A stretch of DNA of 32,507 bases from a virus: the IMG/VR virus record IMGVR_UViG_3300025853_010175, positions 1 through 32,507 of that record; one strand, 5' to 3'. Below are positions 1 through 32,507 of this stretch, one piece after another (the first letter of the stretch is position 1; every line of letters begins with the position of its first letter). The notes beneath the pieces are model-generated. The model was not told the DNA's origin and did no database searches. It was given only the letters and a program-made list of their open reading frames with translations. The position numbers and the translations under genes are program-made.

Positions 1-1
1 C

Positions 2-1045
2 CATGACTATGTATCAACACTTAATGCCGGAACTTCAGGTTTACATTTGGCATTACATTTATTAAAAAAACCAAGTAATAATACAAAAGTTTTTGATGGT
101 TTTGCATCTACGACATCATATTGGCCAGGTTTAAAAGATGGAGATGAGGTACTAGCGACACCGATGACATGTACCGCATCAAACTGGCCAATTTTAGCGA
201 ATGGATTAAAAATAAAATGGGTCGACATTGACCCAACCACATTAAATATGGATTTGGATGATTTGGCAAGAAAAATTACACCAAAAACTAAAGTTATAAT
301 GTTAGTACACTGGGGTGGTTATCCAAATGATTTAGATAAGATTAAAAAAATTCAACAAGAAGCTTATTTACGATTTGGTTTTAAACCTGCGGTTATTGAA
401 GACGGTGCCCATTCATTTGGTTCTGAATACAAAGGTAAAAAAATAGGTAACCATGGTAACTTAACTATGTTTTCATTACAAGCCATTAAACACATAACAT
501 CTATAGACGGTGGACTACTTTTATCACCACATAAAGAATTACATCAAAGAGGTAAATTATTAAGATGGTATGGTATTGACCGAGATGGTGACCGAAAAGA
601 CTTTAGATGTGAGGCTGATGTTGAAGAATGGGGTTTTAAATTCCATATGAACGATGTATGTGCTACTGTTGGGATAGAAAATTTAAAACACTTTAAAGAC
701 ATTGTTGGTAAACATCGTGAAAATGCTAAATTTTATGATGAACATTTGTCTGATGTAAAGGGTGTCACATTATTAAAAAGAGAAAAAGGTTTTGATTCAG
801 CTTTTTGGATTTATTCTATGTTAGTTGATGATAGAGATGGTTTTTATAAATGGATGGATGAATGTGGAATTTCGGTTTCACAAGTTCATGAAAGAAATGA
901 TAAGCATACTTGTGTACAAGAATTTAAAACTGCATTACCATCATTAGATAAAACAATAGGTAAAATTGTATCAATACCTGTTGGTTGGTGGGTCACTGAA
1001 GAACAAAGACAATACATTGTAGATTGTATTAAAAAAGGTTGGTAA
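2..1045 (+). CDS. DegT/DnrJ/EryC1/StrS-family sugar aminotransferase, 5' end cut by window
   Basis: The frame is open to the left edge, so the true start lies outside the window; the first internal ATG at 47 is not the start, because conserved family sequence (NAGTSGLHLAL) precedes it. It matches PLP-dependent sugar aminotransferases: a GDEV block, VIEDGAHSFGSEYKGKKIG (PLP-binding Asp and the loop after it), then FSLQAIKHITSIDGG, whose lysine is the expected Schiff-base residue. The family transfers an amino group from glutamate to a keto-sugar nucleotide, giving 3- or 4-amino sugars. It lies 3 bp before a gene with an acetyltransferase domain, which suits stepwise amination and N-acylation of a nucleotide sugar. 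The exact sugar cannot be read from the sequence. Confidence 0.85.
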   Translation, partial: HDYVSTLNAGTSGLHLALHLLKKPSNNTKVFDGFASTTSYWPGLKDGDEVLATPMTCTASNWPILANGLKIKWVDIDPTTLNMDLDDLARKITPKTKVIMLVHWGGYPNDLDKIKKIQQEAYLRFGFKPAVIEDGAHSFGSEYKGKKIGNHGNLTMFSLQAIKHITSIDGGLLLSPHKELHQRGKLLRWYGIDRDGDRKDFRCEADVEEWGFKFHMNDVCATVGIENLKHFKDIVGKHRENAKFYDEHLSDVKGVTLLKREKGFDSAFWIYSMLVDDRDGFYKWMDECGISVSQVHERNDKHTCVQEFKTALPSLDKTIGKIVSIPVGWWVTEEQRQYIVDCIKKGW

Positions 1046-1048
1046 ATT

Positions 1049-2140
1049 ATGAGAAAATGTTCAGGAAAAAATATAATAACTTTACGTAATCTACGTTTAG
1101 ACGATTTAAATTTTCTTTTAGAGGTTAGAAATGATGACTTAACCCGTAAATTTTTAGAAAATAATTCTATGTTCACATATGAAGAATGTGAAAAATGGTT
1201 TAATGAAAATAAACCTAAATGGTTTATTATTGAAATTAATCAGAAATCTATTGGGTATATTAGAACGAATGGAAACGAAGTTGGGTGTGATATACATCCT
1301 AATTTTAGAAGGATGGGTTATGCCAAGCAAGCTTATAAAATATATTTATCAGATAAAACATATGCGGATTTATGGGTGTTTGAAGATAATTTTGCTAAAA
1401 AGTTATATGAAGATTTAGGATTTTTAGAAACAGGTAAAACTAAATTAGTTAGGGGTAAAAATTATATTCACATGGAATATAAAAACACAAATTATAATGA
1501 TGAAAATATTAATTCTAAAATCACTAACAAAATATTTATTGGTGGTTTTGGTGGTACAGGAAGTAGAGTTTTAACCGAAATATTTGAAAAATTTGGTTTT
1601 TATGTCGGACGTGACACCACCACAGAGTCATTGGATTTTTGCAGGGGACAATTCCCAATCGTTTTTGATAGATGTTGGAGAAGAAAAAACTTTGATGAAC
1701 TTATATCTTATATTAAACTTAATTTACAAAACAATCATAAGTTTGTAATTAAACATGGTCATTTTATGTTTATTAATAATATATTAAGAGATAATTTTCA
1801 TGGTTGTAAAACCATATACATAATGAGACATCCCATAGATATGGCAGTTAAAGAACAATATATTCCTCATAAAAAATATGGAAATATTAAAGATGTAAAT
1901 AATTTAGACGCTAAAATTAAATACTATATTAAAGAATCTATTAGAGCTTGTAATGATGCCGATTTGGTTATAAAATATGAAGACCTTTGTTTTGATTTAG
2001 AAAATCAATTAAAAATAATTAGAGATTTTATAGGTGACCCAAATCTAAAATTACCTGATATTGATATAAAACCATCAAAAACTATAGGTAAAGAAAAAGA
2101 TTTATATGATAAATACGATGTTTCAATGTTAGGATATTAA
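1049..2140 (+). CDS. GNAT N-acetyltransferase fused to a sulfotransferase-like domain
   Basis: This 363-residue protein has two domains. Residues about 8-145 look like a RimJ/RimL-type GNAT acetyltransferase: an RxxGYAxQA acetyl-CoA loop (RRMGYAKQA, 87-95) and DNFAKKLYEDLGF, a typical GNAT C-terminal motif. Residues about 160-363 look like a PAPS-dependent sulfotransferase: IFIGGFGGTGSR (162-173) resembles the 5'-phosphosulfate loop, IYIMRHPIDMA (256-266) the 3'-phosphate motif with its RHP, and VIKYEDL (307-313) a motif common after it. The order suggests one enzyme that both acetylates and sulfates a sugar, but neither substrate is known. It is 3 bp after the aminotransferase and 5 bp before a glycosyltransferase. 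Base composition is very AT-rich (10 G/C in bases 1741-1800). The GNAT call is firm; the sulfotransferase call is good but motif-based. Confidence 0.75.
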   Translation: MRKCSGKNIITLRNLRLDDLNFLLEVRNDDLTRKFLENNSMFTYEECEKWFNENKPKWFIIEINQKSIGYIRTNGNEVGCDIHPNFRRMGYAKQAYKIYLSDKTYADLWVFEDNFAKKLYEDLGFLETGKTKLVRGKNYIHMEYKNTNYNDENINSKITNKIFIGGFGGTGSRVLTEIFEKFGFYVGRDTTTESLDFCRGQFPIVFDRCWRRKNFDELISYIKLNLQNNHKFVIKHGHFMFINNILRDNFHGCKTIYIMRHPIDMAVKEQYIPHKKYGNIKDVNNLDAKIKYYIKESIRACNDADLVIKYEDLCFDLENQLKIIRDFIGDPNLKLPDIDIKPSKTIGKEKDLYDKYDVSMLGY

Positions 2141-2145
2141 AAAAT

Positions 2146-2823
2146 ATGTTTGTACAAAATAACCCAATAGAATATTATATAAAAAAAATTCGTAATAATG
2201 AGAATTTTTCTTTTACTCGATGGGGAGATGGTGAGTGGTTTTGTGCTATGGGACACCAAGGCCAAAATTGTGACCAACACAAGTATTTTCCTGAATTAAA
2301 AGATAGTCTTAATAGGGCTCTAAAAACTAATAAGGGTTATTATAAAGCCATATGGAATTTAGACCACGGTCAGATAAAAAATATTTTAAATATTTTACTA
2401 CCTTTTTTATTAAAAAATAATATAAAAATAGATTGGGTTAATGCTGGTATATGGGAAGATGCCGCGTTAAACGGTCAATTAAAAGAGCTAATTAATGTAT
2501 TAGAAAAAAGAAACTTTATCATTGTATCAAACGAAAAACTAAAAAAAATAAATGTTAAATATACTGACTTTATTAGTGTACCATCTAGAAATTGTTTTTT
2601 AGATAAAGATAGAATTAAAAATGATATGATAAATATGACAGAAAAATATGATAACATAGTATTTGGATTATCAGCCTCAATGGCTACAAATGTTATTGTA
2701 GATGAATTATATGATGTTATTGGTGATAGGTGTACCATGATTGATTTTGGTTCAATATGGGACCCATTTGTTGGGGTAATGAGTAGGTCTTATCATAGGG
2801 AATATAAAGAATTAAAAATATGA
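2146..2823 (+). CDS. GT-D-fold type glycosyltransferase (SP_1767/DUF1792-like)
   Basis: The protein has 225 residues. FSFTRWGDGEW (21-31) matches the R-x-G-D-G-E signature of GT-D-fold glycosyltransferases, where the DGE residues bind metal and the sugar nucleotide. Later blocks fit the same fold: WVNAGIWEDA (97-106), VFGLSASMATN (172-182, a nucleotide-loop-like glycine stretch) and MIDFGSIWDP (198-207, like the family's closing D-x-G motif). It probably transfers a hexose from a UDP-sugar to a growing glycan on protein or polysaccharide. Its stop overlaps the next start (ATGA, 4 bp), so the two are likely translationally coupled. The fold assignment rests on motifs; donor and acceptor are unknown. 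Confidence 0.6.
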   Translation: MFVQNNPIEYYIKKIRNNENFSFTRWGDGEWFCAMGHQGQNCDQHKYFPELKDSLNRALKTNKGYYKAIWNLDHGQIKNILNILLPFLLKNNIKIDWVNAGIWEDAALNGQLKELINVLEKRNFIIVSNEKLKKINVKYTDFISVPSRNCFLDKDRIKNDMINMTEKYDNIVFGLSASMATNVIVDELYDVIGDRCTMIDFGSIWDPFVGVMSRSYHREYKELKI

Positions 2824-3533
2824 TTAATTGCAAACCATACGGTGGAATTTCAAATCGAATGAAGTGTATAATATCTTCAATCGTAGAACATGAAAAAATA
2901 AATTTAGTTTGGGACATACCAACAAGTGGTGGTGGTGTTAGGTGTAATTTTAACGATATATATAAAAATAGTTTTAACGGTCGTGGTAGTGGTATGGTTT
3001 CATCGTGTGACTTTATACATTCACATATGAATACCCACAATGATGGAGGAAAAGATAAATTACCAAATGACTTGAAAAATCGTTATATTAATGTTATTAA
3101 AACTTTAAAACCTGTAGATTACATTACACAAAGAGTTTTTGAAGAAAAAGAAAAATTGGGTGAATATACAACAGTTAGTGTTAGGACATTTAAAAGTTTT
3201 CCTGCTGAGTATAATTCATGGGGTAGGTATTTTAAAATAGAAAATCTTTTTAAGATATTAGACACTATTGAAGGTAAGATATTATTAACCTGTGATGATA
3301 ACGAAACGACTAAATTAATAAAAGATAGATACGATGTTTATACAACACCTAAGAGAACTAATTTTGGTGATTTTACAACGGTACATGGTATGCAAGATAT
3401 ATTAATAGACCAATATTTAGGTGGACTATCTAAAAATATTTATGGTACCAATATGAGTAGTTTTTCTGAAATGCAGTGGTGGTTGGGTTTTTGTGAATCT
3501 AATTATCACGAAATGTCTTTACATAAAAGATAA
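2820..3533 (+). CDS. Fucosyltransferase-like (GT-B, GT11/GT23-type) protein
   Basis: The protein has 237 residues. It begins with GGISNRMKCIISSI (8-21), like the G-x-G/S-N-R loop that opens alpha-1,2 and alpha-1,6 fucosyltransferases and NodZ. VSVRTFKSF (119-127) sits where these enzymes have HxRRGD, although the canonical second arginine and aspartate are not both present. ILLTCDDNETTKLI (154-167) resembles the sugar-nucleotide region, and GTNMSSFSEMQWWLG (209-223) the closing S-S-F-S-E-x-A motif. It is the last gene of the plus-strand cassette, overlapping its predecessor by 4 bp and meeting a convergent gene 1 bp later with no terminator hairpin visible. A GDP-fucose-like donor is plausible but inferred. 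Confidence 0.5.
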   Translation: MINCKPYGGISNRMKCIISSIVEHEKINLVWDIPTSGGGVRCNFNDIYKNSFNGRGSGMVSSCDFIHSHMNTHNDGGKDKLPNDLKNRYINVIKTLKPVDYITQRVFEEKEKLGEYTTVSVRTFKSFPAEYNSWGRYFKIENLFKILDTIEGKILLTCDDNETTKLIKDRYDVYTTPKRTNFGDFTTVHGMQDILIDQYLGGLSKNIYGTNMSSFSEMQWWLGFCESNYHEMSLHKR

Positions 3534-3534
3534 A

Positions 3535-4362
3535 TTACAACCATTTATTTTTAACGTGGTCAAGTAAATTATCATAGTCATTAAATCCATATATTTTAGA
3601 CCCCGATAATATTTCCATCCAAGAACCTGTTTTCCAAACTCCTCTTTTTGATGATGCACAATCTGGGCAGTTATATATTAATACTTCACCTCCAAAATAA
3701 CAAGGTATTACCGCATCACCTGCCGGTGAAATATGATGTTCTGAATTTGATAAGACCATAAATTGAACTTCGTTATATGATTTATCGGTTTTATTTAATA
3801 ATGTTTCTATATCAATAACTTCAGGATGTTTAACTAATATTTCCTTATCACCAATATCTACAGTTGCTTGTAGGTTATCTTTTTGTAATTTATACTTTTC
3901 AGGATTATCTGGTGGTCTAATGTAAATTATTTGATATTTGTTTTTTAGTTCGGTAAAAAGTTTATCTAAAATTTCACTATTAAAATAGTTAACAGGGTGT
4001 TTAGACCATTCTTTATTATTTTTATTGTGTATTGTCAATATTGGTTTATTATAAACATATAAATTATTTTTAAAAATGTTTTTATATGGGGGTGGAGTCC
4101 AATAATTATTTTTAATAAATTTTGGTCCCTCATGATTATAACAATTATTACTTCTATCTGATGATTGTAAAAGTATATTATTTAAAATAGGTGGGTCAAA
4201 ATGTTTTGGTTCCTCGGTATGATTATCTGAAAAATAAAAAACTGGTTTAGTTCCAATTTTACTTTTAGTATATTCTAATTCATTTTTCAAATATAGTCCA
4301 TATGCCATAGGTGCATAATACCACAATATAAAACCAAATTCATCAAATGCTTCTATTTTCAT
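3535..4362 (-). CDS. Putative glycosyltransferase-like protein, unrecognised family
   Basis: This is a 275-residue protein I do not recognise with certainty. It has the feel of a GT-B enzyme: YQIIYIRPPDNPEKY near the middle resembles the start of a nucleotide-binding half. FMVLSNSEHHISPAGDAVIPCYFGGEVLIYNC resembles in layout the 'visible-marker, then G-x-P' region of glycosyltransferases that scan for a sugar donor (key residues H-I-S-P-A-G-D and the following F-G-G-E). No DxD motif is obvious. It is the last gene of the minus-strand operon and overlaps the upstream double glycosyltransferase by 20 bp. Base composition is as AT-rich as the cassette it faces. A structural or biosynthetic role other than glycosyl transfer cannot be excluded. 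Confidence 0.5.
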   Translation of the reverse strand: MKIEAFDEFGFILWYYAPMAYGLYLKNELEYTKSKIGTKPVFYFSDNHTEEPKHFDPPILNNILLQSSDRSNNCYNHEGPKFIKNNYWTPPPYKNIFKNNLYVYNKPILTIHNKNNKEWSKHPVNYFNSEILDKLFTELKNKYQIIYIRPPDNPEKYKLQKDNLQATVDIGDKEILVKHPEVIDIETLLNKTDKSYNEVQFMVLSNSEHHISPAGDAVIPCYFGGEVLIYNCPDCASSKRGVWKTGSWMEILSGSKIYGFNDYDNLLDHVKNKWL

Positions 4363-5731
4363 GTCTTTCTAAAATTGTTTTGTGTAATTCTTGCATATTA
4401 TTTCTAGCTTCAGTTGATACTGACCCCTTTCCTTCACTTTCGTGATGGAAGTAAATAAAAAGTCCTTTTGGTATTCTTTTTCCTTCAAAACCGGCATCCA
4501 TCATTTGAACCCACAAGTCGTAATCAACCCACCCTTTCATTTCCGTATTATAACCTTCCGTTGATTCATAAGCTTCACGAGAATACATTGAACTGTTTAC
4601 TATAAACGGACCTGATAAAAGTCTTTCTTTAGACCATTCAGGTCTTTTTTCTAATCCCCTCATTTCACCAACATGATGAGTATCACAATAAACTGGACTA
4701 ATTTTTGGATTATTTTTTATAATATTAACTCCTGTTTTAAGATAACCTGGTAAAATCATATCATCGGCATCTAAAGGTAAAATGTAATCACCCTTACCCT
4801 CTTTTACTGCTCGATTACGTGTATCAGATACCCCCGTATTTTCTTTATGTATAACTCTAATAGAATCATGGTTTTTTAAGGTATCTAATTTCATTAAACA
4901 ATATTCATCATCTGAACCATCATTTACTATTGTAATTTCGAAATTGGTATAATCTTGATTAAATACTGATTCTAATGTTGGATTTAATCGTTTTGCGTAG
5001 TTATAAATTGGCATTGCCAGTGTTACTAAAGGTTCATTTTTTTTAACCTCTTTTTTTTTGAATTTTGTTGGTAATAAAATAGGTAGATTATCTTTATAGG
5101 TTTCTGAAAACTGTTGTCTGTTTTTTTCCCATTGTTCATTAGTCATACCAATAGATTTGTGGGTAATTCTGATATCGTAAAAAACACCAATTTTAACACC
5201 TTCTAAAAAGTTCCTAAAACAAAAATCAACTTCATAAAAATGAAACCCATTTACATTCTCATTAAAATTTGTTTTAAGATTTGGTTTGTTAACCACCATA
5301 AATAAACCATCAACTATAACCGTATCATCTAATTTATTACCTTTAGATTCGCTATATTTTGATGTCCATTTTTTACCCTCATGTTCGTGATTTACAATAC
5401 CAAACATTTCAGTAGGTATTTCCCACCACATACCTGTTCTTGGCATATACTTAGAACCTGCGGCTCCGATAATTCCATATTCAGGATTTCTTTTAAAATG
5501 TTTTAAAACCTTGTTACCCCAATTACCTTTTTCAAAATATATATCATCGTGACATAATACAACAATATCATTCGTTGATTTCTCAAGAATAATATTATAA
5601 GCATCAGTAAGTGAGTGAGTACCTGGATTTTCAAATGGTATTACCTCTACATTAGGTAATCCGCACGATTTCTCAATATATTCTCTAAATTCAGGTTCGA
5701 TTTTTTTAGTACTGTATCCTATCGTTATCAT
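4343..5731 (-). CDS. Two-domain GT-A glycosyltransferase (StrF-like domain plus GT2 domain)
   Basis: The protein has 462 residues and two glycosyltransferase units. Residues 1-220 resemble the StrF-type Glyco_tranf_2_5 family: SLTDAYNIIL (40-49), IVVLCHDDIYF (56-66, HDD as the metal-binding motif), GIIGAAGS (86-93) and MWWEIP (101-106). Residues 234-462 are a classical family 2 domain: LVTLAMPIYNY (235-245), ITIVNDGSDD (266-275), DTRNRAVKEGKGDYILPLDADD (303-324, DADD as metal site) and later WVDYDLWVQM, the region of the usual acceptor-side acidic residue. A charged lysine-rich linker (222-232) joins them. One protein may therefore add two sugars in turn. It overlaps the MORN-like gene upstream by 26 bp and the next gene by 20 bp. 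Confidence 0.8.
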   Translation of the reverse strand: MITIGYSTKKIEPEFREYIEKSCGLPNVEVIPFENPGTHSLTDAYNIILEKSTNDIVVLCHDDIYFEKGNWGNKVLKHFKRNPEYGIIGAAGSKYMPRTGMWWEIPTEMFGIVNHEHEGKKWTSKYSESKGNKLDDTVIVDGLFMVVNKPNLKTNFNENVNGFHFYEVDFCFRNFLEGVKIGVFYDIRITHKSIGMTNEQWEKNRQQFSETYKDNLPILLPTKFKKKEVKKNEPLVTLAMPIYNYAKRLNPTLESVFNQDYTNFEITIVNDGSDDEYCLMKLDTLKNHDSIRVIHKENTGVSDTRNRAVKEGKGDYILPLDADDMILPGYLKTGVNIIKNNPKISPVYCDTHHVGEMRGLEKRPEWSKERLLSGPFIVNSSMYSREAYESTEGYNTEMKGWVDYDLWVQMMDAGFEGKRIPKGLFIYFHHESEGKGSVSTEARNNMQELHKTILERHENRSI

Positions 5732-6014
5732 ATTCTATACCGTCTTTAAAATAGAAGACATGCCCTTCTGCTCTAATAATTGCAGGACCATCTTCTCTGT
5801 GTAATTTTCCATTAACCCACCATTCTTTATGTCCATCAGGAAAAATAACTGCGGGTTGTCCATTATCTCTATGTTTAACACCTTTCTTATACCAAGATAG
5901 TGTACCATCCTTCCATACTATTGCTGGTAAGTCATTGTCCCGATGTTTGTTCCAATTCCAATCCATCCAAACAATTTTTTCATCGTCTTCTTCAACTATA
6001 TATCGAGTAAACAT
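5706..6014 (-). CDS. Small MORN-variant-like repeat protein
   Basis: The protein has 102 residues and is made almost wholly of about three units of 22-24 residues. Each reads roughly R-D-N/D-G-x-P-A-x-(I/V) then x-D/E-G-x-x-x-W/F-x-x-(N/D/K)-G-x-x-H-R. Clear examples are HRDNGQPAVIFPDG, WWVNGKLHREDGPAI and FYFKDGIEYDND. Aromatic and Gly residues in this spacing are typical of MORN-2-like antiparallel hairpins, which are frequent in phage genomes and have no settled function. The start overlaps the stop of the HAD gene by 1 bp (TAATG) and the 3' end overlaps the double glycosyltransferase by 26 bp, so it is co-translated with both. No catalytic motif is present. Confidence 0.6.
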   Translation of the reverse strand: MFTRYIVEEDDEKIVWMDWNWNKHRDNDLPAIVWKDGTLSWYKKGVKHRDNGQPAVIFPDGHKEWWVNGKLHREDGPAIIRAEGHVFYFKDGIEYDNDRIQY

Positions 6015-6433
6015 TAGTCTTTAAACACCTGAATGTTAGCATTCACAGTAGTTAATGGTGTCCACTTACCATTGTATCTTGTTGCTCTGACAATATGATT
6101 GTCAATCCAATGGTAGTTTCCACCTCTTGGTTTATCCATTAAAAGATTATGGTACTTAAACCCATTATCTTTTAACCACGTTTCTGTTATTCCTCTTAAA
6201 TCACTTCCTCTTGAAGTGAAAAATGTTATAATATGTCCTTCAGAATACCAAGTATTAATAAGTTCAACAGACCCTTCATATGGTTTAACAACCTTCATTC
6301 TTTCAGGGTCTTCATTTGGAACATCATCAGTTATTGTACCATCAATGTCAATCAAATAATTTTTTACATTATCAGGTAAAACTGGACTTATATTAGTTTC
6401 CTGTTGAACCAAATCCATTACTTCCTCTGTCAT
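6014..6433 (-). CDS. HAD-superfamily phosphatase
   Basis: The protein has 139 residues and all HAD motifs: LIDIDGT (27-33; Asp29 nucleophile, Asp31 acid/base), FFTSRG (71-76; motif II Ser/Thr with a following Arg), Lys101 in MDKPRGG (motif III) and WIDNH (109-113; motif IV Asp). The short, nearly capless architecture fits small phosphatases such as the 3'-phosphatase half of polynucleotide kinases or sugar/nucleotide phosphatases. No kinase domain is attached. The ATG at 6433 overlaps the dUTPase gene by 41 bp; a second ATG at 6418 would cut the overlap to 26 bp and is a real alternative. Its place between dUTPase and glycosyltransferase genes does not decide between a nucleic-acid and a sugar phosphate substrate. 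Confidence 0.75.
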   Translation of the reverse strand: MTEEVMDLVQQETNISPVLPDNVKNYLIDIDGTITDDVPNEDPERMKVVKPYEGSVELINTWYSEGHIITFFTSRGSDLRGITETWLKDNGFKYHNLLMDKPRGGNYHWIDNHIVRATRYNGKWTPLTTVNANIQVFKD

Positions 6434-6992
6434 TATCTTGAATTTTATCTTGTTTAATTAATTCCACATATTTTCCTGCAACTACAGGACAAAGAACTGC
6501 TTGTGCAATCTTATCACCTTTATTAATGGATTGAAAGTCATTACTCATGTTAATTAAAATAACTTTAATTTCACCAGTGTATCCTTGGTCAACGGTACCA
6601 GGTGTGTTAAGTACGCTTAAACCTTTTTTTATGGCCAAACCACTTTTTGGTCTAACTTGAATTTCATATCCTTCAGGTATACTTACATATAATCCCGTTG
6701 GTACTAACTCTCTACCAAAGGGCATAATTTCTAAATCGACATTACTTCTTAGGTCAAAACCTGAATCCGTAGGATATGCATATTCAGGTGTTTTATTTTC
6801 TGAATCGAAGGTATAATGTAACTTAACTTTATGGTTGTAACTTGACATGAAGTCCTTACTAAGTTGTTCCATGTCAATACCCATCGACTCCATCATTTTT
6901 TCAGGACTTGTTGCATCAAGGTTACCAAGAGAACCTTGTAAATCCTTAATTGTCTTTAGACTTTCTTTTAAATTTCCTAATCCTTTTATCAT
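6393..6992 (-). CDS. dut: dUTP diphosphatase with N-terminal extension
   Basis: The enzyme hydrolyses dUTP to dUMP and pyrophosphate, keeping uracil out of phage DNA and feeding dTMP synthesis. All five trimeric dUTPase motifs are present: PTDSGFDLR (74-82), RPKSG (114-118), NTPGTVDQGYTGEIKV (129-144, with catalytic Asp135 and Tyr138), GDKIAQAVLCPV (159-170) and RGSNGFGSTG (189-198, the mobile C-terminal arm). At 199 residues it is about 50 longer than usual. The extra residues 1-52 are mostly helical, with a charged and methionine-rich stretch (PEKMMESMGIDMEQL). The start overlaps the upstream exonuclease stop by 4 bp, and the 3' end overlaps the HAD gene by 41 bp. Confidence 0.93.
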   Translation of the reverse strand: MIKGLGNLKESLKTIKDLQGSLGNLDATSPEKMMESMGIDMEQLSKDFMSSYNHKVKLHYTFDSENKTPEYAYPTDSGFDLRSNVDLEIMPFGRELVPTGLYVSIPEGYEIQVRPKSGLAIKKGLSVLNTPGTVDQGYTGEIKVILINMSNDFQSINKGDKIAQAVLCPVVAGKYVELIKQDKIQDNDRGSNGFGSTGN

Positions 6993-7690
6993 TTTAATCC
7001 GTAAAATTTACTAACTACATTTATTAACACCTCAACATCCTTCTCACAATAATCTTTAATTTGTTCTAATTTTTGTTCTTTCCAATAAGCTTCGTGAACT
7101 TTGTTTCCTGTTACTTCCATTGTCTTAGATGACTCAACACCCATACCAATACACATGAGTTCAAGTGATGCGATAGATGCAAAACTACCAAACTGCCACA
7201 ATTCTTTTGTGTCCAATGCTTTTATTTCCCACGGTTTAGTATCGTGGTTAGGTAAAATAGGTGGTGGTAGTAATCCATTGATAACCATTCTCTTTGCAAG
7301 TACCGGAATATCAAAACCTTTTACGTTGTGACCACAAAGATGGAAATCTAATTTACCAATTCTCTTTAAAAGGTTTTGTGTATCTTCTAATAGTTTCTTT
7401 TCATCATCACCATAAAAACTTTGCATCTTAATGTCACCTTTAGGGTCAACAAAACCAACACTGACACATACAATCTTAAGAAATTCAGCAACAAGTGCAG
7501 CCTTGTTATAAAACATTTCAGATGCACCCTGTCCTTTATGTTCAGGGAAACGTTTTTCAAACCAATCCAAATAACTTTCAAATTGGTAAGCCAAATCGGG
7601 GTGAAACTTTTCTAATGTGTCAAAGTCAGGTGTTAAACCTACAGTTTCGATGTCAATAAATAAAATTTTTGTTAATGGTGTACTTATCAT
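6989..7690 (-). CDS. DEDDy-type 3'-5' exonuclease
   Basis: The protein has 233 residues with the three exonuclease motifs of the DnaQ/PolB-exo superfamily: ILFIDIET (9-16; Asp13 and Glu15), CGHNVKGFD (119-127; Asp127) and DYCEKDV (213-219; Tyr214 and Asp218, hence DEDDy). There is no polymerase domain, so it acts as a separate nuclease, probably on single-stranded DNA or RNA ends during replication, repair or recombination. It resembles the predicted 3'-5' exonuclease group related to polymerase B proofreading domains. The start overlaps the stop of the GT-B gene by 4 bp and its own stop overlaps the dUTPase start by 4 bp (ATGA both times). The polymerase at 15702 has its own proofreading domain, so this activity is additional. 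Confidence 0.85.
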   Translation of the reverse strand: MISTPLTKILFIDIETVGLTPDFDTLEKFHPDLAYQFESYLDWFEKRFPEHKGQGASEMFYNKAALVAEFLKIVCVSVGFVDPKGDIKMQSFYGDDEKKLLEDTQNLLKRIGKLDFHLCGHNVKGFDIPVLAKRMVINGLLPPPILPNHDTKPWEIKALDTKELWQFGSFASIASLELMCIGMGVESSKTMEVTGNKVHEAYWKEQKLEQIKDYCEKDVEVLINVVSKFYGLK

Positions 7691-8898
7691 TTTAGTAGTG
7701 ATTTATATAGTTCTGCTCTTGTTTTAGTTACGTTATTAAGGTCGTAAGTGTCTTTTACTGTTTCATAAAGTCTTTCACCTAAGTCTTCAGCCCATGTTGG
7801 GTTTTGAATTAATTTCTTCATGTATTTGAACCAATCATTATGATTGCGATTTTCACCAACCAAAAGTGCATTACCATCAACAAATTCACCATTCTTTAAT
7901 GAATGTTTTAAATCGATAGTATATGGTCCAACATCAGAAGCAATGATGGCTTTTTTGTAAAAACCAGCTTCGATTACTTTTAACTGTGACTTCATTCTAT
8001 TGAATATATGATTTTTAATCGGAGCCAAAGATACATCAAATAATCTATAGTTTTTAGCGTAAGATGTTACAGGTTGTGTCCAAACACGGCTGTAGAATGG
8101 ATTGTCTTCACCGTTATATGGTTCATTAGAAAACTTTAATAAGAAGTCTTTTTGTTCTTCACTGACTAATTTATAATTGTTTGTAAACACCTCTTCATAA
8201 CGAGCCCAAACAGTTTCTTGTGGTTTAATAGGTCTTTGTTTTTGCTCTTTTGTTTGTGGATTAATTTCTGTGACAGTGCCACGAGTATCAAAACCACAAA
8301 GTACTAATGAGAATTGGTCTTTTAAACTTTCAAGTTTACCGAAATTACCTTCTAATAATTTTATATCATGTAAGTGAGATGAACCACCTAACCAACCAAA
8401 ACGTAACTTGTCTGATGGTTCAGTCTTAGCTTTGAATTGAGGTTCGTCAGGGTTAATTGCATTTGGTATAACAAATACATTTTTGTTTAACTTTTTAATC
8501 TCATCTGCATAGATTGAAGTTGTTGTGGTAACGTATTGTGCTGCTCTAACATTTTCACATATTTTTTTGTGGATACCTCTTTCCCATACAAGTGCATGTG
8601 CTGGATGTTCTTTTGTTGGTAACCAATAATCATCCAAATCAACAATAGTTACAATACCCCATTTATTGAGTTGTTCAACAATCATAGGAGAGTCATCTCT
8701 TCCACCAATACTTCTGTGAAAATGTACGATTTGATAATTCTTCCAATAGTTTTCATCATTGATTTTTGGTTCATAGTCAATATCAACATGAAAATCGTTG
8801 GGATATAAATTCTGTAAGAATATGTGTGGCTCTACCGAACGGAATTTACCAACACCCGTCCTATCTGACGGTAATACTAAGACGTTAATTTTTGTCAT
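7687..8898 (-). CDS. GT-B glycosyltransferase (GT4-like), first gene of the operon
   Basis: The protein has 403 residues with a two-lobed GT-B layout. The N-terminal lobe has NVLVLPSDRTGVGKFR (5-20, a Gly-containing first loop) and IVTIVDLDDYW (82-92). VFVIPNAINP (141-150) marks the inter-lobe linker, and FGWLGGSSHLHDI (167-179) opens the C-terminal Rossmann lobe. Near residue 310-335, KVIEAGFYKKAII followed by ASDVGPY is the E-x-x-x-x-x-x-P/A-I-I motif that contacts the nucleotide-sugar ribose. Donor and acceptor are unknown. It starts the minus-strand operon that ends at 3535, and its stop overlaps the exonuclease start by 4 bp. The leader holds a TATACT box and a weak AT-rich hairpin that includes part of the start codon. 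Confidence 0.8.
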   Translation of the reverse strand: MTKINVLVLPSDRTGVGKFRSVEPHIFLQNLYPNDFHVDIDYEPKINDENYWKNYQIVHFHRSIGGRDDSPMIVEQLNKWGIVTIVDLDDYWLPTKEHPAHALVWERGIHKKICENVRAAQYVTTTTSIYADEIKKLNKNVFVIPNAINPDEPQFKAKTEPSDKLRFGWLGGSSHLHDIKLLEGNFGKLESLKDQFSLVLCGFDTRGTVTEINPQTKEQKQRPIKPQETVWARYEEVFTNNYKLVSEEQKDFLLKFSNEPYNGEDNPFYSRVWTQPVTSYAKNYRLFDVSLAPIKNHIFNRMKSQLKVIEAGFYKKAIIASDVGPYTIDLKHSLKNGEFVDGNALLVGENRNHNDWFKYMKKLIQNPTWAEDLGERLYETVKDTYDLNNVTKTRAELYKSLLK

Positions 8899-8914
8899 AC
8901 TTTGATTTTTTAAA

Positions 8915-8920
8915 AGTATA
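8915..8920 (-). promoter_or_regulatory. Possible -10 box of the minus-strand sugar/nuclease operon
   Basis: Minus strand TATACT, 17 bp before ATG 8898, with no good -35 partner and none of the TATTTAT motif. The only non-coding leader of the seven-gene operon (8898-3535) is this 46-bp gap, so a promoter must lie here or upstream in the 8945 gene. Confidence 0.25.
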
Positions 8921-8944
8921 ACAAAAAAAAGTCTATAAGAAAAG

Positions 8945-9517
8945 TTATTGTTTTAGTTTTTTGATTTTAAGAACCTTACCCTCAAAGATATGTTTACCAA
9001 CTCTTAATGATAATGTTTCATTCGTCTTATTTTCAGACTCGGTAATCATTCCTGAGTTTTGTAATTCTTCTCTAACAACATCTCTAACAGTGTCTCTAAC
9101 AACGTCACGAATCATTTGTTTTAAATCGTTATTATTAATTTGTGGTTGGTTATTAGTTGTTACTTCATTAACTTTTTGTTTGTTGTTACCCATAAGTCTA
9201 GTTGCTCCTTCAATAATCTCATCAGAAAGAACTGGACCTCCACCACCAAAGTTAGGTTGTTCTATCGGGTGTTCTAACATTAATCTTTTAATTTCATCAG
9301 GTAACTTAGAATTAGTAATTCTATCTTCAGTTACTGGTTGAGGTGTTTGTTGTGTAGGCATTTGTTGCGGTACAGGTTGTTGTACCATATCTTGAGGAAT
9401 GTTGTAATTCACATTCTCGTTCATTGGTAGTTGTCCGGTTGCTTGTCCTCTTGGAATTCTATCTTGTACTTCCATTATTTTTTTGGACATAGCTAATTTT
9501 TGCATTAAATCACTCAT
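8945..9517 (-). CDS. Pro/Gln-rich phage protein of unknown function
   Basis: The protein has 190 residues and I do not recognise a family. Residues 1-20 form a helix-like SDLMQKLAMSKKIMEVQDRI. A low-complexity P/Q/T stretch follows (about 42-65, with PQQMPTQQTPQP), then a Gly-rich bend (GGGGPVLSDEIIEGATRLM). A charged amphipathic helix (MIRDVVRDTVRDVVREEL) with a repeated R-D-x-V-R pattern could be a coiled coil. The end LRVGKHIFEGKVLKIKKLK looks like a small beta unit. The mix of disordered linker and coiled coil suits a structural or scaffold-associated phage protein, but no function can be assigned. It is the last gene of the 11477-8945 run, 2 bp after the WYL-like gene. Confidence 0.6.
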   Translation of the reverse strand: MSDLMQKLAMSKKIMEVQDRIPRGQATGQLPMNENVNYNIPQDMVQQPVPQQMPTQQTPQPVTEDRITNSKLPDEIKRLMLEHPIEQPNFGGGGPVLSDEIIEGATRLMGNNKQKVNEVTTNNQPQINNNDLKQMIRDVVRDTVRDVVREELQNSGMITESENKTNETLSLRVGKHIFEGKVLKIKKLKQ

Positions 9518-9519
9518 TT

Positions 9520-9912
9520 CTATTCTGTTGTATCAAATTGTGCGTTAAGTATAACTCTTGTCATACTTTTATCCCCAGTAGGATTGTATCCAGGTCTAGG
9601 TGTATAAAAGTTATCACCTGTAGGTTTATAAGTAAAGATTTTATCAACCCTAAAAAGTCTCCATGATGGTAATGGTTGTTCTCCTTTATATGCAGTATGA
9701 GACGCACCCGTAAGGTCCCATCCTCTTAAAACTAAGTTTCCTGCCTTACTTATACCCACACAAACAGGTTCGATTGTTCTCAAACCTCTACCACCTGGTT
9801 CGTCACCATCGTAAAATATAGTCATAACTTCCTTGTTTCTTATAGAATTCTGTATTGAATCTAAAGAAGCAATCTCAGTTATTAAAGTTTTTACGGTGGT
9901 TAATAGTTTCAT
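9520..9912 (-). CDS. WYL-domain-like small protein
   Basis: The protein has 130 residues. After a helical N-terminus (1-25), the sequence MTIFYDGDEPGGRGLRTIEP (30-49), then CVGISKAGNLVLRGWDL (51-67) and LPSWRLFRVDKI (81-92), follows the pattern of WYL-domain beta barrels: 'I-x-Y-x-G ... R-x-I-x-P-x-x-L-G ... G-N-x-x-L-R-A-x-x ... W-R-x-F-R-x-D-R-I'. WYL domains bind ligands or nucleic acid and usually sit in regulators, but here no helix-turn-helix is attached. The N-terminal LITE-IASL stretch resembles a possible prohead-protease site. It lies 2 bp from both neighbours. Function unknown; fold assignment is pattern-based. Confidence 0.55.
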   Translation of the reverse strand: MKLLTTVKTLITEIASLDSIQNSIRNKEVMTIFYDGDEPGGRGLRTIEPVCVGISKAGNLVLRGWDLTGASHTAYKGEQPLPSWRLFRVDKIFTYKPTGDNFYTPRPGYNPTGDKSMTRVILNAQFDTTE

Positions 9913-9914
9913 TT

Positions 9915-10244
9915 TTATAGATTTGCCATTGGTCGTGCATTACTACCTTCATCACTTACGTAATAAGGTTTAGACGCACTATATCTATTAATTTTTATCT
10001 CATCGTTCCTTAATTGAACATCTTCTTTCGTACCCGCATTTTGGTTATAGATGTCTAAATAAGAACCTGTACCTCTACCAACAGTATCACCATCTGCTAA
10101 TGCGTCTGGGTGTTGTGGTGAGTAGTTATCCGATTCAGGTGAGAAATCATTTCTTGGAAATAATTTTGCTCTTTCTGCTTCAGCATAAGCACTTAACTGA
10201 TTTTCGGGTTGAGAAAAGTCTAATTTGTCGTTTTGAGTTGCCAT
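9915..10244 (-). CDS. Small polar phage protein of unknown function
   Basis: The protein has 109 residues, is very polar and lacks hydrophobic core segments, signal peptide or membrane segment. Recognisable stretches are DNYSPQHPDALADGDTVGRG (39-58) and SYLDIYNQNAGTKEDVQLRND, rich in D, N, G and P, as in extended virion-associated or scaffold proteins. The ATG overlaps the stop of the upstream gene by 1 bp (TAATG), so the five genes 11477-8945 are read as one unit. I do not know the family; the tight packing and the clean frame support it as a real gene. Confidence 0.6.
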   Translation of the reverse strand: MATQNDKLDFSQPENQLSAYAEAERAKLFPRNDFSPESDNYSPQHPDALADGDTVGRGTGSYLDIYNQNAGTKEDVQLRNDEIKINRYSASKPYYVSDEGSNARPMANL

Positions 10245-10708
10245 TATAAAATATCTTTAATTAGTTTATTTATTTTTTTTATGTTTTCAGTGACCGCCAC
10301 ATCATATTTATTTAAACCCTTTTCGTGTTTTTGTCCTGGTGTTTGTGGTAGTCCATCTTTTTCGTGGTTTTTAATAAATTGGTTTTCCATACCTGTATCC
10401 ATCTTTATTTGTTTTCCACTCTCAAGAGTTTTTCTCCAGTGGTCTAAAACATGGTTACACCATTTGTTCATTCTATCACCACCATTTAATATAAAAGGTG
10501 CATCCTCTTTATTTCCATTGTAAGAGTCAAACCAATTTTTGATTCTTTTTAGTTGTTGGTATGTTAGGACAGGTTCATTTCTAATATCCTTGTTCCTATT
10601 ATATCCTTCAACATTAGAATCGGCTTCAACCATTTCAAAACTTTTTCCTAAATGATTGATTAACGTGTCAGGTAATTTTACTTTTCTATCGTATAAATCT
10701 TTATTCAC
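10244..10708 (-). CDS. Conserved-type phage protein, unknown function, GTG start
   Basis: The protein has 154 residues. Its first codons read GTG AAT AAA, so the start is GTG, overlapping the upstream gene by 8 bp; the next in-frame ATG is 25 codons later and would lose the DLYDRKVKLPDTLINHL block, which looks like the domain start. Characteristic stretches are LTYQQLKRIKNWFDSYNG (48-65) and FILNGGDRMNKWCNHVLDHW (72-91), an all-helical, tryptophan-rich region. This combination is familiar to me from many uncultured T4-like phages, where it has no assigned role. The lysine-rich C-terminus (ENIKKINKLIKDIL) may be a final helix. Function unknown. Confidence 0.65.
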   Translation of the reverse strand: MNKDLYDRKVKLPDTLINHLGKSFEMVEADSNVEGYNRNKDIRNEPVLTYQQLKRIKNWFDSYNGNKEDAPFILNGGDRMNKWCNHVLDHWRKTLESGKQIKMDTGMENQFIKNHEKDGLPQTPGQKHEKGLNKYDVAVTENIKKINKLIKDIL

Positions 10709-11477
10709 CTTTCAACATTTTTACTAATTGTGATGAAGATACTCCTTCAGCTTCCGCTTGAGCTTTTAATACTTTAATATTTTTCATTAGTATATCTGAA
10801 GCATTAAAATCTTTTTTCTGTATATCATTATCTTCACTTTTGTTTATCAACAAATCTTCTGACATTTTTATAATATCTTCTTTAGTAAACATTTTTTCTT
10901 TTAGTATTGGTCTACCAACAAATCCTTTTTCATCTTTAAACTCTGATTTCTCATCCCTTTCTTCTGACTTACCAAACTCATCAGCTCTCATTTCGGCATT
11001 TTCAGGTGGTAACCCCAATTTTTTTTCTAAATACTTTATTGTATCTTCGGCATCCATAAACAGAGTTTCTTTATATCCAAAGGCATCTGACATATCTTCT
11101 TCCTTTACTGTACTTTCACCATAATAAACTCTATAACCTCTTAACAATGGGTCTTGAGTGATTCTTGTCATTGCAACTGTTTGGTCAGTTGTTTTCTTTG
11201 GGTGTAAGTGAGGGTCTAAGATTGGAATTTTTGAATTTGTCATTGTACCGTCAAAATCAATAAACTCGTCAATTTCTTCTTTCTTTTTTTCTTTATTTTT
11301 TTCCTTCTTTTTAACAGTTTTCTTAATAGCTTTTTCGTATTCCTCATGTGAATCACAGGGCATATATTTAAACTCACCGTCAATCTTATGACTGTGTATT
11401 CCTTCACATCCAAACTTTTTTAATTTTTTGGCTCTTGCTTCCGCCTGTCGTCTTGTTGGAAATAAATCGCGTTTCAT
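10701..11477 (-). CDS. Phage protein with N-terminal CEGIHSH/YMPC domain, unknown function
   Basis: The likely start is ATG 11477 (MKRDLFPTRR), 23 bp downstream of a TATTTATAGTAAAAA motif; an in-frame ATG at 11552 would put the motif inside the gene and add a hydrophobic run unlike the rest. The 258 residues begin with a compact domain, LFPTRRQAEARAKKLKKFGC then EGIHSHKIDGEFKYMPC (two Cys, two His), seen in many phage proteins. A highly charged K/E linker follows (about 45-68). Then comes a region with HPKKTTDQTVAMTRITQDP and RGYRVYYGES, EEDMSDAFGYKET, and finally helices ending SSQLVKMLKGE. The Cys/His spacing might bind a metal. The domain is known to me only as a recurring phage family without a proven role. 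It is the first gene of the minus-strand run. Confidence 0.65.
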   Translation of the reverse strand: MKRDLFPTRRQAEARAKKLKKFGCEGIHSHKIDGEFKYMPCDSHEEYEKAIKKTVKKKEKNKEKKKEEIDEFIDFDGTMTNSKIPILDPHLHPKKTTDQTVAMTRITQDPLLRGYRVYYGESTVKEEDMSDAFGYKETLFMDAEDTIKYLEKKLGLPPENAEMRADEFGKSEERDEKSEFKDEKGFVGRPILKEKMFTKEDIIKMSEDLLINKSEDNDIQKKDFNASDILMKNIKVLKAQAEAEGVSSSQLVKMLKGE

Positions 11478-11485
11478 TGAATAGA

Positions 11486-11500
11486 TTTTTACTATAAATA
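11486..11500 (-). promoter_or_regulatory. Late-type motif for the 11477 minus-strand gene
   Basis: On the minus strand it reads TATTTATAGTAAAAA, ending about 9 bp before ATG 11477. Fifteen bases are identical to the motif before the SOD fusion gene at 21607. It may serve as promoter or leader element; see finding. Confidence 0.45.
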
Positions 11501-11512
11501 CTGCGATGAAAG

Positions 11513-11528
11513 TATTTATCATAAAAAA
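11513..11528 (+). promoter_or_regulatory. Late-type motif for the 11533 adhesin
   Basis: TATTTATCATAAAAAA on the plus strand, 20 bp from the first T to ATG 11533. It forms a divergent pair with the motif at 11486-11500. Confidence 0.45.
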
Positions 11529-11532
11529 GAGG

Positions 11533-13566
11533 ATGGCATCGCAGAATATCAATAATTATTATTTTGATAAATACGACTTAAAACTTGATTATAGTTCATA
11601 TTTTGACCTAACATTAGCGTCAGATGAAAAAGACTATGACGAAGAAGTTGTTTTCTCAACAGATATTATAGCATCGAATGATGGTAATCGTTTACCTATT
11701 AATATTGATTTAAATTCTGCAGAATCAAATCTCAAACAAGATTTACTTTGGAACAAGTACTATTCAGGAAATACTTTAGTTTCAAAAAACTATTACAACC
11801 CTAATAAAGTTGATTTAGCTTGTTTTAGTGCGTATACGGGTCTTTGTGATGTAGGACTTGTTGCAACCGATAATGGTCTATACAATAAGATGACAGGCCA
11901 GACCCTATATTATAAAATGGGTGTTGAGACTAACCCTTTTTATAAATTTCACCCACATTACTATGACCGACACATGAAGTTTCACCCAGTCACTTCATAT
12001 ATGAGTTGGCCAAACTTTAGATTTTCAGGTAGTGGTAAGGACACATTATACAATATAGTTTCTAAAACTGGTGATACTATAGGATATTACAATGAACTTT
12101 ATGGTGGATTCTATCAAGGGTTCTATAAATTACATGGATGGGATTACGAGGTATTCCCTGAAAGGGTAAATAAAGGATGGACTGCCGAGTTTATGATAAA
12201 ACCTCGTCAACGAAACGAGTATACACCTCAACCTTCAGAACAATACCTTAATGACATATACCCTGAAAATGCTAATACGTTTTTCTATTTTGGAACTCGA
12301 GCTGAAGATAAGTATTATCACTTTGCCAGTGGTAGTCCCCAATCAGATACAGGTTATACGAGAGTAACTGAAAGTTTATCGTGTTTGAAAACATGTGCAT
12401 GTGCAGACACAGGTGTAACAAATTCAGATTGTATAAATGTTTATCCTTCATCAGCAACTACAGTGCAACACAATATTGGGTGTAACTGTGGTGCATGTAC
12501 TACATCTGTACCTGTACCACCTAAAGACCCTAAGTTTGATGTGTTGTCAAACGCCATGTCATTACGATTAAGTGGTGACCCAAAAAATCCAAGATTGTGT
12601 GTTAAGTATATTAAAATTACGGGTGATTGTGTCACTACAGGGACGTGTACAACTACAGGTGTGACATACGAAACGGGTTATACTATTAATGAAATATGTT
12701 CATCTCGTGGTATATACGATGATTGTGGGTATGATAGTGTAGTTTGTTATACGGCAAATACCAAAGAAAGGTGGGTGATGATAAGTGCGGTATTTGAAAG
12801 ATACAAATATTTGGAAGATTGTGATTTATTAAATGTTGGTGGTTTAGGTGATATACGACAACAAAGATATCCTTCATCGATAAATGGTGCAGCATATAAT
12901 TTAATAATGCCACCACAAACACATAGTGGGACAACAAAAGAAAAGAAAAGAGATATTATTGAGTTTAATCAAAAATGGTTAGACCAAGTAAATGACCGAA
13001 GAGGTTTATTGAAATTATATGTAAATGGTTATCTGTTTATGATTATTGAGGATTTTGAAGAGATTATTCCTCATGAATTAAACACAGAACGAGAAAAACA
13101 AATTGGTGTTCCATTTAACATTTCAGTTGGTGGGGGTACTCAAGGTTTACACGACCATTTAATATTTAAAAATTGTACACAAAGAAATGGACCATATATT
13201 CAAGACCCTGAGTTGTTACCAAATAATATATTATCAGGTTCAACATATTCAGGTTTAACTACTGACATATTACTAGAACAAAATTTTGGTGGTACTTTTA
13301 TGGGAGGGTTATCACAGTTTAGAATGTATACCGAACCTTTAACCAGTCCACAAATACAACACAACGCAAGGATATTAAAAGACCGTTTTGATATTTATGA
13401 TTTTTGGTGTTCAAATTGTTATCCATGTTTATTGGGTTGTTACTTCGACTTTACCGTTGGAGATGTTGCTTGTGATTACAATTATATCATAAACGAAATA
13501 ACTTGTGACTTTGGTTTTAATATCATTGACCCAACGTGTGATTTTAATGTAAATATTAGTAGTTAA
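11533..13566 (+). CDS. Large Cys-rich adhesin-like virion protein with concanavalin-like domain
   Basis: ATG 11533 ([10 protein letters not shown]) is chosen over ATG 11506 because the upstream motif TATTTATCATAAAAAA lies at 11513-11528. The 677-residue protein has no signal peptide. Residues 1-280 are rich in Tyr, Phe, Asn and Asp, as in beta-rich tail proteins. Residues 284-405 hold most of the 24 cysteines ([38 protein letters not shown]). Residues 410-620 look like a LamG/concanavalin-type lectin fold: [26 protein letters not shown], and [19 protein letters not shown], the last being a typical closing strand of that fold. The end (636-677) is four 11-residue repeats starting with Cys. The stop is 1 bp before the next adhesin. 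A receptor-binding or decoration role is inferred. Confidence 0.7.
13438..13566 (+). repeat. Four in-frame 33-bp repeats encoding Cys-led 11-residue units
   Basis: TGT codons recur exactly every 33 bp at 13438, 13471, 13504 and 13537. The encoded units follow C-(D/Y)-(F/Y)-x-(F/Y/V)-x-(V/I)-x-(D/E)-x-(A/T); the last is cut short at 9 residues. The units differ in DNA sequence, so selection is on the protein pattern rather than recent duplication. Confidence 0.8.
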
Positions 13567-13567
13567 T

Positions 13568-15268
13568 ATGGAATTTTTTATAAGGAAAAATGCAACTTTA
13601 CCATACATTAAGGTGAAGGTTTTTAAAAGTGGTAGAAATGACTACAAAGAATTTTCAGATTCTTTGACGGCATCTACTATTACCTTTTCTATGTATGATG
13701 AAGAAACTGAAATTTACAAAATATTAGACCGTCCCGCTAGTATAATGTCTGATGGTAACACACCACCAAACTATTATGTTTATTATCAATTTAGAAAAAC
13801 CGACTCAAAAAGAGAAGGGAGATATGTTGGTGAATTTAAAATTACCAATAGTCAGGGTGAAATAAAATTACCTTTAAGAGATAAATTATATATTACTGTG
13901 TCAGATTCTTTCGCAGATAGTGACACATGTTGTAGACCAAATCGTGGAGATTCTCCAATAATATTTCCAACTGAGACACCAAGGAATACTGTTACTCCGA
14001 CAGTATCTTTATCAAATACACCAACACCATCGGTAACTAGTAGTCAAACACCAACACCATCGGTAACTAGTAGTCAAACACCAACACCAACTAATACAAG
14101 TACACCTTCTGTTACTTTAACACCAACTATCACTCAGACAAGTACGCCAACACCTTCAGTAACTAATACTGTTACACCAACAAATACTCCGACTAACACC
14201 CCTTCAACATCTGTAGGGGCAACACCTAATCCAACAACTACAACCACACCTACACCTTCAGTAACCAATACTGTTACACCAACTAGCACTCAGACAAGTA
14301 CGCCAACACCTTCAGTAACTAATACTCAGACAAGTACTCCAACACCTTCAGTAACGCCAACAAATACTCCGACCGATACTCCTTCACAAACTGCGACCAA
14401 TACACCAACACCTACAAACACACCTAATTCATCGGCACCTGTAACACCAACAGTTACACCAACACCGTCATTTACTCCGACAAACACGGTAACACCAACA
14501 CATACACCAACAGTTACACCTTCACCAACACAAGCGATTGTGCCTTCTGACCCGACACTTGAAATTTTTTATGATGCCAGTGATACTGCAAATTTTGTTG
14601 GTGTGACAAGTAGTGGTGATACTTTCACACAGTGGAGTGATTCATCAGCAACGGCACATAATGCAAACCCTATTGGAGGCGCATCAACCAGACCCGCATG
14701 GTGGTCTAATGTTGTTTGTGGTCTTGGTGGTGTTAAATTTGATGGTACGTCAGATGGTTTAAGTGTAAACCCAATAACTGATATTGCAAATATAAGTGGC
14801 TTTACTGCAATAATTCTTGGTAAACTAACAAATACAGGTACAACACAACAATTAATTACTTCAGGTGTTGGTAACACTTCAGTAAATAATAGTAATGTAC
14901 GTGTAAGTGGTGGTACTTTTGTTTTAGGTGCTGCTAATGGTTTGGCTGAAACATCACAAATCGCCGACACTGACCCACATATGTGGACTATGATTTTTGA
15001 TGGTAGTGGTTCAACTAACTCAGATAGACTTAAATTTTATGTTGATGGAGTACAAGAGTCATTAACATTCTTATCTAATGTTGGTACAGTAACTGATTCA
15101 TCAATCGATAGTTTATATATTGGTATAGATAGGGTTAATGTTTCAACATACCAATATTATTATAGTGGTTTTATGTTTGAGGTTTTACTTTGGTCAAGAG
15201 TATTACCACCTTCAGAATTAAGCGCTGTACATAGTTACTTAGATAATAAATGGTATAGTTGTTTGTAA
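13568..15268 (+). CDS. Modular adhesin: attachment domain, Thr/Pro/Ser stalk, LamG-like lectin domain
   Basis: The protein has 566 residues in three parts. Residues 1-115 form a compact beta domain ([39 protein letters not shown]), related to BppU-N-like baseplate attachment domains by pattern and clearly paralogous to the 117-residue product of 15281-15634. Residues 134-323 are a low-complexity stalk of Thr, Pro, Ser and Asn built on TPTPSVTN-like units. Residues 327-566 resemble a LamG/concanavalin lectin domain: [59 protein letters not shown]. This suits a virion protein that displays a sugar-binding head on a flexible stalk. It starts 1 bp after the previous adhesin and has no Shine-Dalgarno sequence. 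Host receptor is unknown. Confidence 0.75.
13967..14536 (+). repeat. Degenerate in-frame Thr/Pro/Ser coding repeats (adhesin stalk)
   Basis: This stretch is A/C-rich on the coding strand and made of short degenerate units encoding TPTPSVT, TNTPT and [13 protein letters not shown]. Two adjacent 30-bp units at 14018-14047 and 14048-14077 are identical (each encodes [10 protein letters not shown]), and a longer block containing CAGACAAGTACGCCAACACC recurs near 14136 and 14291. Such exact copies can change length by slippage or recombination. Confidence 0.9.
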
Positions 15269-15280
15269 TATTTATTATAT
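15269..15280 (+). promoter_or_regulatory. Late-type motif for the 15281 gene
   Basis: TATTTATTATAT directly before ATG 15281. The very short distance would give an almost leaderless transcript, so it may work as a leader element instead. Confidence 0.3.
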
Positions 15281-15634
15281 ATGGAATTTTTTATAAAACA
15301 AAATAGTGAATTACCAATCCTTAAAATGAAAGTTGTTAAGGATGGAAGAACTGACGCATGGAAAGTTTTTGATGAAGACTTAGACAACGCAACAATTCGT
15401 TTTTCTATGAAAGAGGAAGCAACAGGAATTCCAAAAATTTTAATGAATAATGCTTATATAGTTGAAAAACTAAAAAATAATCCCGATTCTAATACTGAAT
15501 ATTACATATATTATAAATGGACTTCTCGTGATACAAGAAGAAAAGGAAGGTTCATAGGTGAGTTTTCAATTATTAATTCGATGGGTGAACTAATTGCACC
15601 AATAAGGGAAACTTTATATATCAATATAATTTGA
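15281..15634 (+). CDS. Stand-alone adhesin attachment domain (paralogue of the preceding gene's N-terminus)
   Basis: The protein has 117 residues and aligns end to end with residues 1-113 of the preceding adhesin: both start MEFFI(K/R), then LP-I/Y-x-K(V/M)KV, ATIRFSMKEEATGIPKIL against [39 protein letters not shown] against [22 protein letters not shown], and end with LYI. It has no stalk or lectin domain. It may occupy the same virion site unadorned, cap an adhesin oligomer, or be the remnant or seed of a second adhesin. A TATTTAT motif begins 12 bp before its ATG, and its stop overlaps the -35 box of the polymerase promoter. Confidence 0.7.
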   Translation: MEFFIKQNSELPILKMKVVKDGRTDAWKVFDEDLDNATIRFSMKEEATGIPKILMNNAYIVEKLKNNPDSNTEYYIYYKWTSRDTRRKGRFIGEFSIINSMGELIAPIRETLYINII

Positions 15635-15659
15635 CAATCTAACTAGACCATTTTATATT
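15631..15659 (+). promoter_or_regulatory. Sigma70-like promoter of the DNA polymerase gene
   Basis: TTGACA (15631-15636), 17 bp, then TATATT (15654-15659). The start of transcription would fall near 15666-15668, about 35 bp before the polymerase ATG. The -10 part, TATATTTA, also resembles the Bacteroidetes -7 element TAnnTTTG. No other leader in the window has so good a match, which suggests early, host-polymerase transcription for this gene alone. Confidence 0.6.
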
Positions 15660-15680
15660 TAAGTCAAATGTCAAGAGTAA

Positions 15681-15697
15681 TCTCACCATAAGTGAGA
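15681..15697 (+). promoter_or_regulatory. RNA hairpin over the polymerase ribosome-binding site (possible autogenous operator)
   Basis: TCTCAC, loop CATAA, GTGAGA: a perfect 6-bp stem ending 4 bases before the ATG at 15702. The 3' arm carries the only purine-rich Shine-Dalgarno-like stretch in the leader (GTGAGAG), so folding would hide it. T4 and RB69 DNA polymerases repress their own translation by binding a hairpin at this position; the role here is inferred from place and shape. Confidence 0.5.
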
Positions 15698-15701
15698 GCA
15701 A

Positions 15702-18557
15702 ATGTCTCAGACGGTAAAACTTAATATTATGGTATCACAAAAAGAAATTGAAGAATTCCTATTGGGAGAAGACCCCGAAAAATACATCGTAGCACTCGAA
15801 TACGATTATCAAACATCAAAGATTTTTAAGATTATTCAAGACCCTGAAAAAGGTAAAATTATCAAACCTGATAATTTTGTACCATTTGCGTGGGTTGGAA
15901 ATTTACATGATAAAAATTTCTATAAAGGAAATAAACACACTCAAAAAGCTGCAATGTCAGAGTGTGGTATTATCATCGATAAATTAGAAACACATGGAGA
16001 CCCCCGATTAGAGAACGGTCTTCGTTTTTTGGTTAAAACCACAAAAACATACCAACACCTTGTTAACTTTTTCAAACAAGGTGGGTTAAATCCGTGGGAC
16101 CGAGAAAATTCTGATGTGATACAAATCTTACCCCCCGTAGAACAATACCTCGTCCAAAAACAAAAACGATTATTTAAAGGGTTTGAAGAATATGATGAGG
16201 TCCACCGATTTGTATTCGATATCGAGACCACGGGTCTTTCACCTGAAGATAATAGTATCTTCCTTATCGGAATGAAGGACAATCGTGGTTTTGTACATTC
16301 ATTATCCGCACAGAATGAAGAAGAAGAAAAACAGATGATTATTGATTTCTTCTATACGATTGATTATCTGAAACCTACATTGGTTGGTGGTTACAACTCA
16401 GCATTCTTCGACTTTCCGTTTATTCTTCGTAGAGCAGAGAAGTTAGGGTTGGATGTTAAAAAGATTGTTAAAACTCTTAACCCTGAAGTTTCCATTCGTC
16501 AGAGGGAAGGTATGTTGAAGCTCGCAAACGAAATGGAACCTTACACACAGACGATGATGTGGGGATATAACATTGTGGATATTGCTCATGCAGTTCGTAG
16601 AGCACAAGCAATCAACTCGGACATTAAGAGTTGGGGTTTGAAATACATCACACAATACATTGGTGCTGAAAAAGAGAATCGTGTATATGTTCAGGGTGAT
16701 AAGATTGGTAATATCTATTTTGACAATAAAGACTATTACTTTAACCCTGTGACTGGTGGTTATCGTGAGGTTGGAAGTAAGGGGACTGAAAACCTAATGG
16801 AAAGATTCCCTGGTAAGTTTGAACAGGTAAATGGTAAGTACATCATCGAACGATATCTTGACGATGACTTGTATGAGACTATGGTTGTTGATGATGAGTT
16901 CAACCAAGCAAACTTCCTACTGTCTAAATTGGTACCAACAACATACGAGAGACTTTCAACGATGGGTACTGCAACATTATGGAAAATGATTATGAGTTCG
17001 TGGTCATACAAACACAATCTTGCAATCCCAATGAAAGGAATGAAAAGGTCGTTCACTGGTGGACTTTCTCGTTTGTTACAGGTTGGGTACTCAACAGATG
17101 TATTAAAGCTTGACTACTCATCTCTATATCCCTCTATTCAGTTGGTTCACGATGTGTTCCCTAAATGTGACGTTACAGGTGCGATGAAGAGTATGTTGAA
17201 GTATTTCCGTGATACTCGTATCAAATATAAAAAGTTGGCTGAAAAACATTCTAAGACTGACCCAAAACTTTCATCACAATACGGACGTAAACAATTACCG
17301 ATTAAAATCTTTATTAACGCATTCTTCGGTTCATTGTCAGCACCACAGGTATTTCCGTGGGGTGATATGGACATGGGTGAACAGATTACCTGTACGGGTC
17401 GTCAATACCTTCGTCAGATGATTATGTGGTTTATGCAACGTGGATATCAACCATTGGTAATGGATACGGACGGTGTGAACTTTGCGGTTCCTGAAGATAG
17501 GTACAACCACAAGTATGTTGGTAAAGGATTAAACGATTTGGTTATTGAAGGTAAAGAATATGAAGGTACCGAAGCTGATGTTGCTGAGTATAATGACCTC
17601 TTTATGAGGGGTGAGATGGGATTAGATACGGACGGACAATGGCCAGCAACCATTAACGTGGCACGTAAAAACTATGCACTATTAACAGATAAGGGAAAAG
17701 TAAAACTTACAGGTAATACTATTAAATCTAAAAAACTTCAAACATATGTTGCTGAGTTTTTGGATACAGGTCTTCGATTGTTATTGGACGGTAAGGGTAA
17801 TGAGTTTTTAGATTCTTATTATGAATACATTCAAAACCTATTTGACCAAAAAATACCTTTGGCTAAAATTGCAAATAAAGCTCGCGTAAAACAGAGTGTT
17901 GAAGATTACAAAGTTCACGTAACTAAAAGAACAAAATCAGGTTCTTTGATGTCACGACAAGCACATATGGAGTTGGTAATTAATGAAGGTGTTCCTGTTG
18001 GTTTGGGTGATACTGTTTTTTACATTAACAATGGTACACGTAAATCACATGGTGATGTTCAGAAAAAGAAAGATGAGGTTATCTTGAATTGTTATTTAAT
18101 TAATGAAAAAGACATTACTGACAATCCTGATATGTTGGGTGAATATAATGTACCTCGATATATTTCAGCTTTTAATAAAAGAATTGAACCATTATTAGTT
18201 GTATTCTCTCCTGAAATACGTGATGAAATATTGATTGAAGACCCTAAAGACCGACCGTTCTTTACAAAGACACAAACCGAATTGGTTAGAGGATTTCCAC
18301 GAAGAGATGGTGACCAAGATACTTTGGAAGAGGTATTAACTCTGTCTGATTCTGAAATTGCTTATTGGAGACACGTTGAAATTGACCCATACTACATGTA
18401 TGTGGATAATACAACCGATTTGGTTAATAAGGAATATGTTAATAAGAATAAAACTTTGTTACAAGATTTATCTTATCAACCTAAAACTACAATACCAAAA
18501 GACGAATTATATGAAATGGACGAAGACGGTGCTTATATTTACTCTATGGAATATTAA
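15702..18557 (+). CDS. Family B DNA polymerase with 3'-5' proofreading domain (T4 gp43-like)
   Basis: The protein has 951 residues. The exonuclease domain has VFDIETTG (171-178), GGYNSAFFDFP (229-239) and YLDDD (385-389) as Exo I-III. The polymerase domain has LKLDYSSLYPSIQ (469-481, motif A), PIKIFINAFFGS (533-544, motif B) and LVMDTDGVNF (585-594, motif C, DTDG as in archaeal family B enzymes rather than DTDS). It replicates phage DNA at the fork with clamp and helicase partners. About 55 residues (325-380) between Exo II and Exo III look like an insertion. Base composition falls along the gene: 27 G/C in bases 16501-16560 but 13 in 18421-18480. It has its own promoter and leader hairpin. 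The 3' end overlaps a convergent gene by 4 bp. Confidence 0.96.
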   Translation: MSQTVKLNIMVSQKEIEEFLLGEDPEKYIVALEYDYQTSKIFKIIQDPEKGKIIKPDNFVPFAWVGNLHDKNFYKGNKHTQKAAMSECGIIIDKLETHGDPRLENGLRFLVKTTKTYQHLVNFFKQGGLNPWDRENSDVIQILPPVEQYLVQKQKRLFKGFEEYDEVHRFVFDIETTGLSPEDNSIFLIGMKDNRGFVHSLSAQNEEEEKQMIIDFFYTIDYLKPTLVGGYNSAFFDFPFILRRAEKLGLDVKKIVKTLNPEVSIRQREGMLKLANEMEPYTQTMMWGYNIVDIAHAVRRAQAINSDIKSWGLKYITQYIGAEKENRVYVQGDKIGNIYFDNKDYYFNPVTGGYREVGSKGTENLMERFPGKFEQVNGKYIIERYLDDDLYETMVVDDEFNQANFLLSKLVPTTYERLSTMGTATLWKMIMSSWSYKHNLAIPMKGMKRSFTGGLSRLLQVGYSTDVLKLDYSSLYPSIQLVHDVFPKCDVTGAMKSMLKYFRDTRIKYKKLAEKHSKTDPKLSSQYGRKQLPIKIFINAFFGSLSAPQVFPWGDMDMGEQITCTGRQYLRQMIMWFMQRGYQPLVMDTDGVNFAVPEDRYNHKYVGKGLNDLVIEGKEYEGTEADVAEYNDLFMRGEMGLDTDGQWPATINVARKNYALLTDKGKVKLTGNTIKSKKLQTYVAEFLDTGLRLLLDGKGNEFLDSYYEYIQNLFDQKIPLAKIANKARVKQSVEDYKVHVTKRTKSGSLMSRQAHMELVINEGVPVGLGDTVFYINNGTRKSHGDVQKKKDEVILNCYLINEKDITDNPDMLGEYNVPRYISAFNKRIEPLLVVFSPEIRDEILIEDPKDRPFFTKTQTELVRGFPRRDGDQDTLEEVLTLSDSEIAYWRHVEIDPYYMYVDNTTDLVNKEYVNKNKTLLQDLSYQPKTTIPKDELYEMDEDGAYIYSMEY

Positions 18558-18862
18558 GAATTCTTAAGACCATCAGATGATAATATATACCATACATCAC
18601 CAATATTAATTAATTCAACACTGGCAAATTTATTAAGAACAATTTCGTCAAATTCACCATCAAATGCGTGTGCTGAATCTACAACACAATCGGTAATTGA
18701 TTTGATTGTTATGTGTTTTGTTTCATTGTGATTGAGGGTGACTTTAACAACGTCACCTTCTTTTTGCCATTCATATGGTCTTACAATTAATACTCTTTCA
18801 TTTCTTGTTGTATAAGATGGTTCTCTTAACACAACACCTTCTTTTGTTCTAAAAATTGACAT
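18554..18862 (-). CDS. Small beta-rich phage protein, unknown function
   Basis: The protein has 102 residues and is mostly predicted beta structure: RVLIVRPYEWQ, VVKVTLNHNETKHITIKS and FASVELINIGDVWYILSSDG. The end, VWYILSSDGLKNS, is a phrase I associate with phage and large-virus structural beta domains, but no family can be named. It follows the neck-like gene by 1 bp on the same strand and is probably co-transcribed with it. Its last 4 bp overlap the end of the polymerase gene on the other strand, so the two transcripts converge with no visible terminator between them. Confidence 0.6.
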   Translation of the reverse strand: MSIFRTKEGVVLREPSYTTRNERVLIVRPYEWQKEGDVVKVTLNHNETKHITIKSITDCVVDSAHAFDGEFDEIVLNKFASVELINIGDVWYILSSDGLKNS

Positions 18863-18863
18863 A

Positions 18864-19985
18864 TTATATTACGTAAAATTGTCTTGGAAATGCACGATAC
18901 TGGAGTGATTTATTTAATTGTTCAGCAACGTTTGCTTCTCTTTCCATCATTTTATCAGGTCTTAACCTTTCTAATCTGGCCATTAACTCTTCGGTTAATT
19001 TTGATTTTTCATCTTTTGATTCTGTAAGTAATGAGTCATATTCTAATGTTAATTCAGAATCGGGTGTTTTTAGATTACCACTAAATTTACCTCTAACTCT
19101 ACCTAAAGTTTCCTTTACATATGCAGTAAACCATCTACGTACCCATGTTTGTGCAGGGCTGTTTAATTCATCCCATGCCATTTCATCTATTGGGATATCT
19201 GACGGTAACTTTACCACGTCAGGGTTTGCGGCTAAACAAGCATCTCTATCTTCAGTATCGTAATACCAATACCATACACGGTATTGATTAAACTGAATAT
19301 TACCAAAATCAAATTTACCACCAGGTACGTTCATTAAGTGAACCGCCTTTTTACCGTCAGGTAATGCTGTAACTCTGTATGTTAATTCACCTGAAATAAT
19401 TCTTCTCTTGATGTTGATGTCTTGCATTCTTAACAAGATATCAAAGGCAGGTGTAATAAAATAATTACCCATAGTTCCCATTTGTGAGAAACCAGCTGCA
19501 CCACCTAAACCAATACCTCCAAATCCTCCAAATCCACCCATAAATGGGTCAAAGAATGCGGCATCTAACTCAGACCTTGAAAACCATAAAAGTTCGTTTA
19601 ACTCACGTCCTGCGGGTATTTCATATATTTGTTGGTTAGGTACTAAATCAATATAATCTTTTTTAAGAACCCAATCACCACCCGCCTGTAATCCAACAAT
19701 CTTAGAGTATGCGTAAGTATATTGAGTTTCCCAGTCTAAAGAGCGAGTTGTAAATGCTCTTGTTAAAGATTGTTCATCTAGGTTAAGTCCGTATAAAGAT
19801 GTCCACTGATTTTCAATTAACCAATCATTGACATATTGTGCATAATCTTGAATTGATAATTCCAATAAAGAATCCATCATTTCGTCTTCAATTTCTATAC
19901 TACGAATAGGTGCACCTAATAAGTGTCTAATTCTTGTATATAATTTACTTCTTTGTGGTTCAGTTATTAATGTAGTATTAGCCAT
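18864..19985 (-). CDS. Putative neck/head-completion protein (gp13-like)
   Basis: The protein has 373 residues without signal or membrane segment. Residues 1-140 contain SKLYTRIRHLLGAP and LVPNQQIYEIPAGRELNEL; 150-166 is a Gly/Phe-rich loop (GGFGGFGGIGLGGAAGF). The C-terminal part WVRRWFTAYVKETLGRVRG, LTLEYDSLLTESKDE and MMEREANVAEQLNKSL is highly charged and helical. This pattern is familiar from T4-like environmental phages in which the protein is annotated as neck or head-completion protein; I cannot confirm homology to T4 gp13 by eye. It starts 20 bp after a TATTTATAAAATAAAAG motif, the same late-type signal as the tail genes, which supports a virion role. Confidence 0.45.
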   Translation of the reverse strand: MANTTLITEPQRSKLYTRIRHLLGAPIRSIEIEDEMMDSLLELSIQDYAQYVNDWLIENQWTSLYGLNLDEQSLTRAFTTRSLDWETQYTYAYSKIVGLQAGGDWVLKKDYIDLVPNQQIYEIPAGRELNELLWFSRSELDAAFFDPFMGGFGGFGGIGLGGAAGFSQMGTMGNYFITPAFDILLRMQDINIKRRIISGELTYRVTALPDGKKAVHLMNVPGGKFDFGNIQFNQYRVWYWYYDTEDRDACLAANPDVVKLPSDIPIDEMAWDELNSPAQTWVRRWFTAYVKETLGRVRGKFSGNLKTPDSELTLEYDSLLTESKDEKSKLTEELMARLERLRPDKMMEREANVAEQLNKSLQYRAFPRQFYVI

Positions 19986-19988
19986 GGA

Positions 19989-20005
19989 CTTTTATTTTAT
20001 AAATA
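19989..20005 (-). promoter_or_regulatory. Late-type motif for the neck-like gene
   Basis: Minus strand TATTTATAAAATAAAAG, 20 bp from its first T to ATG 19985. Both flanking genes are minus-strand, so the orientation is unambiguous. Confidence 0.45.
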
Positions 20006-20024
20006 TCAAATAAAATATATTTCT

Positions 20025-21587
20025 TTAATTGATTCTATCGTCTGAGTTAAAAACATATCTACCATCAATGATTTCTGTGTTGTTATTAAACACTATTGTA
20101 CCATCTCTATCATTATGAAAGACTAAGTAATCAACAGTATATGGTTTCACATTACCACTACCATATACAGTTATTTTACCATCTTCTTCTTCAATTTTAT
20201 TGAAAGGTTTTATTTGCATTGTTTTATCACCCTCAGGTGTTACAACATATGCGTCAACACCACCTAACATATCATCAACACCACCAAGCTCTCCTACTTT
20301 AAAAACTTCTTTGGTGTTAAAAATCTTTTTTAAGTTTATAACGGCATTAAGTTCTCTTTTATCACCAAACTTATTTGACCTATCTAATCCACTCATTACT
20401 GTTTGAAAGGTGCTTGATTCAGTGTTGAATATTCTGTATCGAAGTTCGGTCATATATCTAACTAACCTATCCGTTTCATCGAGTTGTTGTTTATTATCTA
20501 ACCCAACAAGATTTATAGGATTTATACCAACTTTTTTTAGGTATTGGTTTATATCGTTTACTAAAGTACAGAACGCAGTGTAATTTGTGTTTAACTTGTT
20601 AATTATTGAACGACCTGATTGTTCAAAGTCATAAACACCTGACATTTCGCCTTTCTTATATTCATCTTTTTCAAACCAATATTCTGAAAATACTTCTTTA
20701 AGAATATCCATAATAGCATACATGAATTTCTTCTTAACTTGTGGGTTACGATTGAATATCATTCTATATGTGTTCACCTGTTTTCTATTACATCCTGCAG
20801 ATACACCCTCATTAATAACTTCTTTAATAAACTTACCTTCGTTAATTTTGTCTTTTGTTCTTCCTAAAAATAATTTGTTTACAAACGGCCAATTAATTAC
20901 CTTCCAAAAGTTTTCAATATATTCATCTCTTTTGTTTCTGTATTTTAAATAATAAGCGTGTTCCCATAAATCAAGACCGAGAATTGGATATCCACCAAAT
21001 TTTATGGTATTCATCAATGGATTATCCTGATTTGATGTGGTCATAATTTTTAGTTTATCACTGTTTGTAATAACTAACCATACCCATCCTGAACCAAATT
21101 TTGATTTTGCTTTTTTCTCAAACTCTTTTTTAAAGTTATCGTAAGAACCAAAATCTTCTTTGATTTTTCTGAGTATTGGACCGTAAACCCTTGTACTTTT
21201 AGGTGTTAACATTTTCCAAAAAAGTGCATGGTTAAATGCACCACCTGCATTGTTTCTAATATTGTTATTGAATCTACTGATTCCTTTTACAATTTGTTCC
21301 AAGTCCAAATCGGACCCTTTTCTTTTCTGAATTGCCTTATTCAGTTTGTCTACATACCCTTTGTAATGTTTGTTATAGTGAACATACATCGTTTCTTTGT
21401 CGATGAATGATTCTAAGGCAGAGTAAGAGTATGGTAGTCTATCTATACCAATTTTCTTCATTTCTAATAAAATTTCTTTGCGTGATTTTTCAGTTGTAGA
21501 TTCTTCAATAGGTTTATTATCTACAACTTCGTTTTTGATTTGTTCTTCGAGTTCTTTGGCTCTTTCTTTTAGTTTTCTAAAACTCAT
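20025..21587 (-). CDS. Mn/Fe superoxide dismutase domain fused to a possible PD-(D/E)XK nuclease domain
   Basis: The protein has 520 residues. Residues 1-35 are a charged helix. Residues 45-240 form a complete iron/manganese superoxide dismutase: ligands His70 (MYVHYNKHY), His120 (AFNHALFW), Asp206 and His210 (LDLWEHAYYLKYRN), with Tyr78 and His74 at the active-site gate. Gln187 (TSNQDNPL) and the Gly115-Gly116 (NNAGGAFNH) arrangement are those of manganese SODs. Residues 250-400 are helical and unrecognised. Residues 408-505 resemble a PD-(D/E)XK nuclease core: RELNAVINL (Glu412), MLGGVDAYVV (Asp445) and MQIKPF (Gln458-x-Lys460). It lies alone between the helicase and a neck-like gene, 20 bp after a TATTTATAGTAAAAA motif. 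The SOD call is firm; the nuclease call is a hypothesis. Confidence 0.8.
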   Translation of the reverse strand: MSFRKLKERAKELEEQIKNEVVDNKPIEESTTEKSRKEILLEMKKIGIDRLPYSYSALESFIDKETMYVHYNKHYKGYVDKLNKAIQKRKGSDLDLEQIVKGISRFNNNIRNNAGGAFNHALFWKMLTPKSTRVYGPILRKIKEDFGSYDNFKKEFEKKAKSKFGSGWVWLVITNSDKLKIMTTSNQDNPLMNTIKFGGYPILGLDLWEHAYYLKYRNKRDEYIENFWKVINWPFVNKLFLGRTKDKINEGKFIKEVINEGVSAGCNRKQVNTYRMIFNRNPQVKKKFMYAIMDILKEVFSEYWFEKDEYKKGEMSGVYDFEQSGRSIINKLNTNYTAFCTLVNDINQYLKKVGINPINLVGLDNKQQLDETDRLVRYMTELRYRIFNTESSTFQTVMSGLDRSNKFGDKRELNAVINLKKIFNTKEVFKVGELGGVDDMLGGVDAYVVTPEGDKTMQIKPFNKIEEEDGKITVYGSGNVKPYTVDYLVFHNDRDGTIVFNNNTEIIDGRYVFNSDDRIN

Positions 21588-21590
21588 TTA

Positions 21591-21607
21591 GGTTTTTACT
21601 ATAAATA
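21591..21607 (-). promoter_or_regulatory. Late-type motif for the SOD fusion gene
   Basis: Minus strand TATTTATAGTAAAAACC, 20 bp from its first T to ATG 21587. Both flanking genes are minus-strand; shares 15 bases with the motif at 11486-11500. Confidence 0.45.
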
Positions 21608-21626
21608 ACCCAAAGATGAAAAAAGG

Positions 21627-23390
21627 TTAGTATCTTCGTTGTGAAATTTCGTTAAGGATTTCTTCTAATGTATCACCCTTACCTTCGTTATCACCCATAA
21701 CTGTTTCAAATATATTTTTCTTTTTAGATAATATATCATAGATAACACCTTCGATAGTGTTTTCAAATATTGGGTAAAAAATAGATACATTGAATTTTTG
21801 ACCATATCTATAAGCTCTGTCTTCAGCTTGTGCGTGGTCAGATGGAACGAAAGATAAATCGTTCATAATAACGGCTTCAGCCTCAGTTAAGGTAATACCT
21901 ACACCTGCGGCTTTTAAGTTTCCTACGAATACTTTTATTTTTTCATTTTCTTGAAATTGGTCAACCGCATGTTGACGAGCCGGTTTTGACATACTACCGT
22001 CTAACATCACTGCGGATTTACCAAAGTGGTCTTTTATCAAATTTAAAGTATTTGTGAAGTTTGTGAAAATGATTACTTTCTTACCTTGCTCAATGATATT
22101 TTCGGCAATTTCACATGTTTCTTTTACTTTATTTTCGGCTATGACTTGTCTTACTTTCATTAACTTTGAAAATTGTACAGTTAATGATGATGACTCGTCT
22201 GATTGTTCATACCAATCATAATACTCACCCATTAATTGTTCATAATCACGAGATTTTAATCTCATATAAACAGGGGTGATAATTTTTTCAGGTAAATCTA
22301 AAATGTCTTGTTTCAATCTTCTTAATACGTGTGTTTTAGTTCGGTCTCTCAATTCTTCAAGATTGTCGGCACCTTGAACATTCCAAACTTTTCTTTTACC
22401 TACACTAAACTGATATCCGTTACAATACCTTTTTACATATGCCATCCAATTATATGCTACGGGACTATCAACAAGATTAAGAAGATTATAATAATTTATT
22501 GGTCGGGAAGTCATTGGAGTACCTGTTAACAACCAAACCTTACCAACTTTTTTACAAATATCATTTGCAATTTTTGTCCTTTGAGCTTGTGCATTTTGAA
22601 TGTAATGGGCTTCATCTATAATAATCAAATCAAACCCTTCATTTAATATTGTTGATTCTTCAGGATATTTTGGGTCATGAAAGTTTTTTAAAATATCGTA
22701 ATTAATAATCACATAATCGGCACTTTCCCAATTCTTACCTTCAATAATTGAAATAGATTTATCAGTATAATTCTGAATTTCTCTCATCCAATTTATCTTT
22801 AGAGATGCCGGACAAATGATTAATACTCTTTCTGCTCCTGTTTCTAATGTTCCAATAACTGTTGATGTGGTTTTACCCAATCCCATATCATCGGCAAGAA
22901 TATATTTCTCATTACCAACTAACTTTTCTATGGCTTCTTTTTGGTGAGACAATGGAGGTCGATGAGAATATTTTTCATAATCTATTTCAACATTATGTTC
23001 TTTCTTACCAACAATCGCGGCTTTAGGTAACCAAAAGTGATGAAGTTCTTCAGACTCAAACAACTTACCCCATATATGAAAAGCTTTATCTTTTTCGACT
23101 AAAAGTTTTTCAATATAGATTTTTTCAGGTTCCTTTGTAAGGAGTTTATCTTCCATCATTCTTTTAGAAAAATAAGAATCTAATGGGACCCACCTTCTTG
23201 CAATTTTGGGAACAACATCCTTATAATTGTTTATATAGTCGGCTTGAGCTCGAGTTATCTTAAAATTTTTTGAATTCTCGTAATTTTTTTTGATTGCAAG
23301 AATATAGTTATTAAAACCTTCGTAGTTCTCAAGAACACGTTGAGCTTTAACTTCAGGAATCTTTGAAAGTGTTTCTGAGTTTTCTTGCAT
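21627..23390 (-). CDS. SNF2-family DNA translocase/helicase (SMARCAL1-like)
   Basis: ATG 23390 (MQENSETLSK) is preferred; an in-frame ATG at 23435 adds a hydrophobic run (MINICFLIIFKFIYI) and would overlap the opposite gene's leader. The 587 residues hold all superfamily 2 motifs: Q-like LSHQKEAIEKL (147-157), Walker A DDMGLGKTTS (167-176), DEAH (259-262), LLTGTPMTS (287-295), then in the second lobe VIIFTNF, GVGITLTEAEAV and the arginine-finger motif QAEDRAYRYGQ. The spacing and RAYRYGQ match SNF2 proteins, closest in style to the SMARCAL1/HARP branch that anneals and remodels forks. It may do the job of T4 UvsW, whose family is different. It is divergent from the 23439 gene with 48 bp between starts. 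Confidence 0.88.
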   Translation of the reverse strand: MQENSETLSKIPEVKAQRVLENYEGFNNYILAIKKNYENSKNFKITRAQADYINNYKDVVPKIARRWVPLDSYFSKRMMEDKLLTKEPEKIYIEKLLVEKDKAFHIWGKLFESEELHHFWLPKAAIVGKKEHNVEIDYEKYSHRPPLSHQKEAIEKLVGNEKYILADDMGLGKTTSTVIGTLETGAERVLIICPASLKINWMREIQNYTDKSISIIEGKNWESADYVIINYDILKNFHDPKYPEESTILNEGFDLIIIDEAHYIQNAQAQRTKIANDICKKVGKVWLLTGTPMTSRPINYYNLLNLVDSPVAYNWMAYVKRYCNGYQFSVGKRKVWNVQGADNLEELRDRTKTHVLRRLKQDILDLPEKIITPVYMRLKSRDYEQLMGEYYDWYEQSDESSSLTVQFSKLMKVRQVIAENKVKETCEIAENIIEQGKKVIIFTNFTNTLNLIKDHFGKSAVMLDGSMSKPARQHAVDQFQENEKIKVFVGNLKAAGVGITLTEAEAVIMNDLSFVPSDHAQAEDRAYRYGQKFNVSIFYPIFENTIEGVIYDILSKKKNIFETVMGDNEGKGDTLEEILNEISQRRY

Positions 23391-23425
23391 AATGTAAATA
23401 AATTTAAATATAATCAAAAAACAAA

Positions 23426-23438
23426 TATTTATCAATAT
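23426..23438 (+). promoter_or_regulatory. Late-type motif for the 23439 gene
   Basis: TATTTATCAATAT directly before ATG 23439. The reverse reading GATAAATA also lies about 36 bp upstream of the helicase ATG (23390), so its direction is not decided here. Confidence 0.3.
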
Positions 23439-23954
23439 ATGGCACAGAGAAGAGTACCCATAACGCGTTTAAATAAGTTTTTTGGCTCTGAAGACTATAA
23501 TCTCGAAATAGAAATGGGTCGAGAATGGTTGAGTGGAGACATGAACTTTACCCTTGTATTATATAGTGTTGATTCACAAAAGACTGTGAAAGATGATGTA
23601 TATGGTGAGGTGAGTTCTGATGGGGTACAATTTTTACCACCTGTTGAATTTAATGCTTTGGTAAGAATTGAAGAACCTGCTAATGATTTTATTGGTGGAA
23701 GTAAGGTTATTCAAAACGAACCAGGTAATTTAATATTCTCTGTGTATGAAAAAGATTTAGAAACTTTACAGATAGATATTAAGTTGGGAGATTATATTGG
23801 ATATTGGATTTCACCGAGTGAAATAAAATATTATTCAGTAGTAAATGCTGCACAACCTAATTATGACAATAAACATACATATGGTGGATATAAGAGTTTT
23901 TATTTTACTTATACTGCAACACCTGTATCTGAAAATGAATTTAGAGGAATATAA
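23439..23954 (+). CDS. Putative neck protein (gp14-like)
   Basis: ATG 23439 (MAQRRVPITR) is preferred over ATG 23385, because the TATTTAT motif and the divergent helicase leader lie between them. The 171 residues contain DYNLEIEMGREWL, FLPPVEFNALVRIE, FSVYEKDLETLQIDIKLGDY and a C-terminal YFTYTATPVSENEF. The 'Y-E-x-D-L ... L-G-D-Y-I-G-Y' and 'P-x-x-x-N-E-F' pattern resembles the neck proteins that follow gp13 in T4-like phages, an assignment based on pattern and gene order only. It overlaps the next gene by 1 bp (TAATG), 1.3 kb before the sheath gene. No Shine-Dalgarno sequence precedes it. Confidence 0.4.
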   Translation: MAQRRVPITRLNKFFGSEDYNLEIEMGREWLSGDMNFTLVLYSVDSQKTVKDDVYGEVSSDGVQFLPPVEFNALVRIEEPANDFIGGSKVIQNEPGNLIFSVYEKDLETLQIDIKLGDYIGYWISPSEIKYYSVVNAAQPNYDNKHTYGGYKSFYFTYTATPVSENEFRGI

Positions 23955-24994
23955 TGGCATTACCCAAACAAGTTAAAAAATATTTACCACTCACTCCTGA
24001 GAAACAACTATTAGAAAGAAGGGAACAACTTTTGGAATTTATCCAAAAGGACGGAACTTATTTACCTAAGGGTATCTTACATGCAGATTTGGATAGAGGG
24101 ATGTTAGATTTTGTTCGTGATGAGTTGGAGTGTGTTGTTGACGGTAAGAAAGTCAGTAACATCGATTTAATTATTACATTACAGAATTGGGCTCAGTTTA
24201 CACAAACATGGAATACAGAAGATTTAAATGGTAATGTTCAACTGCCATTTATCACAACGGTTAGACAACCTGAGGTTCCTTTTGGTACAAACCCCTCGTT
24301 ACAATATACAATTCCAAATAGAAAAGAATTTTTATATGCTCAAGTTCCGACATGGGATGGAACAAGAAAGGGTATGGATGTTTATAAGATACCTCAACCT
24401 ATTCCTGTTGATATCACTTATGATGTGAAGATTGTGTGTAATAGAATGAGAGAGCTTAATGAGTTCAACAAAATTGTGATGCAGAAGTTTAGTTCTCGTC
24501 AAGCATATACTTTTATTAAGGGTCATTACATACCTATTATTATGAATAATGTTTCAGATAATTCTGTTACTGAGGTTAATAAGAGAAAGTTTTATGTTCA
24601 AAATTATAACTTTACGATGTTAGGATTTTTGATGGATGAAGAAGAGTTTCAAATCTCACCCGCCATTACAAGAGCGTTGACATTATTGGAGGTTAATAAT
24701 AGAACAGGTTCAAGAAAGGCTACGAAAGTACCTGGTCGTCCTGATAATTTTGATTTGGATATTAAATTTACTTCATCACAAACCCAAAAGGTCGAAACCT
24801 TTAGATATACTGTCGACTTATTGGTTACAGGTACAGAAAATATTGATTCTTATGATGTTTATATTGACGGTAATTATGTGGGTTCAGATTTGAGTACCAT
24901 ACAAATCACAGATGGTGATTTGGTAACTATTGATATTACAAAGATTACTGGTGGTCAAGAATCAGTACTTCAGACAACAGCATATTTGAAATAA
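23954..24994 (+). CDS. Putative tail-completion/sheath-stabiliser protein (gp15-like) with C-terminal Ig-like tail
   Basis: The protein has 346 residues. Residues about 135-240 (VDITYDVKIVCNRMRELNEF then FTMLGFLMDEEEFQ) have the layout of T4 gp15-type proteins, which cap the tail and join it to the neck: a region that contacts the tube end, with an 'I-x-Y-x-V-x-I-x-x-R-x-x-E-x-N' strand-helix. The last 75 residues (FRYTVDLLVTGTENIDSYDV and so on) look like an added Ig-like beta domain. It overlaps its upstream neighbour by 1 bp and ends against a convergent small gene. Neighbourhood supports a neck or tail-end role; the exact equivalence to gp15 is uncertain. Confidence 0.45.
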   Translation: MALPKQVKKYLPLTPEKQLLERREQLLEFIQKDGTYLPKGILHADLDRGMLDFVRDELECVVDGKKVSNIDLIITLQNWAQFTQTWNTEDLNGNVQLPFITTVRQPEVPFGTNPSLQYTIPNRKEFLYAQVPTWDGTRKGMDVYKIPQPIPVDITYDVKIVCNRMRELNEFNKIVMQKFSSRQAYTFIKGHYIPIIMNNVSDNSVTEVNKRKFYVQNYNFTMLGFLMDEEEFQISPAITRALTLLEVNNRTGSRKATKVPGRPDNFDLDIKFTSSQTQKVETFRYTVDLLVTGTENIDSYDVYIDGNYVGSDLSTIQITDGDLVTIDITKITGGQESVLQTTAYLK

Positions 24995-25144
24995 TTATTC
25001 TCCGTAGATGTCTTTTTTCTTTTTACATTTATCGTAAATCATCTTCTCTAAGAACTTATACATCTTCAATCCATTCTCCTCACAATAGTTTTTTAAAACC
25101 GTGTGTGCTTCTTTCGATATTTTAAGGTTCTTTATTTCACTCAT
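24995..25144 (-). CDS. 49-residue RHH-like small protein in the sheath leader
   Basis: Reading 25144 to 24995 gives a 49-residue protein with ATG start and TAA stop: MSEIKNLKISKEAHTVLKNY, then CEENGLKMYKFLEKMIYDKC, then a lysine-rich end. The pattern 'K-x-L-K-I-S-x-E-x-H-x-x-L-K-x-Y-C-x-x-N-G-x-K' is common in small phage proteins and fits a beta strand followed by two helices, as in ribbon-helix-helix DNA-binding proteins. It is transcribed away from the sheath gene, and a TATTTATTATTAGG motif on its own strand begins 49 bp upstream of its ATG. Its stop abuts that of the plus-strand gene before it. It may regulate late genes; no proof. Confidence 0.6.
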   Translation of the reverse strand: MSEIKNLKISKEAHTVLKNYCEENGLKMYKFLEKMIYDKCKKKKDIYGE

Positions 25145-25179
25145 AACATAAGGGTAGAAAAAAGGCAGACAAAAGTCTT

Positions 25180-25193
25180 CCTAATAATAAATA
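25180..25193 (-). promoter_or_regulatory. Late-type motif for the 49-residue gene
   Basis: Minus strand TATTTATTATTAGG, with its first T 49 bp upstream of ATG 25144. It lies 38 bp from the sheath motif in the opposite direction. Confidence 0.3.
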
Positions 25194-25230
25194 TTGTCCA
25201 TATGTAAATGTATTTTGTGATTTTTCTAAA

Positions 25231-25249
25231 TATTTATCTATAAAATAAA
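25231..25249 (+). promoter_or_regulatory. Late-type motif for the sheath gene
   Basis: TATTTATCTATAAAATAAA, 41 bp from its first T to ATG 25272. It contains a TATAAAAT box as well. Confidence 0.5.
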
Positions 25250-25271
25250 TCAAAAAGAAATAACAAGTTAA

Positions 25272-28200
25272 ATGGCAACATCAAACAAAGTATTCGTTTC
25301 TCCCGGTGTTTACACTTCTGAAAGAGACCTAAGTTTCGTAGCTCAGAGTGTCGGTGTAACAACACTTGGAATCGTTGGGGAAACCCTACAAGGTCCAGCT
25401 TTTGAACCTATCTTCATCACTAATTATGATGAATTCTTGTCGTATTTCGGAGGTACTTCACCACAGAAATTCGTCAACACACAAATACCTAAATATGAAG
25501 CGGCGTACATCGCTAAGGCATATTTACAACAATCTAACCAACTTTTCGTTACGAGAGTGTTAGGTTTAAACGGTTATGATGCGGGTCCATCTTGGTCAAT
25601 TACTACTGTAGCCAATGTAGATACTTCAACAGTGGGTATCACAGGAACTACAGGTCCTCAAACTCTTGAGTTCTCAGGTAATACAGGTGGAACAATCAAC
25701 ATAACAACAATTCCTGCAAAATTAAGTTCTAAGTTTTCACTTCCTTATACAACATTTAATGGTGGTTCATCTTCGTTAAATGAAGATTTCCAAGGATATA
25801 TCCTTTCTACTATATTAGATACGGCAACGTCAGGAGATACTGCATATTTTTGGGGAACTGTAAGTGCTAGTACTTTTGATTCAGTAACAGGTATAACAAG
25901 TGCAACTACATTTACTGAAACATTTGGGGTATCAGGATTAACTGATGCAGATGCAGACTTTACAAGTCCTAACGATGACCCATGGTACTACGCTTTATTT
26001 GATAATAATAGTGGTGCTTATGATGGATTCGGATTTGGTGCTGGATTTAGTAACTTAGAAGATTTAGGTAGTGGAGCTTTCTCAGGTGAGATGGAGGTTT
26101 ATTATACAAATTACTCAGGTACTTCATACACAGATTACGATGACGTAGTTGTTGCAACTCTTCGTTCTCGAGGTGTTACAACTGACAGTTCAGGTGGTCC
26201 TGTTTATACTGTTACAGGAACAAGTGACGTAATATTAGTTACTTCAGGAGCATATTCAGGAGTTTCAACTAACCCTAAATCAACATTTAGAGTATCAGGT
26301 GTAACAAGTGATGGTGATGACTTCGCATTCAACACATCATTTGATTCTTCAGATACAAACTACATTAGTAAGGTGTTTGGAAAAGGTAACTTCTCTAAAC
26401 CAAGAAATGAAGTTCCTGTATTCTTAGAGGAGGTATTCCAAACAACGTTAAATGATTCATACAATAATGGATATGTTAGAGGATTGAATTCTTCATTAAC
26501 TGCATTACCTGAGGCGAGAGGTTTAGATACAACATCTATTGGTTGGTATTTGAATACTTATCAAACACCTTCAACACCTTACGTAGTTTCAGAATTACGT
26601 GGTAACACAGTTTACAGATTATTCAAGTTTGTATTAATTTCTGACGGTAGTTCAGCAAACAGACAAGTTAAAGTTTCTATTGCTAACATGCAGTTCAGTA
26701 ACGGTACATTCGATATTATTGTTCGTGACTTCTTTGACACGGATGAAAATGTTATCGTATTAGAAAAATTCACAAACTGTACGTTGAACCCAACTCAAAA
26801 CTCATACGTAGCACAAAGAGTAGGTACATCAAACGGTGAATACGAATTGAAGTCTAAATATATTATGGTTGAAATGGATGAAGACCATCCTGATGATGCA
26901 CTTCCTTGTGGATTTGAAGGTTACAACTTCAGAGAATACTCAGGAGTTAGAAATCCATTCCCTGTTTACAAAACTAAATACTACACACCTGGTGAGATTG
27001 TTTACAATCCACCATTTGGAGCTTCTTCAGGAGCTGACAACGTAGTAAGAAGTGCTGGTGACAGAGTTAGAAAAACTTACTTAGGTTTCTCTTCAACTGT
27101 AGGTATTGATGGTGACTTCTTCGAATATAAAGGTAAACAAGTTCCAACAACTTCTGATGGTAATGGTACTGATTGGCCAGTAATGACCAAAGGTTTCCAC
27201 ATGGACTCAGGGGCTACTGTTGTAACTATTTCAGGTGGATTTACATCTTCAGGTACATCAGCATTTGATGTAGGTGTTACATCGTTCCAATCTGACCCAA
27301 ATAATAGTACAAACGCATACTACTCATTGGCATCAAGAAAGTTCACACTTCTTGCACAGGGCGGTTTTGATGGTTGGGATATCTACAGAGAATATCGTAC
27401 AAATGGAGATTCATTCTCACTTGGTAACACAGGATTCTTAAAAGGTAACAGTTCAACATCAATTACTTATCCTGATTCAACAGGTTGGGGTTACTTTAAA
27501 CCAATCACAGGACCTAACCAAGAACAATGGGCAAACACTGACTACTACGCATACTTGTGGGGTCAAACAACGTTTAATAACCCTGAGGCTGTAAACATTA
27601 ACGTGTTCACTACACCTGGTATTGATTTTGTTAACAACGCATCGTTAGTAAATGACGCAATCGAAATGGTTGAGACAGACAGAGCGGATTCAATCTACGT
27701 GATGACTGCACCTGACTACGATATGTTCTCACCAAACACTGCGGACTTTGATACTCAGTTTATTTACCCTGAAGAATTGGTAGACTTATTAGACGATTCA
27801 GGTATCGACTCTAACTACAGTGCAACTTACTACCCATGGATATTGACGAGAGATACAAACAACAATACTCAGATTTATCTTCCACCAACAGGTGAGGTTG
27901 TAAGAAACTTAGCATTGACTGATAACATCGCATTCCCTTGGTTCGCATCAGCGGGTTACACAAGAGGTATTGTAAACTCAGTTAAAGCACGTAAGAAGTT
28001 GACACAAGATGACCGTGATACATTATACAAAGGTAGAATCAACCCAATCGCAACATTCTCAGATGTAGGAACAGTAATTTGGGGTAACAAAACTCTTCAA
28101 ATTAAAGAATCTGCACTTGACAGAATCAACGTTAGAAGATTGTTATTACAAGCTCGTAAGTTGATTTCTGCAGTTGCGGTTAGATTGTTATTCGAACAAA

Positions 28201-28430
28201 ATGATGAGAAAGTAAGACAACAGTTCTTGGATTCAGTTAACCCAATCTTGGATTCAATCCGTAGAGATAGAGGTTTGATTGACTTCCGTGTAACAGTATC
28301 AAACACTCCTGAAGATTTAGATTCAAATACCCTAACAGGTAAGATTTATCTAAAACCAACAAGAGCTCTTGAATTCATCGATATCGAATTCTTGATTACT
28401 CCAACAGGAGCATCATTCGAAAATATCTAA
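25272..28430 (+). CDS. Contractile tail sheath protein (gp18-like), oversized
   Basis: The protein has 1052 residues against 659 in T4 gp18. The N-terminus is typical of sheaths: VSPGVYTSERDLSFVAQSVG, TTLGIVGETLQGPAFEPIFI and FLSYFGG. The C-terminal 190 residues are also typical: FPWFASAGYTRGIV, ARKKLTQDDRDTLY, RINPIATFSDVGTVIWGNKT and INVRRLLLQARKLI, then LIDFRVTVSNTPEDLDSNTL. These form the sheath core that polymerises and contracts. The extra length lies in the middle (roughly residues 110-860), rich in Ser, Thr, Gly and Asp, likely surface domains. It is translated from ATG 25272 without a Shine-Dalgarno sequence, 41 bp after a TATTTATCTATAAAATAAA motif. GC is higher than in neighbours (26 of 60 in 27181-27240). 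A terminator hairpin follows it. Confidence 0.95.
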   Translation: MATSNKVFVSPGVYTSERDLSFVAQSVGVTTLGIVGETLQGPAFEPIFITNYDEFLSYFGGTSPQKFVNTQIPKYEAAYIAKAYLQQSNQLFVTRVLGLNGYDAGPSWSITTVANVDTSTVGITGTTGPQTLEFSGNTGGTINITTIPAKLSSKFSLPYTTFNGGSSSLNEDFQGYILSTILDTATSGDTAYFWGTVSASTFDSVTGITSATTFTETFGVSGLTDADADFTSPNDDPWYYALFDNNSGAYDGFGFGAGFSNLEDLGSGAFSGEMEVYYTNYSGTSYTDYDDVVVATLRSRGVTTDSSGGPVYTVTGTSDVILVTSGAYSGVSTNPKSTFRVSGVTSDGDDFAFNTSFDSSDTNYISKVFGKGNFSKPRNEVPVFLEEVFQTTLNDSYNNGYVRGLNSSLTALPEARGLDTTSIGWYLNTYQTPSTPYVVSELRGNTVYRLFKFVLISDGSSANRQVKVSIANMQFSNGTFDIIVRDFFDTDENVIVLEKFTNCTLNPTQNSYVAQRVGTSNGEYELKSKYIMVEMDEDHPDDALPCGFEGYNFREYSGVRNPFPVYKTKYYTPGEIVYNPPFGASSGADNVVRSAGDRVRKTYLGFSSTVGIDGDFFEYKGKQVPTTSDGNGTDWPVMTKGFHMDSGATVVTISGGFTSSGTSAFDVGVTSFQSDPNNSTNAYYSLASRKFTLLAQGGFDGWDIYREYRTNGDSFSLGNTGFLKGNSSTSITYPDSTGWGYFKPITGPNQEQWANTDYYAYLWGQTTFNNPEAVNINVFTTPGIDFVNNASLVNDAIEMVETDRADSIYVMTAPDYDMFSPNTADFDTQFIYPEELVDLLDDSGIDSNYSATYYPWILTRDTNNNTQIYLPPTGEVVRNLALTDNIAFPWFASAGYTRGIVNSVKARKKLTQDDRDTLYKGRINPIATFSDVGTVIWGNKTLQIKESALDRINVRRLLLQARKLISAVAVRLLFEQNDEKVRQQFLDSVNPILDSIRRDRGLIDFRVTVSNTPEDLDSNTLTGKIYLKPTRALEFIDIEFLITPTGASFENI

Positions 28431-28448
28431 TAGATAATAAACACAATA

Positions 28449-28478
28449 TAAGGGGGGTTCGCAAGTTCCCCCCTTTAT
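28449..28478 (+). terminator. Hairpin terminator after the sheath gene
   Basis: AAGGGGGG, then the loop TTCGCAAGTT, then CCCCCCTT followed by TATAG. Six G-C pairs plus two A-T pairs make it very stable in an AT-rich genome. The T-run is short, so it may slow transcription or protect the sheath mRNA 3' end as well as terminate. Confidence 0.65.
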
Positions 28479-28496
28479 AGCCTAAAAAAGACAATA

Positions 28497-28640
28497 ATGG
28501 AATTTAAAAAGAAAAACTTAAACGAAGCGTTAGAAATCAAAAGTACTGGTAAGAAGACGTTTTCTGAAAAACCACAAAACATTGTTGTATCAGAAGAACA
28601 ATTAGAAAGATTAATTACTAAAGTTTCTAAAGAGAAGTAA
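28497..28640 (+). CDS. 47-residue hypothetical protein coupled to the HAD-like gene
   Basis: The ATG at 28497 opens a 47-residue frame: MEFKKKNLNEALEIKSTGKK, then TFSEKPQNIVVSEEQLERLI and TKVSKEK. It is lysine- and glutamate-rich, with a likely C-terminal helix (SEEQLERLITKV). It begins 19 bp after the terminator and its TAA overlaps the next ATG (TAATG), which argues for a real, translationally coupled gene. The 'N-I-V-V-S-E-E-Q-L-E-R-L-I' phrase recurs in small phage proteins of unknown function. No role can be given. Confidence 0.6.
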   Translation: MEFKKKNLNEALEIKSTGKKTFSEKPQNIVVSEEQLERLITKVSKEK

Positions 28641-29491
28641 TGAATATACGTAGAATAATAAAGGAATACGCTGAAGAGAAACAATTAAGAGAGGGTTTTG
28701 ATGAGGCGGGTGAACCAGATTTAAAGTATTATGCTTTTGACTGGGATGATAATATTGTGACAATGCCAACACAAATCGTTTTACAAGATAATAATGGTAA
28801 TGAGGTTGGTATGAGTACAGAAGATTTTGCTGAATATAGAGAACAGATAGGTAAAGAACCTTTTGAATATAAGAATAAGAAGATTGTTGGATATGCTGGT
28901 GACCCTTACCGTAATTTTGGTGTAAAGGGTGACAAAGCCTTTATTGTCGATGCTATGATGGCAAAAACGGGTCCTTCATGGAACGATTTTGTTGAAGCAA
29001 TAAATGGGGGGTCGATTTTTTCGATAATCACTGCGAGGGGACACCACCCTGATACTCTTCGTGAGGCGGTTTATAATATGATTGTAACCGACCATAATGG
29101 TATTAGTAAAGAAGAGTTATTAAGTAACTTAAAAAGATATCGTGAATATTTTGATGAAACAAAAATGAGTGACAAAGAGATGATTGACTTCTATTTGGAC
29201 TTATCCAAGTTTCATCCTGTGACATATGGTGAGGGTAGTGCTGCTAATCCTGAAGAAGGAAAGATTGTAGCATTAAGAAACTTCCTTTCGTATGTTAAGA
29301 ATATGGCACAAGAGTTGGGGGAGAAGGCATACTTTAAAAACGATGTTAAGAACAATTTTGTTCCTAATATAGGATTTTCTGATGATGATGCTAGAAATAT
29401 AGAAAAGATTAAAGATTTTCTGGATGCAGAAGATAAAGATAAACTAGTTAAGACTTATTTAACAAAAGGAGGAGAAAAACAAGAAGTTTAA
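28640..29491 (+). CDS. HAD-like hydrolase in the tail module
   Basis: The protein has 283 residues. HAD motifs are visible: YYAFDWDDNIV (30-40; Asp34 and Asp36), FSIITARGHHPDT (127-139; Thr131 as motif II) and IGFSDDDARNI (244-254; Asp248-Asp250 as motif IV). A 90-residue insert between motifs I and II probably forms a cap. The first 20 residues (MNIRRIIKEYAEEKQLREGF) are a basic amphipathic helix ending before an IKE-type site like those cut by prohead proteases. Between sheath and tube genes such an enzyme is unexpected; it may be packaged in the virion or simply share late transcription. Substrate unknown. Start overlaps the upstream stop by 1 bp. Confidence 0.65.
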   Translation: MNIRRIIKEYAEEKQLREGFDEAGEPDLKYYAFDWDDNIVTMPTQIVLQDNNGNEVGMSTEDFAEYREQIGKEPFEYKNKKIVGYAGDPYRNFGVKGDKAFIVDAMMAKTGPSWNDFVEAINGGSIFSIITARGHHPDTLREAVYNMIVTDHNGISKEELLSNLKRYREYFDETKMSDKEMIDFYLDLSKFHPVTYGEGSAANPEEGKIVALRNFLSYVKNMAQELGEKAYFKNDVKNNFVPNIGFSDDDARNIEKIKDFLDAEDKDKLVKTYLTKGGEKQEV

Positions 29492-29573
29492 TATATTTCA
29501 GTAAATCTGGGCACATTCTATGTGTAATTGATTTCTAAAATAAAGTAAATAGAAAATTTTTTCGAACTCATAA

Positions 29574-29590
29574 TATTTATAATAAAATAA
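29574..29590 (+). promoter_or_regulatory. Late-type motif for the tail tube gene
   Basis: TATTTATAATAAAATAA, 44 bp from its first T to ATG 29618. Both flanking genes are plus-strand, so the reading direction is clear. Confidence 0.5.
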
Positions 29591-29617
29591 AAGAAACAAA
29601 TTTAAAACCAAAATACT

Positions 29618-30106
29618 ATGGCTGATTTATTAATGAAAATGCCCACACCGTATGAACCAAAAAGAAAGAATCGATTTATACTTTCTTTCCCTTCATCATT
29701 GGGTATCAATTCTTGGTACGTTGAATCGACTTCACGTCCACAGGTAACGATTGGAGCAACTGAAATTCCATTCTTAAATACATCAACATTCGTTGCAGGA
29801 CGATTTAACTGGAACACTATTAACGTAACGTTCCGTGACCCAATCGGTCCTTCAGCATCACAAGCTCTTATGGAGTGGGTTCGTTTACATGCAGAATCTG
29901 TTACAGGTCGTATGGGATATGCCGCAGGATATAAGAAAGACTTAGACCTTGAAATGTTAGACCCGACAGGTGTTGCAGTTGAAAAATGGATTTTACAAGG
30001 TACATTCTTGACTGACGTTAACTTTGACTCATTAGGATATAGTGACGAAAACTTAGCAACAATCACGGCAACTCTTCGTCCTGATAGATGTATTTTGGTT
30101 TACTAA
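29618..30106 (+). CDS. Tail tube protein (gp19-like)
   Basis: The protein has 162 residues, matching the 163 of T4 gp19. Typical stretches are YEPKRKNRFILSFP, WYVESTSRPQVTIG, WNTINVTFRDPIGPSASQAL, MEWVRLHAESVTGRMGYAAG and YKKDLDLEMLDPTGVAVEKW. It forms the hexameric rings of the tail tube inside the sheath. It starts without a Shine-Dalgarno sequence, 44 bp after the beginning of the motif TATTTATAATAAAATAA, and a strong terminator lies 37 bp after its stop. Sheath and tube are separated here by a small gene and the HAD-like gene, unlike T4, where gp18 and gp19 are adjacent. Confidence 0.92.
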   Translation: MADLLMKMPTPYEPKRKNRFILSFPSSLGINSWYVESTSRPQVTIGATEIPFLNTSTFVAGRFNWNTINVTFRDPIGPSASQALMEWVRLHAESVTGRMGYAAGYKKDLDLEMLDPTGVAVEKWILQGTFLTDVNFDSLGYSDENLATITATLRPDRCILVY

Positions 30107-30111
30107 TATAG

Positions 30112-30128
30112 TATTTACGATAAAAATA
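30112..30128 (+). promoter_or_regulatory. Late-type motif variant before the terminator and baseplate gene
   Basis: TATTTACGATAAAAATA, 73 bp before ATG 30185. A strong terminator lies between it and the gene, so if it starts transcription here, most of it would stop at once unless the terminator is overridden. Confidence 0.3.
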
Positions 30129-30142
30129 AATGTCATATATTT

Positions 30143-30173
30143 AACCATAGGGGAAACCCTATGGTTTTTTTTT
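30143..30173 (+). terminator. Rho-independent terminator after the tail tube gene
   Basis: AACCATAGGG, GAAA tetraloop, CCCTATGGTT, then seven or more T. A perfect 10-bp stem and U-run make this the clearest terminator of the window. It ends the tail-tube transcript 12 bp before the next gene's start, so the next genes need either read-through or the TATTTAC motif upstream. Confidence 0.92.
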
Positions 30174-30184
30174 AAATAAAAGTT

Positions 30185-30940
30185 ATGAATACAGCAGAAC
30201 AGTACGGACAAATGAACATGAATTTACCACATGATGTGGTAACTTTACCTTCGGGTGGAAAATTTTATAAAAATAAAAAGTCATCTATTAAGGTGGGTTA
30301 TCTAACCGCTAATGATGAGAACATTTTGATGTCACCTAACATGATACAAAGTGAGGGTATAATAAAAACTTTGTTAAAACAAAAAATTTATGAACCAAAC
30401 TTTAACGTTGAAGAGTTGTTAGATGGTGATGTTCAAGCAATTTTGTTATTTTTAAGAAACACAGCTTTTGGAACTGGTTATAAAATAACCACTATTGACC
30501 CAATAAGTAAAAAAGAATTTGAGGCTGAAATACAATTAGATGAAATTGATTTTATGAAAACGGAAATTGAACCTAATGAAAAAGGATATTTTCAGTTTGA
30601 ATTACCTACATCTAAAAAAGTTGTTGAATGTAAATTACTAAATATTGGTGAACAAGAAGAAATTGATAAAATACAAAGTTCTTACCCAAATGGTATGGTT
30701 GCACCTGTGGCAACAAAAAGATTAGAAAAACAAATTGTTAGTATAGATAACGATGATAATAAACAAAATATATCTGTGTTTATTACACAAATGCCAATTT
30801 CAGATGCTAAGTACATCAGACAACAATTAAGGTTGGCAGAACCTCGTCTTGACTTGAGAAGAGAAATTTTAGCCCCGTCAGGAGAAAAAGTGAGTGTCAA
30901 TGTCACTTTCGGGGCGGAGTTTTTTCGACCTTTCTTCTGA
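30185..30940 (+). CDS. Baseplate protein, T4 gp26-like (T4_baseplate family pattern)
   Basis: The protein has 251 residues. DVVTLPSGGKFYKNKKSSIK (18-37) and VGYLTANDENILMSPNMIQS, then a middle region VQAILLFLRNTAFGTGYKIT and ECKLLNIGEQEEI, follow the pattern 'LPSxGxFY ... L-T-x-x-E-x-x-L ... D-x-x-x-L-L-x-x-L-R-x-x-x-x-G-x-x-Y' of T4-type baseplate hub assembly proteins. No zinc-finger cysteine pair is present where some relatives have one (only Cys at residue 153 is visible). The last 47 bp overlap the next gene in another frame. It sits between tail tube and tape-measure-like genes, as expected for tail assembly proteins. Confidence 0.7.
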   Translation: MNTAEQYGQMNMNLPHDVVTLPSGGKFYKNKKSSIKVGYLTANDENILMSPNMIQSEGIIKTLLKQKIYEPNFNVEELLDGDVQAILLFLRNTAFGTGYKITTIDPISKKEFEAEIQLDEIDFMKTEIEPNEKGYFQFELPTSKKVVECKLLNIGEQEEIDKIQSSYPNGMVAPVATKRLEKQIVSIDNDDNKQNISVFITQMPISDAKYIRQQLRLAEPRLDLRREILAPSGEKVSVNVTFGAEFFRPFF

Positions 30941-31112
30941 TTATAAAAAATCTCAATTAGACGAATTTTATTTTTTGGTGAGATATGCAAATTTTTCATA
31001 TCTTGATATGTTAAACATGCCTGTTTTTGAAAGAAAATATTTTGTAAATAAAATCGTGGAAGAATTTGATAGAAAGCAGGAAATGTATGAGAAACAAAAA
31101 AATAAACAATAA
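30900..31112 (+). CDS. Small tail-assembly-type protein, overlapping the baseplate gene
   Basis: This is a 70-residue protein from ATG 30900; GTG 30894 would add two residues and sits 9 bases after an AGGAG-like stretch. Either start overlaps the baseplate gene in the +1 frame. The sequence is helical: DEFYFLVRYANFSYLDMLNM, PVFERKYFVNKIVEEF, then a lysine-rich tail. A 'F-x-Y-x-x-M-x-x-M-P-x-x-x-R-x-x-x-x-x-K' core is frequent in small proteins between tube/baseplate and tape-measure genes of phages, where a chaperone frame often overlaps its partner (as lambda G/GT). Translational coupling is likely; a ribosomal frameshift at the T run near 30919 is possible. Confidence 0.6.
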   Translation: MSLSGRSFFDLSSDYKKSQLDEFYFLVRYANFSYLDMLNMPVFERKYFVNKIVEEFDRKQEMYEKQKNKQ

Positions 31113-31114
31113 TC

Positions 31115-31130
31115 TATTTATTATTAAATA
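31115..31130 (+). promoter_or_regulatory. Late-type motif for the tape-measure-like gene
   Basis: TATTTATTATTAAATA, 23 bp from its first T to ATG 31138, just after the stop of the small overlapping gene. Flanked by plus-strand genes on both sides. Confidence 0.4.
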
Positions 31131-31137
31131 ATAGATA

Positions 31138-32507
31138 ATGTTTTTTGAAGATAATAATGCGGGAACTGGTGCTAACACAGGACCATTTGCAAGTCCAAAT
31201 AATAGTGGTTCTTTTATTAAGAATGCTGGTGTTGCTGCTGCACAATCAATTAAACCTGACGTTTTAATTGAAGGTTTAAAGGCTGTAGAAAACCAAGCAA
31301 AAACAATGGCAAGTTCCGTATTTGGTCAATACGGTGCTGTTTCTCGAACTATACAAAAAAGTTTAATTGAATCTTTTGACACAACAGTTCAGATAGGTGC
31401 AACTTTAGAAGATAACGTTAACATTTATAAGTCAATTTCATCATCACTCCAAAGAAATAATTATCTTACATCACAACAACTAGAAAGCTTAGTAACATTA
31501 CAAAAAGCAACCAATATGACTGCTGAGGAGATTGGTGTTATGGTTACAGGGTTTCAAGATATGGGTCAAGGTACTGATGTGGCGATAGAAAAGACATCTG
31601 AATTGGCAAAAGTTGCTCGAGGTTATGGTCTTAATGTAAATCAATTTCTAAAAACTACTGGGGATAATCTAAAGTTAGTAAATGCTTATGGATTTCAAGA
31701 CGGGGTTACAGGTTTAGGTAGAATGGTAGCGAGAGCACAAGCTCTTCGTATGGACTTTTCAAAGATAACAGGATTAGCGGCCCAATTATTAAGTCCTGAA
31801 AAAGCAATAGATTTAGCCGCTGAGATGCAAATATTAGGTGGTGCTGTTGGTGATTTAGCAGACCCATTCAAGTTAATGTATATGGCTGAGAATGACATGG
31901 AAGGTCTTCAAAATGCTGTTATCGATACTGCAAAATCTGCGGTAATGTTTAATAAGGAAACGGGACAATTTAAAATCACTGGTGTTGAAATGAGAAGGTT
32001 ACGTGCTCAGGCAGATGCTTTGGATATGTCTTATGAAGATTTGGCAAGCACTGCGATTAAGGCTGCTAAAGAGCAAGAAGTAATGTCACGTCTTGAGTTT
32101 ACTGGTTTAAATGAAAAACAAAAACAATTAATTGCTAATTTAGGTGAGATAAATAAAAACGGAGAAGTTTCATTAACATTCCCAGGTTTAGATGGTGTTA
32201 CAAAAACAATTACTGATTTTACAAATATATCTGCAGAAGACCAAGAAGCCATTCAAAAATATCAAGAAAATGCAAATAAAACCGATAGACAGATTGCAGA
32301 AAGTCAGTTAAGTGTTTTACAAAGACAAAATGCCATATTATTAGATATACAAACAGCCGGGTTAAGAGCTGGTGGTTATGCTACGGGTGAAGTTGGTACT
32401 ATAGGTGAAGACCTTGAAAGTTTAATGATTGCAGTTGCCAATGCTACAGGTGAAGAAACCACAAGAACAATAAAAGATTTTGTTGAAACAGGACAATTAA
32501 CTAAATC
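31138..32507 (+). CDS. Tape-measure-like tail protein, 3' end beyond window
   Basis: The frame opens at ATG 31138 (MFFEDNNAGTG) and stays open to the right edge, giving 456 residues so far; no stop occurs. The sequence is mostly helix with Ala, Gln, Glu, Gly and Asn: LIEGLKAVENQAKTMASSVF, ATNMTAEEIGVMVTGFQDMG, TDVAIEKTSELAKVARGYGL, RMVARAQALRMDFSKITGLA and AAEMQILGGAVGDLADPF. These 'G-x-x-x-A-x-x-x-A' helices with an N-terminal T-S-E-L-A-K-V-A-R-G-x-G pattern are typical of phage tape measure proteins, which set tail length and are then injected. T4-like phages use gp29 for this; equivalence is likely, not proven. Motif TATTTATTATTAAATA lies 17 bp before the start. Confidence 0.7.
   Translation, partial: MFFEDNNAGTGANTGPFASPNNSGSFIKNAGVAAAQSIKPDVLIEGLKAVENQAKTMASSVFGQYGAVSRTIQKSLIESFDTTVQIGATLEDNVNIYKSISSSLQRNNYLTSQQLESLVTLQKATNMTAEEIGVMVTGFQDMGQGTDVAIEKTSELAKVARGYGLNVNQFLKTTGDNLKLVNAYGFQDGVTGLGRMVARAQALRMDFSKITGLAAQLLSPEKAIDLAAEMQILGGAVGDLADPFKLMYMAENDMEGLQNAVIDTAKSAVMFNKETGQFKITGVEMRRLRAQADALDMSYEDLASTAIKAAKEQEVMSRLEFTGLNEKQKQLIANLGEINKNGEVSLTFPGLDGVTKTITDFTNISAEDQEAIQKYQENANKTDRQIAESQLSVLQRQNAILLDIQTAGLRAGGYATGEVGTIGEDLESLMIAVANATGEETTRTIKDFVETGQLTK

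Follow-up and report, generated by a model that had tools for sequence, protein, structure and literature searches.

A phage gene that joins a superoxide dismutase (SOD) to a second domain raises the question whether the two halves work as one enzyme or are made together to be separated later. The gene studied here lies in the window, i.e. the whole stretch of 32,507 nucleotides analysed from the virus record IMGVR_UViG_3300025853_010175, where positions 20025-21587 of the minus strand form an ORF of 520 amino acids with an ATG start. An earlier note on this DNA had proposed an active Mn-type SOD coupled on one chain to a possible PD-(D/E)XK nuclease, and had guessed that the protein may be packaged. 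All residues on which this proposal was built (His70, Tyr78, His120, Gln187, Asp206, His210, Glu412, Asp445, Gln458 and Lys460) were found in place. The ORF is organized as follows.

20025..21587, minus strand: whole ORF, 520 aa, with N-terminal extension, Mn-type SOD, linker and PD-(D/E)XK-like domain
21456..21587, minus strand: N-terminal extension of variable sequence (residues 1-44), with a helix predicted at 2-20; candidate capsid-targeting propeptide
21462..21470, minus strand: L-L-E, residues 40-42, directly ahead of the SOD; Glu at this place in 28/39 homologues
20868..21455, minus strand: Fe/Mn superoxide dismutase domain, residues 45-240
20799..20873, minus strand: linker, residues 239-263, of low model confidence and variable apart from two conserved sites
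20838..20846, minus strand: I-N-E (248-250), first conserved (I/L/V)-x-E site; E250 in 39/39
20808..20816, minus strand: I-N-E (258-260), second conserved (I/L/V)-x-E site; E260 in 39/39
20028..20807, minus strand: C-terminal half, residues 261-520, a helical region followed by a PD-(D/E)XK-like core (about 392-520)
20352..20354, minus strand: Glu412, motif I, within a long helix
20253..20255, minus strand: Asp445, motif II, where a strand begins
20208..20216, minus strand: Gln458-x-Lys460, motif III (Q-x-K variant)

Judged by its sequence, the part from residue 45 to 240 is a complete Mn-type superoxide dismutase in which every active-site residue is kept. Both Pfam families of the fold matched above their curated cut-offs (Sod_Fe_C with E=8.9e-41 and 138.5 bits against a cut-off of 20.9, Sod_Fe_N with E=1.2e-23 and 83.8 bits against 27). 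The closest solved relative is a Sphingobacterium MnSOD (E=3e-60), and the fold match to 6gsc reached Z 26.9 with an rmsd of 2.0 A over 203 aligned residues. Conservation was assessed in an alignment of 39 non-redundant fusions. The four metal ligands H70, H120, D206 and H210 as well as Y78 and the Mn-type Q187 were identical in 39/39, in line with the intact SOD half that the earlier note had held. Likeness to the Mn type of the Fe/Mn SOD family (PF00081/PF02777) thus covers fold, metal ligands, gateway Tyr, Mn-type Gln and the interface Glu and Tyr. The phage-encoded protein differs from this family in its N-terminal extension and its C-terminal nuclease-like domain. In a tree of the SOD part all fusion types grouped with the SOD of Fluviicola (Bacteroidota) as the nearest sampled cellular branch, a placement that is weakly supported and drawn from few cellular sequences.

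Fe/Mn SODs form dimers or tetramers, and PD-(D/E)XK enzymes often work as dimers. Glu209 and Tyr213, which in the Fe/Mn SOD family lie at the dimer interface, were invariant as well, as would be expected if the role of the SOD fold were to dimerise the nuclease, with any SOD activity being incidental. We regard this as highly improbable. The metal ligands, Tyr78 and Gln187, which are unneeded for dimerisation alone, are also invariant, and the linker sites described below suggest that the two halves become separated.

Residues 241-520 had no family match in Pfam, PHROGs or NCBIfam. A structure prediction with a fold search had been proposed for the C-terminal segment, and the model of residues 261-520, built from a 16-row alignment (mean pLDDT 80.7), returned PD-(D/E)XK proteins as top matches. 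In the Foldseek comparison with the PDB these were I-Ssp6803I and Hjc resolvases. Structural alignment gave Z scores of 7.2 for Hjc, 6.8 for SPARDA DREN and 6.5 for I-Ssp6803I, followed by NhoI (6.4), Eco15I (6.3), HhaI (6.0) and DpnI (5.0), so that nearly all leading matches are PD-(D/E)XK proteins. A Z score of about 7 is moderate and could be due to chance in a single row, but leading matches that belong to one superfamily, combined with motif residues that never vary, make the predicted fold convincing. The helix and the strands of the PD-(D/E)XK core were predicted. As the canonical crossing helix, i.e. the second core helix between strands 3 and 4, is absent from the model, the core is not fully canonical.

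E412, D445, Q458, K460 and P461 were identical in 39/39 fusions. The homologues fall into three C-terminal types, namely that of the window, the type of locus L013 (with 33% identity to the window) and the type of loci L050 and L051 (20-23%), and these residues are kept across all three. Since they are invariant in 39 non-redundant homologues, including types that are only 20-33% identical, the order E / G-x-D / Q-x-K is not a chance arrangement. The earlier assignment to the PD-(D/E)XK superfamily is hence supported by a predicted fold and by an E..D..QxK site in every homologue. The collection of homologues, likewise proposed in the earlier note, showed a conserved fusion in which metal ligands and E412/D445/K460 are kept in 39/39. 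The SOD fusions at loci L050 (5959-8577) and L051 (5944-8580) are about 875 aa long and have an additional region at the C-terminus. This region had no Pfam match, carries an E..D..S-I-K pattern of its own, and is possibly a second nuclease-like domain.

Motif III has Gln for the usual Glu or Asp and the fold match is moderate. Both points would fit a protein in which only the SOD is catalytic, whereas the nuclease-fold domain is a DNA-binding or structural module that keeps the SOD near DNA. We consider such a module improbable in view of the invariance of E412, D445, Q458 and K460 down to 20-33% identity. Moreover, Q-x-K is the active-site form of SPARDA DREN, with D41, Q60 and K62 as catalytic residues (PMC12205087). 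Q-x-K nucleases of the superfamily, i.e. SPARDA DREN and, by fold, I-Ssp6803I, share with our protein the helix Glu, the strand Asp and the strand Q-x-K in the same order. Identity to them is only 11-20%, and here an additional N-terminal helical region and a fused SOD are found, and the crossing helix is not predicted.

In scans of viral contigs, 62 loci matched the whole protein and 37 the C-terminal part. Furthermore, the best 80 of 379 relatives from a C-terminal profile scan of viral contigs were examined. In 79 of these 80 loci the SOD fusion was unbroken. The sole exception (L202) is a frameshifted copy with the SOD in the upstream frame, on a contig with other frameshifts. Hence, no stand-alone C-terminal domain was found among the best 80 of 379 profile relatives in viral contigs, nor did two long relatives contain paralogues of this domain. 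The C-terminal half is lacking in the phage homologue L057, which ends after the SOD, and in L059-L062, which have an HExxH metallopeptidase-like domain ahead of the SOD. In these four loci (e.g. L059:2734-3828) I/L-x-E sites lie between the two domains, and the peptidase-like part is without a Pfam match.

Cellular genomes yielded SOD matches only and no SOD-nuclease fusion, and in isolate phages there were SOD-only matches, none covering more than 40% of the protein. The SOD matches in Staphylococcus, Escherichia and Enterococcus phage records (e.g. OR850395.1, OR845917.1, OR846594.1) look like host DNA. The fusion belongs to a widespread, uncultured group of T4-like phages. The best match of the C-terminal model in a viral structure library was A0A6J5L953, a protein of 501 aa from an uncultured Caudovirales phage, which by length and structure match is a fusion of the L013 type. 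Its record name gives the SOD only, with neither the nuclease half nor the cut sites. The fusion thus has already been deposited and, as far as the record name shows, was not recognised. In a literature search outside subscription journals, no account of a phage SOD fused to a nuclease came up.

The main addition to the earlier observation comes from the linker. The SOD domain is the best conserved part (mean pairwise identity 0.68), followed by the two segments of the C-terminal half (0.54 and 0.51), the linker (0.45) and the N-terminal extension (0.31). In the linkers of the 39 fusions E250 and E260 are the sole invariant residues. Positions 248 and 258 are always occupied by I, L or V, and positions 249 and 259 vary. 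The T4 prohead protease gp21 cleaves after L/I-x-E (PMC9026906). These column patterns suggest that the E250 and E260 sites are candidate prohead-protease sites between the two enzymes. The I/L/V-x-E motif occurred 83 times in the 39 linkers as compared to a mean of 25.6 (maximum 38) in shuffled sequences, and 114 times in 37 N-terminal extensions as compared to 54.7 (maximum 73). There was no enrichment in the SOD domain (69 versus a shuffled mean of 71.9). Each of the 37 homologues tested has at least two such sites in its N-terminal extension. Homologues without the C-terminal half (L057, L059-062) show no sites of the linker type behind the SOD.

This motif is short and common by chance, and its proteome-wide frequency is near compositional expectation. 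It does not discriminate at that level, so the argument rests on the conservation of the columns and not on the mere presence of the motif. The first motif position can also be V, and in the linker the residues following the presumed cut include T and V besides A, G and S. The linker could be conserved for a reason other than cleavage. An internal translation start within the linker was ruled out, as there is no conserved Met. The earlier note had coupled both activities on one chain. Since conserved cut-type sites lie in the linker, the two halves are more likely separated than coupled.

Evidence for a matching protease comes from relatives of the window, which itself is a 32.5-kb fragment without the protease and capsid gene region. 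A gp21-family protease (PF03420, Peptidase_S77) was found in 7 of 8 long relatives. Beside it are T4-type portal, scaffold and major capsid genes, which were assigned by gene order and, in the case of the capsid protein, also by alignment. The major capsid protein of the relatives contains LINE|A, aligned exactly with LTE65|A66 of T4 gp23. The gene for a small core-like protein lies between those for portal and protease, and this protein contains nine L/I-x-E sites, where about one is expected. In the long relative G003, bipartite N-termini of the form (I/L)xE...(I/L)xE (e.g. MKKIIRLTESDLTRIIKRVIAEQ) were present in 11 of 252 proteins versus 0.8 expected from shuffles, a rate about ten times that inside proteins. 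From their sequence, we infer that these N-termini are candidate capsid-targeting propeptides. The SOD-nuclease linker (e.g. LNESKVVKSLISE) matches the bipartite pattern in most homologues.

Several small proteins of unknown function in G003 (186668-239204, e.g. 238902-239204) have the common N-terminus M-K-K-x-I-R-L-T-E-S-D-L-x-x-I-I-K-K-V-I-x-E, a candidate capsid-targeting sequence that may mark packaged proteins. G003, the contig of L038, also encodes a protein of 595 aa (227409-229196, minus strand) in which a PPK2 polyphosphate kinase is joined to a phage lysozyme domain, a fusion that recurs in G005 and G006 (contigs of L233 and L232). Its N-terminus is MRNLLTEVSKMKNIMGLTEADK, and its linker contains NINE. 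This odd pair of enzymes may be packaged and cut.

Computation shows the two domains and the invariance of their catalytic residues, the conserved cut-type sites and, in relatives, the protease along with a matching capsid site, while packaging, cleavage, injection and the substrate of the nuclease are inferred. Our preferred reading, to which we assign slightly better than even odds (about 0.52), is that of a late, head-packaged precursor that is cut during head maturation into a free SOD and a free nuclease, which are injected together with the DNA. The N-terminal extension would act as a targeting propeptide directing the chain into the phage head. As the head matures, conserved glutamates (around E42, E250 and E260) would mark the places where the gp21-like protease cuts, and the liberated SOD and nuclease would enter the next host along with the DNA. 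The SOD may then lower superoxide around the DNA, either in the particle or early in infection, and the nuclease may have its DNA substrate in the host or within the head. The predicted packaging, a guess in the earlier note, is now better founded on conserved sites of the prohead-protease type and a gp21-like protease in relatives.

The neighbourhood of the gene is conserved and includes the following features.

18864..19985, minus strand: head-tail adaptor (neck) protein gene, next downstream
21627..23435, minus strand: SNF2-like helicase gene, next upstream
21600..21607, minus strand: TATTTATA (TATTTAT) box upstream of the ATG, recurring before many genes of relatives

The order helicase, SOD-nuclease, neck protein was observed in the window, in two long relatives and in L202, and a helicase also is located upstream of the fusion gene in L179 and L187. 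In coding orientation, the TATTTAT box precedes 62 of 231 genes in G003 and 34 of 150 genes in G001; in the opposite orientation the counts are 21 and 13, respectively. It is similar to the T4 late promoter read as its reverse complement, and it may be a late promoter. Elsewhere in the window (28640-29491) a protein with an aspartate-rich HAD-like motif (YYAFDWDDN) has an N-terminus containing QLREG. The homologues encoded by G001 and G003 likewise vary at the N-terminus, where I/L-x-E occurs ahead of the same motif.

The main rival to packaging is an unpackaged enzyme that acts late inside the cell, in which a nuclease of the Holliday junction resolvase type debranches replicated DNA before the heads are filled and the SOD on the same chain protects this DNA. 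Its position next to the neck protein gene in the late region and the archaeal Hjc resolvases as best PDB fold matches would agree with this role, which moreover appears vacant, as T4 endonuclease VII (PF02945) and RuvC (PF02075) were not found in eight long relatives. These may, however, employ another resolvase. Hjc has E-x-K where Q-x-K is found here, and a common minimal fold does not amount to resolvase function. In addition, this explanation accounts neither for two invariant I/L/V-x-E sites in a variable linker nor for their absence in homologues that terminate with the SOD. We thus rate a resolvase role as rather unlikely, and note that it and the packaged precursor are compatible in part.

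Packaged enzymes are known in T4, as exemplified by Alt and the internal proteins. Like the gp21-processed ejection proteins Alt and IPI-IPIII, the protein described here has L/I-x-E in its N-terminal extension, and the relatives share with T4 a gp21-like protease and a T4-type capsid site. In contrast to these T4 proteins, two enzymes are found per chain with sites between them, and both targeting and presence in the virion are predicted. A late-expressed SOD packaged in the virion has been described for chlorovirus PBCV-1 (PMC7019647). That Cu/Zn enzyme (A245R) belongs to another SOD family and to a eukaryotic virus, and is not fused to a nuclease. No description of one precursor yielding two cargo enzymes was found in the literature searched, which did not extend to subscription journals.

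Taken more broadly, and more tentatively than the proposal for the single gene, the phages of this group may carry capsid-cargo polyproteins, in which unrelated enzymes joined by prohead-protease sites enter the head as a single chain, are cut there and are injected separately. Candidates under this joint and equally tentative reading are SOD with nuclease, SOD with two nuclease-like domains (L050/051), metallopeptidase-like domain with SOD (L059-062), and PPK2 with lysozyme. The cut sites render the question of packaging testable. If the packaged-precursor reading is true, it would explain why the fusion is conserved alongside a variable linker, would predict further injected proteins of these phages, and would point to superoxide as a danger for phage DNA, within the particle or when infection begins. 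If confirmed, such precursors would represent a new kind of viral cargo.
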